From Cellulomonas sp. NS3 (GTDB lineage: Bacteria; Actinomycetota; Actinomycetes; Actinomycetales; Cellulomonadaceae): a stretch of DNA of 64,000 nucleotides. The position numbers and the translations under genes are program-made. Positions 1 to 64,000 of the stretch are shown one piece after another. The notes below the pieces were generated by a model that was given only the letters and a program-made list of their open reading frames with translations, was not told where the DNA came from and did not search any database. The stretch is taken from the NCBI RefSeq assembly GCF_024757985.1, contig NZ_CP103289.1, positions 3,224,001 to 3,288,000 on the forward strand. The letters are read 5' to 3'. The first letter of the stretch is position 1, and the number at the start of each line of letters is the position of its first letter.

Positions 1-986
1 AGCTCGCGCAGCGAGAGCGCGAGCCCCACGAGGTTGTCGGGCGCCCCGAGCTGGTCCGACGCGGTCAGCGAGCGGGTCGCCGCGTCGAGGAACCCGTAGA
101 CGCTCCGCGGGCTCGTCAGCACCTCGGCGGAGAGGACCTTGCGGGTCATCGCGCCGACGAACTTCTGCTGGCGCGGGATGCGCTGGGTGTCGGAGTTGTC
201 GGACCCGGTGACGTACCGCGCGCGCACGTAGTCGAGCGCCTGCTGCCCCGCGAGATCGTGCCAGCCGGCCGCGAGGTCGAGCTCGGTGTTCCCCTTGGTG
301 TCGCGGATCGCGCGCGGCACGCACACGCGCACCCCGCCGATCGCGTCGACCATCCCCTGGAAGCCCGCGAAGTCGACGAGGAGGAACTCGGACATCGTGA
401 GCCCCGTGTTCTCCGCGATCGTCGAGAGCGTGCACGCGGCCGCGAGCCCGACGTCGCCGGTGTCCGCGCCGGTCGCGAACGCGGAGTTGAACTTGTCGGT
501 GCGCGGCCGGGACATCGGCCCGTCGGGGTCGCGGTCGAGGTGGCACGCCGGGATCCGCACGTAGGAGTCGCGCGGGATCGACACGACCTCGACCCGGGTC
601 CGGTCCGCGGAGACCTGCACGATCATCGTCGTGTCCGAGCGCATCCCGTCGTCCGCCCCACCGATGTCCGCGTTGACGCCGCTGCGGTCGTCGGACCCCA
701 TCGCGACGAACCGCACCGGCTGCCCCGCCCAGGAGTCGCCCGGCGGGGGCGGCTCGGTCGGGCTCGCCGACGGGGCGGCGACCAGGTGGGAGATGTCCTC
801 GACGCGCTCGACGTTGCCGTTGAGCCGCACGGCGGCCAGCGCGGCCGCCGACCCCCCGAACGCCAGCACGGCGACGGTCACGAGCGCCACGACGCGCCCG
901 ACGGGCACACGCTGGCCGTGCGACGCCGCGTGGCGGGGAGGGGCGGGGGGTGCGCCCTGCGGCGCTGCTCGACGTGCTCGGCTCAC
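1..986 (-). CDS. LytR-CpsA-Psr (LCP) family cell-envelope protein, C-terminus cut by window edge
   Basis: About 328 residues are visible; the gene runs off the left edge. The order is a short Arg/Ala-rich cytoplasmic tail, one membrane segment (about residues 28-48, VVALVTVAVLAFGGSAAALA), a short linker, then an extracellular LCP domain. The domain shows FVAMGSDDRSG near residue 90, MRSDTTMIVQV with VVSIPRDSYVRIP about 20 residues later, and VRARYVTGSDNSDTQRIPRQ further on, which are the usual LCP phosphate/lipid-binding stretches. LCP proteins attach undecaprenyl-linked glycopolymers to peptidoglycan at the outer face of the membrane. The GTG start (984-986) has no Shine-Dalgarno, but TACGGT lies six bases upstream, so the message is probably leaderless. 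Which polymer is attached cannot be told from this window. Confidence 0.9.
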   Translation of the reverse strand, partial: MSRARRAAPQGAPPAPPRHAASHGQRVPVGRVVALVTVAVLAFGGSAAALAAVRLNGNVERVEDISHLVAAPSASPTEPPPPGDSWAGQPVRFVAMGSDDRSGVNADIGGADDGMRSDTTMIVQVSADRTRVEVVSIPRDSYVRIPACHLDRDPDGPMSRPRTDKFNSAFATGADTGDVGLAAACTLSTIAENTGLTMSEFLLVDFAGFQGMVDAIGGVRVCVPRAIRDTKGNTELDLAAGWHDLAGQQALDYVRARYVTGSDNSDTQRIPRQQKFVGAMTRKVLSAEVLTSPRSVYGFLDAATRSLTASDQLGAPDNLVGLALSLRE

Positions 987-992
987 CCCGAC

Positions 993-998
993 ACCGTA
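993..998 (-). promoter_or_regulatory. -10 element of a leaderless promoter for the LCP gene
   Basis: TACGGT on the minus strand, followed by six bases and the GTG start codon, places the transcription start at or next to the start codon. Confidence 0.5.
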
Positions 999-1107
999 GG
1001 GAGTCCGAGCACGTGCGCGGGGCCGCAGCGGGTGGGAGATCGGTGCAGATGACGTGCACGTGCCCCGCTCGGGCCGCGGGCGCGCCGCCCCTCGCCCCGG
1101 CCCGGCG

Positions 1108-2175
1108 TCACGGGACGCGCGCGGTCCACTCCGGCGTCCCGAACCGCGTCTCGACGAGGTGCGCGGCGCGCTCGAGCTCGGCGTCCGTGAGCGCGCCGTC
1201 GACGGTCCGGTAGCGCGACCGGAAGTGGGCCTCGAACGCCGCGATCACGTCGGCCCGCGGCATCCCGGTCTGGGACCGCACGGGGTCGACGCGCTTGTTC
1301 GCGCTCGTCGTCCCCTTGTCGGAGAGCTTCTCGCGCCCGATGCGCAGGACCTCGAGCATCTTGTCCGCGTCGATGTCGTACGCCATCGTCACGTGGTGCA
1401 GGACGGCTCCGCCCGCAAGGCGCTTCTGCGCGGCGCCGGCGATCTTGCCCGCGGGCGAGGCGATGTCGTTGAGCCCCGCGTACGACGCCTGCACCCCGAC
1501 GTCGGCGAGCGCGCCGAGGACCCAGTCGTCCAGGAACGCGTACGACTGCTCGTACGAGAGCCCGTCGACCAGCGAGGCGGGCACCACGAGCGAGAACGTG
1601 ATGCAGTTGCCCGCCTCCATGAACATCGCTCCGCCGCCCGAGACGCGGCGCACGACCGTGATGCCGTGCCGCTCGGCGGCCTCCGCGTCGACCTCGTTGC
1701 GCAGCGACTGGAACGAGCCGATGACGACGGCGGGCTCCACCCAGTCCCAGAACCGCAGCGTCGGCCCGCGCCGGCCCGCGGCGAGCTCCTCGGCGAGGAC
1801 CTGGTCGAGCGCGCAGTGCAGCGCGGGGTGCTGCGGGGGCATCCGCAGCAGCTCGAACGTGTGGTCGTGCCAGCTCGTGGCGTGGCCGAGGGCGCGGCGG
1901 ACCGCGATCGCCACGGACTCCGTCGTGAAGCCGACGAGCATCACGTCCGGACCGAGCGCGCCCTCGATCGCCGCGGCGAGCTCCGCGACCGAGGCCGTCG
2001 CCGGCCGGCCGCGCAGCGCACCGCCGAGCCGGTCGAGCGCGTCGTCGGGCTCGAGGAAGAAGTCCCCGCTGACCCGGACGTCCGCGAGGGTCCCGTCGAC
2101 CACCGTCACGTCGGCCGCGACGAGCTTGCCGCCGGGCACCTTGTACTCGCCCCGCAGGACCGTCTCGTCACTCAC
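1108..2175 (-). CDS. lplA: Lipoate--protein ligase A family protein, swapped domain order
   Basis: This 355-residue protein would ligate lipoate to the lipoyl domains of 2-oxoacid dehydrogenases or GcvH in the cytoplasm. The catalytic domain begins near residue 95 and carries RRVSGGGAMF (about 176-185) and NDIASPAGKIAGAAQKR (about 237-253) with the lysine expected to bind lipoyl-AMP. The first about 80 residues (GEYKVPGGKLVAADV, then VSGDFFLEPDDAL) resemble the small accessory domain that sits at the C-terminus of E. coli LplA, so the domains look to be in reverse order. The GTG start lies six bases after a TAGGGT hexamer (leaderless). It could be an octanoyl/lipoyl transferase acting in a relay rather than an ATP-dependent ligase; the sequence does not settle this. 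Confidence 0.87.
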   Translation of the reverse strand: MSDETVLRGEYKVPGGKLVAADVTVVDGTLADVRVSGDFFLEPDDALDRLGGALRGRPATASVAELAAAIEGALGPDVMLVGFTTESVAIAVRRALGHATSWHDHTFELLRMPPQHPALHCALDQVLAEELAAGRRGPTLRFWDWVEPAVVIGSFQSLRNEVDAEAAERHGITVVRRVSGGGAMFMEAGNCITFSLVVPASLVDGLSYEQSYAFLDDWVLGALADVGVQASYAGLNDIASPAGKIAGAAQKRLAGGAVLHHVTMAYDIDADKMLEVLRIGREKLSDKGTTSANKRVDPVRSQTGMPRADVIAAFEAHFRSRYRTVDGALTDAELERAAHLVETRFGTPEWTARVP

Positions 2176-2181
2176 CCCGTC

Positions 2182-2187
2182 ACCCTA
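2182..2187 (-). promoter_or_regulatory. -10 element of a leaderless promoter for the lipoate ligase
   Basis: TAGGGT on the minus strand is separated by exactly six bases (GACGGG) from the GTG start at 2175, and there is no ribosome binding site. Confidence 0.5.
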
Positions 2188-2216
2188 CGGCGCGTCCGGG
2201 CGGCGCCCGCCGCCGG

Positions 2217-3032
2217 TCACTGCAGCGCGGCGGCCGCCTCGGACGCGCGTCGCTGCACGAGCGTGTCGAGCGCCGCGCCCTCCCCGAGCCGGTCCACGAG
2301 CTCCTCGCGACCGGCCCCGCCCAGCACCTCGGCGTTCCACGTGACGATCGCGTTGCCCACGAGCAGGTGCCCGCGGTAGCCGGGGACCGTCGTTCCCTCG
2401 GCGGTGTGCTCGATCTCCTGCCAGAGCGACGGGAACCGGCCCTGCGCCTCCGTGGCCGGCTCCCCGGTCCAGGACGCCCCGTCGACCCCCTGGTTGACCT
2501 GCCGGTACTCCGGGCACGAGTCGACGGTCGCGACGAGCGTGCGGAAGGCGTCGGCCGCGGCACCCTCGTCGGCGACGACGACGACCTCCTGCCGCACACG
2601 CACGGACAGACCGTCCCAGCCCCGGACGTCGTAGACCTCCGGGGCCGCGCTCACCACGGTCCGCGCGACCGCGCAGCGCTCGGGCTCGACGCGTGACCCC
2701 TCGGGGATCCCCCACGCCCACGGGAGCACCGGCCACGCGGACAGCGGGTCGTCGCCCGGCAGGGCCTCCTCGAGCTCCTCGCGCTCGAGCAGCAGGGCGG
2801 TCGCCGACGTGGCGTCGAACCGGGGCGCCCGGACCGTCGGCAGGACCGTCGGCGCTGCCGTCGTCGACCCGGCGCTCACCGACGGCGACGGGAAGGGCAG
2901 CGGCCCGGCCGAGGCCCAGGGGCGCGCCGCGACACCCGACGCAGCCGCGAGCACGAGCAGCACGCCCACGACCCACCAGGGCCACCGGCGGGCGCGCCGG
3001 TGCGGCGGGGCCGCCGCGACGTCGACGGGCAC
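2217..3032 (-). CDS. Single-TM exported protein with PknH-like sensor domain
   Basis: 271 residues: an Arg-rich start, one membrane segment (about 19-36, WWVVGVLLVLAAASGVAA), a Pro/Ser/Thr-rich linker, then an extracellular domain of about 200 residues. The domain has spaced cysteines (PERCAVAR and VDSCPEYRQV) and a VVVVADEGAAADAFRTLVATVDSCP stretch typical of the PknH C-terminal sensor fold, here without a kinase domain. Such domains are thought to bind ligands outside the cell, but none is known for this protein. The GTG start is preceded by CAGGAGCG at suitable spacing. It is followed by the lipoate ligase 41 bases downstream, with which it is probably not co-transcribed because that gene has its own -10 hexamer. 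Confidence 0.75.
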   Translation of the reverse strand: MPVDVAAAPPHRRARRWPWWVVGVLLVLAAASGVAARPWASAGPLPFPSPSVSAGSTTAAPTVLPTVRAPRFDATSATALLLEREELEEALPGDDPLSAWPVLPWAWGIPEGSRVEPERCAVARTVVSAAPEVYDVRGWDGLSVRVRQEVVVVADEGAAADAFRTLVATVDSCPEYRQVNQGVDGASWTGEPATEAQGRFPSLWQEIEHTAEGTTVPGYRGHLLVGNAIVTWNAEVLGGAGREELVDRLGEGAALDTLVQRRASEAAAALQ

Positions 3033-3159
3033 GAGGCGCTCCTGCGGACGAGGGATGAGACTCCCTTGACCTTACGCTGACCGAGCGGTCGGCCGCAGGA
3101 CCGGACCACGCAGCGCTCCCCCACGCGCCGCGGACCGGCCCGGCGACGACCGGGTGACG

Positions 3160-4791
3160 TCAGCTCGGGTCGACGCCGTGGTGGTACAGGCCCCAGATCG
3201 CGGAGTCGGTGAGCGCCTCCCACGACGCCTCGAGCAGGTTCGGGCCCACGCCCACGGTGCTCCACGACGTCTGGCCGTCGGTCGACTCGATGAGCACGCG
3301 CGTGACCGCGTCGGTGCCGTGCATCGCGTCGAGGATGCGGACCTTGAAGTCGATGAGCTCGAACGACTCGAGCACCGGGTAGACGCGCACGAGCGCCTGC
3401 CGGAGCGCGTGGTCGAGCGCGTTGACGGGCCCGTTGCCCTCGCCGGTCGAGACGATGCGCTCGCCGCCCGCGTGCAGCTTGACGGTCGCCTCGGCCGTCG
3501 CCGGCACCCCGCGCCCGCCGGCCCGCTCGACGATCGCGCGCCAGCTCTCGACGCGGAAGTACCCGGGCCGCCCGCCGTGGAGCTCCTCGACGAGCAGGAG
3601 CTCGAACGACGCGTCGGCCGCGTCGTACGTGTACCCCTGCGCCTCGGCGTCCTTGACCCGCTTGGTCACGCGCGCGAGGAGCTCGCCCTGGCCGGCGAGG
3701 TCGAAGCCGAGCTCGCGCCCCTTGAGCTCGATCGCCGCGCGGCCGGCCATGTCGGAGATGAGCATCCGCATGTCGTTGCCCACCCGGCGCGGGTCGATGT
3801 GCTGGTACAGGTCGGGGTCGACCTTGATCGCGCTCGCGTGCAGGCCGCCCTTGTGCGCGAACGCGCTCGCGCCGACGTACGGCTGGCGGGCGAACGGCGC
3901 GATGTTCGTGATCTCGCTGATGGCGTGCGCGATCCGGGTCATCTCGGCCAGGCCACCCTCGCCCTCCCCGTTGCTCGCGAGCAGGGTGCGGCCCTGCTTG
4001 AGCTCGAGGTTCGCGACGACCGCGAGCAGGTCCGCGTTGCCCGTGCGCTCGCCGTAGCCGTTGACCGTGCCCTGGACGTGCTCGCAGCCTGCACCCACCG
4101 CCGCGATCGAGTTCGCGACCGCGCACCCCGAGTCGTTGTGCGCGTGGATGCCGAGGATCGCGTCGGGCCCCACGGCCGCGCGCACCTCGGCGACGATCTC
4201 GGCGACCCAGTCGGGCAGCATCCCGCCGTTGGTGTCGCAGAGCGTGACGACCTCGGCGCCGGCCTCGAACGCGCGGACCGCGGCGGACAGCGCGTAGTCC
4301 CGGTCGAAGCGGAACCCGTCGAAGAAGTGCTCGGCGTCCACCACGACCCGCCGCCCCTCGCGCACGAGCAGCGCGACGGTGTCGCCGATCATCGCGAGGT
4401 TCTCCTCGCCCGTCGTGCGCAGCGCGCGCTCGACGTGCCGCAGGTCGCTCTTCGCGACGAGCGTCACCACGGGGGCCTGCGAGTCGATGAGCGCGCGCAC
4501 CTGCGCGTCGTCCTCCGCCCGGACCCCGGGCTTGCGCGTCGACCCGAACGCCGCGAGCACGGCGTGCTTCAGGTCGAGCTCGGTGCGCGCACGGGCGAAG
4601 AACTCGGTGTCCTTCGGGATCGCGCCCGGCCAGCCACCCTCGATGAACCCGACCCCCAGCTCGTCGAGCAGCGGGGCGATCGCGAGCTTGTCCGCGACGG
4701 AGAGGTTCATGCCCTCCTGCTGCGCGCCGTCGCGCAGGGTCGTGTCGTAGACGTGGAACGGGCGCGCGCCCTCGGCGGTGGGGTGGGTCAC
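3160..4791 (-). CDS. cimA: Citramalate synthase
   Basis: 543 residues. It condenses pyruvate and acetyl-CoA to (R)-citramalate, the entry to the threonine-independent route to 2-oxobutanoate and isoleucine. The N-terminal HMGL-like TIM barrel opens with VYDTTLRDGAQQEGMNLSV (about residues 14-32) and GVGFIEGGWPGAIPKD, which separates CimA from 2-isopropylmalate synthase. HAHNDSGCAVANS carries the metal-binding histidines. The C-terminal third (from about 395) is a LeuA-type dimerisation/feedback domain. The GTG start has GGAGAGAG upstream. The gene lies downstream of ilvE with a leader-peptide attenuator between them, so expression is probably set by branched-chain aminoacyl-tRNA charging. Confidence 0.95.
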   Translation of the reverse strand: MTHPTAEGARPFHVYDTTLRDGAQQEGMNLSVADKLAIAPLLDELGVGFIEGGWPGAIPKDTEFFARARTELDLKHAVLAAFGSTRKPGVRAEDDAQVRALIDSQAPVVTLVAKSDLRHVERALRTTGEENLAMIGDTVALLVREGRRVVVDAEHFFDGFRFDRDYALSAAVRAFEAGAEVVTLCDTNGGMLPDWVAEIVAEVRAAVGPDAILGIHAHNDSGCAVANSIAAVGAGCEHVQGTVNGYGERTGNADLLAVVANLELKQGRTLLASNGEGEGGLAEMTRIAHAISEITNIAPFARQPYVGASAFAHKGGLHASAIKVDPDLYQHIDPRRVGNDMRMLISDMAGRAAIELKGRELGFDLAGQGELLARVTKRVKDAEAQGYTYDAADASFELLLVEELHGGRPGYFRVESWRAIVERAGGRGVPATAEATVKLHAGGERIVSTGEGNGPVNALDHALRQALVRVYPVLESFELIDFKVRILDAMHGTDAVTRVLIESTDGQTSWSTVGVGPNLLEASWEALTDSAIWGLYHHGVDPS

Positions 4792-4939
4792 GATCGGCTC
4801 TCTCCGTGCGGTCGGTCGGACGTGCGTCGATCTCGGGGTCCCGGCCGCGGCCGGGGGTCCCGCCGGCGGGGTGCTGCCGGCCTGTCGTGCCAGTGCGATC
4901 GACGGGGTGCCGGGCGGAGGTGGTGCCCGACAACAAAAA

Positions 4940-4963
4940 GACCCCCCGAGGATGCGGGAGGTC
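4940..4963 (-). terminator. Attenuator terminator before cimA
   Basis: On the minus strand, GACCTCCC (loop GCATCCTC) GGGGGGTC forms an 8-bp stem with one G-U pair, followed at once by TTTTTGTTG. This is a classic intrinsic terminator and sits inside the 5' leader of cimA, about 150 bases before its start. A second hairpin lies immediately upstream (4966-4989). Confidence 0.85.
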
Positions 4964-4965
4964 GG

Positions 4966-4989
4966 CGCGTCTGCGGGTGGGCAGACGCG
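4966..4989 (-). promoter_or_regulatory. Pause or anti-antiterminator hairpin of the cimA attenuator
   Basis: CGCGTCTGC and GCAGACGCG form a perfect 9-bp stem with a 6-base loop. It begins directly after the leader-peptide stop codon and ends two bases before the terminator stem. A ribosome stalled on the Leu/Ile/Val codons would cover or disturb this element. No clear antiterminator partner for the terminator stem was found by eye, so the switching mechanism is inferred from position. Confidence 0.6.
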
Positions 4990-5031
4990 CTACACGATGA
5001 TGAGGCTGAGCTGTGTCACGCGCCACATCAT
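4990..5031 (-). CDS. Leader peptide MMWRVTQLSLIIV of the cimA attenuator
   Basis: The 13-codon reading frame encodes MMWRVTQLSLIIV and ends in TAG. Five of its last six residues are Leu, Leu, Ile, Ile and Val, the three branched-chain amino acids. The stop codon abuts a 9-bp hairpin, then a terminator with a U-tract, then cimA. This is the arrangement of ribosome-mediated transcription attenuation. The start is uncertain: ATG at 5031 or 5028 lacks a good ribosome binding site, while GTG at 5019 lies seven bases after CATGAT and could be leaderless. The stalling codons are included in every case. Confidence 0.82.
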   Translation of the reverse strand: MMWRVTQLSLIIV

Positions 5032-5137
5032 GCCACAGGGCCCCGGCGGGCCCTCCTCCCTCTCGCCCGCTGGACACCGGCGCCGCCGCGGGCTCCGCGG
5101 CCGCCGTCGAGGGGCGGCCGCGGGCACCCGTGAGCGG

Positions 5138-6250
5138 TCAGACCAGGCGGTGCAGCCAGCCGTGCCGGTCCTCGGCGCGGCCGTACTGGATGTCCGTGAG
5201 CTCGGTGCGGATGCGCGTGGTGAGCGCGCCCGGCTGGCCGTCGGCCACGGTGTGCTCCCAGCCGCGCCCCGCGAGCCGGCCGATCGGCGTGATCACCGCG
5301 GCCGTGCCGCACGCGAAGACCTCGGTGATCGAGCCGTCGGCGAGCCCGGTGAGCACCTCGGCGAGCGGGATGCGGCGCTCCTCGACGTCGTGGCCCGCGT
5401 CGCGCGCGAGCTGCAGGATCGACGAGCGCGTGACGCCCTCGAGGATCGAGCCCGAGAGCTCGGGCGTCGCGACCGTGCCGTCGGCGCGGACGACGAACAC
5501 GTTCATCCCGCCGAGCTCCTCGAGCAGGGTGTTCGTCGCGGCGTCGAGGAAGCACACCTGGTCGTATCCGTTCGCGGCGGCCTGCCGCTGCGGCAGGAGG
5601 CTCGCGGCGTAGTTGCCGCCGCACTTCGCGTCACCGGTCCCCCCGGGGCCTGCCCGGTGGAACTCGTCGTCGACCCAGATCGACACCGGCTTGACCCCGC
5701 CCGCGAAGTAGGGGCCCACGGGCGAGGCGATCACGAGGAACTCGGCCTCGAGCGTCGGGCGGACGCCGAGGAACGCCTCGGACGCGTACATGAACGGACG
5801 CAGGTAGAGGCTCGCCTCGTCGCCCGTCGGGACCCACGCGCGGTCGGTCGCCACGAGCGCGGTGATCGCACCGAGGAAGTCCGCCTCGGAGAGCACCGGG
5901 AGCGCGAGTCGGTGCGCCGAGCGGGCGAGCCGCGCGGCGTTGGCCCACGGGCGGAACGTCCAGACCGACCCGTCGGCGTGCGGGTACGCCTTGAGGCCCT
6001 CGAAGATCTCCTGGCCGTAGTGCAGGACCGCGGTCGCCGGGTCGAGCTGGAGCGGGCCGTACGGCTCGACGCGGCGGTCGCGCCAGCCGGTGCCGTCCGA
6101 CCACGAGACGCGCGCCATGTGGTCGGTGAAGACGGTCCCGAACTTCGGCGCCGCGGTCAGCGCGTCGCGCTCCGCGTCGGGGGTCGGGGTGTCCGTCGGG
6201 CGGATCTCGAACGTCGGCAGCTCGGTCGACGGGGACGTGTCGGTGCTCAT
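5138..6250 (-). CDS. ilvE: Branched-chain amino acid aminotransferase
   Basis: 370 residues, class IV PLP-dependent aminotransferase. It catalyses the last step of Leu, Ile and Val synthesis and the first step of their breakdown, with 2-oxoglutarate/glutamate as partner. GDAKCGGNYAASLLPQ carries the PLP lysine; LHYGQEIFEGLKAYPHADG and ELGGMNVFVV match the family, as do the conserved TRSSILQLARD and EVFACGTAAVITPIG near the C-terminus. I chose ATG at 6250 because GAAAGG lies eight bases upstream; an in-frame GTG at 6265 would add five residues. It follows leuB by 111 bases and precedes the cimA leader by about 105. Confidence 0.95.
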   Translation of the reverse strand: MSTDTSPSTELPTFEIRPTDTPTPDAERDALTAAPKFGTVFTDHMARVSWSDGTGWRDRRVEPYGPLQLDPATAVLHYGQEIFEGLKAYPHADGSVWTFRPWANAARLARSAHRLALPVLSEADFLGAITALVATDRAWVPTGDEASLYLRPFMYASEAFLGVRPTLEAEFLVIASPVGPYFAGGVKPVSIWVDDEFHRAGPGGTGDAKCGGNYAASLLPQRQAAANGYDQVCFLDAATNTLLEELGGMNVFVVRADGTVATPELSGSILEGVTRSSILQLARDAGHDVEERRIPLAEVLTGLADGSITEVFACGTAAVITPIGRLAGRGWEHTVADGQPGALTTRIRTELTDIQYGRAEDRHGWLHRLV

Positions 6251-6361
6251 GAGGGGGCCTTTCACCTGGGACGGTTCTGACGGTACCGGGTGAGACGGCC
6301 GGGTGGTCGGGGGGACGTGCGCCGCGCGTCGGCCCGCTGCGGGGAGCGGGCCGTGCGCGGG

Positions 6362-7411
6362 TCAGCCGCTGATGCGCGCGGCGAGGTCCTTGCCCACCTC
6401 GGCCGTCGACCGTACTCGCCCGAGCGAGCCGCGCTCGGCCAGGTCGGCGGCGACGGCGCGCTCGACGGACGCCGCGGCGTCGGTCAGTCCGAGGTGGTCG
6501 AGGAGCATCGCGACGGACAGGACCGTCGCGGTCGGGTCTGCCTTGCCCTGGCCCGCGATGTCCGGTGCGGAGCCGTGCACCGGCTCGAACATGCTCGGCG
6601 CGGTGCGGTCGGGGTTGATGTTCGCGGACGCCGCGAGGCCGATGCCGCCCGTGATCGCCGCGGCGAGGTCCGTGAGGATGTCGCCGAACAGGTTGTCGGT
6701 CACGATGACGTCGAAGCGCGACGGGTTCGTGACGAGGAAGATCGTCGCGGCGTCGACGTGCAGGTAGTCGACCGTGACGTCGGGGAACTCGGCGTTGACC
6801 GCGTCGACCGTGCGGCGCCACAGGTGGCCCGCGTGGACCAGCACGTTGTGCTTGTGCACGAGGGTGAGCTTCTTGCGCGGGCGCGCCGCGGCGCGGGCGA
6901 ACGCGTCGCGCACGACCCGCTCGACGCCGAACGCGGTGTTGACGCTGACCTCGTTGGCGACCTCGGCCGGCGTGCCGACGCGGATCGCGCCGCCGTTGCC
7001 GACGTACGGGCCCTCGGTGCCCTCGCGGACGACGACGAAGTCGACCTCGCCGGGGTTCGCGAGCGGCGAGGTCACGCCCGGGTACAGCCGTCCGGGGCGC
7101 AGGTTGACGTAGTGGTCGAGCGCGAAGCGCAGCTTGAGCAGCAGCCCCCGCTCGAGGACGCCTGAGGGGACCTGCGGGTCGCCGATCGCGCCGAGCAGGA
7201 TCGCCTCGTGGCCGCGGATCGCCTCGAGGTCGGCGTCCGTGAGCGTCTCGCCGGTCGCGTGCCAGCGGCGGGCGCCGAGGTCGAAGTCGGTGGTGCGCAC
7301 GGTCACGTCGCTGCCCGAGAGCGCCGCGTCGAGGGCCAGCAGGCCCTGCTCGACGACCTCGGTCCCGATGCCGTCGCCTGCGATCACTGCCAGCTCGATG
7401 GTGCGCGTCAT
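6362..7411 (-). CDS. leuB: 3-isopropylmalate dehydrogenase
   Basis: 349 residues. It oxidises and decarboxylates 3-isopropylmalate with NAD+ in leucine synthesis. Family marks are [16 protein letters not shown] at the start, [20 protein letters not shown] with the substrate-binding arginines, the catalytic lysine and aspartates in [20 protein letters not shown], and [21 protein letters not shown] near the C-terminus. The length and [10 protein letters not shown] motif fit the actinobacterial short type. The ATG start lies six bases after TAGGGT without a ribosome binding site, so the gene has its own leaderless promoter rather than depending on ilvBNC upstream, which ends at a strong hairpin. 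Confidence 0.95.
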
Positions 7412-7417
7412 GCGGCC

Positions 7418-7423
7418 ACCCTA
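7418..7423 (-). promoter_or_regulatory. -10 element of a leaderless promoter for leuB
   Basis: TAGGGT, then six bases (GGCCGC), then the leuB ATG. It lies downstream of the terminator hairpin that ends ilvBNC. Confidence 0.5.
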
Positions 7424-7470
7424 GCGGCGCGTCCCACGTGCCGGGACGCACATCTCACGGTCTGACACAC

Positions 7471-7509
7471 GCCGAGGGCGGCGCCCCGGTGCGGGACGCC
7501 GCCCTCGGC
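7471..7509 (-). terminator. Terminator hairpin after ilvC
   Basis: GCCGAGGGCGGCG and CGCCGCCCTCGGC form a perfect 13-bp stem around a 13-base loop, 78 bases past the ilvC stop. It has no U-tract, as is common in high-GC actinobacteria. It separates ilvBNC from the leuB promoter. Confidence 0.75.
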
Positions 7510-7586
7510 GGACGTGCGGTGCGCCGGGCCGCGCGGGCGTGCAGCCTGCGGGCCGGGCGGGTGGAGCGGCCGGTCGGCGCGTCGGG

Positions 7587-9220
<1,634 letters not shown>

Positions 9221-9296
9221 GCTGCACCTTCTCCAGAGGTCGACGGGGACGGGACGGGGGCCGGCGTGCGCGGGCCGCTGCGGGCGGGGCCGGGCA

Positions 9297-11159
9297 TCAG
9301 TCATCCCGGTCCCACGCCGGGGAGATCCCGCGCGCGTACTGGATCTCGTCGTTGCTCACGCCGGCCGAGACCATGGGCCACACCATCGCGTCGCGCGAGA
9401 CCGTGAAGTCGACCACGACGGGCTGGTCGTCGATCTCCATGGCGCGCTTGATCGTCGCGTCGACGTCGGCCTTCGTCTCGCACCGCAGCCCCACGCAGCC
9501 GTAGGCCTCGGCGAGCTTGACGAAGTCCGGGACGCGCACGGTGCCGTGCCCGGTGTGCAGGTCGGTGTTCGAGTACCGGGACTCGTAGAACAGCGTCTGC
9601 CACTGCCGCACCATGCCGAGCGAGGAGTTGTTGATCACCGCGACCTTAATCGGGATCTCGTTGATCGTGCAGGTCGCGAGCTCCTGGTTGGTCATCTGGA
9701 AGCAGCCGTCGCCGTCGATGGCCCACACGGTCCGGTCGGGCTCGCCGACCTTCGCGCCCATCGCCGCGGGGACGGAGAAGCCCATGGTCCCGAGGCCGCC
9801 GGAGTTGAGCCACGAGTTCGGGCGCTCGTAGCGGATGAACTGCGAGGCCCACATCTGGTGCTGGCCGACGCCCGAGGCGAAGATCGACTCCGGCCCCGAG
9901 ATCTCGCCGATCCGGCGGATCACGTGCTGCGGGGCGAGGTGGCCGTCGTCGGGCTCGTCGAAGCCCAGCGGGAACGTCTCGCGCCAGGCGTCGACCTGCT
10001 TCCACCAGCCCTCGAGGTCGGGGCGGCCGTGCTGCGCGTGCTCCTTGACGAGCTCGGGCAGCAGGTCGGCGAGGACCTCCTTGAGGTCGCCCACGATCGG
10101 CACGTCCGCGGCGCGGTTCTTGCCGATCTCCGCGGGGTCGATGTCGGCGTGCACGATCGTCGCGCCGGGCGCGAAGCTGGACAGCTTGCCGGTCACGCGG
10201 TCGTCGAACCGTGCGCCGAGGCTCACGATCAGGTCGGCCTTCTGCAGCGCGGCGACGGCGGCGACCGTGCCGTGCATCCCGGGCATGCCCAGGTGCTGCG
10301 GGTGCGAGTCGGGCAGCGCGCCGCGGGCCATGAGCGTCGTCACCACGGGGGCGCCCGACGCGTCGACGAGCTTGCGCAGGGCCTCCGACGCGCGGGAGCG
10401 GATCACGCCGCCGCCCACGTACAGCACCGGCCGGCGGGCGGTCGCGAGCAGCCGCGCCGCCTCGCGGATCTGCTTGGCGTGCGGCTTCGTGACCGGGTGG
10501 TAGCCGGGGAGCTTGAGGTCCTGCGGCCACGAGAAGGTGGTGTTCGTCTGCATCGCCGACTTCGCGATGTCGACGAGCACGGGGCCGGGGCGGCCGGTCG
10601 ACGCGATGTGGAACGCCTCGGCGATGACCCGCGGGATCTCGTCGGGGTCGGTCACGAGGTAGTTGTGCTTCGTGACCGGGAGCGTGATGCCGACGATGTC
10701 GGCCTCCTGGAACGCGTCGGTCCCGATGAGGGACGCGCCGACCTGGCCCGTGATCGCGACGAGCGGGATCGAGTCCATGTGCGCGTCCGCGATCGGCGTC
10801 ACGAGGTTCGTCGCCCCGGGGCCCGACGTCGCCATGCACACGCCGACCTTCCCCGTCGCGTGCGCGTAGCCCTGCGCCGCGTGACCGCCGCCCTGCTCGT
10901 GGCGCACGAGGATGTGCCGCACGCGCTTCGAGTCCATGAGCGGGTCGTAGGTCGGCAGGATCGCGCCGCCGGGGATGCCGAAGACGACCTCGACGCCGGC
11001 CTCCTCGAGCGAGCGGACGATCGACTGGGCACCCGTGACGCGCTCGGGGCCGACGGCGACGTCGCGCGTGACCTCGGCGCTGCGCGGATCGGCGGTGACG
11101 CGCACGGAGGCCGGCGTGGCCGGCGTGCGCGGGGGTGCCGGGTGGGGACCCTGGACCAT
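9297..11159 (-). CDS. ilvB: Acetolactate synthase catalytic (large) subunit
   Basis: 620 residues, thiamine diphosphate enzyme. It makes acetolactate or acetohydroxybutyrate from pyruvate, the first common step of Val/Leu/Ile synthesis. After a Pro/Ala-rich leader of about 40 residues come [17 protein letters not shown] and [20 protein letters not shown] with the catalytic Glu, then the central FAD-binding domain ([18 protein letters not shown]). The TPP motif [15 protein letters not shown] with the NN pair about 25 residues from GDG closes the C-terminal domain. It heads ilvBNC and is preceded by a leader peptide rich in Ile/Leu/Val and a terminator. Confidence 0.96.
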
Positions 11160-11251
11160 CGGTTTCTCCCTGGCTTCGGTGCTGGTGGAGCTCGGGGTCG
11201 TGCTCTGCGGTGCTGTCCGTCCGGGCGCGGCGTGCCGCCGACATAGAAAAA

Positions 11252-11282
11252 CCCCTCGGCCCGGAACGGGCTGGACGAGGGG
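11252..11282 (-). terminator. Attenuator terminator before ilvB
   Basis: On the minus strand CCCCTCG and CGAGGGG form the outer stem, with an inner GCCCG/CGGGC pairing and a GAA loop, followed by TTTTTC. It lies between the leader peptide (ends 11317) and the ilvB start (11159). Upstream, GAGCGCG (inside the end of the leader frame) can pair with CGCGCTC just before the terminator, a possible competing structure. Confidence 0.82.
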
Positions 11283-11316
11283 TGAGCGCGCGACGAGACC
11301 TGGTGACGAGGTCGCC

Positions 11317-11361
11317 TCAGCCGGCGCGCTCAGGTACTACGAGAAGGAGGATCGTCTGCAC
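11317..11361 (-). CDS. Leader peptide [14 protein letters not shown] of the ilvBNC attenuator
   Basis: A 14-codon frame starting with GTG reads [14 protein letters not shown], with the unbroken run Ile-Leu-Leu-Leu-Val-Val. It is followed after about 35 bases by a terminator with a U-tract and then ilvB, the standard layout for ribosome-mediated attenuation by branched-chain aminoacyl-tRNA levels. TAGAGT ends seven bases before the GTG and GTGACA lies 17 bases further upstream, so the peptide is probably translated from a leaderless 5' end. Confidence 0.87.
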
Positions 11362-11368
11362 GTCCGGG

Positions 11369-11397
11369 ACTCTACGCCGCGCCCGCGGGGATGTCAC
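11369..11397 (-). promoter_or_regulatory. Promoter of the ilvBNC leader and operon
   Basis: GTGACA (11392-11397) and TAGAGT (11369-11374) on the minus strand are separated by 17 bases, close to the -35/-10 consensus. The leader peptide GTG follows seven bases after the -10. Confidence 0.65.
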
Positions 11398-11508
11398 CTC
11401 GCCCGACGGCGCGTCTCGCATGGTGGTTCACGTGTCCGCGATGCGGAAACTGGCGCGGGCGCTCATGCGTCGGCCGCACGTGCCGATCTGGACGGGACGA
11501 GGCTGCGT

Positions 11509-11580
11509 GCTCGCGCTCGCGCTCCGGCTCGGGCACGGGCTCCGGCTCGCGCTCGCGCTCCGGCTCAGGCACGGGCTCCG
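11509..11580. repeat. 36-bp tandem repeat, two copies plus a fragment
   Basis: Two adjacent 36-base units (11509-11544 and 11545-11580) differ at one position and are followed by GCTC of a third. The units are themselves built of GCTCGC/GCTCCG hexamers. They lie between the divergent ilvB leader and the lipoprotein gene, and no convincing gene covers them. Confidence 0.85.
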
Positions 11581-11637
11581 GCTCGGTTCGGGCCCGGACG
11601 GACGCCGCCGGTCCCTGCGGCGAGGAGGAGGACGACG

Positions 11638-12444
11638 ATGGCCGACACGCGTGCGCCCGCGCTCGTGGTCACCGCCCTGCTGGCCCTCGCCGCGTGCGCC
11701 GGGCCGGCTCCCGCGGCGGACCCGGCACCCGCCTCCCCGGCGTCGGTGCCCACGACCTCCGCACCCGCCGCACCCGCCGCACCGGGCGACGATCCGGACG
11801 CGTCCCTCGAGCACCTCGCCGACGGCCTGGTGTACGACCCCTCCGCACTCGTGCTGCCCGCGGACGCCGGCGCGCACTTCGCGGCCACGGACCTGAGCAC
11901 GTTCGCGGTCCAGGCGGTCGAGGCGTTCGACGTCGTCATGGAGACCTCCGAGCAGACGCAGCGGCCCGACGGCGACGGCCCGCTGCTGCTCGAGTACTTC
12001 GAGCCCGTCGCGGGACACCTCACGCCGTCGGCGTGGACGCTGCTCGTGACCGCCTTCGAGTCCGGCGACCAGCCGACCGTCTCGGCGCTCGTCCCGTCGA
12101 GCGCGCTCGTCCCGCCGGACGCGTCCGCCGCGGCCGGGGAGCCGGCGGAGCCCGGCGCTCCCGAGCCGGGCACCGCCCCGCCCGGTGATCCCGACGGCGG
12201 CGCCGCGACCGAGCAGGTCGGGAGCATCGAGCCCTACCGCCCGACCGGGCAGCCGACCGTCGCGCTCGTCGTGCCCGAGCCGGGTGCCGCGCGCCTCGCG
12301 GTCACGTTCTCCTACCAGCGCGTGTTCGGCGCACCCGACGGGGAGCGCGTCTACGACACCGACCACACGCTGTACCTCGTCCCGGTCGAGGGACGCTGGC
12401 TCGTCGACGGCTGGCGGACGAGCTACCCGACGCTCGCCCCCTGA
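11638..12444 (+). CDS. Putative lipoprotein with NTF2-like C-terminal region
   Basis: 268 residues. The start MADTRAPALVVTALLALAAC is a lipoprotein signal with lipobox LAAC (Cys about 20), followed by a Pro/Ala/Ser-rich linker to about residue 55. The body contains STFAVQAVEAFDVVMETSEQ, YFEPVAGHLTPSAWTLLVTA, then an acidic Pro/Gly/Ala stretch. It ends with YLVPVEGRWLVDGWRTSYPT, typical of small conserved actinobacterial lipoproteins with an NTF2-like (SnoaL-like) fold. I do not recognise a function. The ATG is chosen because GGAGGAGG lies upstream and the lipobox is at the right distance. The stop codon falls in the first unit of a 15-bp tandem repeat. Confidence 0.8.
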   Translation: MADTRAPALVVTALLALAACAGPAPAADPAPASPASVPTTSAPAAPAAPGDDPDASLEHLADGLVYDPSALVLPADAGAHFAATDLSTFAVQAVEAFDVVMETSEQTQRPDGDGPLLLEYFEPVAGHLTPSAWTLLVTAFESGDQPTVSALVPSSALVPPDASAAAGEPAEPGAPEPGTAPPGDPDGGAATEQVGSIEPYRPTGQPTVALVVPEPGAARLAVTFSYQRVFGAPDGERVYDTDHTLYLVPVEGRWLVDGWRTSYPTLAP

Positions 12445-12501
12445 GCGCGTCGGTCCTCAGCGCGTCGGTCCTCAGCGCGTCGGCCCTCAGCGCGTCACCC
12501 C
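12442..12501. repeat. 15-bp tandem repeat, four copies
   Basis: Four units of the pattern TCAGCGCGTCGGTCC run head to tail from the stop codon of the lipoprotein gene; units 1-3 differ by one base each and the fourth diverges in its second half. The repeat ends about 50 bases before the stop of the convergent gene at 12554. Confidence 0.85.
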
Positions 12502-12553
12502 GGTGAGTGCGCCGACCCCCGTGCGCGCACCTCGCGCCGCGGCACCCCCGGGC

Positions 12554-12826
12554 TCAGCAGCAGCGCGAGCCCGGGTGCCGTGCGGTGTGGGCGTGCCGCT
12601 CGCGCCAGTACTCCCCCACGCCCAACGGCGTCGCCCCCGGCGAGGTGCGCGCGAGGTGCGCGACGTAGCGCGCGTGGTCGTCGTCCCCGAGCAGCGCGCC
12701 CACGTACCAGCGCACCGCGCGCCACGCGCGTGCCGCACGGGCGCGCAGCCGCGGAGGCCCGGCCTCCCCCGCGCCCCCGCGGGGGCGGGAGGCGAGACCG
12801 GGGCCCAGCCCGCCCGCCGCCCTCAC
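12554..12826 (-). CDS. ybdD: YbdD/YjiX family small protein (DUF466), partner of CstA
   Basis: 90 residues. It contains AWRAVRWYVGALLGDDDHARYV and the family hallmark GEYWRERHAHTARHPGSRCC at the C-terminus. YbdD-type proteins are encoded beside cstA and are reported to be needed for CstA-type pyruvate uptake in E. coli. The GTG start overlaps the cstA stop in the pattern GTGA, so the two are translationally coupled. The N-terminal 25 residues are low-complexity Gly/Pro/Arg and the true start could be slightly further in. Confidence 0.85.
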   Translation of the reverse strand: MRAAGGLGPGLASRPRGGAGEAGPPRLRARAARAWRAVRWYVGALLGDDDHARYVAHLARTSPGATPLGVGEYWRERHAHTARHPGSRCC

Positions 12827-15102
12827 CCGTGCACCCCCGCCCGGGCGGGACGCGGACCCTCGGCGTCCCAGAGCGCCTGGATCTCGCGCTCCGCGTCCGT
12901 CGGCACCATGCCCGTGGGCGCGAAGATCTGCGACGGCGCGTCCGGCTCCTCGCTCGTCGGGAGCCCGCCGGCGCGGACCGCACGCACGCACACCACCGCG
13001 GCCGCGAGCACCGTGACGAGCACGAGGACGGCGAAGAGGATCGACAGCGTGCCCTGCACGGCGGTGTTCCGGATGACGGCGTCCATCGCCTCGGGCGTCG
13101 CGGCCGACCCGAACGACTCCTCGCCGGCCTCGCGGGCCGCCCGGAACGCGTCGTGCTGCGCCCAGTACCCGAGCCTCGGGTCGGTCGAGAAGATCTTCTG
13201 CCAGGACGCCGTCATCGTGACGACGAGGTCCCAGACCAGCGGGAGGCCCGGGATCCAGGCCCACCGGAACAGCCCCTTCTTGACCACGACCGTGAAGACG
13301 ACCGAGAGCGCGATCGCGGCGAGCAGCTGGTTCGCGATGCCGAACAGCGGGAACAGCGTGTTGATCCCGCCGAGCGGGTCCGTGACCCCCATCAGCAGGA
13401 TCGCGCCCCAGCCGGCGACCACGAGCGCCGAGCACAGCCACGCCCCGACGCGCCACGACGGGTCCCGGAACCGCTTCGCGCGACCGCCGAGGTTGCCGAG
13501 CGAGTCCGAGAGCATGAAGCGCGCGACGCGGGTCCCGGCGTCGACGGTCGTGAGGATGAACAGCGCCTCGAACATGATCGCGAAGTGGTACCAGAACGAC
13601 GCGAGCGACGAGCCGCCGATCGCGCTCGCGAGCACCTGCGCCATCCCGAACGCGAGCGTCGGGGCCCCGCCGGTGCGGGAGATGATCGACTCCTCGCCCA
13701 CGTTCTCCGCGGCCCCGGCGATCTCCTCGGGAGTGATGTCCGGGCCGCCGAGGCCCAGCCCGTTGACGTACGCGGCCGCCGCCTCGGGCGTGCCGCCGGT
13801 CAGCGCCGTCGGGGCGTTCATCACGAAGTAGAGGTGCTGGTCGATGACGACCGCCGTGACGAGCGCCATGATCGCGACGAACGACTCCGTCATCATGCCG
13901 CCGTACCCGATGAGCCGGGCCTGGCTCTCCTTCTCGAGCAGCTTGGGCGTCGTGCCGGACGCGATGAGCGAGTGGAACCCGGACAGCGCGCCGCACGCGA
14001 TGGTGATGAACAGGAACGGGAACAACGACCCGGCGAACGCGGGGCCGTTGCCCTCGAGCGCGAACGACGACACCGCGGGCGCCTGGACCTCGGGGCGCAC
14101 GAGCAGGATGCCGACCGCGAGCAGGACGATCGTGCCGACCTTCATGAACGTCGACAGGTAGTCGCGCGGGGCGAGGAGCAGCCACACCGGGAGCACCGAG
14201 GCGGCGAACCCGTAGGCGACGAGCAGCCAGGCGATCGTCACCTTGGAGAGCGTGAACCAGTCCTGGCCCCAGTCGGTCTCGGCGACCCAGCCGCCCGAGA
14301 CGATCGCGAGCAGCAGCAGCACGAGCCCGATGAGCGAGACCTCGCTGACCCGGCCGGGCCGCAGGAACCGGAGGTAGACGCCCATGAACAGCGCGATCGG
14401 GATCGTCATGGCGATCGAGAAGATGCCCCAGGGGCTCTCCGCGAGCGCGTTCACGACCACGAGGCCCAGCACCGCGATGATGATGATCATGATGACGAAG
14501 ACCCCGACGAGCGCGGCGATCCCCCCGACGCGGCCGAGCTCGTCGCGCGCCATCTGACCGAGGCTGCGCCCGCGCCGACGCACCGAGATGGACAGCACGA
14601 GGAAGTCCTGCACCGCGCCGCCGAGCACGCAGCCGATCACGATCCACAGCGTCCCGGGCAGGTAGCCCATCTGCGCCGCGAGGACCGGGCCGACGAGCGG
14701 GCCGGCGCCGGCGATGGCCGCGAAGTGGTGGCCGAAGAGCACGCGCCGGTCGGTCGGCATGAAGTCCTTGGCGTTCTCGTACCGCTCGGCGGGCGTCGCC
14801 CGGTCGTCGCGCGGCCGCACGATCTTCCGCTCGACGAAGCGCGCGTAGAACCGGTAAGCGATCGCGTACGTGCAGACGGCGGCGACGACGAACCACACCG
14901 CGTTGACGGTCTCGCCGCGCACGACCGCGATGACCGACCAGGCGACCGCGCCGACCAGCGCGATCACCGCGAACACGATCTTCGAGCGGACCGGCATGGG
15001 TCGCCGGTCGATCACCCCGACGGGGAGCGCCCCCTCCCCGGTGCGCAGCACCTCGACTCCGGACGCGTCGGACATGGGCCCTCCCGGGACGGCTCGCGCC
15101 AC
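12823..15102 (-). CDS. cstA: Carbon starvation protein A (pyruvate/peptide transporter family)
   Basis: 759 residues with many hydrophobic membrane segments. The core motif GHHFAAIAGAGPLVGPVLAAQ (about residues 123-143) and YLPGTLWIVIGCVLGGAVQDFLVL are diagnostic for CstA, as are FHSLIASGTTPKLLEKESQA and MLSDSLGNLG. E. coli CstA and its paralogue BtsT take up pyruvate, with peptide uptake also proposed. The C-terminal about 40 residues (PTSEEPDAPSQIFAPTG onward) form a polar tail. It is coupled to the DUF466 gene downstream. The upstream region (15103-15294) also serves the divergent small membrane protein gene. Confidence 0.94.
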   Translation of the reverse strand: MARAVPGGPMSDASGVEVLRTGEGALPVGVIDRRPMPVRSKIVFAVIALVGAVAWSVIAVVRGETVNAVWFVVAAVCTYAIAYRFYARFVERKIVRPRDDRATPAERYENAKDFMPTDRRVLFGHHFAAIAGAGPLVGPVLAAQMGYLPGTLWIVIGCVLGGAVQDFLVLSISVRRRGRSLGQMARDELGRVGGIAALVGVFVIMIIIIAVLGLVVVNALAESPWGIFSIAMTIPIALFMGVYLRFLRPGRVSEVSLIGLVLLLLAIVSGGWVAETDWGQDWFTLSKVTIAWLLVAYGFAASVLPVWLLLAPRDYLSTFMKVGTIVLLAVGILLVRPEVQAPAVSSFALEGNGPAFAGSLFPFLFITIACGALSGFHSLIASGTTPKLLEKESQARLIGYGGMMTESFVAIMALVTAVVIDQHLYFVMNAPTALTGGTPEAAAAYVNGLGLGGPDITPEEIAGAAENVGEESIISRTGGAPTLAFGMAQVLASAIGGSSLASFWYHFAIMFEALFILTTVDAGTRVARFMLSDSLGNLGGRAKRFRDPSWRVGAWLCSALVVAGWGAILLMGVTDPLGGINTLFPLFGIANQLLAAIALSVVFTVVVKKGLFRWAWIPGLPLVWDLVVTMTASWQKIFSTDPRLGYWAQHDAFRAAREAGEESFGSAATPEAMDAVIRNTAVQGTLSILFAVLVLVTVLAAAVVCVRAVRAGGLPTSEEPDAPSQIFAPTGMVPTDAEREIQALWDAEGPRPARAGVHG

Positions 15103-15228
15103 GCGCCCCGAGCCCCCTGGCCCGCGTCGGCAGCGACGTGACGCGCGTCACGCTATCCCCGGGGGCGGGCGCCTGCCTACGCACCCGCTCCGGCGCGTCG
15201 GGGCCCATGCCGGGCGGCGCCGAAAATA

Positions 15229-15255
15229 CTTGTCACGATGGAAAGTACGTGCAAG
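15229..15255. promoter_or_regulatory. Imperfect inverted repeat before the membrane protein/regulator pair
   Basis: CTTGTCAC and GTGCAAG face each other across 12 bases, 40 bases before the start at 15295. The arms match at all positions apart from one extra T in the left arm. It could be the site of the winged-helix regulator encoded as the second gene of the pair; this rests on position only. Confidence 0.35.
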
Positions 15256-15294
15256 GGTGGAGGAACGTTCCCGGCCGCACACGAGGAGACCGCC

Positions 15295-15729
15295 ATGACC
15301 ACGATGCACCCGCCCACGCCCGACGAGGCGCGCGCGCTCCTCCGCTCCTCCACGGCCTCCGCCGCCGCGGTGCGGGACATCGGCGGCAACCGCCACGCGC
15401 AGTGGCTGACCGGCCACGCGGTCGCGGTGTTCTCCTACTTCGCCGCGCTCGCGACCGCCGACCAGGACGTCGAGGTGCTCGTCTCCTCGCTCGCCTACGC
15501 CGCCGCCCTCGCCGTGCTGAGCGTGACGCTCCTGCCGGGCGCGACCGTGAGCAAGTCCGGCATGGGCCGGCGCTGGCTGCGCGCGCTCCTGTGGTGGGGC
15601 GTGATCTACGCCGCGTGCATGGTCGTCGGCCTGTACCTCTTCCGCGCCGAGCCCGCGTTCTGGCTCTCCGCCGCCGTGGTGACCGCGCTTCCGCTCGCGC
15701 TCGGCGCCCTGCGGGAGAACCGGGCATGA
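15295..15729 (+). CDS. Small polytopic membrane protein
   Basis: 144 residues with about four hydrophobic segments: HAVAVFSYFAALATA, VSSLAYAAALAVLSVTLLPG, WLRALLWWGVIYAACMVVGLY and FWLSAAVVTALPLALGAL. I do not recognise a family with a known role. ATG at 15295 is preceded by ACGAGGAGAC. Its stop TGA overlaps the ATG of the next gene (ATGA), so the membrane protein and the regulator are co-translated, a layout often seen for a regulator and its target. Confidence 0.8.
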   Translation: MTTMHPPTPDEARALLRSSTASAAAVRDIGGNRHAQWLTGHAVAVFSYFAALATADQDVEVLVSSLAYAAALAVLSVTLLPGATVSKSGMGRRWLRALLWWGVIYAACMVVGLYLFRAEPAFWLSAAVVTALPLALGALRENRA

Positions 15730-16073
15730 CGGCCGCACCGGCACCCGGCGGCGCCCTGCCCGCGCCCGACGTCGTCGGTGCCAGCGCCCGCGTGCGGCTC
15801 GACGAGGTCATCCACGCCCCCGTCCGGCTGTCCATCGTCGCCGCGCTCGCCGCGACGGACGAGGCGGAGTTCGGCGCGGTCCGCGACGCCGTCGAGGTCT
15901 CCGACTCCGCGCTCAGCAAGCACGCGTCCGCGCTCGAGCAGGCCGGCTACGTCGCCGTCCGCAAGGGGTACGTCGGCAAGCGCCCCCGGACCTGGCTCAA
16001 GCTGACCCCGCCCGGGCGGGACGCCCTCGCCGCGCACCTCGCAGCGCTGCGGCGGATCGCCGGCGACGCCTGA
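15726..16073 (+). CDS. Winged-helix transcriptional regulator (MarR/ArsR-like)
   Basis: 115 residues. A winged helix-turn-helix spans most of the protein: RLDEVIHAPVRLSIVAALAA, then FGAVRDAVEVSDSALSKHAS as the recognition helix region, then LEQAGYVAVRKGYVGKRPRT as the wing. This is the usual pattern of the short winged HTH DNA-binding proteins in actinobacteria that regulate a co-encoded membrane protein. There is no ligand-binding domain and no cysteine cluster for a metal. It overlaps the preceding gene by four bases. Confidence 0.85.
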   Translation: MTAAPAPGGALPAPDVVGASARVRLDEVIHAPVRLSIVAALAATDEAEFGAVRDAVEVSDSALSKHASALEQAGYVAVRKGYVGKRPRTWLKLTPPGRDALAAHLAALRRIAGDA

Positions 16074-16154
16074 CGCGTCTCCGGCGGCGCCCACCCACGC
16101 TGCGCCCGCAGAACCAGCCGACACTCTCGCCGTGACGCACGTCACACTTGTTTA

Positions 16155-16169
16155 TGGTCAGTTCGACCA
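16155..16169. promoter_or_regulatory. NrtR-type operator, upstream box
   Basis: TGGTCAGTTCGACCA is a palindrome with TGGTC and GACCA arms, flanked by TTTA on the left and TCAAA on the right so that the symmetry extends further. It lies about 50 bases before the pncB start. The same TGGTC-N5-GACCA pattern recurs at 16206-16220. Confidence 0.72.
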
Positions 16170-16205
16170 TCAAACGCTGGCGCACCGGCGCGGCGTAGAT
16201 CATTA

Positions 16206-16220
16206 TGGTCATCATGACCA
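16206..16220. promoter_or_regulatory. NrtR-type operator, box over the pncB start
   Basis: TGGTCATCATGACCA is a perfect 7-1-7 palindrome whose centre is 51 bases from that of the first box. It overlaps the pncB start codon (16214) and lies next to a CATTAT -10-like element, so a bound repressor would block initiation directly. Confidence 0.72.
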
Positions 16221-17548
16221 CAACGACCAGCACGGCACTGCTCACCGACCACTACGAGCTCACCATGCTGCGCGCCGCGCTGGCCGACGGCACCGCGCAC
16301 CACCGCGCAGTCTTCGAGGTCTTCGCCCGGTCCCTGGCCGCCGGCCGCCGCTACGGCGTCGTCGCCGGGCTCGGCCGCGTCGTCGAGGCCGTCGAGGCCT
16401 TCCGGTTCACGCCCGAGCACGTCGCGTGGCTGCGCGAGGCGGGCATCGCCGACGACGCGACCGCCGCCTACCTCGCGCGGTACCGCTTCACGGGCAGCAT
16501 CGACGCATACCGCGAGGGCGAGCTCTACTTCCCGCACTCCCCCGTGCTGACCGTGACCGGCACGTTCGCGGAGTGCGTGCTGCTCGAGACGGTCGTGCTG
16601 TCGATCCTCAACAGCGACTCGGCCGTCGCCTCCGCCGCGGCGCGCATGGTCAGCGCCGCGAACGGCCGCGTGCTCCTCGAGATGGGCAGCCGCCGGACCG
16701 GCGAGCACGCCGCGGTCGCCGCCGCCCGCGCGGCGTACGTCGCCGGCTTCGACGCCACGAGCAACCTCGAGGCCGGCTTCCGGTACGGGATCCCGACGCG
16801 CGGCACCGCGGCGCACGCCTTCACCCTCGCCCACGCCAACGAGCCGGCCGCCTTCGGCTCGCAGGTCCGCGCGCTCGGCGCCGGCACCACGCTGCTCGTC
16901 GACACGTACGACACGCGCGAGGGCGTCGAGCACGCGGTCGCCGCCGCCGGCCCGGACCTGGGCGCCGTCCGCATCGACTCCGGCGACCTGGCCGCCGAGG
17001 CCCGCGCCGCCCGGGCGCAGCTCGACGCGCTCGGCGCGAGCACGACCCGCATCGCCGTGACCGGCGACCTCGACGAGCACGGCATCGCCGCCCTGGCCGA
17101 CGCCCCGGTCGACGTCTACGGCGCCGGCACCCGGCTCGTCACCGGCTCCGGCCACCCGACGTGCGGGATGGTCTACAAGCTCGTCTCGATCGCCGACCGC
17201 CCCGGCGCCGACGCGCCGATGCGCGCCGTGGCGAAGCGGTCCGCGGGCAAGGCCAGCGCCGGCGGTCGCAAGGTCGCCTACCGCGGCCTCGACCACGCCG
17301 GGTACGCGTCGCGCGAGAACGTCGTGGTCCGCCACCTGCCGGACGCCCCCGAGGCCGGCCTCGGGCGGGCGCTGCAGGTCCCGGTCGTGCGCGGCGGGAA
17401 CGTCGTGCACCACCCGTCGCTCGCGGAGATCCGCGCGCACCACCGCGGCGCGAAGGCCGAGCTCATGCCCCTCGACCTCGACCTGGCCCCCGGCACCCCG
17501 CGCCTGGCCGCCGACCCGACCGCCCTCACCCCCACGACAGGAGCCTGA
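16214..17548 (+). CDS. pncB: Nicotinate phosphoribosyltransferase
   Basis: 444 residues from the ATG at 16214 (447 if the ATG at 16205 is used). It makes nicotinate mononucleotide from nicotinate and PRPP in the Preiss-Handler NAD salvage route. Family marks: TDHYELTMLRAALADG at the N-terminus, EMGSRRTGEHAAVAAARAAY with the catalytic His region, FDATSNLEAG, LVDTYDTREGVEHA, VRIDSGDLAAEARAAR and YGAGTRLVTGSGHPTCGMVYKLV. The 16214 start is preferred because CATTAT ends seven bases before it (leaderless). First gene of pncB-pncA-nrtR-nadE, with three bases to pncA. Confidence 0.95.
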   Translation: MTTTTSTALLTDHYELTMLRAALADGTAHHRAVFEVFARSLAAGRRYGVVAGLGRVVEAVEAFRFTPEHVAWLREAGIADDATAAYLARYRFTGSIDAYREGELYFPHSPVLTVTGTFAECVLLETVVLSILNSDSAVASAAARMVSAANGRVLLEMGSRRTGEHAAVAAARAAYVAGFDATSNLEAGFRYGIPTRGTAAHAFTLAHANEPAAFGSQVRALGAGTTLLVDTYDTREGVEHAVAAAGPDLGAVRIDSGDLAAEARAARAQLDALGASTTRIAVTGDLDEHGIAALADAPVDVYGAGTRLVTGSGHPTCGMVYKLVSIADRPGADAPMRAVAKRSAGKASAGGRKVAYRGLDHAGYASRENVVVRHLPDAPEAGLGRALQVPVVRGGNVVHHPSLAEIRAHHRGAKAELMPLDLDLAPGTPRLAADPTALTPTTGA

Positions 17549-17551
17549 CCG

Positions 17552-18178
17552 ATGACGACCCCCACCCCCACCCTCGCCCTCGTCGTCGTCGACGTGGAGG
17601 TGTGCTTCGCCGAGGGCGGCACGCTGCCCGTCGCCGGTGGCGCCGCCGTCGCCGCCGCGGTCACCGCCCACCTGGACGCGCACCCGCAGCGGTACGCGCG
17701 CGTCGTCGCCTCGCGCGACTGGCACGACCCGCTGCCCGGCACGAACGACGGCCACTTCGCGAGCCCCGGCACCGAGCCCGACTTCGTCCGCACCTGGCCC
17801 GAGCACGGCGTCGCCGGCACCCCGGACGCCGAGTACCACCCGGCCCTGCGCCTGCCCGCCGGGACCGTGCACGTCGTCAAGGGCATGGGCCGGGCGGACT
17901 ACTCCGCGTTCGACGGCGTGCAGCTCGACACGCTCGGGACCGCCGCTCCGCTGGGCGTGCTGGACGCGCTGGACGGGGTCGACGTCGTCGAGGTCGTCGG
18001 CATCGCGACCGACCACTGCGTGCGGGCGACCGCGCTGGCCGCCGCGGCGGCGGGCTTCGGGGTCCGCGTCCTGACGGACCTGACGGCCGGCGTGGCCGTG
18101 CCGACCACGATCGCGGCGCTCACCGAGCTCGCGCAGGCGGGCGTCGAGCTCACGACCTCCGCGGCGGTGACGTCGTGA
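17552..18178 (+). CDS. pncA: Nicotinamidase (isochorismatase fold)
   Basis: 208 residues. It hydrolyses nicotinamide to nicotinate, feeding PncB. The N-terminal LALVVVDVEVCFAEGGTLPV carries the catalytic Asp of the Asp-Lys-Cys triad; VASRDWHDPLPGTNDGHF provides metal-binding Asp/His; VHVVKGMGRADYSAF has the Lys; and VVGIATDHCVRATALAAAAAG the nucleophilic Cys with the usual cis-peptide neighbourhood. The usual Gln-Asn-Asp-Phe after the first Asp is replaced by Glu-Val-Cys-Phe, seen in some actinobacterial members. Next in the operon is nrtR after 100 bases. Confidence 0.92.
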   Translation: MTTPTPTLALVVVDVEVCFAEGGTLPVAGGAAVAAAVTAHLDAHPQRYARVVASRDWHDPLPGTNDGHFASPGTEPDFVRTWPEHGVAGTPDAEYHPALRLPAGTVHVVKGMGRADYSAFDGVQLDTLGTAAPLGVLDALDGVDVVEVVGIATDHCVRATALAAAAAGFGVRVLTDLTAGVAVPTTIAALTELAQAGVELTTSAAVTS

Positions 18179-18278
18179 GCCCCGGCGCCCGCGCCGCCGG
18201 CCCGGCGCAGGCCGGCGACACACCGGGCCCGACGGCGGCCACGCCGCGAGCCACCACCCCGGACGCGAAGGACGCACG

Positions 18279-19103
18279 ATGAGCCACGACCGCACGCCCG
18301 CCGCGCAGGCCCCCGAGGGCTACGACCCGGGCGAGTACCCGGTGTTCTTCGTGACGGTCGACACCGCGATCTTCACCGTGCGCGACGGCGCTCTCAAGGT
18401 CCTGCTCGTGCAGCGCCAGGACGACCCGTACGCCGGCTGCTGGGCGCTGCCCGGCGGGTTCAAGAACCCCGACGAGACGCTCGACGAGGCCGCGTGGCGC
18501 GAGCTCGCCGAGGAGACCGGGGTGACCACGAGCGGGTGGCACCTCGAGCAGCTCGGCTCGTTCGGCGACCCCCGGCGCGACCCCCGCGGCAACATCGTCA
18601 CGGTCGCGTACGTCGCGTTCGCCCCGGGCCTGCCCGACCCGGTCGCCGGGTCGGACGCCCGCGACGCGCGCTTCTGGGACGTCGACGACCTCGACCTGCC
18701 GAGCCTGCAGGGCGGCAACCACGACCGCGGCCTCGAGGACGCCCCCGAGCTCGCGTTCGACCACACCGTCATCGCCGCCCGAGCCGTCGACCGCGTCGCG
18801 GCCAAGCTCGAGTACACGACCCTCGCGACCGCGTTCTGCCGGCCGCAGTTCACGCTCGGCGAGCTGCAGCACGTCTACGAGGCCGTGTGGGGCGTGCGCC
18901 TCGACCGGTCGAACTTCCGCCGCTGGGTCCAGCAGACGACGGGCCTCGTGCGCCCCGCCGACACCGACACCCGCCGGACGTCCGGGGGCCGCGGCCGCCC
19001 CGCCGCGCTGTTCGAGGCGCGCTCGGAGCTCGGCACCCTCTACCCGCCGCTGCTGCGGCCCGACGACGCCCGCGCGCTGCGCCCGGCGAAGGAGACCCGA
19101 TGA
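18279..19103 (+). CDS. nrtR: NrtR, Nudix-related transcriptional regulator of NAD metabolism
   Basis: 274 residues. The N-terminal domain is Nudix-like: YPVFFVTVDTAIFTVRDG, then LPGGFKNPDETLDEAAWREL and AEETGV (about 50-77), which keeps a near-complete Nudix box, so residual hydrolase activity is possible. The C-terminal winged HTH covers about 165-240 (FTLGELQHVYEAVWGVRLDR, SNFRRWVQQTTGLV, GRGRPAALFEA). NrtR proteins repress NAD synthesis/salvage genes and release DNA on binding ADP-ribose or related NAD metabolites. Here the gene sits inside the salvage operon and two matching palindromes lie at the operon promoter. Its stop overlaps the nadE ATG (ATGA). Confidence 0.93.
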   Translation: MSHDRTPAAQAPEGYDPGEYPVFFVTVDTAIFTVRDGALKVLLVQRQDDPYAGCWALPGGFKNPDETLDEAAWRELAEETGVTTSGWHLEQLGSFGDPRRDPRGNIVTVAYVAFAPGLPDPVAGSDARDARFWDVDDLDLPSLQGGNHDRGLEDAPELAFDHTVIAARAVDRVAAKLEYTTLATAFCRPQFTLGELQHVYEAVWGVRLDRSNFRRWVQQTTGLVRPADTDTRRTSGGRGRPAALFEARSELGTLYPPLLRPDDARALRPAKETR

Positions 19104-21064
19104 CGACCCTGCGCGTCCTGCTCGCCCAGACCACGACCCGCGTCGGCGACCTGCCCGGCAACGCGGCTGCCCTCGCCGCCGCGGTCGCGGCAGCCGAGCA
19201 GGCGTGCGCGGACGTGCTCGTGACCCCGGAGATGGCTGTCACGGGGTACCCCGCCGAGGACCTGCTCGCCGAGCCGGACTTCGTGGGCGCCGCGATGGAC
19301 GCCGTGACCGACGTCGCCGCGTCCACCGGCAGGACCGTCGCGCTGCTCGGGTCGCCGTGGCACGTCGGGCGGCTGCCCGACGCCGGTGGCGCCGGCGCGC
19401 ACGGCTGGTCGACCGACGCGCTCGAACGCCCGCTGCGCAACGTCGCGGCGGTGGCGCACCGGGGGCGGGTCGTCGCCGCGCACGCCAAGTCGCTGCTCCC
19501 GACCTACTCGGTGCTCGACGACGCGCGCCACTTCGCGCCCGGCGCGCGGCGCCAGTCGCTGTACACGGTCCGCACGGCCGAGGGTCCGGTCACGTTCGGC
19601 GTGCTGGTCTGCGAGGACGTGTGGGACCCGGCGCTCGCCGTCGAGGCGGCCAGGGCCGGTGCGCAGGTGCTGCTGGTGCCGAACGCGTCGCCGTACCACG
19701 TCGGCAAGCCCGCGCTGCGGCTCGCGCGGGTCACGGCCGCGGCCCGCGCCTCCGGGGTGCCGATCGTCTACTGCAACACCGTCGGCGGGCAGGACGAGGT
19801 CGTCTTCGACGGCGGCTCGTTCGTGGTGGACGCCGACGGCGGGCTCCTCGCGCAGGCACGGTCGTTCGCGGCGGACGAGCTCGTCGTCGACGTGCCCGTG
19901 AGGCCGCGGCACGAGGTCGCCCGCGGCGCCGGTCCCGGCCGGGACGCCGGGCTCGCGTGGGGCACCGCGCGCGTCGCCGACCCGCGGACGGGCGCGTCCG
20001 ACGTCGTCGACCTCGGCGTCACGCACACGACCCGCACGCCGCTCGCGCCGCCGGTCGTGACCCCCGCCCTGGACGCCGACGCCGAGGTGTACGCCGCGAT
20101 CGTCACCGGCTTCGGGGACTACTGCCGCCGCGTCGGCCTGCCCCGGGTCGTGCTGGGCCTGTCGGGCGGGATCGACTCGGCGCTGGCCGCCGTCGTCGCC
20201 GTCGACGCGCTCGGCGCGGACGCGGTGTGGGGCGTCGGCATGCCGGGCCCGTACTCGTCGGCCGGCTCGGTGGACGACGCGCGCGAGCTCGCGGCGAACC
20301 TCGGCATCCGGTTCGACGTCGTCCCGATCTCGGATGCGTACGCCGAGCGCCACGACGCCCTGGGTCCGCTGCTGGCCGAGGCGGCCGGCGCGGGGCGCTC
20401 GCCGTCCGGGGGCGTCGACCCGGTCGCGTGGGAGAACCTGCAGGCCCGGCTGCGCGGCACGACGCTCATGACGATCGCGAACGCGACGGCCGCCCTCGTG
20501 TGCACCACGGGGAACCGGTCGGAGTCGGCCGTGGGGTACTTCACGCTCTACGGCGACAGCTGCGGGACGGCGCCGAACCCGCTCGGCGACCTGCTCAAGA
20601 CGACGGTGACGCGGCGCGACGGCAGCGTGCTGCCGGGCGTGTACGGGCTCGCGGAGTGGCGCAACGCGCAGGCCGCCGCCGCCGGGCAGGTGCCGCCGAT
20701 CCCCGCCGCGACGCTGACGAAGCCCGCGTCCGCCGAGCTCGCGCCGGACCAGCGGGACACCGACTCGCTGCCGGCGTACCCGGTGCTCGACCGGCTCCTG
20801 CTCGCGTTCCTCGAGGACCACGCGACCGCCCAGGAGCTCGCCCGGACGCTCGTGGACGAGGACGGCTGGGACGTCGGCGCGGCGGTCGCGACCGTCAACC
20901 GGGTCCTCGCGCTCGTCGACCGCAGCGAGTTCAAGCGGCGGCAGGCCCCGGTCCGCATCAAGGTCTCGCGGCTCGCGTTCGGGCGCGACCGGCGGATGCC
21001 GATGGCGAACCACTGGTCGCACGCGCGCGCCGTGGTGCCGGAGCGCGAGGCGCTGCCCGCGTGA
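19100..21064 (+). CDS. nadE: NAD+ synthase, glutamine-dependent
   Basis: 654 residues in two domains. The nitrilase-type glutaminase domain (about 1-290) has PEMAVTGYPAEDLL with the catalytic Glu, HAKSLLPTYSVLDDARHF with the Lys and FGVLVCEDVWDP with the nucleophilic Cys. The synthetase domain begins around 335 with the ATP-pyrophosphatase P-loop VVLGLSGGIDSALAAVVAVD, followed by GMPGPYSSAGSVDDA, TTGNRSESAVGYFTLYGD and the C-terminal NHWSHARAVVPE. It amidates nicotinate adenine dinucleotide to NAD+ using glutamine. GAAGGAGA precedes the ATG. With pncA and pncB it covers salvage except for the adenylyltransferase NadD, which is not in this window. Confidence 0.95.
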   Translation: MTTLRVLLAQTTTRVGDLPGNAAALAAAVAAAEQACADVLVTPEMAVTGYPAEDLLAEPDFVGAAMDAVTDVAASTGRTVALLGSPWHVGRLPDAGGAGAHGWSTDALERPLRNVAAVAHRGRVVAAHAKSLLPTYSVLDDARHFAPGARRQSLYTVRTAEGPVTFGVLVCEDVWDPALAVEAARAGAQVLLVPNASPYHVGKPALRLARVTAAARASGVPIVYCNTVGGQDEVVFDGGSFVVDADGGLLAQARSFAADELVVDVPVRPRHEVARGAGPGRDAGLAWGTARVADPRTGASDVVDLGVTHTTRTPLAPPVVTPALDADAEVYAAIVTGFGDYCRRVGLPRVVLGLSGGIDSALAAVVAVDALGADAVWGVGMPGPYSSAGSVDDARELAANLGIRFDVVPISDAYAERHDALGPLLAEAAGAGRSPSGGVDPVAWENLQARLRGTTLMTIANATAALVCTTGNRSESAVGYFTLYGDSCGTAPNPLGDLLKTTVTRRDGSVLPGVYGLAEWRNAQAAAAGQVPPIPAATLTKPASAELAPDQRDTDSLPAYPVLDRLLLAFLEDHATAQELARTLVDEDGWDVGAAVATVNRVLALVDRSEFKRRQAPVRIKVSRLAFGRDRRMPMANHWSHARAVVPEREALPA

Positions 21065-21084
21065 CGAGAGGCGCTGCCGCGCGG

Positions 21085-21131
21085 GGGCGGCGCACCGGCG
21101 GAGTGCTCGCGACTCCCGCCGGGCGCCGCCC
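21085..21131. terminator. Hairpin between convergent nadE and GH43 genes
   Basis: GGGCGGCGC and GCGCCGCCC form a 9-bp stem; inside it GGCGGAGT and ACTCCCGCC pair with one bulge. It lies between the nadE stop and the stop of the convergent GH43 gene, so it could end both transcripts. No T-tract. Confidence 0.55.
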
Positions 21132-21167
21132 GACCCCACGCCCCCGGGTGCGGTGCGGCGTCCTCCC

Positions 21168-22607
21168 TCAGCCGCGGCGCCAGAGCTGGGCGGCGTTGCC
21201 GTTGCACGTGTACTGGGAGATCCGCGCCCCGTCGGCCGTGTCCCGGGCGTAGTTGTCCAGGCACAGCCCGCTGTGCCGGTTGCGCAGGGAGAACCACCCG
21301 TTGCCCCGGTCCAGGAGCGTCCAGTCCTGCGCGGTGGCGCCGTTGCACGTCCCCAGCCGGACGTCGGAGTCGAGCGCCGTCCCGGAGCCCCAGTTCTCGA
21401 GGCACAGGTTCGCGTGCTGGTTGCGGATCCGGTAGTGACCGCCGACGTAGCTGAACTCCCACGCCTGGGCGTTCGAGCCGGTGCAGGTGTAGAGCCGCAC
21501 CTCGGAACCGGGCGCGGTTCTCCACTCCCAGTCGTCGACGCACTTGTTGCTGTGCTGGCCGCGGATGCCGGGCTTGGTCATCCCGGTCGGCAGCGGCTGG
21601 CCGAAGAAGGGGTCGCCGTTGTCACGCCAGTACAGCTGCTGGACGCGGGTGTGCCGGTTCGGGTCCTTGAGCGCGTCCGGGGTCGGGTTCGCGTAGTCGC
21701 GGGCGTGGAAGACGAGGAGGTCCGTACGGTTGTCCTCGGCGACGGTGAAGCTGCCGTGGCCCGGGCCGTACACCCCGTTCGCCGTCTGGAACACCGGCGT
21801 CGGGTGCTTGTACCAGGACGCCGGGTCGAGGAGGTTCGCGGTGTCCCAGGAGGACAGCAGCCCCAGCTTGTAGCGCGAGTCGGTCGCGGACGCCGAGTAC
21901 GCGATGTAGACGCGGCCGTTCTTCAGGAGCGGCGACGGCCCCTCGACGACGCCTGCGACGCCTTCCATCTCCCAGGCGTACGTGGGACGCGCGATCTCGG
22001 TGGCGGCCGTGGCCAGCGAGGTGGGCGAGGCCATCCTCGCGATGTACATGTGGCTGTTGTAGCTCGTGCTCGGGCTGTCCTGCGCCCAGGTGAAGTAGCG
22101 CTGGCCGCCGAGCTCGAACGAGGCGGGGTCCAGCTGGAACGACTCCCAGCCGGTCGTGAAGCGCGCGGGCGCCGACCACGAGCCGGTCAGCGGGTTCGCC
22201 GACGTCGTGCGGGTCCAGTAGAGACGCTGGTCGAAGACCGCGCTGCTCGGGGACGCCGAGAAGTACAGGTACCACGCGCCGTCGTAGAACTTCACGTCGG
22301 GCGCCCAGATCCAGCCGCTCAACGGGCCGGAGGACGGCGCCTGGTAGATCGTCGTGGGCGTCGCGGTGCCCAGCCCCGCGAGGGTCGAGGCGCGGCGGAG
22401 CTCGACCCGCTTGTAGTCCGGCACCGACGCCGTCATGTAGTAGAAGCCGTCGGTGTGCTTGTAGATCGCCGTGTCCGCACGCTGCTTCACGAGCGGGCTG
22501 GGTGGCTCGATGAACTGGGCCTGCGCCGGCGCGGCGAGAGCGCCGACCGTCAGGGCCACGGCGGCCGCGGCGAGGAGTCGCCGGCCGAGAGTGCGCCGAA
22601 GAGACAT
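21168..22607 (-). CDS. Secreted GH43 glycoside hydrolase with ricin-type (CBM13) domain
   Basis: 479 residues. A Sec signal peptide (RRTLGRRLLAAAAVALTVGALAAPAQA) precedes a five-bladed GH43-like domain (about 33-345) with QRADTAIYKHTDGFYYMTAS, WIWAPDVKFYDGAWYLYFSA and GVVEGPSPLLKNGRVYIAYS; the EGP motif supplies the acid Glu. From about 350 a ricin-B-type beta-trefoil follows with three QxW-like lobes (NAQAWEF, TAQDWTL, AAQLWRRG). It probably removes or cleaves arabinofuranosyl units from arabinan/arabinoxylan. I chose the ATG at 22607 because the signal peptide begins there. It is the second gene of a pair, 64 bases after the AbfB-bearing GH43. Confidence 0.9.
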   Translation of the reverse strand: MSLRRTLGRRLLAAAAVALTVGALAAPAQAQFIEPPSPLVKQRADTAIYKHTDGFYYMTASVPDYKRVELRRASTLAGLGTATPTTIYQAPSSGPLSGWIWAPDVKFYDGAWYLYFSASPSSAVFDQRLYWTRTTSANPLTGSWSAPARFTTGWESFQLDPASFELGGQRYFTWAQDSPSTSYNSHMYIARMASPTSLATAATEIARPTYAWEMEGVAGVVEGPSPLLKNGRVYIAYSASATDSRYKLGLLSSWDTANLLDPASWYKHPTPVFQTANGVYGPGHGSFTVAEDNRTDLLVFHARDYANPTPDALKDPNRHTRVQQLYWRDNGDPFFGQPLPTGMTKPGIRGQHSNKCVDDWEWRTAPGSEVRLYTCTGSNAQAWEFSYVGGHYRIRNQHANLCLENWGSGTALDSDVRLGTCNGATAQDWTLLDRGNGWFSLRNRHSGLCLDNYARDTADGARISQYTCNGNAAQLWRRG

Positions 22608-22671
22608 GGGTGGGCTCGCTTCCGGGTGCGGTGGGGTCGGGGGTGCCGAGGGGAGGGCGAGGGCGCGGCGG

Positions 22672-24147
22672 TCAGCGCACGACACGGAACGTCGCGTCGG
22701 CGCGGCCGACGGCGTCCGTGACCGGGTCGATGCGCAGCACGTACGACGAGTGCCGGAGGTACCGGTCGGGGACGTTGTACGAGCGGTAGGACGTCCAGGA
22801 CGACGAGGCGAGCCCCGCGACCGGCACGAAGCTGGCGTCCGCGGCGAACGTGCTCGACCCGTCGTTGCGCTCGAGCCGCACGGCGTAGGCGTAGTTCCGC
22901 AGGTAGTGGTCGGGGAAGTTCACCGACTGGAACGACACCGTCCCGTTGCCGGCCAGCCCGGGCACCACGCGCCACTGGGCGTCCTGGGCGGGCGAGACGT
23001 CGGCGTCGATGCGTGCCTGGTAGCTCGCGTGGCGCACGTAGCGGTCCGGGACGTTGTACGACTGGATCCGGCTGATCGCCGTCGTGCTCCCGCCCCACCG
23101 CGACAGGACCCGGCTCGACTCGGCCGCCGTGAGCTGCAGGATCGAGCCGTGCCGCTTCTTCGTGGCGCCCAGGCCGTAGCCGTTCACGGTCTGGAAGTTC
23201 CGCGTGCTGCCGAGGTTCGACGACCGCAGCGGCATGTACCCGCGCCCCGTGGCGTACTGGTCGAGCCACAGCCCCCACGACGTTCCGTTGTTGAACGGCA
23301 TCCACATCGGGCCCTCGACGACGGTGCCGCCTCCGGTGCCGTTGGAGATGCCCAGGTGCGACAGGTCGCCCAGGGCGGTCCAGGTCCCGAGCACCGAGTT
23401 GCTGCCCTCGATCGTGATCTGCCCCTCGGCGGACGCCCGGTAGTAGCGGTAGCCACCGACGCTGTTCGGCACCTCGACGATCTGGGTGTCGATGATGCCC
23501 TGGCTCCGGGTCGCGGGTCGGTCGATGTACACCTGAGCCGGGGTGAACGTGCGGAAGTCGCTGGTCCGCGAGTAGTAGATGCGGTGCTTCGTGACGCCGT
23601 CGCGCGCGGCGTTGGTGGCCCAGTACACGACGTAGTCGTTCGTCGCGGGGTTCCAGATGGCCTCGGGCGCCCACGCGTTGCCCGCCCCGGGGATGCTGCC
23701 GGCGACGTTCACGAGCCGCGGGGCGGACCAGTCGACGAGGTTCGACGACTCCCACACCACGAGCGACGTGCTGCCGCGGCCCGAGGCGTCACCCCACGAG
23801 GTCCCGCTCGCGATGCGCAGGTCCGTGGCGATGATCCAGTACCGGTCGCCGGCGGGCGAGCGCACGAGCGCCGGGTCCCGCACGCCGCGCGTCCCGACGG
23901 TCGAGACCAGGACGGGTGCGCCGTTGTTGAGGTCCGTCCAGGTCAGGCCGTCGGTGCTGTGCGCGAGGTGGATCTGCTCCCCGTTCGACGACTCGCCCGT
24001 GAAGTGTGCCAGGAGGTAGCCGGTGAACGGGTCGAGCGCCGCAGCTCGCTCGGCGGTGGCGACCGCCGAGGCCGCGAGCAGCGTCAACGTGGCGAGGAAG
24101 GCGGTCAGCGAAGTGGTGGGTCGACCTCGGGGTACGGCCAGTCTCAT
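22672..24147 (-). CDS. Secreted GH43-like hydrolase with AbfB (CBM42) arabinose-binding domain
   Basis: 491 residues. After a signal peptide (TSLTAFLATLTLLAASAVATAE) the GH43-like beta-propeller spans about 40-345: LLAHFTGESSNGEQIHLAHS, RDPALVRSPAGDRYWIIATD, WAPEAIWNPATNDYVVYWAT and VVEGPMWMPFNNGTSWGLWL. The C-terminal about 145 residues form a three-lobed AbfB trefoil, visible as SYNVPDRYVRHASY, SVNFPDHYLRNYAY and SYNVPDRYLRHSSY. AbfB modules bind arabinofuranose side chains, so arabinoxylan or arabinan is the likely substrate. GAGGGAG precedes the ATG. First gene of a two-gene operon; a LacI-type palindrome lies about 230 bases upstream. Confidence 0.9.
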   Translation of the reverse strand: MRLAVPRGRPTTSLTAFLATLTLLAASAVATAERAAALDPFTGYLLAHFTGESSNGEQIHLAHSTDGLTWTDLNNGAPVLVSTVGTRGVRDPALVRSPAGDRYWIIATDLRIASGTSWGDASGRGSTSLVVWESSNLVDWSAPRLVNVAGSIPGAGNAWAPEAIWNPATNDYVVYWATNAARDGVTKHRIYYSRTSDFRTFTPAQVYIDRPATRSQGIIDTQIVEVPNSVGGYRYYRASAEGQITIEGSNSVLGTWTALGDLSHLGISNGTGGGTVVEGPMWMPFNNGTSWGLWLDQYATGRGYMPLRSSNLGSTRNFQTVNGYGLGATKKRHGSILQLTAAESSRVLSRWGGSTTAISRIQSYNVPDRYVRHASYQARIDADVSPAQDAQWRVVPGLAGNGTVSFQSVNFPDHYLRNYAYAVRLERNDGSSTFAADASFVPVAGLASSSWTSYRSYNVPDRYLRHSSYVLRIDPVTDAVGRADATFRVVR

Positions 24148-24376
24148 GCGAGCACTCCCTCGTGCCTCGGACGCAGCTGCGGGCGACCGGTCCCGTCGAC
24201 CGTCACCGTCGTGCCGTCGGAGCGAGGACGTCGGTCCCGTCTTCCTCGACCGGACCGGCCGGCCGCGAGGCCACCGAGCGGAGGACCGTCCGCCTGACAC
24301 CGTCGTCAGCAGGACTCGTGGCGCTCTCCGTCGGGACCGGGGACGGCCGACACCGTCTGCTCCCTGTGCGGACCAC
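24148..24376. other. Intergenic region before the AbfB/GH43 operon
   Basis: The region between this operon and ilvD carries no convincing gene. Apart from the palindrome at 24377-24392 I see no clear -35/-10 pair and no RNA structure I can name. The operon promoter is presumably here, reading leftwards. Confidence 0.4.
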
Positions 24377-24392
24377 ATGTTAGCGGTCACAT
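24377..24392. promoter_or_regulatory. LacI-family-type operator upstream of the AbfB/GH43 operon
   Basis: ATGTTAGCGGTCACAT is a 16-base near-palindrome with ATGT/ACAT ends and a central GCGGT resembling the CG-centred operators of LacI-family sugar regulators. It lies in the ilvD-GH43 intergenic gap. No LacI-family gene is present in the window, so the regulator would be encoded elsewhere. Confidence 0.45.
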
Positions 24393-24500
24393 CGACGCAG
24401 CGGCAGGGTTTCCGGACGACGGACGTGCGGCCGGACGACGACGCGACGGAGCCCCGGACCGCTCGATCCGGGGCCCCGTCGTGTCACGCCGGCGTGCCGC

Positions 24501-26270
24501 TCAGACGAGCACGGCGCCCTTCGACGCGGACTGCACGAGCTTTGCGTACTTGGCGAGCACCCCGCGCGTGTAGGTCGGGGGCAACGGGGCCCAGCCGACC
24601 TTGCGCGCCTCGAGCTCGGCGTCGTCGACCAGGACCTCGAGCGTCGCGTTCGCCACGTCGAGCCGGATCCGGTCGCCGTCGCGCACGAACGCGATGGGCC
24701 CGCCGTCGACCGCCTCGGGCGCGACGTGCCCGACGCACAGGCCGGTCGTGCCGCCCGAGAAGCGCCCGTCCGTCAGCAGCAGCACGTCCTTGCCGAGGCC
24801 CGCGCCCTTGATCGCACCCGTGATGGCGAGCATCTCGCGCATGCCCGGGCCACCCTTGGGGCCCTCGTAGCGGATCACGACGACGTCGCCCGCCACGATC
24901 GTGCCGTCCTCGAGCGCGTCCATCGCGGCGCGCTCGCGGTCGAACACGCGCGCGGTGCCCTCGAACACGTCGGAGTCGAAGCCCGCGGACTTCACGACGG
25001 CACCCTCGGGAGCGAGCGAGCCGTGCAGGATCGTGATGCCGCCCGTCTTGTGGATCGGGTTGCCCATCGCGCGCAGGATCTTGCCGTCCGGGTCCGGGGG
25101 CGCGATGTCCGCGAGGTTCTCGGCGATCGTCTTGCCCGTGACCGTGAGGCAGTCGCCGTGCAGCAGCCCGGCGTCGAGGAGCGCCTTCATGATGACGGGC
25201 ACGCCGCCGATGCGGTCGACGTCGTTCATCACGTAGCGGCCGAACGGCTTGAGGTCGCCCAGGTGCGGCACCTTGGCGGCGACACGGGAGAAGTCGTCGA
25301 GCGTGAGGTCGACCTCGGCCTCGTGCGCGATCGCGAGCAGGTGCAGCACCGCGTTGGTCGAGCCGCCGAACGCCATGACGACGGCGATGGCGTTCTCGAA
25401 CGCCTTCTTGGTCATGATGTCGCGCGCCGTGATGCCGCGGCGCAGCAGCTCGACGACCGCGGCCCCCGACTTCTCGGCGAACGCGTCGCGGCGGCGGTCC
25501 GCCGACGGGGGCGCGGCCGAGCCGGGCAGCGACATCCCCATCGCCTCGGCGACCGAGGCCATCGTGTTCGCGGTGTACATCCCGCCGCACGCCCCCTCGC
25601 CCGGGCACACCGCGCGCTCGATGAGGTCGACGTCCTCGCGGCTCATGAGCCCGCGGGCGCACGCCCCGACGGCCTCGAACGCGTCGATGATCGTGACGTC
25701 CTTCTCGGTGCCGTCGGTCAGCCTCACGAAGCCCGGCGCGATCGAGCCCGCGTACAGGAACACGCTCGACACGTCGAGGCGCGCGGCGGCCATGAGCATC
25801 CCCGGGAGCGACTTGTCGCAGCCCGCGAGGAGCACGGAGCCGTCGAGCCGCTCGGCCTGCATGACCGTCTCGACCGAGTCGGCGATGATGTCGCGGCTCA
25901 CGAGCGAGAAGTGCATGCCCTCGTGGCCCATCGAGATGCCGTCGGACACCGAGATGGTGCCGAACTCGAGCGGGAACCCGCCCGCCGCGTGCACGCCCAC
26001 CTTGACGGCCTTCGCGAGGCGGTCGAGGGACAGGTTGCACGGCGTGATCTCGTTCCACGAGCTCGCGACGCCGATCTGCGGCTTGGCGAAGTCGTCGTCG
26101 CCCAGGCCGACCGCGCGCAGCATCCCGCGCGAGGCCGTGGCCTCGAGACCGTCGGTGACCGTGCGCGAGCGCGGCTTGAAGTCGATGCCGTCGATCGGCG
26201 TCGGCGCGGGTGCCGACGGCGGCGTGGTCGAACGGGGCTGGGTGCTGTCAGCGGACACGGACGTGGTCAT
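24501..26270 (-). CDS. ilvD: Dihydroxy-acid dehydratase
   Basis: 589 residues. It dehydrates 2,3-dihydroxy acids to the 2-oxo acids used by IlvE in Val/Ile synthesis. The family is visible from [20 protein letters not shown], through [19 protein letters not shown] with one Fe-S cysteine and [20 protein letters not shown] with another, to [20 protein letters not shown] and [20 protein letters not shown]. The ATG at 26270 lies seven bases after TACACT, suggesting a leaderless transcript; a longer in-frame reading upstream is low-complexity. The gene stands apart from the other ilv genes and shows no leader peptide in front of it. Confidence 0.95.
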
Positions 26271-26277
26271 GCTCGCG

Positions 26278-26283
26278 AGTGTA
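26278..26283 (-). promoter_or_regulatory. -10 element of a leaderless promoter for ilvD
   Basis: TACACT on the minus strand with seven bases to the ATG start and no ribosome binding site between. Confidence 0.45.
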
Positions 26284-26481
26284 GGTCGGCGCGTGAGTGC
26301 CGGGGCGACGGGGGTCGCACTGCGGACCACGCGCGCGCCGCGGGGTGGCGCGACGGCGCCGGACGGCCCTGCGACGTCCGAGGCGTGGACGCTCACGGCC
26401 GCGCCGCGGGCGCCGGTGCGCGGCGCGGGGCGTGCGGCGGCCGGCCGGGTCGGCACCCGCCGACCCGGCCGGCCGGCGACC

Positions 26482-27510
26482 TCAGGCGTCGGCCCCGAGG
26501 CGCAGCATGACCTTGCTGCTGCCGGTGCTCCGGTCGGCCGCGACCCGCAGCGCCTCCGCGGCCTCGTCGATCCCGAACGTGTGCGTCATGAGCGGGTCCA
26601 CGTCGAGGCCGTCCGCGAGCGCCGTGATCGCGTCGTCGATCTCCTCGGCGAACCGGTACGAGCCCATCCAGGTGATCTCCCGCGTCACGAGCTCGCCGAG
26701 CACGGCCGTCGCCTCGGTCCCGGGGAGGTTCCCGACCTGCACGAGCGTGCCGCCCTTGGCGGTCGCGTGCAGCACGGCCCCGAGCGCTGCCGGCACGCCC
26801 GACGCCTCGAACACGAGCTCGACGTCCTCCGGGAGCGGCCCCACGGAGACGTCGACGACCTCGTCGGCGCCCATGGCCCGCGCCACCGCGAGCGACGTGG
26901 CGGCGACGTCGGCGGCGATCACCGTCGTCGCGCCGTGGTGCTTCGCCGCGGCCACGACGAGGGCACCGATCGGCCCGCAGCCGTTGACGAGCACCGTGCG
27001 TCCGGCCACGTCGGCGCGCCGGACCGCGTGGATGGCGACCGCGAGCGGCTCGGCGAGCGCACCGCGCCGCGTCGACACCCCGTCGGGCAGCGGGCGGACC
27101 TGCTCCGCCCGGACGGCCCTGAGCTCGCAGAACCCACCGTCCGTGTGCGGGTCGAACGCCGCGGAGCCGAAGTACCGCACCGCCGGGTACAGGTTCGTGC
27201 GCCCGGCAAGCCGCGGCGGCATCGCGCCGTCGCCCACGAGCTGGGCGGGCTGGAACGTGACCGGCCGGCCCACCTCGAGCCCGCGGACGTCCGCACCGGT
27301 GGCCACGACGCGCCCCGCGACCTCGTGCCCGAGGACCAGGGGGTGCCGCAGCACCGCGGTCCCGGAGCGGCCGTGCCGCCAGTACGCGAGGTCGGAGCCG
27401 CACACGCCGCCCCACTCCATGGCGACCAGCACCTCGTCGGGCGCCGGCGTCGGGTCGGGGAGGTCGTCGACGCGGAGGTCGCCCGCGCCGTGGACCACGA
27501 CGGCCTTCAT
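26482..27510 (-). CDS. Zinc-dependent MDR dehydrogenase, L-idonate/L-gulonate 5-dehydrogenase-like
   Basis: 342 residues, medium-chain dehydrogenase. The N-terminal catalytic domain has [18 protein letters not shown] with the zinc Cys (about 37) and [20 protein letters not shown] with His and Glu; the Rossmann part begins [20 protein letters not shown] (about 169-188). The structural-zinc four-Cys loop is missing, as in the idonate dehydrogenase/RspB subgroup. The protein ends with [10 protein letters not shown], typical of this subgroup. It overlaps the symporter gene by four bases (ATGA) and lies with a mannonate dehydratase under a GntR regulator, so a hexonate oxidation such as L-gulonate or L-idonate to a 5-keto acid is the best guess. 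The exact substrate is inferred. Confidence 0.82.
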
Positions 27511-28895
27511 ACGGCGTCCTCGAGCCGGACGAGGTCGCGTCCGCGGACCTCGGGCGAGACGATGGCCGAGACCAGCGTGATGAGGCTGTAGACCACGAGC
27601 ATCGCCGCGATGGGCCACCACGACCCGGTGACCGCGGTGAGCGTCGCCGCGAGCAGCGGGCCGATCGCGGTGGCGAGGATGCCGCCGATCTCCTTGGCGA
27701 GCGCGAGCTGCGTGAAGCGCGTGCGGGCGCCGAAGAGCTCGGCCATCGTCACGCTCTCGAGCGAGAACAGGCCCAGGACCGCGAGGTTGTGCAGCAGGAT
27801 CATCGAGACGGTCAGCGCGAGGGTGCTGCCCTGCTGGATGAGGTTGAGCAGCGGGAACGCGAGGATCGCCGAGACGATCGTGAGCACCATGTAGACCGGG
27901 CGCCGGCCGAAGCGGTCGCCGAGCAGACCCACGATCGGCACCGTCGCGAAGCCGACGATCGAGCTGTAGAGGATCGCGTTCGTCGCGAGGCTGCGGTCGA
28001 GCAGCAGCGTCGTGGCGATGTACCCGACGAGGAAGGTCTGGATCAGCCCCGAGTTGCCGGCCTGCCCGAAGCGCAGCCCGAGCGCGATGAAGAACGCCTT
28101 GCCCTTGCGCTGGTGCAGCGCGGCCTCCAGGACGCTGGCCTCGGCGGTCTTCGCCGCGGCGGCCTCGAGCTCCTCGCGGGTCAGTGCGACGCCCTCCGCG
28201 GTCACGTCCGCGCGGCTCTCGAAGACCGGGCTCTCCTTGAGGTGTGTCCGGATCCAGATGGCGAAGATCATGAGCACGAAGCTGAACAGGAACGGCAGGC
28301 GCCAGCCCCAGGACAGCAGCTGCTCCTCGGTGAGGACGGCGAGCAGCAGGGCCCACAGGCCGGTCGCAGCGAGCGTGCCGGTGTTGGTGCCGAGGCTGAC
28401 CAGCGACGCGACCACGCCGCGCTTCTTCACCGGGGCGTACTCCGCGAGCATCGTCGTCGCGCCCGCGATCTCCGCGCCGGCCCCGAAGCCCTGCGCGAGG
28501 CGGAGGACCACGAGAAGGATCGGCGCGGCAAGGCCGACCTGCGCGTACGTCGGGAGCACGCCGATGAGGGTCGTCGAGGCGCCCATGAGGGCGATCGTGA
28601 TGAACAGGACCCTCTTGCGGCCGATCCGGTCCCCCATCCGGCCGAAGTAGATCGCGCCGGCGAGCCGGGCGACGTAGCCCACGCCGTAGGTGCCCATCGC
28701 CGCGATCAGGCCGATCGCCGGGTCGACGTCGGGGAAGAAGATCTCGTTGAACACGATCGCCGCGGCGAGCGAGTACAGCTGGAAGTCCATGAACTCCATG
28801 GCGGTGCCGAGCCAGCCGGACACCGCGACCCTCTTCAGGTCACCGGCCGTCCGCTCGGCGACCGCGCTCGGGGCCGTCAGGTTGTCGTGCGTCAT
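27507..28895 (-). CDS. MFS metabolite:H+ symporter (MHS family)
   Basis: 462 residues, 12 predicted membrane segments. The first segment has GWLGTAMEFMDFQLYSLAAA, and the loop between segments 2 and 3 reads GRMGDRIGRKRVLFITIALM, the MFS signature. RLAQGFGAGAEIAGATTMLAEYAP matches the MHS family of organic-acid symporters. A charged cytoplasmic loop of about 60 residues lies between segments 6 and 7. It sits between the mannonate dehydratase and the dehydrogenase, so it likely imports the sugar acid they use. AAGGAG eight bases before ATG 28895 fixes the start; an upstream in-frame start would add 24 residues. Confidence 0.88.
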   Translation of the reverse strand: MTHDNLTAPSAVAERTAGDLKRVAVSGWLGTAMEFMDFQLYSLAAAIVFNEIFFPDVDPAIGLIAAMGTYGVGYVARLAGAIYFGRMGDRIGRKRVLFITIALMGASTTLIGVLPTYAQVGLAAPILLVVLRLAQGFGAGAEIAGATTMLAEYAPVKKRGVVASLVSLGTNTGTLAATGLWALLLAVLTEEQLLSWGWRLPFLFSFVLMIFAIWIRTHLKESPVFESRADVTAEGVALTREELEAAAAKTAEASVLEAALHQRKGKAFFIALGLRFGQAGNSGLIQTFLVGYIATTLLLDRSLATNAILYSSIVGFATVPIVGLLGDRFGRRPVYMVLTIVSAILAFPLLNLIQQGSTLALTVSMILLHNLAVLGLFSLESVTMAELFGARTRFTQLALAKEIGGILATAIGPLLAATLTAVTGSWWPIAAMLVVYSLITLVSAIVSPEVRGRDLVRLEDAV

Positions 28896-29108
28896 CGTGT
28901 GCTCCTTCGCCCGCGACAGCGGTCCGATGCTCCATGCCCGCTCGTCGGGGTCCCGACGGGAAGACACGGCCTGGTGGTGCCGACGCCGTGGCGGGCGCCG
29001 GGATGGACCGGTCGGGCCGGTCGGATGGTCAGCTCTCGGTCGGGCGTCCGCCGCGGGGTGCCGCGGCGTCGTCCGTGACGGCGGGCGCCGCGACGGCGGC
29101 GCCGGGCC

Positions 29109-30317
29109 TCACCAGTCGTGCACGGACCCGTCGAGCCGGCGCGCGACCGGCAGGTACCGCGGCTCGTACGGGAAGCGCGCGGCCGCCTTCTCGTCGTACT
29201 CGACGCCGAGCCCGGGCGTCTCGTCGAGGTCGAGCGCCCCGTTCGCGAACCGGACGCCGCTGCGGAAGACCTCCATGGTCTCGGGCGCGTGCTCCATGTA
29301 CTCCTGGATGCCGAAGTTCGGCACGGTCAGGTCGACGTGCACCGCCGCCGCCAGGGTCACCGGCGACAGGTCCGTGGCGCCGTGGGACCCGGTCCGCACC
29401 TGGTAGAGCGCGGCGAGGTCGAAGATCCGGCGCAGGTGCGTGATGCCGCCCGCGTGCACGACCGTCGTCCGGACGTAGTCGATCAGCTGCTCGGTGAGGA
29501 GGTGCTGGACGTCCCAGATGCTCGTCAGCACCTCCCCGACCGCGATCGGCGTCGTCGTGTGCTGGCGGATGAGGCGGAACGCCTCCTGGTTCTCCGCCGG
29601 CGTGGGGTCCTCCATCCAGAACAGCTGGACGTCCTCGACGCTCTTGCCGAAGCGCGCGGCCTCGAGCGGCGTGAGCCGGTGGTGCACGTCGTGCAGCAGG
29701 TGGAAGTCGAAGCCGAGCTTCGAGCGGATCTCCTCGAGGTACGTCGGGGCGAACCGCAGGTACGCCTCGGTCGACCAGGGCTGCTCCTCGGGCAGCGCGC
29801 TCGCGGCGGGCTCGTAGATCGCGCCCTTGCGGACGCCGTAGGTGCCGCCGACCTCGGGGACCGCGGCCTGCGCACGGACCGCCTGGTAGCCGAGCTCGCG
29901 GAACCGGACGACGTCGTCGATCAGCTCCGCGGTGTCGGCGCCGCTCGCGTGCCCATAGACCATCACGCCGTCGCGCGAGCGCCCGCCGAGCAGCTGGTAC
30001 ACCGGCAGGCCCGCGACCTTGCCCTTGATGTCCCACAGGGCGGTGTCGACCGCGGCGATCGACGTCATCGTGACCGGCCCGCGCCGCCAGTAGGGGCCCC
30101 GGTACAGGTACTGCCACATGTCCTCGATGCGCGCCGGGTCGCGGCCGATCAGCAGCGGGACGACGTGGTCGCGCAGGTAGCTCGCGACGGCGAGCTCGCG
30201 TCCGTTCAGGGTCGCGTCACCGAGCCCGGTGACGCCGTCGGACGTCGTGATGCGCAGCGTGACGAAATTGCGCCCCGGCCCTGCGACGAAGACCTCGGCG
30301 CGCTCGATGGTGCTCAC
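29109..30317 (-). CDS. manD: D-mannonate dehydratase-family enolase superfamily enzyme (ManD/RspA)
   Basis: 402 residues, the usual ManD length. The Mg2+ ligands of the ManD subgroup occur at the expected places: Asp210 ([11 protein letters not shown]), Glu236 ([11 protein letters not shown]) and Glu262 (IAVGEV), with catalytic His212. The N-terminal capping domain ([20 protein letters not shown]) and [20 protein letters not shown] also fit. The subgroup dehydrates D-mannonate, sometimes D-gluconate, to 2-keto-3-deoxygluconate; members differ greatly in activity, and a Pro or Ala marker would be needed to predict which applies. The GTG start has GGAGGG upstream. First gene of a three-gene run, divergent from gntR. 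Confidence 0.9.
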
Positions 30318-30387
30318 GTGGCGTTCCCCCTCCGGCTCCCTGCCGCCCCGGGCCCCTGCCCGACGGACGCACTGCTGCAATGCAGTG

Positions 30388-30399
30388 CTTGTATACAAG
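30388..30399. promoter_or_regulatory. GntR-type operator over the manD promoter
   Basis: CTTGTATACAAG is a perfect 12-base palindrome followed by GGGCG. It covers the -10 of the manD promoter. The same core plus GGGCG occurs at 30524-30538. Confidence 0.8.
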
Positions 30400-30421
30400 G
30401 GCGATATGCACGATGTGTCAA
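30392..30421 (-). promoter_or_regulatory. Promoter of the manD-symporter-dehydrogenase operon
   Basis: On the minus strand TTGACA (30416-30421) and TGTATA (30392-30397) are separated by 18 bases, an almost consensus promoter and unusually good for this genome. The operator palindrome overlies the -10. Confidence 0.75.
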
Positions 30422-30500
30422 GCCCTCTCGCACGTCGCGGTACGCGCCGCAGCGGGCCCGGCGGGCGGCGGTGCGCGGCAGCCGCACCCCGTCGCCGGGC

Positions 30501-30530
30501 TTGACCTGCGCTGACGCGACACGTTGTATA
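30501..30530 (+). promoter_or_regulatory. Promoter of the gntR gene
   Basis: TTGACC (30501-30506) and TGTATA (30525-30530) are separated by 18 bases, the mirror of the divergent promoter, with the operator again lying over the -10. The gene start is about 78 bases downstream. Confidence 0.72.
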
Positions 30531-30533
30531 CAA
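30524..30533. promoter_or_regulatory. GntR-type operator over the gntR promoter
   Basis: TTGTATACAA palindrome, preceded by G and followed by GGGCG as in the other copy 135 bases away, giving a 15-base identity (TTGTATACAAGGGCG) between the two sites. Position suggests autorepression. Confidence 0.8.
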
Positions 30534-30608
30534 GGGCGCGCAACCGGGGTCGCGCGCGGTGTCGACGGCCGCGGACCAGATCGCGGACAGACCAGGCGAG
30601 GAGTCGGG

Positions 30609-31382
30609 ATGACGGGAACGACGGCGGGCAGCACGGGCGGCCGGGCGCGCCCGGCCGCCGAGCGTCAGCGAGGCGCTGCGGACCCCGGCCCGCGCTCCGC
30701 CGGTCGCATCGTGTACGCCGAGCTCCGCCGACGGGTCGTCTCGCTCGACCTCCAGCCGGGAGCGCCCCTGTCGGAGAACGAGCTCGCCGCCGAGCTCGGC
30801 GTCTCCCGGACGCCCGTGCGCGACGCACTCATGCTCCTGCAGCAGGAGGGGCTCGTGCAGATCTTCCCGAGGATCGGCTCCTTCGTCTCGCGCGTGGACC
30901 CGCAGCGTGTCGTCGACGCCCAGTTCCTGCGCGAGGCCGTCGAGCTCGCGTCGCTCGACGACGTGCCGGCCGAGCCCGACCCCGGCGTCACGGCCGAGCT
31001 GCAGGAGAACATCGCGCTGCAGCGCCTCGTCGAGGGCGACCACGAGGAGTTCTTCCGCCTCGACGAGCTGTTCCACCAGGGGCTCATGCGCCTCGCCGGG
31101 CACGAGGGCACGTGGCCCTCGGTCGTCGCCGCGAAGGCCCACCTCGACCGGGCCCGGCGCCTCGGGCTCTCCGAGGTCGGCAGCGTCCGGGTCTTCGTCG
31201 AGCAGCACGCGCACGTGCTCGACGCGCTCCTGCGGGGCGGCGCGAGCGAGGCCCGCCCGCTCCTGCGGACGCACCTGCGCACCGTGATCGACGACATCGA
31301 GCGGGTGCGCGCCCGCTCCCCCGAGCTCTTCGCGGCCAACACGGGGGCGCCCACGCGCCGTAGCGTCGCCGTCTGGGAGTGA
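30609..31382 (+). CDS. GntR-family (FCD) transcriptional regulator of the mannonate cluster
   Basis: 257 residues. A winged HTH lies at about 32-98: [20 protein letters not shown], then [20 protein letters not shown] and [20 protein letters not shown]. The C-terminal helical FCD ligand domain (about 105-235) has [20 protein letters not shown] with an Asp and His of the usual metal site, and the later His in [15 protein letters not shown] and RTHLRT. FCD regulators commonly sense organic or sugar acids. It is transcribed away from manD, and identical palindromes cover both promoters, so it probably represses both transcripts until a hexonate or its product binds. Confidence 0.9.
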
Positions 31383-31394
31383 GGAGCGCGACGC

Positions 31395-32075
31395 TCAGTC
31401 GCGCGCCTGCCACGTGCACACGCACGCCTCGTTGCCCTCGGCGTCCGCGAGCACCCAGAAGGCGGGGGCCCGGTCGTCGCTGACCAGGTGCCCACCCGCC
31501 GCGAGCGCCGCCGCCACGCGCTCCTCCGCGACGTCGTGCGGGACCGTGACGTCGAGGTGGATGCGGTTGCGCTGCGGGCGCGGGGCGTCCATCTGCTGGA
31601 ACCACACGGCGGGCCCGAGGCCCGTCGGGTCGAGCAGCGCCGGGGAGGGGTCGTCCGCCTCCGGCAGCCGCTCGGGGACGTAGCCGAGCACGGCACGCCA
31701 GAAGGGGTAGACCGCCGGGATGTCGAGCGCGTCGATGGCGACCTCGAGGGCGGACAGCACGGGGACCTCCGCCTCGAGCCCGAGCTCGTCGGCGACCGCG
31801 CTGATCGCCGCCGCAAGCTCCACGTCCTTCGCGGTCAGCCCGCCCGCGTCGTGCGTCAGCACCGACACCAGCACGCGCGGGTAGGTCAGGTGGACGTCCG
31901 GGTGGTGGTCCAGCGCCTCCGCGACAGCTGCGACCCGGGTGGCGACCTGGAGGCCGCGCTCGAACGAACCGGTGCGGAACGCCGCGTGCAGCCGGTTGAG
32001 CAGGACGCGCCAGTGGCGGGCGTCGACCTGCGCGGAGACCTCGGTCGCGGTGAGCGTCGTCCTCGGCGTCGTCAT
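31395..32075 (-). CDS. Fusion of pterin-4a-carbinolamine dehydratase-like and glyoxalase/VOC-like domains
   Basis: 226 residues. The N-terminal part (about 1-100) is PCD-like: the ATEVSAQVDARHWRVLLNRL start, HHPDVHLTYPRVLVSVLTHD with the HHPD histidines, and GGLTAKDVELAAAISAVAD. The C-terminal part (about 105-226) is a VOC/glyoxalase-like fold: ALEVAIDALDIPAVYPFWRA, VWFQQMDAPRPQRNRIHLDV and SDDRAPAFWVLADAEGNEAC. Joined pairs of this type occur in actinobacteria, but the joint role is unknown. The ATG at 32075 is chosen by the domain start. No obvious partner gene is nearby. Confidence 0.82.
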   Translation of the reverse strand: MTTPRTTLTATEVSAQVDARHWRVLLNRLHAAFRTGSFERGLQVATRVAAVAEALDHHPDVHLTYPRVLVSVLTHDAGGLTAKDVELAAAISAVADELGLEAEVPVLSALEVAIDALDIPAVYPFWRAVLGYVPERLPEADDPSPALLDPTGLGPAVWFQQMDAPRPQRNRIHLDVTVPHDVAEERVAAALAAGGHLVSDDRAPAFWVLADAEGNEACVCTWQARD

Positions 32076-32175
32076 CCACCCAGCGTCCCACCCGGCACCC
32101 ACGCGGACGAGACGACCGGACCAGTGCCGGGCGCCGCGCCCTGGCCACCCTCCCGCGAGCGGCGCAGGATAGGTC

Positions 32176-32206
32176 TTGCGGTTGACGCTGCGTCAACTTC
32201 TAGCGT
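32176..32206 (+). promoter_or_regulatory. MerR-type promoter with 19-bp spacer and central palindrome
   Basis: TTGCGG (-35, 32176-32181) and TAGCGT (-10, 32201-32206) are 19 bases apart, the elongated spacing that MerR-family activators correct. The spacer begins with the perfect palindrome TTGACGCTGCGTCAA (32182-32196). The gene that follows encodes a MerR/TipA-type regulator, so autoactivation is expected. Confidence 0.85.
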
Positions 32207-32252
32207 CGGGGACGACGGCGGACGGACCGCCGTCAGGACGAGGAGACGGCAC

Positions 32253-33020
32253 GTGCGGAGCGAGACCTGGACCATCGGGGACCTCGCGCGCCTCTCGGGC
32301 GTGACGTCCCGGACGCTGCGCCACTACGACGCGATCGGGCTGCTGGCCCCCGTCGACGTGGGGGCGGGCGGGCGTCGGCTCTACGGGCGCGACGAGCTGC
32401 TGCGGCTGCAGCAGATCCTCGTGCTCCGCGAGCTCGACGTCGACCTGCCGACCGTCGCCCGCGTGCTGGCGGCCGACGGTGAGCACGGCGTCCGGGCCGG
32501 GCTGCTGCGCGAGCACCACGCCCGGCTCGTGGCGGAGCGGGACCGGTTCGACCGGCTCGCGGCGACCGTCGCCTCGACCCTCGAGTCCCTGGAAGGGGGG
32601 CACGACATGGCAGCGAAGGACCTGTACGCAGGCTTCGACAACAGCCAGTACGACGCCGAGGCGCGCGAGCGCTGGGGCGACGAGGCGGTGGACCGCAGCA
32701 ACCAGGCATGGGCCGGGCTCGGCGCGGACGGGCAGGCGGCGCACCACCGCGAGAGCCAGGCGATCGGCGAAGGGCTCGCGGCGTGCCTGGCCGAGGGGCT
32801 CGCGCCGGACGACGAGCGCACGCAGGGGCTCGTCGCGCGTCACTTCGCGCAGATCGCGACGTTCTGGACGCCGAACCGCGAGTCCTACCGCGGGCTGGGG
32901 CAGATGTACGTCGACGACGAGCGCTTCACGGCGACGTACGACGCGTTCGCGCCGGGCCTCGCGGTGTACCTGCGGGACGCGATCGACGTGTGGGCCGAGC
33001 GGCTCCCGTCGGGCACCTGA
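32253..33020 (+). CDS. MerR-family regulator with TipAS antibiotic-recognition domain
   Basis: 255 residues. The N-terminal MerR HTH (about 5-75) reads TWTIGDLARLSGVTSRTLRH, YDAIGLLAPVD and RRLYGRDELLRLQQILVLRE, then a dimerisation coiled coil to about 115. The C-terminal TipAS-like domain follows after EGGHDMAAKDLYAGFDNSQY, with ERWGDEAVDRSNQAWAGL, RHFAQIATFWTPNRESYRGL and DERFTATYDAFAPGLAVYL. In Streptomyces TipA this domain binds thiopeptide antibiotics. A Met at about residue 119 (CACGACATGG) could start a separate short domain-only product as in TipAS, with GGAAGGGGGG just before it. The GTG start has GAGGAGA upstream. Confidence 0.92.
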   Translation: MRSETWTIGDLARLSGVTSRTLRHYDAIGLLAPVDVGAGGRRLYGRDELLRLQQILVLRELDVDLPTVARVLAADGEHGVRAGLLREHHARLVAERDRFDRLAATVASTLESLEGGHDMAAKDLYAGFDNSQYDAEARERWGDEAVDRSNQAWAGLGADGQAAHHRESQAIGEGLAACLAEGLAPDDERTQGLVARHFAQIATFWTPNRESYRGLGQMYVDDERFTATYDAFAPGLAVYLRDAIDVWAERLPSGT

Positions 33021-33052
33021 GCGGCCGCGGGACCCACGTCGGAGACGGATCC

Positions 33053-33105
33053 GCCTGCTGGGGCGCCACCCAATCGTTTCACTCGGGGGTGGTGTCCCAG
33101 CAGGC
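33053..33105 (+). terminator. 19-bp hairpin terminator after the MerR gene
   Basis: The arms 33053-33071 and 33087-33105 begin GCCTGCTGGG and end CCCAGCAGGC and pair over 19 positions (two as G-T), with a 15-base loop. It starts 32 bases after the stop codon, as expected for a terminator. No T-tract. Confidence 0.7.
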
Positions 33106-33178
33106 AAGACAAGTTGACGAGTGAACGGCAAAGGTCACGCTACGGTCACGGCTCCGCTGACCTGAAGGAGCGCCCGCC

Positions 33179-33745
33179 ATGACTGCCTCACCCGTCGCAC
33201 CGGCCCGCACCCAGAGCACCCAGCACGACGCCGACCTCGCGCGACCCGGTCTCACCGTGGGCGCCCGCCGGGCGCTCGCCGCCCTCCGGATCGCCCTCGG
33301 GCTCGTCTTCCTGTGGCCCTTCCTCGACAAGACGTTCGGCCTCGGCTACGCCACGCCGTCCGAGGGCGCGTGGATCGCGGGCGGCACGCCCAGCCAGGGC
33401 TACCTGCTGCACGGCGTGGAGGGGCCCGCCAAGGACCTCTTCGCGTCGATCGCGAGCCCCGTCTCGGACTGGCTGTTCATGCTCGGGATGCTCGGCGTCG
33501 GGCTCGCGCTGCTGCTCGGCATCGGGCTGCGCGTCGCCGCGGTCGCCGCCGCGCTCCTCATGGTCCCGCTCTACATCGCGGCCTGGCCGTTCGCCGCGGG
33601 CAGCCAGAACCCCGTCGTCGACCAGCACCTCGTCTACACGCTCGCCGCGATCGCCCTCGCCGCGACCCTCGCCGGCGACACGTGGGGCCTCGGCCGCCCG
33701 TGGTCGCGCCTCGCGCTCGTCCGGGCGAACCCCTGGCTGCGCTGA
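33179..33745 (+). CDS. DoxX-like membrane protein
   Basis: 188 residues, four hydrophobic segments: RALAALRIALGLVFLWPFLD, VSDWLFMLGMLGVGLALLLG, RVAAVAAALLMVPLYIAAWP and HLVYTLAAIALAATLAGDTW. The FLWPFLDKTFGLGYATPSEG start and the overall plan fit the DoxX/thiosulfate-quinone oxidoreductase large-subunit group, which are membrane proteins often of unknown function. GAAGGAGCG precedes the ATG. The upstream region contains TTGACG (33114-33119) and TACGGT (33141-33146), but with a 21-base spacing that is too long for a standard promoter. Confidence 0.8.
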   Translation: MTASPVAPARTQSTQHDADLARPGLTVGARRALAALRIALGLVFLWPFLDKTFGLGYATPSEGAWIAGGTPSQGYLLHGVEGPAKDLFASIASPVSDWLFMLGMLGVGLALLLGIGLRVAAVAAALLMVPLYIAAWPFAAGSQNPVVDQHLVYTLAAIALAATLAGDTWGLGRPWSRLALVRANPWLR

Positions 33746-33773
33746 CGCACGTGCCCGCCGGGTGGCGTCGCCG

Positions 33774-34319
33774 TCAGTCGAGCTGCGCCGCCCGGAACTC
33801 GTCCTCGAGCATCCCCATCACGATCGAGTCGCACCACCGGTCGCCGTCGCGGTACGCGTCCCGCAGCCGGCCCTCGTGCCGGAACCCGAGGTTCTCGTAG
33901 ATCGCGATCGCCCGGTGGTTGATGCTCAGCACGTCGAGGCCCACGCGGTGCAGCCCGAGACCGTCGAACGCGAGCCCCAGCACGAGCTGGATCGCCTCCG
34001 TGCCGTAACCGCGCCCGCGGTAGGCGGGGCGCATCACGAGCCGCAGGTTGGCGCTGCGCACCACCGGGTCGATGTCGTTGAGGACGATCTCGCCGCGGTA
34101 CTCGTCGGAGCCGCTCGAGGTGACCGCGAGGTCGATGCGGTCCTCGTGCGTCGAGATCGTCGCGCACCACTCCGCGACCTGCTCGCGCGTGAACGTCGCG
34201 GTCGTGCCCGTGAGCCGCATGCCCTCGGGGTCGTGCACCAGGTCCCACATCGCGTCGGCGTCGTCCGCGCGGACGGGTCGCAACCGGATCATCTCGCCCT
34301 GGAGCGTCGGCTTCTCCAT
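33774..34319 (-). CDS. GNAT N-acetyltransferase (RimJ/RimL-like)
   Basis: 181 residues. GNAT domain of the RimJ/RimL type: MIRLRPVRADDADAMWDLVH at the N-terminus, RSANLRLVMRPAYRGRGYGT with the acetyl-CoA pyrophosphate-binding R-G-x-G, then EAIQLVLGLAFDGLGLHRVG, LDVLSINHRAIAIYENLGFR and HEGRLRDAYRDGDRWCDSIV. The C-terminal pattern is typical of ribosomal-protein or small-molecule acetyltransferases; the substrate is not predictable. AGGAGG lies upstream of ATG 34319. It is divergent from photolyase. Confidence 0.9.
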   Translation of the reverse strand: MEKPTLQGEMIRLRPVRADDADAMWDLVHDPEGMRLTGTTATFTREQVAEWCATISTHEDRIDLAVTSSGSDEYRGEIVLNDIDPVVRSANLRLVMRPAYRGRGYGTEAIQLVLGLAFDGLGLHRVGLDVLSINHRAIAIYENLGFRHEGRLRDAYRDGDRWCDSIVMGMLEDEFRAAQLD

Positions 34320-34484
34320 CGGTCCGTTCCTCCTGATCGTGGCCCCCACCCGGGAGCCTACGGACAGCGGGTGACCACCATGTTTCGCCGCGCTGCACGA
34401 GGCGAGGCCGGTCCTCGCGACCGGGCGGCGCCCACCCAGGCCTCCACCTGCCACGCTCCCCGCGCCGCGTCCGGGCCGCGCGGC

Positions 34485-34490
34485 TAGCGT
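34485..34490 (+). promoter_or_regulatory. -10 element of a leaderless promoter for the photolyase gene
   Basis: TAGCGT, then six bases (GACCGC), then the GTG start; no ribosome binding site. Confidence 0.5.
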
Positions 34491-34496
34491 GACCGC

Positions 34497-35849
34497 GTGA
34501 CCGCGATCCACTGGTTCCGACGCGACCTGCGCCTCGCGGACAACCCCGCCCTCCTCGCCGCCGGCGCCGACGGGCGCGACGTCCTGCCGCTGTTCGTGCT
34601 CGACGACGCGCTGCTGGCGCGGTCCGGCCCGCCGCGTCGTGCCTACCTGCTGCGCAGCCTGCGCGCGCTCGACGACGCGACCGGCGGACGTCTCGTGGTG
34701 CGCCGCGGCGCAGCGACCGAGGTGCTGCCCGAGGTGGCCCGGGAGGTCGCAGCCGACGAGGTCCACGTGGCGTCGTCGTACGAGCCCGCGGGCCGACGCC
34801 GCGACGAGCAGGTCCGGACGGCCCTCGAGGCGGCGGGCACCGCGCTCGTCGAGACCGGCTCGCCGTACGCCGTCGCCCCCGGCCGGCTGCGGACCGGCGG
34901 CGGGACCCCGTTCCAGGTGTTCACGCCGTTCCGCACGGCGTGGCTCGCGCACGGGTGGCGTGCACCCGCGACCGGCCCGGCGCCGCGCTGGGCGGACGGC
35001 GTCCGCAGCGACGGCCTGCCCGACGAGCCGGGACCCGACGGTCTGGACCTCCCCGATGCGGGTGAGGCCGCCGCGCGCGAGCGCTGGGCCGCGATGGTCG
35101 ACGACGGCCTCGCCGGGTACGCGGACGACCGCAACCGGCCCGACCTCGACGCGACGTCACGGATGTCGCCCGCGCTCAAGTGGGGCGAGGTCCACCCGCG
35201 CACGCTGCTCGCCGACCTCGCGCGCCGGCCCGGCGACGGCGCCGCGGCGTTCCGCTCCGAGCTCGCCTGGCGCGAGTTCCACGCCGACGTGCTGTTCCAC
35301 CACCCGACCGCGTCGTGGCAGTCGCTGCGCGAGGTCGTGCCCGACGACTCGTGGGTCACCGGCGAGCGCGAGGCCGCGGCGCTCGAGGTGTGGGCCGCCG
35401 GGCGCACCGGGTACCCGTTCGTCGACGCGGGGATGCGCCAGCTGCGCGCGGAGGGCTGGATGCACGGGCGCCTGCGCATGATCACCGCGTCGTTCCTGAT
35501 CAAGGACCTGCACGTCGCCTGGCAGCGCGGCGCCGCGCACTTCATGCGCTGGCTCGTCGACGGCGACGTGCCGCAGAACCAGCTCAACTGGCAGTGGGTC
35601 GCGGGCACCGGTCGCGACGCGGCGCCGTACTTCCGGGTCTTCAACCCGGTGACGCAGGGGCGCACGCTCGACCCCGACGGCGCGTACGTGCGGCGCTGGG
35701 TGCCCGAGCTGCGCGGCATCCCGGGGGCGGCGGTGCACGAGCCGTGGAAGCTGCCGCGCGCGGCGGCGCCGGACTACCCCGAGCGGGTCGTGGACCACGC
35801 CGAGGAGCGCAAGGCCGCGCTCGACGCGCACGCGCGCCGGTCGCGCTGA
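34497..35849 (+). CDS. phr: Deoxyribodipyrimidine photolyase (cryptochrome/photolyase family)
   Basis: 450 residues. It repairs UV-induced cyclobutane pyrimidine dimers using blue light. The N-terminal antenna domain opens with IHWFRRDLRLADNPALLAAG. The helical FAD domain carries SPALKWGEVHPRTLLADLAR, FRSELAWREFHADVLFHHP, TGYPFVDAGMRQLRAEGWMH and GRLRMITASFLIKDLHVAW, then GDVPQNQLNWQWVAGTGRDA and YFRVFNPVTQG. These are the CPD class I motifs. The GTG start is leaderless by the TAGCGT spacing. It faces gatB convergently, with a hairpin between. Confidence 0.95.
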   Translation: MTAIHWFRRDLRLADNPALLAAGADGRDVLPLFVLDDALLARSGPPRRAYLLRSLRALDDATGGRLVVRRGAATEVLPEVAREVAADEVHVASSYEPAGRRRDEQVRTALEAAGTALVETGSPYAVAPGRLRTGGGTPFQVFTPFRTAWLAHGWRAPATGPAPRWADGVRSDGLPDEPGPDGLDLPDAGEAAARERWAAMVDDGLAGYADDRNRPDLDATSRMSPALKWGEVHPRTLLADLARRPGDGAAAFRSELAWREFHADVLFHHPTASWQSLREVVPDDSWVTGEREAAALEVWAAGRTGYPFVDAGMRQLRAEGWMHGRLRMITASFLIKDLHVAWQRGAAHFMRWLVDGDVPQNQLNWQWVAGTGRDAAPYFRVFNPVTQGRTLDPDGAYVRRWVPELRGIPGAAVHEPWKLPRAAAPDYPERVVDHAEERKAALDAHARRSR

Positions 35850-35945
35850 GCACCCGGCCGCCGGAGGTCGACGGCGGCGCCCGGCCCCGCGCGGCGTCCC
35901 GCACCCGCCGCGCCACCACAACGCAGAAACCCTGCCTCCCAGGGA

Positions 35946-35989
35946 CGACGACGGCGGCCGGCCCCCGGAGGGACCGACCGCCGTCGTCG
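35946..35989. terminator. Hairpin between convergent phr and gatB
   Basis: CGACGACGGCGG and CCGCCGTCGTCG form a 12-bp perfect stem around a 20-base loop rich in GGCC/CCGG. It lies midway between the phr stop and the gatB stop and may end both transcripts. Confidence 0.65.
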
Positions 35990-36012
35990 CTGCTGCGTGC
36001 CTTGACTGGGCG

Positions 36013-37524
36013 TCAGCCCTGCGCCACGCGCTCGAGCACGAGCTCGCGCACGCGGCCCGCGTCGGCCTGACCGCGCGTGGCCTTCATGACCGCGCCGATG
36101 ATCGCGCCGACCGGGCCGAGGTTGCCGGAACGGATCTTCTCGGCGATGTCGGGCTGCCCGGCGAGCGCGGCGTCGATCGCCTCGAGCAGCGGGCCGTCGT
36201 CGGACACGACCTCGAGCCCGCGCGCGACGACGACCTGCTCGGGGCCGCCCTCGCCCGCGAGCACGCCCTCGAGCACCTGGCGCGCGAGCTTGTCGTTGAT
36301 CCGACCCGCGTCGACGAGCGCCTGGAGCTCGCCGATCTGGGTCGGGGTGATCGGCAGCTCGGCGAGCTCGACCTCCTGCTGCTTCGCGGTGCGGGCCAGC
36401 TCACCCATCCACCACTTGCGCGCGGCGGCCGGGCTCGCGCCCGCGCCGATCGTCGCCTCGATGAGCTCGATGGCACCGGCGTTGACCACGTCGCGCATCT
36501 CGGCGTCGGCGTAGCCCCACTCCCCCTGCAGCCGGCGGCGCCGGGCCGCGGGCAGCTCGGGGAGCGCGGCGCGGATCTCCTCGACCCACGCGCGGTCCGG
36601 CGCGATCGGCACGAGGTCCGGCTCCGGGAAGTAGCGGTAGTCCTCGGCGTCGGACTTCACGCGGCCCGGCGTGGTGCTGCCGGTGTCCTCGTGCCAGTGC
36701 CGGGTCTCCTGGACGATCGTGCCGCCCGCGTCGAGCACCGCGGCCTGGCGCGACACCTCGTAGCGGACCGCGCGCTCGACCGACCGGAACGAGTTCACGT
36801 TCTTGGTCTCGGTGCGGGTGCCGAGCGGCGACTCCGGGGTCGGGCGCAGCGACAGGTTCACGTCGGCGCGCACGTTGCCGCGCTCCATGCGGGCCTCGGA
36901 GACCCCGAGGGTGCGGAAGATGTCGCGGAGCGTCTGGACGTACGCGCGGGCGACCTCGGGGACGCGCGCGCCCGCACCCGTGATGGGCCGCGTGACGATC
37001 TCGACGAGCGGGATCCCGGCGCGGTTGTAGTCGACGAGCGAGTACTCGGCGCCGTGGATGCGCCCGGTCGAGCCGCCGACGTGGGTGTTCTTGCCGGCGT
37101 CCTCCTCCATGTGCGCGCGCTCGATCTCGACGCGGAACGTCGACCCGTCCTCGAGCTCGACGTCGATCCACCCGTCGAACGCGATGGGCTCGTCGTACTG
37201 CGACGTCTGGAAGTTTTTCGGGACGTCCGGGTAGAAGTAGTTCTTCCGCGCGAACCGGCAGCGCTCGGCGATCTGGCAGTTCAGCGCGAGGCCAATCCGG
37301 ATCGCGTACTCCACGGCCGTGCCGTTGACGACCGGCAGCGCGCCGGGCAGCCCGAGCGAGACCGGCGTCACGGCCGTGTTGGGCTCCTCGCCGAACGTCT
37401 GCGGCGCCGCGTCGAACATCTTGGTGCGCGTGCCGAGCTCGACGTGCACCTCGATGCCGAGCACCGGGTCGAACCGGGCCACGGCCTCGTCGTAGTCGAC
37501 CAGGTCGACGGTCTGCGTGCTCAT
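36013..37524 (-). CDS. gatB: Aspartyl/glutamyl-tRNA amidotransferase subunit B
   Basis: 503 residues. GatB binds the tRNA 3' end and the kinase site in the GatCAB complex, which converts Glu-tRNAGln (and Asp-tRNAAsn) to the amide. Visible marks are [40 protein letters not shown] with zinc-site cysteines in modified form, [20 protein letters not shown], and [17 protein letters not shown]. The C-terminal helical/YqeY tail runs from about 355 ([13 protein letters not shown]) to the end. It overlaps gatA by four bases; GGAGGTG inside the end of gatA is the binding site. Confidence 0.96.
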
Positions 37525-39035
37525 CGCGCCACCTCCAGCTCCGGCGCGCGGTCGAGGATCGACCCGCCCCACTGCGCCTCGAGCAGCGCCTCGAGCGCCG
37601 CCCCCACCCGGTACAGCCGGTCGTCGGCCTTCGCCGGTGCGAGCACCTGGAAGCCGACCGGCAGGCCGTCGTCGGACAGCCCGTTGGGGACCGAGAGCCC
37701 CGGGACGCCCGCGAGGTTCGCGGGGATGGTCGCGACGTCGTTGAGGTACATCGCGAGCGGGTCGTCGAGCTTCTCGCCCAGCTTGAACGCCGTGGTCGGC
37801 GCCGTCGGCGAGACGAGCACGTCGGCCTTCGTGAACGCGGCGTCGAAGTCGCGCTGGATCAGCGTGCGGACCTTCTGCGCGCTGCCGTAGTACGCGTCGT
37901 AGTACCCGGCGGACAGCGCGTACGTGCCGAGGATGATGCGCCGCTTGACCTCGTCGCCGAAGCCGGCGCCGCGGGTCGCGCCCATGACGCGCTCGGCGGT
38001 GACCGGGCCGTCGGCGGGCTCGACGCGCAGGCCGAAGCGCATGCCGTCGAACTTGGCGAGGTTGCTCGACGCCTCGCTCGGCAGGATCAGGTAGTACGCG
38101 CCGAGCGCGTAGGTGAAGTGCGGGCACGAGACCTCGACGATCTCGGCGCCCGCGCCGCGCAGCACGTCGAGCGACTCGGCGAAGCGTGCGCTCACGCCGG
38201 GCTGGTAGCCCTCGCCCGTGAGCTCGGTGACGACGCCGACGCGCACGCCGGTCAGGTCACCGGTGAGGCCCTGGCGCGCCGCATCGACGAGCCCGGGCAG
38301 GGGCTCGTCGATCGACGTGGAGTCGCGCGGGTCGTGGCCGCCGATGAGCTCGTGCAGCAGCGCCGAGTCGAGCACGGTGCGCGTCACGGGGCCGGCCTGG
38401 TCGAGGCTCGACGCGAGCGCGATGAGCCCGTAGCGCGAGACGCCGCCGTACGTCGGCTTGACGCCCACCGTGCCGGTCACGGCAGCGGGCTGCCGGATCG
38501 AGCCGCCGGTGTCGGTGCCGATCGCGAGCGGGGCCTCGAACGCGGCGACCGCCGCCGCCGAGCCACCACCCGAGCCGCCGGGGATCCGGTCGAGGTCCCA
38601 GGGGTTGTGGGTGTTGCCGAACGCGGAGTGCTCGGTGCTCGAGCCCATCGCGAACTCGTCCATGTTGGTCTTGCCGAGGATCGGCAGGCCCGCGGCCTTG
38701 ATCCGCTCGACGAGCGTCGCGTCGTACGGCGGGACCCAGTTCTCCAGGATCTTCGAGCCCGCGGTCGTCGGCAGGCCCTTCGTGACGATGATGTCCTTGA
38801 CGGCGATCGGCACGCCCGCGAGCGTGTGGAGCTGCTCGCCGGCCGCGCGCCGGGCGTCGACATCCCGCGCCGTGGCGAGCGCCTCCTCGCCGCTGACGTG
38901 CAGGAACGCGTGCACCGCGGGCTCGACGGCGGCGATCCGGTCGAGGTGGGCCTGCGTCGCCTCGACGCTCGAGACCTCACCGGCGGCGAGACGCTCGGCG
39001 AGGTCGGCGGCGGTCAGGCGCGTGAGGTCGCTCAT
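37521..39035 (-). CDS. gatA: Aspartyl/glutamyl-tRNA amidotransferase subunit A
   Basis: 504 residues, amidase-signature enzyme. It hydrolyses glutamine and passes ammonia to GatB. The Ser-cisSer-Lys triad is visible: Lys in [20 protein letters not shown] (about 79), the Gly/Ser-rich [20 protein letters not shown] (about 150-169), and the catalytic Ser in [20 protein letters not shown]. The rest ([39 protein letters not shown]) matches GatA closely. GGAGGAG lies before ATG 39035. It abuts gatC (TGATG) and overlaps gatB. Confidence 0.96.
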
Positions 39036-39331
39036 CAGTCCTCCTCCAGGATCTGCGGGACGAGGAACTTGCCGTCGCGCGCGGCCGGGGCACCCGCGAG
39101 GGCGTCGGCGGCGAGCAGCGGGGCCTCGGGGACGTCCGCGCGGAAGACGTTCGTGAGCGGGAGCGGGTGGCTCGTGGCGGGCACGTCGGGCGTGGCGACC
39201 TCGCTGACCCGCGCGACCGACTCGACGATCACGTCGAGCTCGCCCGCGAGACGGTCGAGCTCGGCGGGCGTCAGGTCGATCCGGGCCAGGGCTGCCACGC
39301 GCGCGACCTCGTCGCGGGAGAGGGTGGACAT
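39035..39331 (-). CDS. gatC: Aspartyl/glutamyl-tRNA amidotransferase subunit C
   Basis: 98 residues, the small belt subunit that wraps GatA and stabilises Gat[23 protein letters not shown] and [20 protein letters not shown] form the usual helical start, and the chain ends with [11 protein letters not shown]-type sequence followed by [12 protein letters not shown], the typical GatC tail. The ATG lies six bases after TAGACT with no ribosome binding site, so gatCAB is likely a leaderless operon. Confidence 0.94.
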
Positions 39332-39337
39332 GGGGGA

Positions 39338-39343
39338 AGTCTA
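39338..39343 (-). promoter_or_regulatory. -10 element of a leaderless promoter for gatCAB
   Basis: TAGACT on the minus strand, six bases (TCCCCC), then the gatC ATG. Confidence 0.5.
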
Positions 39344-39453
39344 GGGCGTGCGGCCGTCCGGCCCGGCGAGCGGCACGGCGGTCCCCGCGGCCGCGCCGCC
39401 CCCGGTGGGCAGGGTCACCGACCGAGCCGAGAGCCGCCACGTTCGACTGACGA

Positions 39454-39496
39454 AACGTTCTACAACGTTGACATGCGCGGACGCGGCGCACTACCT
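39454..39496 (+). promoter_or_regulatory. Putative GH43 promoter with AACGTT repeat
   Basis: TTGACA (39468-39473) and CTACCT (39491-39496) are separated by 17 bases. AACGTTCTACAACGTT (39454-39469) overlaps the -35; it is two copies of the palindrome AACGTT four bases apart, of the kind bound by LacI-family regulators. The start codon is about 220 bases downstream. Confidence 0.5.
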
Positions 39497-39686
39497 CTGG
39501 AGGTCCTGCTCGCACGGCGGTGGCACCACGACGACGTGGGACGCACCGCCGGGCGCCGCAGCCCGTACCGGTGCCGGGCGTGACCCGCCTCGCCGGGCGC
39601 ACGACCTGTCCCCTGACGCTCGTCGCCGTACCCAGCACCACGCACCGTCGTGCGCCCGGCCTGTGCCGCCGAGCGCCGACCGCCCG

Positions 39687-39702
39687 GTGTGAGCGCTCAC
39701 AC
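39687..39702. promoter_or_regulatory. Perfect LacI-type operator before the GH43 gene
   Basis: GTGTGAGCGCTCACAC is a perfect 16-base palindrome, 17 bases before the ATG at 39720. The inner TGTGAGCGCTCACA equals the core of the symmetric lac operator. A one-mismatch copy lies before the CE15 esterase (54645-54660). Confidence 0.8.
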
Positions 39703-39719
39703 GATCCGAGAGGACTCCC

Positions 39720-41678
39720 ATGCCTGCACTCCCCCGCCTGCACTCCCCCGCCGCCCACCGCACCGGCACGCCCACCCGGAGCCGCGCCCACCACGTGCTG
39801 CGCCGCATCGTCGCCGCCGCGGGTGCAGCCGTGCTCGTCGCCGCGGCGCTCGTCGTCCCCACCGCCCCCGCCACGGCCGTCGGCGAGGACACCGTCCGCA
39901 ACCCGCTCCTGCCCGACGGCGCCGACCCGTGGCTGCAGTTCCACGACGGCAACTACTACCTCGCGACGACCACCTGGAGCTCGCAGCTCGTCATGCGCAA
40001 GTCCCCGACGCTGGCCGGGCTGCGGGGCGCCGCACCCGTGCACGTCTGGTCGGAGACCGCGGCCGACAGCGGGTTCAACTTCTGGGCGCCCGAGTTCCAC
40101 CGGCTGACCGGGCCCAACGGCACCCGCTGGTACCTCATGTACACCTCGGGGACGAGCGCGAACCTCGACGGGCAGAAGCTCCGCGTGCTCGAGAGCGCGG
40201 GCGACGACCCGATGGGCCCGTACACGTTCAGGAGCACGCCGATGCCGAACAGCTGGAACATCGACGGCAGCTACCTGACGGTCGGCAACCAGCTCTACCT
40301 GCTGTGGTCCGAGTGGCAGGGCCCTGACCAGAGCCTGTGGATCTCCCGCATGACCAACCCGTGGACCGTCACGGGCGCGCGCGTGCTCATCTCGCGGCCC
40401 ACGCACGGCTGGGAGACGCAGGGCGGACGGACCAACGAGGCCCCCGAGGTGATCCAGCGGGGCGGCCGGACGCACGTCGTGTACTCGGCGAGCTCCTGCA
40501 ACACCCCCGACTACAAGCTCGGCCTGCTCACGCTCACCGGGAGCGACCCCCTGTCGGCGTCGTCCTGGACCAAGCGCTCGACGCCGGTCTTCGAGCGTGG
40601 CAACGGTGTGTACGGCCCGGGCCACAACGGGTTCTTCCGGTCCCCCGACGGGACCCAGGACTGGATCGTCTACCACGGCAACGCGTCGGCCTCCCAGGGC
40701 TGCGGCGACACCCGCTCGACCCGCGCCCAGCCGTTCACGTGGGCGTCGGACAGCACCCCCGTCCTCGGCGCTCCCGCCTCGACGAGCACCGACCTCGCCG
40801 TCCCGTCCGGGGAGAAGGGCCCGATCACCGCGGCGGTCGAGGGTGCCGCGTACACGCTCGTCAACCGCAGCACCGCTCGCTGCGCCGGCGTGACCGGGAG
40901 CTCGGGGGCCGACGGCGCCGACGTCGCCCAGTACGGCTGCGACACCGCGTCGAGCCGCTGGGTCCTCGACCCGACCGCCGACGGGTACTACCGGCTCGTC
41001 AACAAGGCGAGCAACAAGGTCGTCGACGTCGCGGACTGCGGCTCGGCGGACGGCACGGACGTGCGCCAGTGGGCGTGGCTCGACAACCAGTGCCAGCAGT
41101 GGCAGGTCACCCCGACGAGCGACGGCTGGTCGCGGCTCACCAACCGCGCGACCGGCAAGGTGCTCGACCTGGCCGACTGCGGCGCCGCGGACGCCACGAA
41201 CATCCGGATCTGGTCCTCGACCGGCTCGACGTGCCAGCAGTGGCGCCTCGCCCCCGCCGGGACCCTCGCGGTCGTGAGCAGCCAGAGCGGCAAGGTGCTC
41301 GACGTGGCCGACTGCTCGACGGCCTCGGGTGCGGCCGTGCGGTCCTGGGCCTGGAACGGGGCCGCGTGCCAGCGGTGGACGTTCGCGCACACCGACAACG
41401 GCTACTACCGCGTGCAGCCGGCGTCGTCGCCCGGGAGCTGCCTCGTCGTGGCCTCCGGCTCCACGGCCGACGGCGCCGCGCTGCGCCAGGGTGCGTGCTC
41501 GGCCACGGGCAGCCAGTGGCGGGTCGAACCGCTCGCCGACGGCTCGGTGCGGCTCGTGGCACGGCACTCCGGCAAGGTGCTCGACCTGTCGGGCTGCGGG
41601 CTCGCGAACGGGAACGCGCTCGTGCAGTGGCCGTGGCTGGACAACATCTGCCAGCGCTTCACCCTGCGCACCGTCTGA
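39720..41678 (+). CDS. Secreted GH43 hydrolase with two ricin-type (CBM13) domains
   Basis: 652 residues. A long signal peptide ([20 protein letters not shown] then PTAPATA) precedes the GH43 propeller (about 55-365): [20 protein letters not shown] with the base Asp, [40 protein letters not shown] and [20 protein letters not shown] with the acid Glu. About 375-652 are two ricin-B trefoils with QQW repeats ([16 protein letters not shown]) and [20 protein letters not shown]. Likely an alpha-L-arabinofuranosidase or arabinan/xylan hydrolase. A perfect LacI-type palindrome lies just before the start, so expression is probably sugar-induced. GAGAGGAC precedes the ATG. Confidence 0.92.
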
Positions 41679-41692
41679 CGGGCGGGCTCGTC

Positions 41693-41725
41693 GGGGGCGG
41701 GGCCGGGCGTCCGGTCCTCGCCCCC
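41693..41725 (+). terminator. Hairpin after the GH43 gene
   Basis: GGGGGCG and CGCCCCC form a 7-bp stem with a 19-base GC-rich loop, 15 bases after the stop codon. Confidence 0.5.
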
Positions 41726-41769
41726 GGCGGGTGACCGGTCCTCGGCGCCGAGGTGGACGCGCGCGCAGA

Positions 41770-42186
41770 TCAGACGCGGTCGACGGCAGCCGTGACCAGG
41801 GCGAGCAGCGCGTCGGCGTACGCGTCGCCGGCGTCGTCGGCCCGGAATCCGCGCGGGCCCCGGCCGGGCAGCTCGACCACGACCTCGAAGCCGTCCTCGA
41901 CCCGGGTCAGGCTCCGGAACGTCCCGCCGAGCAGCTCGCGCAGCTGGTCCTCGCCCGGGAGCCAGACCGCGTCCTCCTGCGCCACGGAGTCCAGCGCCCA
42001 CTCGGTCGTGCCGTTGAAGCCCAGCACCGTGCCGGTCGAGAACTCGTGCGCCTCGATCATCATGTCCGAGATGGTGAAGACCTCGCCGCTGAGGTCCGGC
42101 TGGCGCAGCGTGAAGCGGTCGCCCGAGCGCGGTCGCCAGCGCAGGCCGGCCGAGTGGAGCAGCAGAGCACGGTCCACCGAGATCAT
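41770..42186 (-). CDS. Conserved actinobacterial protein of unknown function
   Basis: 138 residues, soluble, without signal peptide or membrane segment. Visible features are [60 protein letters not shown] and [19 protein letters not shown]. It resembles a short actinobacterial family sometimes labelled as pilus-assembly-like, but no pilus gene is nearby and I do not trust that label. GATACT lies six bases before the ATG (possible leaderless start). It is convergent with the GH43 gene and divergent from the exported-protein trio. Confidence 0.7.
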
Positions 42187-42321
42187 CCGCCCAGTATCAG
42201 GTCGACCGCCGAGGACCGCGCGGCGGAGCGGCGGCCCTCGGCACGGTGCTCTCGCGCGGCCGCCCGTGGTCCCCGACCGAGGTCGCCGCAGGGCGCGAGC
42301 GGGCAGCACCCGCCGTGTCCC

Positions 42322-42327
42322 TAGACT
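42322..42327 (+). promoter_or_regulatory. -10 element of a leaderless promoter for the exported-protein trio
   Basis: TAGACT, six bases (CTGCGC), then GTG at 42334. Confidence 0.5.
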
Positions 42328-42333
42328 CTGCGC

Positions 42334-43011
42334 GTGCCCACGCCGCCCGCCGACCGCCGCGCGCTGCGCGAGCGTGCCCGGCGGAGCGGGAGCGTCGTCG
42401 CGCAGCGCCTGCTCGACCAGCCGCTGCGCAACCTCGGCGTCGGTGGCGCGATCGCGCTGCTCGCGGCGACAGCGGCCTTCGGCGGGCTCGAGCCGGCCGC
42501 GTCGCCGACCCTGCCGGACGTGGAGGTCGGCGAGACGGTCGTGGCGGCCCCGTTCGAGCTCACGGTCGACAAGGTGCTGTGGGTCGACGAGCTGCCGGGC
42601 GCCTACCTGAGCGAGGACGGGAACCGCTGGCTCGCGCTGACCGCCACGGTCACCAGCACGGCGGACCGGACCGTCACGGGCGTCACGCTGCGCGACGCCC
42701 TCGGGCTCGTGGGTGTGGACGGCCTCGTCGGTGAGCCGACGGCCGGCACCGACCGCGTGCTCTCCTCGCAGCGCCTCCTGCTCGCGGACGGCAGCGACCT
42801 CTCCCCCGTCCAGCCGGGGCTCGAGTACGAGGTCGTGTTCCTGTTCGAGCAGGACGGCTCGGTGCCGCCGCCCGAGCAGGTCACCGTCCAGGCCGTCGGG
42901 CAGACGTGGCGACCGAGCAGCCTCGACACCGGGTTCGGCTGGTTCGACCCGACCGTCGTCGCGCAGGGCAGGCTGGCGATGCGCCAGGCCGTGGACGAGG
43001 GGGACGCGTGA
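42334..43011 (+). CDS. Exported single-TM protein, first of a coupled trio
   Basis: 225 residues. A basic N-terminus is followed by one hydrophobic segment (about 32-52, LRNLGVGGAIALLAATAAFG) and an ectodomain of about 170 residues. The ectodomain starts LPDVEVGETVVAAPFELTVD and has TATVTSTADRTVTGVTLRDA, a beta-rich pattern like the DUF4352/telokin-like fold used by many actinobacterial exported proteins. No function is recognised. The next gene starts inside its stop codon (GTGA), and the third follows in the same way, so the three are one transcript. Confidence 0.72.
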   Translation: MPTPPADRRALRERARRSGSVVAQRLLDQPLRNLGVGGAIALLAATAAFGGLEPAASPTLPDVEVGETVVAAPFELTVDKVLWVDELPGAYLSEDGNRWLALTATVTSTADRTVTGVTLRDALGLVGVDGLVGEPTAGTDRVLSSQRLLLADGSDLSPVQPGLEYEVVFLFEQDGSVPPPEQVTVQAVGQTWRPSSLDTGFGWFDPTVVAQGRLAMRQAVDEGDA

Positions 43012-43676
43012 GCGCCGCAGCCGTCCCGGCGCCGAGCGCGCGCCCCTGGGTGCGCCGGACCGGTGTCGTCGGGCTCGTGCTGGCCGCACTCGCGACCGGT
43101 CGGGCCCTCACGCACGCGTTCCCGGTCGGCGACCGCATCGAGGCGCCGTTCGTGCGCACCGCCGAGGTCGGCGAGACCCTGCGGCTGCGGTACGCGGACG
43201 TCGAGGCGGGTGAGCCGCAGGGCGCCCGGGAGCTCGTGGCGAACGGGTCGACCCTGAGCACGCCGGGCCTGTGGCTCGTCGTCCCCGTGACCATCGACGC
43301 GCGCGGTGAGCCGCGGACCCTCGCCTACGCCGCCGTGCGCGGCGCCGACGGGACGCTGTACGTCGCGAGCGGGTCGTCGGCGCGCGGCGGGTTCGCGCCC
43401 GGCCCCGCGCAGCCCGGCATCCCCCGATACGCGACCGTTGCCGTCGAGCTGCCCGCCGACGCCGCCGCCGGGGCGCACCTGCTGCTCGCGCTCGACTCGT
43501 TCGACCACCGCCGCGACGACCTCGCGGACCTCGACCTCGGTCTCACGGCGGGGGACGTCGAGCGGTGGACCGCCCGGACCTCCCCGGTCACGGTGCCCGA
43601 GCCGTCCGACACCGCACCGCCCGAGGCGGCACCGTCCGACGCGGCACCGTCCGACGCGGCGGAGGACGGCTCGTGA
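43008..43676 (+). CDS. Exported single-TM protein, second of a coupled trio
   Basis: 222 residues. One hydrophobic segment lies at about 16-34 (RRTGVVGLVLAALATGRALT), then an ectodomain with VRTAEVGETLRLRYADVEAG and GLWLVVPVTIDARGEPRTLA, similar in plan to the first gene product. The C-terminal about 30 residues are a PSDxAPSDAA repeat tail encoded by 15-base repeats. The GTG start overlaps the previous stop by four bases. No family with a known role was recognised. Confidence 0.72.
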   Translation: MSAAAVPAPSARPWVRRTGVVGLVLAALATGRALTHAFPVGDRIEAPFVRTAEVGETLRLRYADVEAGEPQGARELVANGSTLSTPGLWLVVPVTIDARGEPRTLAYAAVRGADGTLYVASGSSARGGFAPGPAQPGIPRYATVAVELPADAAAGAHLLLALDSFDHRRDDLADLDLGLTAGDVERWTARTSPVTVPEPSDTAPPEAAPSDAAPSDAAEDGS

Positions 43677-44314
43677 CGACCGGCCGCGGCTGGTGGGCGC
43701 GCAACCGCTGGCCGCTCGCCGCGCTCCCCGTGGCGCTCGTGGCGGCGCTCGGCGCGAGCTCGGACCGGGTCAGCACCTACTACTGGCACTCCGGGTTGCA
43801 CGACGAGCGCGCCGCGGACCGCGGCGAGCGGCTCACGCTGCACGACGAGTACACCGACGGCGACGGCACGCACGAGCGCACCCTGCGCGTCCGGCTCGAC
43901 CGGACGGAGTCCCTGACCCCGGCCGACGTGCGCGCGACGGGGGTCGACGTGCCGCCCGGCGCACGGGCCGTCCAGGTCACTCTGAGCCTCGAGGCCGACC
44001 CGGACGTCCCGCTCGCGTCGTGCCGGCTGGCGCTGCGCGACGAGGACGGCACGCGCTACGGGTACCGGCCCCCGGGCTTCGAGAGCGTCCGGTCGGCGGC
44101 CGCGCGACCGATGTACCCGTGCGTGCCCGACGAGACGCCGGGACCGTTCGAGTCGCTCGGGGCGCTCGACGACGCGCTCACCCCCGACGACTCACCGGCG
44201 CGTCCGGCCTCGTGGACGGTCGAGCCGGTCGTCGTCGTCCCGGACGGCGCGCGCGTCGAGGCGGCGCTGCTGTGGTGGCGCGAGCCGGTCTACGTCGCGC
44301 TCGCCGTCGACTGA
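43673..44314 (+). CDS. Exported single-TM protein, third of a coupled trio
   Basis: 213 residues. The plan again is a short basic N-terminus, one hydrophobic segment (about 12-28, NRWPLAALPVALVAALGA) and an ectodomain (about 30-213) with RTLRVRLDRTESLTPADVRA, ARAVQVTLSLEADPDVPLAS and WTVEPVVVVPDGARVEAALL. Two cysteines (ASCRLAL, MYPCVPD) could form a disulfide. It starts with GTG overlapping the previous stop. Its 3' end overlaps the end of the convergent membrane protein gene by 25 bases. Confidence 0.72.
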   Translation: MTTGRGWWARNRWPLAALPVALVAALGASSDRVSTYYWHSGLHDERAADRGERLTLHDEYTDGDGTHERTLRVRLDRTESLTPADVRATGVDVPPGARAVQVTLSLEADPDVPLASCRLALRDEDGTRYGYRPPGFESVRSAAARPMYPCVPDETPGPFESLGALDDALTPDDSPARPASWTVEPVVVVPDGARVEAALLWWREPVYVALAVD

Positions 44315-45687
44315 CCGCGCGGCCGCTTCGTCAGGTCCACGCGCCGGGTCGACCGCAGCATCCGGTCGACGGCCGCAGCCAGGAGCGCCATCGTCACCGT
44401 GAGGCCCACGGCGCGGACCACGGTCCCCACGTGCGGTGAGAACGCCAACCAGGTGGTGGTCTCCTGCGGCCCGACGAGCGCGCGGACCACCAGGTGCAGC
44501 CCTTCCTCGAGGCGCGTCGAGGCCAGGAACGCGAGCCCGAACACGAGCATCGGGCCGAGCCCGGCGAGCGCGAGCGTGCGGAGACCGCCGACGAGGCCCT
44601 GGAACCGGCCGCGGACGTCGCCGAGCACCTGCCCGACGAGCTCCCCACCCCACCGCCGGACCGGGCCGGGCAGCGCCTCGAGCGCGCGCACCCCGCGCCG
44701 CGCGGGTGCCGGCGGCGGGACGAGCTTGTGACCGAACACGATCGCGCCGACCGTGAGCCACGCGAGCGGCACGACGACGAGGTCGTCGAACGAGCCGAGC
44801 ACCCCGGCGGCCCAGGCGACGGCGGCGTCGACCGGGCGCGCGACCGGTCCGAGCAGGTCGAGGACGTCCAGCCACCACGTCGTCACGAGGTCGATCGCGC
44901 GCCGCCCCTCGACCCACGCCCACGCGGTCTCCTTGTACCCCGCGAGGTAGCGCGCGAGCGTGGCCATCCAGAACACCTCGACGTACGCCCCGACGTAGCC
45001 GAGCGGCGTCGCGTGCACGCGCCCCTCGAGCCGCGCGAGACCCCAGCGCAGCACCATGGCGGCGAGCACGATCCCGACCGCGAACGCGCCGGACCCCACG
45101 AAGGCCCGGTCGGCGTCGACGCCGTCGCCGCCGTAGAGGAAGTCGGCGTTCTCGACCCACTCCTTGCCGACGATGGTGTTGACGTAGCGGCTCGTGTCCT
45201 GCTTGAGCAGGCCGTAGGAGGCGTACACCGCGAGGAACGGCACGAGCACGCTCGCGAGGAGGTCGATGAGCCGGCGCTCGCGGTGCGTGCTCGCGTCGAC
45301 CGGTGCGCTCGTGGCGGCCGCCGCAGCCAGCCCCGGCAGGGCACCCCGCAGCGCGTAGAGCATGAGCACGATCGAGGCGACCGAGGACAGCGGCGCGAGC
45401 ATCAGCACCGCAACCCCGAGCGTGTTGTTCCACCCGCTGACGGTGGTCGCCGCCCAGAGCGACGCCATGCGCGCGGCGCCGCCGAGCAGGGCGATCGTCA
45501 GCAGCAGCGGCCAGTACCCCCACCACAGCCGTGCGGCGGTCACGACGACCGACACCAGCTCGAGCGCCGCCTCCCGGAGCGACCCGAGCCGCCGGGACCA
45601 GGAGGTCGGCGGGTGCGGCGCCGGCGTCCCGGCCACCGGTCCCGCGGGCGGGAGGCCGGACGCACCGGCGGGCGTGGCGTCCGTCAT
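44290..45687 (-). CDS. Polytopic membrane protein of unknown function
   Basis: 465 residues with about eight hydrophobic segments, for example WPLLLTIALLGGAARMASLW, VAVLMLAPLSSVASIVLMLY, LASVLVPFLAVYASYGLL, AFAVGIVLAAMVLRWGLARL and FGHKLVPPPAPARRGV in a loop. I recognise no transporter or enzyme family. The middle part with LKQDTSRYVNTIVGKEWVEN and FLYGGDGVDADRAFVGSGAF lies in an external loop. It is convergent with, and overlaps by 25 bases, the trio of exported proteins, which suggests a functional link only by position. The ATG at 45687 is the first suitable start before the hydrophobic part. Confidence 0.72.
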   Translation of the reverse strand: MTDATPAGASGLPPAGPVAGTPAPHPPTSWSRRLGSLREAALELVSVVVTAARLWWGYWPLLLTIALLGGAARMASLWAATTVSGWNNTLGVAVLMLAPLSSVASIVLMLYALRGALPGLAAAAATSAPVDASTHRERRLIDLLASVLVPFLAVYASYGLLKQDTSRYVNTIVGKEWVENADFLYGGDGVDADRAFVGSGAFAVGIVLAAMVLRWGLARLEGRVHATPLGYVGAYVEVFWMATLARYLAGYKETAWAWVEGRRAIDLVTTWWLDVLDLLGPVARPVDAAVAWAAGVLGSFDDLVVVPLAWLTVGAIVFGHKLVPPPAPARRGVRALEALPGPVRRWGGELVGQVLGDVRGRFQGLVGGLRTLALAGLGPMLVFGLAFLASTRLEEGLHLVVRALVGPQETTTWLAFSPHVGTVVRAVGLTVTMALLAAAVDRMLRSTRRVDLTKRPRGQSTASAT

Positions 45688-45768
45688 CGCGGCAGCTCCG
45701 GGGTCGGGCGGGCTCGGTCGGCGCACAGCCTAGGCGCACGCGAGGGCCGAGCCCGCTCCCGGCGTGGG

Positions 45769-49723
<3,955 letters not shown>

Positions 49724-49749
49724 TCAGTGGCGTCGTCCCGCCACGGGCC

Positions 49750-50136
49750 TCAGCGGCGTCGGTCCGCCACGAACACCCCGGCGACGAGCGCGACGCCCCC
49801 GAGCGCCGCGACCGCGGCCACCCCGAAGACCGCGGTCGACGAGCGCTGCACGACGACCTCGCGCGCCTCGCCGTCCACGCTCCACGAGCAGATCGCCTGC
49901 GGCGGGAACGCGGTGTAGCGGATGTCGGTGCCCTCGGTGGCGGCGTCGTACGCGGCGAGGCACGGCTCGTCGAGCACCGCACCGGCGCGCAGCGTCCCGA
50001 CGCCGAGCGAGATCCACAGCACCGCGAGGGTCAGCACGCCGAGCAGCGCGACGCCCGAGCCGACGAGCAGGAGCAGCGCGCGGCGCCGGGGGTCGAGGCG
50101 GGGGCTCGCGCCGGGAACGCTCATGTCGGGGGTCAT
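49750..50136 (-). CDS. Small membrane protein of unknown function
   Basis: 128 residues from ATG 50136, or 124 from ATG 50124. Two hydrophobic segments (RALLLLVGSGVALLGVLTLA near the start; VFGVAAVAALGGVALVAGVF near the end) flank an external domain of about 50 residues with two cysteines (DEPCLAAYDA and QAICSWSVDG) that could pair. It ends VADRRR. GCCGAAGG just before 50136 is a weak binding site. It follows the MetE-like gene by eight bases, so the two are probably co-transcribed. Confidence 0.72.
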   Translation of the reverse strand: MTPDMSVPGASPRLDPRRRALLLLVGSGVALLGVLTLAVLWISLGVGTLRAGAVLDEPCLAAYDAATEGTDIRYTAFPPQAICSWSVDGEAREVVVQRSSTAVFGVAAVAALGGVALVAGVFVADRRR

Positions 50137-50144
50137 CCTTCGGC

Positions 50145-51161
50145 TCACTCGGCGACGATCAGGGCGGCACGCACGGTACCGGCGAGCGCACCCCGGGCGT
50201 CGTCGGGGGTCGCACCGGGCCCGAGGGGTGGCGCGAGCACGACGACGTCGCGGAGCCGCTCGGCGGGCAGCCCGACGCGCCGCCACGGTTCGAGCAGCAC
50301 GGCCGCCTGGCCGGCGACGTCCGGGCCCGCGCACTGCGAGGAGGCCTGCGGCGGGAGCTCGGCCCACAGCGCGGTGCCGCGCTCGACGAGCTCCGCGACG
50401 CGCTCCCAGGCCCGCTCGTCGAAGCCGCCGACCGCGAGCGCGACCGCGTCGGCCCCCGAGTCGGCGACCGTGGCGATCGAGGACCAGGCCGACCCGCCGT
50501 GCACGACGACGCGCTCCGCCGCAGCACCACCGGGACCGCGCAGCGCTCCCGTGACCGCGCGCAGCCGCTCGGCGGCCACGGGCGCGCGCACGGGCCGCAG
50601 CGCGGAGTAGCCGGAGAAGCTCGGCAGCACGCCCGCGACGACCTGTGCGAGCAGCGGCTCGTGCAGCACGACCGAGACCTCCGCAGCGGGCACGGCCCGC
50701 CGGACCGCGGCGAGGTGCTCGACGAGCCCGGCCCCGAGCGACTCGGCGAGCTCGCTCACCGCACCGGCGTCGGCCAGCACCCGGTCGCCGCGCGCGAGGT
50801 ACAGCGACGCGGCGAGGGTGAGCGGCCCGACGACGGGCACCACGAGCGGCCCGGCGTACCCGTGCGCGGCGACGGCGAGCACGTCGAGCCCCTCGCGGAC
50901 GAGCGCCCGCGCACGCGACTGGTCGTACCCGGGGCGGTCGGCGAGCTTCCAGCCGTGCACGCCGAGCTCGACGGGCAGGTCGACGAGCAGCGCCGCGGTC
51001 GACGCGGTGGCGTCCGCCCACGGCCCGCGCGCCGGCAGCCGCACGAGGAACGGGAGCCCGTCGAGCCCCTCGGGAGTGTCCGCGAGGTCGCCGACGACGA
51101 CGCTCTGCGCGTCGAGCAGGTCCTCCCCCGGCCAGACCGGGTGGCCGCTGACGCCCGTCAC
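50145..51161 (-). CDS. MetE-like (cobalamin-independent methionine synthase) family protein lacking the zinc ligands
   Basis: 338 residues, the size of the single-domain actinobacterial MetE-like proteins that lie beside mnmA. The barrel is recognisable: [60 protein letters not shown] and [20 protein letters not shown]. The family's zinc-binding His-x-Cys reads [11 protein letters not shown] here, and the later Cys-Gly motif reads VLAPPLGPG, so at least two ligand cysteines appear to be missing. It may have lost methyl-transfer activity or bind something else. GTG 51161 overlaps the mnmA stop (GTGA), so it is coupled to mnmA. Confidence 0.72.
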
Positions 51162-52360
51162 GCGCGGCGGGCCGAGGTCGGCGCCGCGTCGGACGTCGAC
51201 ACCCCAGGCGTCGGCACCCCAGGCGTCGGCACAGCGGTCGCCGGCACGGCGGTCGCCGGCACCGCGGGAGTCGTGGCCGCCACGGTCGCCTGCCCGAGCA
51301 CGCGCGTCCCGTCGTACAGCACGAGCGACTGACCGGGCGCGACGCCGTGCAGCGAGCGCTGCGGGCCGTCGACCGTGACGTCGACCTCGACCGCACCGCC
51401 CTCGACCGCCCGGGCCCGCGCGGCGACGGGGACGCCGTGGGCCCGCACCTGGACCTCGCACCGGAACCACCCCGGCCCCGGCTCGGCGAACCAGACCGTG
51501 GACTCCCCCGCGATGCCCGCGACCTCGAGCGCCTCGACGGGCCCGACGACGACGCGCCGGTTCACCGGCTCGACCGCGAGGACGTACCGGGGCCGCCCGT
51601 CCGGCGCGGGCCGGCCGATCGCGAGCCCCTTGCGCTGCCCGACGGTGTACGCGTACGCCCCGTCGTGCGCGCCGACGACGGTCCCGTCGGCGTCGACGAT
51701 GTCGCCCGGCTGCGAGCCGAGCCGGTCGCGGAGGAACCCCTGCGTGTCCCCGTCGGCGACGAAGCAGATGTCGTACGAGTCCGGCTTCGCCGAGACGGAG
51801 AGCCCGCGGGCGGCGGCCTCGGCTCGCACCTCGTCCTTGGAGGTGACCTCGCCGAGCGGGAACATCGCGCGGGCGAGGCGCTCGGGACCCATGACCGCGA
51901 GCACGTACGACTGGTCCTTCGCGGAGTCGCGCGCGCGGTGCAGCTCGCGCGTGCCGTCGGGGCGGGTCACGACGCCCGCGTAGTGCCCGGTGCACACCGC
52001 GTCGAAGCCGAGCGCGAGGGCCTTGTCGAGCAGCGCCTCGAACTTGATGTGCTCGTTGCAGCGCACGCACGGGTTGGGCGTGCGGCCCGCGGCGTACTCG
52101 CTCAGGAAGTCGGCCACGACGGTGTCCTCGAACCGCTCCGAGAGGTCCCACACGTAGTACGGGATGCCCAGCACGTCCGCGGCGCGCCGCGCGTCGCCGG
52201 CGTCCTCGATCGAGCAGCAGCCGCGCGAGCCGGTCCGGAACTGGTCGCGCGTGCGCGAGAGCGCCATGTGGACCGCGACGACGTCGTGCCCGGCGTCGAC
52301 CGCGCGCGCCGCGGCGACGGCCGAGTCGACGCCGCCGGAGAGGGCCGCCAGGACGCGCAT
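51158..52360 (-). CDS. mnmA: tRNA-specific 2-thiouridylase
   Basis: 400 residues. It thiolates U34 of Lys, Glu and Gln tRNAs using sulfur from a cysteine desulfurase. The P-loop is [20 protein letters not shown] at the N-terminus; the two catalytic cysteines are in [20 protein letters not shown] (about 101) and [20 protein letters not shown] (about 196). The tRNA-binding barrel follows. The last about 40 residues ([20 protein letters not shown] and on) are Ala/Val/Pro/Thr repeats outside the conserved domain, encoded by short tandem repeats. The cysteine desulfurase gene is directly upstream with one shared base, matching the biochemical sulfur relay. Confidence 0.95.
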
Positions 52361-53592
52361 CAGCGGGCCCCGCTCGGCTGGCGGTGGCTGCGGTCGGGCC
52401 GGTCGGAGCGGTCCGGCCGCCCGGCGAGGCCCGCCGCCTGCGCCCGGTCGACGACGCCCGGGAGCGCCGCGAGGAGCGCGTCGACGTCGGCGCGCGTCGA
52501 GGTGTGGCCGAGCGAGAACCGCAGCGCACCGCGCGCGTCGTCCTCGTCGACCCCCATCGCCAGCAGCACGTGGCTCGGTCGCGGGACGCCCGCCTGGCAC
52601 GCCGACCCCGTCGAGCACGCGACGCCGGCCGAGTCGAGCAGGTACAGCAGCGAGTCCCCCTCGCAGCCGGGGAAGGTGAAATGTGCGTTGGCGGGGAGCC
52701 GGCGCGCGGTGTCCTGCGGGCCGCGCAGCACGGCGTCCGGGACGGCGGCGCGCACGCCGGCGACGAGCGCGTCGCGCAGCTCCGTGAGCCGCTGCGCGGT
52801 GGCCTCCCGCGCCGCGACCGCGGCGTCGACCGCGACGGCGAACGACGCGATCGCGGGCGCGTCGAGCGTCCCGGAGCGGACCGCGCGCTCCTGCCCGCCG
52901 CCGTGCAGGACGGGCGTGAGCTCGAGCCCGCGGCGCGCGAGCAGCGCCCCGACGCCGCCCGGCCCGCCGACCTTGTGGCCGCTCACGGTGAGCGCGTCGA
53001 GCCCCGAGGCGGCGAAGTCGACGGGCACCTGGCCGACGGCCTGGACCGCGTCGGCGTGCACCGGGACGCCGTGGCGGCGCGCGAGCGAGACGACGTCGTG
53101 CAGCGGCTGCAGCGCTCCCACCTCGTTGTTCGCCCACATCACGGAGATCAGCGCGACCTGCTCGGCGTGCTCGTCGAGCTCGTACCGCAGCGCGTCGAGG
53201 TCGAGCACCCCGTCCCCGTCGACCGGCAGGAGCACGATCTCCGCGCCGGCGTGCTCGGCCATCCAGAACGCCGGGTCGAGCACCGCGTGGTGCTCGACGG
53301 CGGACACCAGGATGCGCCGGCGCGAGGGGTCGTGCGTGCGGCGGCCCCAGAAGAGTCCCTTGACCGCGAGGTTGTCCGCCTCGGTGCCGCCGCCGGTCAC
53401 GACGACCTCGCTCGGTCGCGCGCCGAGGGCCGCCGCGAGACGCTCGCGGCCCTCCTCGACGGTGCGCCGCGCCGCCCGTCCGGCGGCGTGCAGCGACGAC
53501 GGGTTGCCCGTCCGGACCAGGTGCTCGGTGAGGACGGCGACCGCCTCGGGGAGCATCGGCGTGGTCGCCGCATGGTCCAGATAGACACTCAC
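52360..53592 (-). CDS. Cysteine desulfurase (class V, NifS/IscS family)
   Basis: 410 residues. It removes sulfur from cysteine through a PLP and a persulfide Cys for tRNA thiolation and possibly Fe-S clusters. [20 protein letters not shown] begins the chain; [20 protein letters not shown] has the PLP-stacking His; [20 protein letters not shown] has the PLP Lys (about 208). [20 protein letters not shown] carries the persulfide Cys loop, with the class II-like spacing. The C-terminal 25 residues are a basic, polar tail ([19 protein letters not shown]). I use GTG 53592, which lies seven bases after TACACT; GTG 53598 is also in frame. It is coupled to mnmA. Confidence 0.93.
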
Positions 53593-53599
53593 CTGCACG

Positions 53600-53605
53600 A
53601 GTGTA
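53600..53605 (-). promoter_or_regulatory. -10 element for the cysteine desulfurase operon
   Basis: TACACT on the minus strand lies seven bases before GTG 53592 and one base before GTG 53598. The spacing argues for a leaderless start at 53592. A divergent CAGGAT -10 (53619-53624) serves the APH gene. Confidence 0.45.
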
Positions 53606-53630
53606 CGAACCGCGCTGGCAGGATGTGTGC

Positions 53631-54620
53631 GTGAGTCCCGACGCCGTCTACCCCTCGCCGCTGGCCTTCAGCGGTCAGCGCCTCGACTGGCGCGACCTGC
53701 CGCGGGCCGTGCGCGCGCGCATCGCGGAGCTCGCGGGGTCTCAGGTGAGCGCCGAGACGAGCGCGACGACGGGGTTCAGCCCGGGTTTCGCCGCGGTCCT
53801 CGAGCTGGCCGACGGGCGTGGGGTGTTCGTCAAGGCGGTCTCCCCCGAGCAGAACCCGACGTCCCCCGAGTTCGCCCGCGCGGAGATCCGCGCGGCGGCG
53901 GCGCTCCCGCCCGAGGTCCCCGCGCCGCGCCTGCTGTGGTTCGACGAGGACGGCGACTGGGTCCTGCTGGGGTTCGAGGTCTCGCACGGCCGCCCGCCGC
54001 TCCTGCCGTGGGACCCGGAGGAGCTGGCGCTCGTGCTCGACGCGCTCGTCCCCCTGGCCCACGCGCAGCCGCTGACCGGGCACCGGCTGCCGCGCACGGA
54101 CGACCTCCTCGCACCCGACTTCACGGGCTGGCGCTCGCTCGCCCGCTGGCCGCACGAGGAGCTCGAGGGCGCCGCACGCCTCGCCGGCGACCTGGGCCGG
54201 TGGGCGCACGAGCACCTCGACGACCTGGTGCGGTGGGAGCAGGACGCCCTGCGGGTGTGCGCCGGCGACGCGCTCGTGCACGGGGACCTGCGGGCCGACA
54301 ACATCATGATCGACCGCGACCGGAACCGCGTGGCGCTCATCGACTGGCCGCACGCGAGCGTCGGCGCGCCGTGGCTCGACCTGGCCTTCATGCTGCCGAG
54401 CATCGCGATGCAGGGCGGGGGCGACCCGCAGGAGATCTTCTGGTCGCACCCGGTCTCGGAGGGCGTCGCGCCCGAGGACCTGCGCGCGGGGCTCGCCGGG
54501 CTGGCGGGCTTCTTCGCCTACGGGTCGCTGCAGCCGGCGCCGCTCGGGATCCCGAACCTGCGGCGGTTCCAGCGTGCCCAGGGGGCGCAGGCGCTGGCGT
54601 GGCTGCGCGACCTCGCCTGA
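53631..54620 (+). CDS. Aminoglycoside phosphotransferase (APH)-family kinase
   Basis: 329 residues, kinase-like fold. The nucleotide-binding N-lobe has [20 protein letters not shown] with the Lys; the catalytic loop is [20 protein letters not shown] (about 222-241) with HGDxxxxN, followed by [20 protein letters not shown] with the metal-binding Asp. Such proteins phosphorylate small molecules, not always aminoglycosides. There is no neighbouring resistance or biosynthetic gene, so the substrate is unknown. The GTG start lies six bases after CAGGAT without a binding site, suggesting a leaderless mRNA. Confidence 0.85.
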
Positions 54621-54923
54621 CGTTGCGGCACCGGAACTTTCGCGTGTGAGCGCGCACACTGCCGTCGACCGCGGCCGCCCGGACGCCGCGATCATCGAGT
54701 CCGGCGTGCTGCGGAAGAACGTCGCGCAGCCGCCGCGCGACGCCTCCGGCGCACCCGACGGGTTCTCCACCGGTGCAGATGCGGTCGAAGGGATTCAGTC
54801 GCTGGACACGCCTGTGCGCGACCCGGACTCTCGGGTCGACCGGGAAGACTCCCGGGAAGAACGGCGATAGTTTCGCGGTCTCCTCGATGGCGAGGCGTCG
54901 CCTCCACCCGGAGGGAGAGCCCT
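54621..54923. other. Regulatory region before the CE15 esterase
   Basis: About 300 bases without a gene. It contains the LacI-type near-palindrome at 54645-54660. Nothing else clear: no strong -35/-10 pair, although GATAGTTT about 60 bases before the start could be a -10 region. Confidence 0.45.
54645..54660. promoter_or_regulatory. LacI-type operator upstream of the CE15 esterase
   Basis: GTGTGAGCGCGCACAC differs at one base from the perfect palindrome at 39687-39702. It lies 263 bases before the start at 54924. The two sites probably bind the same regulator, which is not encoded in the window. Confidence 0.65.
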
Positions 54924-56585
54924 GTGACCAGATCGGGCCGCTCGAAGACCCGCACGACGGTCGTCGTCCTGGCGGTCGCCGCACTCACGGCCGCCGCGGC
55001 GCTCGCCGACATCCCCCGCGCCGAGACCGCCCACGCGGCGCCGTTCGCCTCGGCCGTCGAGAACGAGGGCGCGGGCTGCGCCGTCCCCGCGCTGCCCGAG
55101 GCGTCGTCGCTGCCCACGAACGCCCAGCTGCCCGACCCCTTCGCACGCCTCGACGGCACCCGCATCGCCTCGCGCGCGGACTGGCGCTGCCAGCGCGAGC
55201 TCACCCGGCGGCTCGCCGAGAGGTTCGTCTACGGTGAGAAGCCGACCCGGCCGACCGTCTCCGGGACCGTGTCGCGGACGAGCATCACCGTGAACGCGTC
55301 CCACCAGGGCCGGAGCTCGAGCTTCACCGCCGGGGTCGACCTCCCCAGCGGCACCGGGCCGTTCCCCGCCGTGATCGTCTACGGCGGCTTCGGCAGCGAC
55401 ACCGCGGCGATCAAGGCTGCCGGGGCCGCCGTCATCAGCTACGACCCGTACGCGGTCGGCAAGGAGGGCACCGGTCGGGCGAACAAGCAGGGGGCGTTCT
55501 ACACGCTCTACGGCTCGTCGAGCGGCACCGGCCTCCTGATGTCCTGGGCGTGGGGCGTGAGCCGGATCATCGACGTGATCGAGCAGTCGGGCGGCACGAT
55601 CCTGAAGGCCGACGCGACGGGCGTGACCGGCTGCTCGCGGTTCGGCAAGGGCGCGTTCGTCGCGGGCGCGTTCGACCAGCGCATCGCGCTCACGATGCCC
55701 ATCGAGTCCGGCAGCGCGGGCGTCCCGATCTTCCGCGGCATCCCCGGCGAGGGCGCGCAGAGCCTGAGCAGCGCCTACGGCGAGCAGCCCTGGCTCGGCG
55801 ACGCGTTCGGCACCTTCACCGGGAGCCCCAACCGGCTGCCGATCGACACCCACCAGGTCGTCGGCCTCGTCGCCCCGCGCGGGCTGTTCATCATGGACAA
55901 CCCGCACATCGCCAACCTGGGTCCCCGGTCCGCGAGCGTCGCTGCCCTCGGCGGGGCGGAGGTCTACCGCGCGCTCGGAGCCGGCGAGAACCTCACGTAC
56001 TGGTCCGACGTGCAGGACGGCAGCCACTGCGCCAACCGGCCCGAGTGGCGCACGCCGCTGCAGCAGAACATCCAGAAGTTCCTGCTCGGCACCGGGAGCG
56101 CACCCGGCGTGGTGCGCATCTCGAGCCGCGCGCAGGGGAGCCTCGCGCAGTGGCGCTCCTGGCAGACGCCGACGCTGCACGCCGGCCCCGAGCCGACGCC
56201 CACGGTGACGTCCACGCCGACGCCGACGGTCACGTCCGAGCCGACACCCACCCCGACCGTCACGCCGGAACCGACTCCGACGACGAACCCGGGGGCCGGC
56301 TGCACCGCCACCACGTCGGTCAACCAGTGGAACGGCGGCTTCGTCGTCAACGTGCGGGTCACCGCCGGCTCCTCGGCGATCCGGGGGTGGACCGTCGGCC
56401 TGATGCTGCCCGGCGGAGCGACCATCACGAGCACGTGGAACGCGAACCGCAGCGCGAGCTCCGGTGCGGTGCAGCTGACGAACGCCGGCTGGAACGGCGC
56501 GCTCGCCGCCGGTCAGGCGACCGAGGTCGGCTTCCAGGCCACGGGCAGCGGGAGCGGGATCACCGCGACCTGCACCGCGAGCTGA
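54924..56585 (+). CDS. Secreted CE15 glucuronoyl methylesterase with CBM2
   Basis: 553 residues. A signal peptide (VVVLAVAALTAAAALADI) is followed by a CE15 alpha/beta-hydrolase domain (about 45-405). Its nucleophile motif GCSRFGKGAFVAGAF (about 235) with Ser, and the later His in SDVQDGSHCANRPEW, fit the glucuronoyl esterase triad; MPIESGSAGVP carries the Glu stretch typical of the family. A Pro/Thr linker (about 425-450) joins a C-terminal CBM2 (WNGGFVVNVRVTAGSSAIRG, WTVGLMLPGG) with cellulose-binding Trp residues. It should hydrolyse lignin-glucuronate ester bonds. GGAGGGAG precedes the GTG. A LacI-type operator copy lies upstream. Confidence 0.92.
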   Translation: MTRSGRSKTRTTVVVLAVAALTAAAALADIPRAETAHAAPFASAVENEGAGCAVPALPEASSLPTNAQLPDPFARLDGTRIASRADWRCQRELTRRLAERFVYGEKPTRPTVSGTVSRTSITVNASHQGRSSSFTAGVDLPSGTGPFPAVIVYGGFGSDTAAIKAAGAAVISYDPYAVGKEGTGRANKQGAFYTLYGSSSGTGLLMSWAWGVSRIIDVIEQSGGTILKADATGVTGCSRFGKGAFVAGAFDQRIALTMPIESGSAGVPIFRGIPGEGAQSLSSAYGEQPWLGDAFGTFTGSPNRLPIDTHQVVGLVAPRGLFIMDNPHIANLGPRSASVAALGGAEVYRALGAGENLTYWSDVQDGSHCANRPEWRTPLQQNIQKFLLGTGSAPGVVRISSRAQGSLAQWRSWQTPTLHAGPEPTPTVTSTPTPTVTSEPTPTPTVTPEPTPTTNPGAGCTATTSVNQWNGGFVVNVRVTAGSSAIRGWTVGLMLPGGATITSTWNANRSASSGAVQLTNAGWNGALAAGQATEVGFQATGSGSGITATCTAS

Positions 56586-56596
56586 CCGCCGCGCGC

Positions 56597-56642
56597 GGAC
56601 GGGCCGGTACGGCGGGGGCTACCCCGTCGTACCGGCCCGTCC
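56597..56642. terminator. 21-bp hairpin between convergent CE15 esterase and etfA
   Basis: Arms 56597-56617 and 56622-56642 pair over 21 positions (20 Watson-Crick, one G-T) around the four-base loop GCTA. The left arm begins GGACGGGCCGGTACG and the right ends CGTACCGGCCCGTCC. It lies between the two stops and is the most stable hairpin in the window; it may stop transcription from both sides. Confidence 0.9.
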
Positions 56643-56688
56643 GGTGTCGCACGCCCCCGTCGGCGTGGCCGGCCGACCGCGAGCGCGC

Positions 56689-57696
56689 TCAGCCCTGGAG
56701 GCGACGCAGCTCCGCGGCCGTCTGCGGCAGCACGGTGAACAGGTCGCCCACGATGCCGTAGTCCGCGATCTCGAAGATCGGCGACTCCGGGTCGGAGTTC
56801 ACGGCGACGATCGTGCCGGACGACTGCATCCCGCCGCGGTGGTGCACCGCACCCGAGACGCCCGCGCCGATGTAGAGCTTGGGGGCGATCGTGACGCCGG
56901 TCTGGCCGATCTGCGCGTCGTGCGCGATCCAGCCCTCGTCGGTCGCGACGCGCGTGGCGCCGACGGCTCCGCCGAGCACGTCCGCGAGCTCTTCGACCGC
57001 CGAGAAGTCGCCGTTGGTGCCGCGTCCACCGACGACGACGACCTGCGCCTCGCCGAGCGCCGGGCGGTCGGACGCGACGCGCTCGGTGTGCTCGACGATG
57101 CTCGTCCGGCCCGCCGCCTCGGTCACGGCGACGGACAGCCGCGCGATCGCCGGGACCGTCGCGGCGTCCGCGGGGACGGCCTGGACGGAGTTGGCCTTGA
57201 GCGCGACGACCCCGAGGTCGGTGCGGATCGCGCAGCGCGTGTTCCAGGTGCCCGCGAACACCGTCTTCGCGGCCACGACCCGGCCCTGGTCGTCGACCCC
57301 CGCGCCCGAGGCGTCGACGACGACCCCGGCGCGCGCCGCGAGGCCGACGCGCGCGGCGACCTCCTTGTTCTCGAACGAGGAGGTCAGCAGCAGGGCCGAC
57401 GCCCCGGTGCCGGCCGCGAGCGCCGTGAGGCCCTCCGCGACGACCGGGCTGAGCCGTGCGTCGGCCGGGCCGAGGTCGACCACGTGCACGGCCTCGGCGC
57501 CGTGCTCACCGAGCAGGGCGAGCGTCGCGTCGTCGGGTCCGGCGGCGGCCGGGGTGCCGGCGGCCCCGACCCACGCGCCGTGCACGGTGCCGAGGCCACG
57601 GGCGATCGTGAGGAGCTCGAGGACGGTCGTGCGCAGGGCACCGGTCGACGCGTGGTCGAGCAGCACGAGCACGGGGCCGGTCAGGGTCGTCGTCAT
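56689..57696 (-). CDS. etfA: Electron transfer flavoprotein alpha subunit
   Basis: 335 residues. With EtfB it carries electrons from acyl-CoA dehydrogenases and related enzymes to the membrane quinone pool through FAD. The C-terminal FAD domain is clear: VVVGGRGTNGDFSAVEELAD, KLYIGAGVSGAVHHRGGMQS and SGTIVAVNSDPESPIFEIAD, then YGIVGDLFTVLPQTAAEL. The N-terminal half (TGPVLVLLDHASTGALRTTV) is the AMP-fold-like domain I. GGAGGACC lies before the ATG. It follows etfB by 28 bases. Confidence 0.96.
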   Translation of the reverse strand: MTTTLTGPVLVLLDHASTGALRTTVLELLTIARGLGTVHGAWVGAAGTPAAAGPDDATLALLGEHGAEAVHVVDLGPADARLSPVVAEGLTALAAGTGASALLLTSSFENKEVAARVGLAARAGVVVDASGAGVDDQGRVVAAKTVFAGTWNTRCAIRTDLGVVALKANSVQAVPADAATVPAIARLSVAVTEAAGRTSIVEHTERVASDRPALGEAQVVVVGGRGTNGDFSAVEELADVLGGAVGATRVATDEGWIAHDAQIGQTGVTIAPKLYIGAGVSGAVHHRGGMQSSGTIVAVNSDPESPIFEIADYGIVGDLFTVLPQTAAELRRLQG

Positions 57697-57724
57697 GATG
57701 GTGCGGTCCTCCGGGACTCGGTGC

Positions 57725-58513
57725 TCAGACCAGCTTGTTCTCGACGAGCCACGCGGCGAGCCGCAGACCCGCCTCGCCGTCGTCGTTGACCAGCACGCGG
57801 TTCTCGCGCGCCGGGCGCGGGGCCGCCTCGACGACCTCCGTCAAGGCGGCGTCGCCGCCGACCGACGCGGGGTCGACGCCCAGGTCGGCGAGCGTCAGCA
57901 CGTCGACGGGCTTCTTGCGGGCGGCCATGATGCCCTTGAAGTTCGGGTAGCGCGGGTCGTTCGTCTGGTCGGTGACCGAGACGAGCGCCGGCAGCGGCGC
58001 GCTGAGGACCTCGCTCGCGTGATCGAGCTCGCGGCGCACCGTGACGGCACCGTCGGCGACCGTGAGCTCGGCGGCGAGCGTGAGCTGCGGCAGGTCGAGC
58101 AGGTGCGCGAGGGCGCTCGGCAGCAGCGACGTGAGCCCGTCGAGCCCCGCCATGCCGGTCACCACGAGGTCGACGGGGGCGTCCGCGCCGATGCGGCGGA
58201 CCGCGGCCGCGAGCACCGTCGCCGTCCCGAACACGTCGGAGCCCGCGATGCCGTCGTCGAGCACGTGGACCGCCTGCTCGGCGCCCATCTGCAGGCCCTT
58301 GCGGACCGCGTCGACCGCGTCGTCCGGCCCGACGGTGAGCGCGACGACCTCGCCGCCGTGCTCCTCGACGAGCGCGAGCGCCGCCTCGAGGGCGTTCTCG
58401 TCGAGCTCGTTGAGCGTCCCGTCCCCCTGGTCGCGCACGACGCGACCGTCGGGTCCGAGCGCCCGCTCCGACTGGATGTCCGGCACGTGCTTGACGCACA
58501 CCACGATTCTCAC
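57725..58513 (-). CDS. etfB: Electron transfer flavoprotein beta subunit
   Basis: 262 residues. The EtfB signature VRIVVCVKHVPDIQSERALG, then NELDENALEAALALVEEHGG, VTGMAGLDGLTSLLPSALAH and MAARKKPVDVLTLADLGVD, shows the AMP-binding and the EtfA-docking parts. It starts with GTG seven bases after TAACGT (leaderless), and the divergent glgX starts 72 bases away. Together with etfA it forms a two-gene operon. Confidence 0.96.
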   Translation of the reverse strand: MRIVVCVKHVPDIQSERALGPDGRVVRDQGDGTLNELDENALEAALALVEEHGGEVVALTVGPDDAVDAVRKGLQMGAEQAVHVLDDGIAGSDVFGTATVLAAAVRRIGADAPVDLVVTGMAGLDGLTSLLPSALAHLLDLPQLTLAAELTVADGAVTVRRELDHASEVLSAPLPALVSVTDQTNDPRYPNFKGIMAARKKPVDVLTLADLGVDPASVGGDAALTEVVEAAPRPARENRVLVNDDGEAGLRLAAWLVENKLV

Positions 58514-58520
58514 GCGCGGA

Positions 58521-58526
58521 ACGTTA
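58521..58526 (-). promoter_or_regulatory. -10 element of a leaderless promoter for etfBA
   Basis: TAACGT on the minus strand with seven bases to the GTG start of etfB and no ribosome binding site. Confidence 0.45.
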
Positions 58527-58585
58527 CCCGCACCGGCCGAGGTCACCCACCGGGTGTCCAGTGCCGGAAACCTGGGGGGTTCACA

Positions 58586-60841
58586 ATGGGCGCCGTGCAC
58601 CACGCCGAACCGCCCCAGCCCGCGCCCCGCCGCCGGCCCGTGCCCCCGCTCGGCGTCCACGTCGTCGACGGGGGCGTGAGCGTCGCCGTGCGTGCGCCGC
58701 ACGCCCGCGCCGTCGACCTGTGCCTGCTCGGCACCCCGGACGCGCCCGCCGGTGGCGCGCCGTCGTGGGACGAGCGGCGCATCCCGCTCGACGGGCCCGA
58801 GCACGGCGTCTTCTGGGCCTACGTCGACGGCGTGGAGGCCGGTCAGCGGTACGGCTTCCGCGCGCACGGGGCGTGGGACCCCGTCGGCGGCCACCGCTAC
58901 AACCCCGCGAAGCTGCTCGTCGACCCGTACGCGCGCGGGCTGGTCGGCGAGGTCGCGCACCGGCCCGAGACGTACGGGCACGTCGTCGGCGACGACCTCG
59001 TCGGCGACCCCTACGGCGCGGCGGACCCGCGCGACTCCGCGCCGCACGTGCCGCACTCCGTCGTCGTCGACGCCCGTGCCGTCCGTGCGCTGGGCCCCGA
59101 CCCGGCCGCCAACCGCCCGGCCGGCCCCTGGTCGGAGACCGTCGTCTACGAGGCGCACGTCCGCGGGCTCACGCAGCGACTGCCCACGCTGCCACCCGAG
59201 CTGCGCGGGACGTACGCCGGCCTCGCGCACCCCGCGACGCTCGACCACCTGCTGTCCCTCGGCGTCACCGCGGTCGAGCTGCTCCCGGTGCACGCGTCGG
59301 CGTCCGAGCCGCACCTGCTCGAGAGGGGGCTGACCAACTACTGGGGCTACAACACCCTGGGGTTCTTCGCCCCGCACGCGGCGTACGCGACGCAGGCGGC
59401 CCGCGAGGCCGGCCCGGCCGCGGTGCTCGCCGAGGTGCGCGCCACGGTGCACGCGCTGCACGAGGCGGGGCTCGAGGTCCTGCTGGACGTCGTCTACAAC
59501 CACACCTGCGAGGGCGGGCTGCCCGGCCAGCACCTGAGCTGGCGCGGGCTCGACAACGCGCGCTACTACCTGCACGACGGCAGCTCCCCCGCCGCGCTCG
59601 CGGACATGACCGGGACGGGGAACTCGCTCGACTTCCGGCGGCCCGAGGTCGTCCAGCTGGCGATGGACTCGCTGCGCTACTGGGCCGACGAGATCGGCGT
59701 CGACGGCTACCGCTTCGACCTCGCGGTCACGCTCGGGCGCGGCCCCGATGGCTACGACCCCGACCACCCCTTCCTCGTCGCGCTCACGACCGACCCGAGC
59801 CTGCACGGGCTCAAGCTCGTCGCCGAGCCGTGGGACGTCGGGCCCGGCGGGTGGCGCACGGGGCACTTCCCCGCGCCGATGGCCGAGTGGAACGACCGGT
59901 TCCGCGACGCGGTCCGCTCGTTCTGGCTCGCCGACCCGGCCCGCGCCGCGCACGGCCTGCCCGGGCACCGGGTCCGCGCGCTCGCGACGCGCCTGGCCGG
60001 CTCGGTCGACCTCTTCGGCCACGGCGACCCGCCGCTCGCCCGCGGTCCGGTCGCGTCGGTCAACTACGTCACGGCGCACGACGGCTTCACGATGGCCGAC
60101 CTCGTCGCCTACGAGCACAAGCACAACGCCGCGAACGGGGAGAACAACCGCGACGGGTCGAACGACAACCGGTCGTGGAACCACGGCATCGAGGGTCCGC
60201 TGCGCGCGGACTCGGTCGGCGCCGACATCCTGCCGCTGCGCCGCCGCTCGATCCGCAACCTGTTCGCGACCCTCGTGCTCGCCGCGGGGACGCCGATGAT
60301 CACCGCGGGCGACGAGCTCGGCCGGACCCAGCTCGGCAACAACAACGCGTACTGCCAGGACGGCGAGCTCTCGTGGGTGTCGTGGGACCTCGCGCCGTGG
60401 CGGCAGGACCTGCTCGCGACCGCGCGCCACCTCCTGCGCCTGCGCCGGGAGAACGCGGCGCTGCGCACGACGCGGTTCTTCACCGGCGCGCCCGTGACCG
60501 AGGGCGGCCCGCCCGATCTCGCCTGGTTCGGGCCCGACGGCGTCGAGCTCGACCACGCCCGCTGGCACGACCCGTCGATCCGCACGCTCCAGATGGTGCG
60601 CGCCGCGGCCGACGGCGGTCGCAGCGTCCTGCTCGCGGTGAACGGGGCGCTCGACGCGGTCGAGGTCGCGCTCGCGGCCGCGCCGGACGCCGGCTGGGAG
60701 CTCGCGTGGGACTCGACGTGGGAACGGCCCGACGAGCTGAGCGCGGCGGCGATCAACGGCGCACTGCACCCGGCGCCGGGCGAGAGCGTGCTGCTCGAGG
60801 CGCTGAGCATGCGGGTCTACCTGACCCGCACCGGTCACTGA
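58586..60841 (+). CDS. glgX: Glycogen debranching enzyme GlgX (isoamylase-type, GH13)
   Basis: 751 residues. It hydrolyses alpha-1,6 branches of limit dextrin during glycogen use. An N-terminal CBM48 (about 15-110, RYGFRAHGAWDPVGGHRYNP) precedes the GH13 barrel: LLDVVYNHTCEGGLPGQHLS, VDGYRFDLAVTLGRGPDGYD with the nucleophile Asp, LKLVAEPWDVGPGGWRTGHF with the acid Glu, and VNYVTAHDGFTMADLVAYEH with the third acidic residue. NHGIEGPLRADSVGADILPL and the C-terminal beta domain follow. The ATG follows CCTGGGGGG. No other glycogen gene is in the window. Confidence 0.95.
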   Translation: MGAVHHAEPPQPAPRRRPVPPLGVHVVDGGVSVAVRAPHARAVDLCLLGTPDAPAGGAPSWDERRIPLDGPEHGVFWAYVDGVEAGQRYGFRAHGAWDPVGGHRYNPAKLLVDPYARGLVGEVAHRPETYGHVVGDDLVGDPYGAADPRDSAPHVPHSVVVDARAVRALGPDPAANRPAGPWSETVVYEAHVRGLTQRLPTLPPELRGTYAGLAHPATLDHLLSLGVTAVELLPVHASASEPHLLERGLTNYWGYNTLGFFAPHAAYATQAAREAGPAAVLAEVRATVHALHEAGLEVLLDVVYNHTCEGGLPGQHLSWRGLDNARYYLHDGSSPAALADMTGTGNSLDFRRPEVVQLAMDSLRYWADEIGVDGYRFDLAVTLGRGPDGYDPDHPFLVALTTDPSLHGLKLVAEPWDVGPGGWRTGHFPAPMAEWNDRFRDAVRSFWLADPARAAHGLPGHRVRALATRLAGSVDLFGHGDPPLARGPVASVNYVTAHDGFTMADLVAYEHKHNAANGENNRDGSNDNRSWNHGIEGPLRADSVGADILPLRRRSIRNLFATLVLAAGTPMITAGDELGRTQLGNNNAYCQDGELSWVSWDLAPWRQDLLATARHLLRLRRENAALRTTRFFTGAPVTEGGPPDLAWFGPDGVELDHARWHDPSIRTLQMVRAAADGGRSVLLAVNGALDAVEVALAAAPDAGWELAWDSTWERPDELSAAAINGALHPAPGESVLLEALSMRVYLTRTGH

Positions 60842-61056
60842 CCCCGCGCACACCGGAGCCGCTCCCCGCGGCCGCAGCGGCTCGTCCTCGTGACCTGGCG
60901 CGGGCGCGTCCGGCGAGCACCCGACCTAGAGCGTGCGCGTCGCTGACCTGCGCCTTCTATCATGATTCGTCCGTTCTCGTGCCGTAGTAGGTTCCGGCGC
61001 CGGGCGAGCCGTCGAGGTCCGCCGGCGACGACGGCACGACGGGAGAGCTCCGCACG

Positions 61057-61866
61057 ATGATGGGCGCGAACCACGCGGCGACCGGGGCCGCGGCCTGGTT
61101 CGCCGTCGCCGGCTCGGGACCGCTGATGCTCGGCTGGTACCCCGTGCACTCGAGCGGGCTGCTGATCGGCGCCGCGGTGTGCGCGGGCGCGGCGATGCTG
61201 CCCGACGCCGACCACCACGCGGGGACGATCAGCCACTCGCTGCCGCCGCTCTCGCGCCTCGTCACCCGCGGGGTCGCGCACGTCTCGGGCGGTCACCGGC
61301 ACGGGACGCACTCGCTGCTCGGCATCGCGGTGTTCGCCGGCCTCGCGCTGCTGCTCGGCGCCGTGCGGGTGCCGAGCCCGGTCGGGACCCTCGCGGTCGG
61401 AGCGGGCGTGGTCTCGCTGCTCCTGGTCGCGTACGCCGCGAAGGCGCTGCGCATGACGAGCGACGCCACGTGGCTCCGGTCGTGGCTGCTCGCCACGGGG
61501 GTCGCCGCCGCGATCACGGTCTTCGCCCCCGAGGACCCCACCTGGCTCGCGGTGTGCGTCACGCTGGGCGCCGCGGTGCACGTGCTCGGCGACGCGCTGA
61601 CGACCGGCGGGGTCCCGCTGCTCTGGCCGTGGACCCCGGACCCGCCGCGGTGGTGGGCGGAGAACCGGGTGCTGCGGCGCGTGTGGCAGCGCAACGGCTG
61701 GGGCGGGGTCCCGGTGCTGGGGCGCACCGGCTCGGTGCGCGAGTGGGCCCTCGCCGTGCCCGTGGGCCTGTACGCGTGCTACGGGCTCGTCGTGGCGTTC
61801 GTCGGGATGCTCGAGTCCGCCTCGCGGTGGCTGCCCGCGCGCGTGCTCGCGGAGCTCACGGGCTGA
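61057..61866 (+). CDS. Membrane-bound metal-dependent hydrolase (YdjM/LexA-binding family)
   Basis: 269 residues, about six hydrophobic segments. It begins MMGANHAATGAAAWFAVAGS, then GAAVCAGAAMLPDADHHAGT and GGHRHGTHSLLGIAVFAGLA: the conserved HAATG, PDxDH and HRxxTHS motifs of the DUF457/YdjM membrane hydrolase family are all present. HVLGDALTTGGVPLLWPWTP adds the later conserved Asp. Family members are predicted zinc-type hydrolases and some are SOS-induced. GGGAGAG precedes the ATG. Confidence 0.88.
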   Translation: MMGANHAATGAAAWFAVAGSGPLMLGWYPVHSSGLLIGAAVCAGAAMLPDADHHAGTISHSLPPLSRLVTRGVAHVSGGHRHGTHSLLGIAVFAGLALLLGAVRVPSPVGTLAVGAGVVSLLLVAYAAKALRMTSDATWLRSWLLATGVAAAITVFAPEDPTWLAVCVTLGAAVHVLGDALTTGGVPLLWPWTPDPPRWWAENRVLRRVWQRNGWGGVPVLGRTGSVREWALAVPVGLYACYGLVVAFVGMLESASRWLPARVLAELTG

Positions 61867-61872
61867 CCGGTG

Positions 61873-61913
61873 GCGGGCATGGACAGGGCGATGATCATGT
61901 CGCCGGTGCCCGC
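61873..61913. terminator. Nested hairpin between two convergent genes
   Basis: GCGGGCA and TGCCCGC form an outer 7-bp stem, with GGCGA/TCGCC nested inside. It lies between the stops of the membrane hydrolase gene and the convergent hypothetical gene. Confidence 0.45.
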
Positions 61914-61955
61914 GTCGCGACCGAGCGCCCAGCGCCCGCCGCCCCGCCGCCCCGG

Positions 61956-62555
61956 TCAGGCCGTCCGGACGGCGGCGACGCCCGCGTCCTCGTCGTCGGG
62001 TAGGGGCGGGACCAGCGCGGCCGCGACCGTGAGCGCACCGAGGACCGCAGCGGCGCGGGTGTGGGCGAACCGCACCCCCGCGGCGGCGCGCGCCTCACCG
62101 CGCCGGAAGATCCAGCGCTCGGCGGCGACCGTCCCGACGACGGAGGCGACGCCGGCGACGGCGACCGCACCGAGCGCGACGACCCGGAGGCGGGACGGCG
62201 ACGGCGACGGCGACGGCTCGGCGCCGTCCGCACCGGGGGTGCCGTCCGCACCGGGGCTGCCGCCCGCGCCGGAGCCGTCCGCGTCGAGGGCGCCGCCCGC
62301 GCGCAGGGACCGCTCGGTCGACGCCCGGTCGTCGTCGGCGGCGGCGGCCGCAGCAGCGGCAGCAGCCCGGCGGGACGCGAGCTCGGCACGCAGGTTCGGC
62401 AGCTCGACGGCGACGGACGCCGCGGCGAGTCCGGCCTTCACCCAGCCGCGGGCGGTGCGGGAGGGGATCACGTCCGGGGTCGCGTAGTAGGCGGTGGTGG
62501 CCAGGCCGGAGGCGAGGGCGGTCAGGACGCGGGACGCTGTGAAGGTCGTCGTCAT
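61956..62555 (-). CDS. Hypothetical protein with poly-Ala and low-complexity region
   Basis: 199 residues. The start FTASRVLTALASGLATTAYY and the PDVIPSRTARGWVKAGLAAA stretch are followed by an Ala run (about 65-75), a Gly/Asp/Ser/Pro tract (about 90-125) and two hydrophobic segments (VVALGAVAVAGVASVVGTVA, AAVLGALTVAAALVPPL), so it is probably an envelope protein. No function is recognised. GGGAG precedes ATG 62555. Codon use and frame bias are clean through the low-complexity part, so it is probably a real gene. Confidence 0.68.
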   Translation of the reverse strand: MTTTFTASRVLTALASGLATTAYYATPDVIPSRTARGWVKAGLAAASVAVELPNLRAELASRRAAAAAAAAAADDDRASTERSLRAGGALDADGSGAGGSPGADGTPGADGAEPSPSPSPSRLRVVALGAVAVAGVASVVGTVAAERWIFRRGEARAAAGVRFAHTRAAAVLGALTVAAALVPPLPDDEDAGVAAVRTA

Positions 62556-62654
62556 GGCTCCCATCGTCGAGGGCTCGACGCGGCCCACGCATCCACCGCG
62601 AGCCCGACCCGGTGAAGCGCGGGCATACGCCTCAGGAGCGACCTCCGCCGCAGG

Positions 62655-62660
62655 TAGGGT
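62655..62660 (+). promoter_or_regulatory. -10 element of a leaderless promoter for the FAD dehydrogenase
   Basis: TAGGGT, six bases (GCCCGC), then the ATG start. Confidence 0.5.
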
Positions 62661-62666
62661 GCCCGC

Positions 62667-64000
62667 ATGACGGACAACGCCGACGTCGTGGTCATCGGTG
62701 CGGGCCTCGCCGGGCTCGTCGCCACCGCCGAGCTCACGCGCGCCGGGCGCCGGGTGCTCCTGCTCGACACCGAGCCGTCGTCGGGCATCGGCGGTCAGGC
62801 GTGGTGGTCGTTCGGCGGGCTGTTCCTCGTCGGCTCCCCCGAGCAGCGCCGCCTCGGCGTGCACGACTCCGCCGAGCTCGCGCTCGCCGACTGGCTCGGC
62901 TCCGCCGGGTTCGCGCCCGACACCGGTCCCGGCAGCCCCGACCACCACGGGCGTGCGTGGGCCGAGAGCTTCGTCGACTTCGCGGCCGGCGAGCTCCGCC
63001 CCTGGCTGCACGGCCTCGGGGTCCGCTGGTTCCCGCTCGTGCAGTGGGCCGAGCGGGGCGGCGGCCTCGCCGGGGGCCACGGCAACTCGGTCCCGCGCTT
63101 CCACGTCACGTGGGGCACCGGGCCGGGGATCGTCGAGCCGTTCGCCCGGGCGCTGCTCGACGCGCACCGCTCCGGCCTCGTCGAGGTGCGCACGCGCCAC
63201 CGGGCGACGGGCCTCGTGGAGCGTGACGGGCGGGTCGTCGGCGTGCGAGGCGACGTCCTCGCTCGTGACGCGGTGGAGCGGGCGGTGCCGAGCTCGCGCG
63301 AGGTCGTCGGCGGCTTCGAGGTGTCCGCGAGCGCCGTCGTCGTCGCGACGGGCGGCATCGGCGCGAACCACGACCTCGTGCGCGCGACGTGGCCGTCGAC
63401 CGCGGGCCGGCTCCCGGAGCGCATGCTGTCCGGCGTCCCGGACTCGGTCGACGGCTCGGGGATCGTCGCCGCCAGGGACGCGGGCGCCGCCGTCGTGCAC
63501 GAGGACCGCATGTGGCACTACCCCGAGGGCATCACGAACCACTCCCCCGTGTGGGGCCGGCACGGCATCCGCATCCTCGCCGGACCGTCCTCGCTGTGGC
63601 TCGACGCCGACGGCCACCGGCTCCCCGCCCCGCTGTTCCCCGGGTTCGACTCGCTCGGGGCGCTCCAGCACATCGCCGGCCGGGGCGACGACCACTCGTG
63701 GTTCGTGCTCGACAAGACGATCCTGGGTTCCGAGTTCGCGCTCTCCGGCTCCGAGCAGAACCCCGACCTGACCGGCAAGGACGTGCGCCTGCTGCTGCAG
63801 CGCGTGCTCCCCGGTGCGGTCGGGCCGGTCGAGGCGTTCGCGGCGGAGTCGCCCGAGTTCCTGTGGGCCGACTCCCCGGCGGCCCTCGCCGCGCGGATGA
63901 ACGCGCTGACCGGCACGCGTCGCATCGACCCCGACGCGCTCGGGCGCACGATCCGTGAGCGCGACCAGCAGGTCGCGTCCGGGCTGGGCAAGGACCACCA
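62667..64000 (+). CDS. FAD-binding dehydrogenase (KstD/fumarate-reductase-like), C-terminus cut by window edge
   Basis: About 444 residues are visible; the gene continues past the right edge. It starts MTDNADVVVIGAGLAGLVAT, a clear GxGxxG FAD-binding motif, with EPSSGIGGQAWWSFGGLFLV close behind and SASAVVVATGGIGANHDLVR (about 235) later. These belong to the 3-ketosteroid delta-1-dehydrogenase/fumarate-reductase flavoprotein superfamily; the IGGQAWWSFGG motif is typical of the actinobacterial group called simply FAD-binding dehydrogenase. The substrate cannot be assigned without the missing C-terminus. Leaderless start by TAGGGT spacing. Confidence 0.9.
   Translation, partial: MTDNADVVVIGAGLAGLVATAELTRAGRRVLLLDTEPSSGIGGQAWWSFGGLFLVGSPEQRRLGVHDSAELALADWLGSAGFAPDTGPGSPDHHGRAWAESFVDFAAGELRPWLHGLGVRWFPLVQWAERGGGLAGGHGNSVPRFHVTWGTGPGIVEPFARALLDAHRSGLVEVRTRHRATGLVERDGRVVGVRGDVLARDAVERAVPSSREVVGGFEVSASAVVVATGGIGANHDLVRATWPSTAGRLPERMLSGVPDSVDGSGIVAARDAGAAVVHEDRMWHYPEGITNHSPVWGRHGIRILAGPSSLWLDADGHRLPAPLFPGFDSLGALQHIAGRGDDHSWFVLDKTILGSEFALSGSEQNPDLTGKDVRLLLQRVLPGAVGPVEAFAAESPEFLWADSPAALAARMNALTGTRRIDPDALGRTIRERDQQVASGLGKDH

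Follow-up and report, generated by a model that had tools for sequence, protein, structure and literature searches.

A candidate isoleucine-sensing attenuator upstream of the citramalate synthase gene cimA in Cellulomonas and other actinobacteria

In Cellulomonas sp. NS3 the gene for citramalate synthase, cimA, is preceded by a very short reading frame and two hairpins. What does this arrangement do, and if it is a switch, which amino acid works it and by what means? The question was addressed in a stretch of 64,000 nucleotides of this genome (the window), and in relatives from the same family, order, class and phylum.

The genes concerned, ilvB (TIGR00118), ilvC (named by eye), leuB, ilvE and cimA, lie on the minus strand. 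A leader reading frame, a hairpin (P1) and a terminator (T) follow one another between ilvE and cimA. The features, in the order of transcription, are:

11251..11361, minus strand: related leader of ilvB with the same architecture (ilvB by TIGR00118, hairpin ends by eye)
5138-6265, minus strand: ilvE, upstream neighbour of the leader
5027..5037, minus strand: predicted extended -10 element, TGTGGCATGAT; a TGnCAnnAT-like box stands here in relatives
4990..5019, minus strand: leader reading frame from the sequence, GTG ACA CAG CTC AGC CTC ATC ATC GTG TAG, encoding VTQLSLIIV
4990..4965, minus strand: hairpin P1, 10 bp, GCGCGTCTGC/GCAGACGCGC, beginning at the G of the UAG stop; covariation
4963..4940, minus strand: terminator hairpin T, 9-bp stem with one G.U pair; from a terminator scan, kept in relatives
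4931..4939, minus strand: U-tract TTTTTGTTG, from the sequence and the terminator scan
3160..4791, minus strand: cimA, citramalate synthase (TIGR00977, 609 bits, cut-off 450)

The leader and its start

An earlier note on this DNA had described a leader whose stop codon touches a 9-bp hairpin, followed by an 8-bp terminator with five T residues and then by cimA. Its identification of the gene is borne out by the TIGR00977 score, and the encoded protein is 96% identical to that of C. cellasea NBRC 3753, the nearest named record. The stop does touch the hairpin and the terminator is present, with stems of 10 and 9 bp in place of 9 and 8. A single base, C4964, separates P1 from T (a gap of 1 nt, by eye). 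T with its U-tract is the sole terminator-like site in 4700-5300, where 50 shuffles gave a mean of 0.0. The local folding energy of 4900-5080, computed for the plus strand, has a z of -1.87, which is weak evidence. None of 4227 Rfam models matched either strand of window positions 1-16000 at E <=1. Downstream of the U-tract, a hairpin with a C/A loop, of the type CGGGCACCACCCCCGCCCG, can be seen by eye at 4905-4930 (minus strand) and in many relatives, sometimes twice.

The note also proposed a frame of 13 codons. Such a frame exists, running from ATG (5031) to GTG TAG (4992-4990) and reading MMWRVTQLSLIIV up to the stop, but translation probably starts at GTG 5019 and yields the nine-codon peptide VTQLSLIIV. 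The minus strand upstream of this GTG reads TGTGGCATGATGTGGCGC, and in the leaders of relatives a -10-like box lies 6-7 nt before an RTG codon, which is the ground for choosing GTG 5019. The proposed start, ATGATG (5031-5026), overlaps the conserved box, and its MMWR codons fall in the -10 region and the spacer. The cimA transcript is therefore probably leaderless, with a predicted 5' end at about 5019 rather than within 5020-5060 as the note had it.

The spacing of the box was examined with two scripts. In each of the 76 distinct leaders recovered at family level, a loose pattern that accepted only spacings of 5-8 nt placed it 6 or 7 nt ahead of the RTG codon. A tighter box, allowed to lie 4-11 nt away, was again found only at 6 or 7 nt in 67 leaders, named or from the window, that had a start; of the 86 leaders processed, 5 yielded none with this box, and 27 loci did not match the terminator pattern on the strand tried. 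The consensus TGnCAnnAT was read by eye, the scripted pattern being looser. A scan with the sigma-70 consensus found no promoter at the leader; the -10 consensus given for S. lividans is TAnnnT (PMC8079986). Read-through from ilvE into the leader is possible, the conservation of a promoter-like box notwithstanding. In some Sanguibacter-like loci (L017, L070 and L099) the -10 box and the start codon lie within an inverted repeat whose sequence is TGTGTCAT..ATGACACA or nearly so.

The window's ilvB leader, at about 11.36 kb, is presumably the first such leader that the earlier note had in mind. The cimA leader resembles it, in agreement with the note's view of the cimA leader as a branched-chain one. 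By eye, its P1 spans about 11331-11284 and its T about 11283-11251. It has the same GCGCG..CGCGC hairpin, which abuts its own terminator as P1 does in the cimA leader.

Conservation in the family and beyond

A script for the whole arrangement recovered the element in 104 of 110 sequences (109 loci and the window, many of them near-identical). Four of the six misses (L060, L062, L086, L087) are contigs that end near cimA, L096 is without the element, and L103 carries a variant that a covariance model did match. The leader ends in UAG in all 76 distinct leaders.

Alignment A1 holds 52 of the 72 distinct segments. Double changes that keep the pairing occur at 5 of the 9 pairs of P1, and T is nearly invariant. 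Mispairing in P1 is seen in 7 of the 52 sequences at one pair and in 5 of 52 at the next. Alignment A3 consists of 29 distinct wider sequences aligned onto the model structure, a procedure that favours covariation; here double changes were found at 5 of 9 pairs in P1 and 4 of 6 in T. None of 500 shuffles reached the observed covariation score in either alignment. The four bottom pairs of P1 are invariant in both. In the T stem, 48 of 52 sequences retain a U.G wobble (A1 columns 52/68) where U-A would do, and a GTTG downstream of the U-tract is likewise kept in relatives.

A covariance model (R1) was built from the 52 sequences and matched 79 of 99 relatives at E <=0.1, a count that includes the window's own genome and many relatives that had supplied sequences to the model. 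The element lies 26-274 nt (median 116) upstream of cimA in 75 of the 82 relatives with cimA, own genome included, and was not found near cimA in the other 7. The search for similar leaders in relatives that the earlier note had proposed thus leaves its claim standing. The element also precedes cimA at loci whose upstream sequence, read by eye, is something other than the end of ilvE, so that it belongs to cimA, as the note had supposed. Ten further matches lie away from cimA, nine of them just before ilvB by their coordinates.

A second model (R2) drew on 61 sequences, every one of them from the window's order. Applied to 197 genomes of the class, the own genome and some others of that order included, it matched 140 at E <=0.01, and CimA is found in 156. 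Of the 149 genomes with listed cimA coordinates, at least 102, spread over 29 of 34 families, have the element upstream of cimA on the same strand. The figure is a minimum, counted on matches listed down to E 1.8e-5; two genomes of family f37 (L282 and L284), for instance, carry the element though absent among the matches listed. Among the matches listed, the distance to cimA is 22-205 nt (median 62). There is no listed match near cimA in 47 of the 149 genomes, including the whole of families f36 (0 of 14) and f44 (0 of 15), and a search of 8 upstream regions from these two families gave no match to the element.

For the phylum, the set of 60 genomes took in the own genome and a few others from the class or order, and 23 of the 60 match. 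Five phylum loci were read: three precede ilvB, and at another (L304) a Leu-Leu-Leu leader stands before a LeuA/CimA-type gene.

Because the element recurs at the same place in families outside those used to build the models, and because P1 covaries, these comparisons argue that it is more than chance. They indicate a real element, old within the class, that belongs to cimA.

Control codons and fixed distances

The earlier note spoke of a leader rich in leucine, isoleucine and valine. The predicted signal is indeed a branched-chain one, though mainly isoleucine. An Ile codon is present in all 125 scored cimA leaders (9 of 134 were unscored), and isoleucine makes up 20% of leader residues as against 4% in cimA genes. 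AUU accounts for 50 of 143 leader Ile codons (35%) and for 4 of 1472 (0.3%) in 69 cimA genes, the leaders in these Ile and AUU counts being related by descent and not independent events. In the family-level leaders, AUU is over-used as if a slow codon had been selected; in the window both Ile codons are AUC. Leaders in the window's family have 8-16 codons, and 17 of 76 distinct ones have only one Ile among the last four codons.

The codons change with the gene that follows. Of 48 listed class-level matches away from a listed cimA, 20 were read. Ten precede ilvB and have mixed Ile, Leu and Val codons. Two precede leuA (L279 and L281; NF002086, 621 and 617 bits, cut-off 532), with the complete leaders MTNLLLT and MKHLLLIESARH. 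Two others precede leuS (L273 and L280; TIGR00396, 599 and 570 bits, cut-off 548), with MRRTLLLT and MRTTFLLGQPR. Four precede an ilvA-like gene (L265, L271, L274, L276), which resembles threonine ammonia-lyase with scores under the curated cut-offs; three of these leaders end in MAIT, MGIT and MGIT and one contains MIIS. Finally, at L262 and L263 the leaders end in III and IIM before a small gene, whose whole reading frames have a weak ACT-domain match below cut-off; a 34-residue piece of it has no Pfam match. Judged by these sequences, the control codons correspond to the amino acid with which the following gene is concerned. In family f36 the module was seen before the ilvA-like gene (4 loci read), and none was found before cimA.

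Two distances are held within narrow bounds. In all 125 scored cimA leaders, 3-11 nt (mode 5) separate the end of the last Ile codon from P1. The gap between P1 and T is -1 to +1 nt in 130 of 130 (4 of 134 unscored), in scripts that considered only gaps from -4 to +6. At family level it is -1, 0 or +1 in 75 of 75, with an overlap of 1 nt in 5; at order and class level it is 0 or +1 in 55 of 55 (26 and 29). Two of the 31 genomes in the class-level set belong to the window's order, and three duplicates were excluded at order level. Thus P1 and T have no base in common in 125 of the 130. The stop codon, on the other hand, ranges in position from -4 to +23, counted from the first base of P1. These measurements point to the Ile codon-P1 and P1-T distances, and not the position of the stop, as the constrained ones, as a switch would need. 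In ilvB leaders P1 also adjoins T, with gaps of -4 to +6 (51 scored of 60), the far values being partly due to misassigned hairpins.

Flush hairpins at ordinary terminators were counted as a background that is too small to serve as a control. With a T5 rule, only 2 sites in 80 loci lay outside labelled elements, and one of these is the element of L103. A looser rule gave 67 sites in 645 kb, and each of the 47 flush sites listed is, by eye, a cimA element.

Mechanism, alternatives and known systems

The codons, hairpins and distances together make it probable that the element is a ribosome-mediated, isoleucine-sensing transcription attenuator of cimA. The leaderless transcript would begin at GTG, and a ribosome translating the leader would sense charged isoleucine tRNA. 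With ample isoleucine, the ribosome would reach the stop and cover the 5' arm of P1, P1 would stay open, T would fold unhindered and transcription would terminate. With isoleucine scarce, the ribosome would stall at the Ile codons just upstream of P1, which would remain folded. Standing flush with T, the folded P1 would hinder the base of T, which closes inside the exit channel of the polymerase, and transcription would read through into cimA.

In a classical attenuator, stalling of the ribosome lets an antiterminator pair with bases of the terminator. The search for one used folding predictions, in which the 5' arm of T could pair upstream before its 3' arm was made, with the footprint of the ribosome masked. 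This test is informative because it separates the states of the E. coli trp leader, for which the pairing was 0.34 and 0.67 with the ribosome on the first and second Trp codon, and 0.06 both at the stop and free. It scored 70 of 76 distinct cimA leaders, the window's leader being done separately, and no base-paired antiterminator was detected. Over the first 8 nt of T, pairing in the stalled states averaged 0.08 and 0.10, and none of the 70 leaders exceeded 0.5. For the first 3 nt alone, this value was exceeded by 1 of the 70 in each stalled state, by 6 with no ribosome and by 5 with the ribosome at the stop. A first version of the test, run on all 76, gave means of 0.08 and 0.13 and a maximum of 0.44 when stalled. 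The window's leader gave 0.07 and 0.18 stalled and 0.12 at the stop.

Equilibrium folding with a ribosome mask forms T in every state and proved uninformative, the E. coli trp control behaving alike. Two other pairings were set aside. Pairing of GAG, a Glu codon, with CUC of T was rejected because the Glu codon is not conserved, and pairing of the start region with sequence past the U-tract is not conserved either (by eye).

A steric block is proposed because P1 shares no base with T in nearly all scored leaders. That P1 prevents the closure of T by mere abutment is a tentative reading, for which the chances fall somewhat short of even. In a leader free of ribosomes, P1 is expected to form about 10.3 pairs. 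A ribosome leaves 9.0 of these when its A site holds the first Ile codon, 6.4 when it holds the last, and 0.1-0.3 at the stop. The value for the last Ile codon counts against the attenuator (in the window, 6.0 of 10.0 pairs remain), and since a ribosome there masks part of P1, read-through would depend on stalling at the first Ile codon. Also adverse are codon changes in the S. coelicolor ilvB leader that reportedly had no effect (Craster 1999, as cited in PMC1262725). The coexistence of P1 and T at equilibrium likewise weighs against the attenuator, as do the genomes with no match listed near cimA, the leaders with a single Ile among their last four codons, the mispaired positions of P1 and the negative promoter scan.

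Alternatively, attenuation may be classical after all, with an antiterminator missed by the folding, such as a transient extension of P1 that borrows bases of T. This is a less likely account, though one with precedents. Adjacent overlapping hairpins that share a GCC trinucleotide are the published model for ilvBNC (PMC11857589), and a terminator/anti-terminator switch has been proposed for mycobacterial ilvB1 (PMC13236596). Overlaps of 1-4 nt occur in 16 of 51 scored ilvB leaders (60 examined, with some wrong hairpin choices), and the 1-nt overlaps in family-level cimA leaders point the same way. Set against these is the T 5' arm, which stays unpaired upstream in stalled cimA leaders while the trp control pairs. 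Another possibility, rather improbable, is that P1 is mainly a pause hairpin for loading or catch-up of the ribosome, the coupling of ribosome and polymerase deciding the outcome. A possible pause site in the 5' arm of T lies about 10 nt beyond the end of P1 (our own reading), a distance that agrees with the pause rule, and its four bottom pairs never vary. A pausing role was proposed for the first hairpin of ilvBNC (PMC11857589). Pausing alone would leave unexplained why the distance from Ile codon to P1 is fixed while the stop is mobile.

It is more doubtful still that a protein on the RNA, or a repressor at the promoter, regulates cimA and that the leader frame is incidental. The reported lack of effect of ilvB codon mutations in S. 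coelicolor (PMC1262725) would fit such control, as would the TGTGnCA..TGACACA-like inverted repeat seen by eye across the promoter in some relatives; the repeat is not general (by eye), AUU is enriched, and the match between control codons and downstream gene would have no place in it. Finally, a plain terminator of ilvE beside a chance reading frame is scarcely credible. The element does begin about 120 nt past the ilvE stop, yet it accompanies cimA even at loci with other sequence upstream, and its Ile codons, stop and hairpins are conserved jointly.

Steric attenuation may also reach further than cimA. It is quite possible, though less likely than not, that the phylum has a class of such attenuators, in which a ribosome-controlled hairpin stands flush with a terminator and no pairs compete; cimA would have its purest, isoleucine-specific form, and the module would be fitted to ilvB, leuA, leuS and ilvA-like genes mainly through the control codons. 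The cimA element offers a plain rule of architecture for a group of actinobacterial leaders that in 2005 were considered unclear in mechanism, and steric attenuation becomes directly testable by spacer insertions. The gene for the enzyme that opens the threonine-independent route to isoleucine is thereby added to those apparently controlled by leader peptides in much of the class, and a likely control site can be named for isoleucine and citramalate production in actinobacteria.

Leaders of ilvB, leuA and leuS have been published, and no cimA or citramalate leader was found in the literature searched, which was mostly openly licensed. Seliverstov et al. (2005) describe actinobacterial leaders for trp, cys, ilvB, leuS and leuA, and call the mode of the ilvB leader unclear (PMC1262725). 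The reannotation of S. lividans has eight leaders, including those of leuS, leuA and ilvB, and its main text contains neither the word cimA nor citramalate (PMC8079986).

On the present predictions, the cimA element operates in the manner of the branched-chain leaders already known. It is a variant of them because a classical base-paired antiterminator was tested for and not found. The actinobacterial ilvB leaders (Corynebacterium ilvBNC or the ilvB-II motif, whose Corynebacterium version is described in PMC10272879, S. lividans ilvL and mycobacterial ilvB1) share with it a P1 that adjoins the terminator and a short branched-chain reading frame, leaderless or nearly so, as is predicted for cimA. 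In C. glutamicum ilvBNC, adjacent terminator and antiterminator hairpins overlap by a trinucleotide, as supported by mutations (PMC11857589), and mycobacterial ilvB1 loses its response when the LVVI codons are changed (PMC13236596). The cimA element differs in its target gene, in its mainly Ile codons and in usually having no bases common to P1 and T; in the window's family its frame has 8-16 codons, and the stop stands at the first base of P1. It also leaves hardly any space for an anti-antiterminator hairpin such as has been proposed in ilvBNC.

The S. lividans leuS leader (LeuL2) and the predicted Streptomyces leuS attenuators share the short frame, leaderless as is predicted for cimA, the hairpin and the U-tract. 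They differ in their Leu codons, in serving a tRNA synthetase gene and in the antiterminator drawn for them in the 2005 paper. The LEU element upstream of actinobacterial leuA also has a leader frame with amino-acid codons, but is described as a pseudoknot pairing with the ribosome-binding site (PMC1262725), where the cimA element has a strong terminator instead.

The E. coli trp attenuator has in common with the cimA element its control codons, a stop that lets the finishing ribosome mask the next segment, and a terminator upstream of the gene. The cimA element differs from it in that no base-paired antiterminator is predicted and no protector hairpin is seen. Nascent hairpins that carry RNA polymerase past a terminator are found in the put RNA of phage HK022; put binds the polymerase, acts at a distance and is not controlled by a ribosome. 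Both put and the proteins that suppress terminators by acting at the polymerase's exit channel offer a parallel to the proposed steric block.
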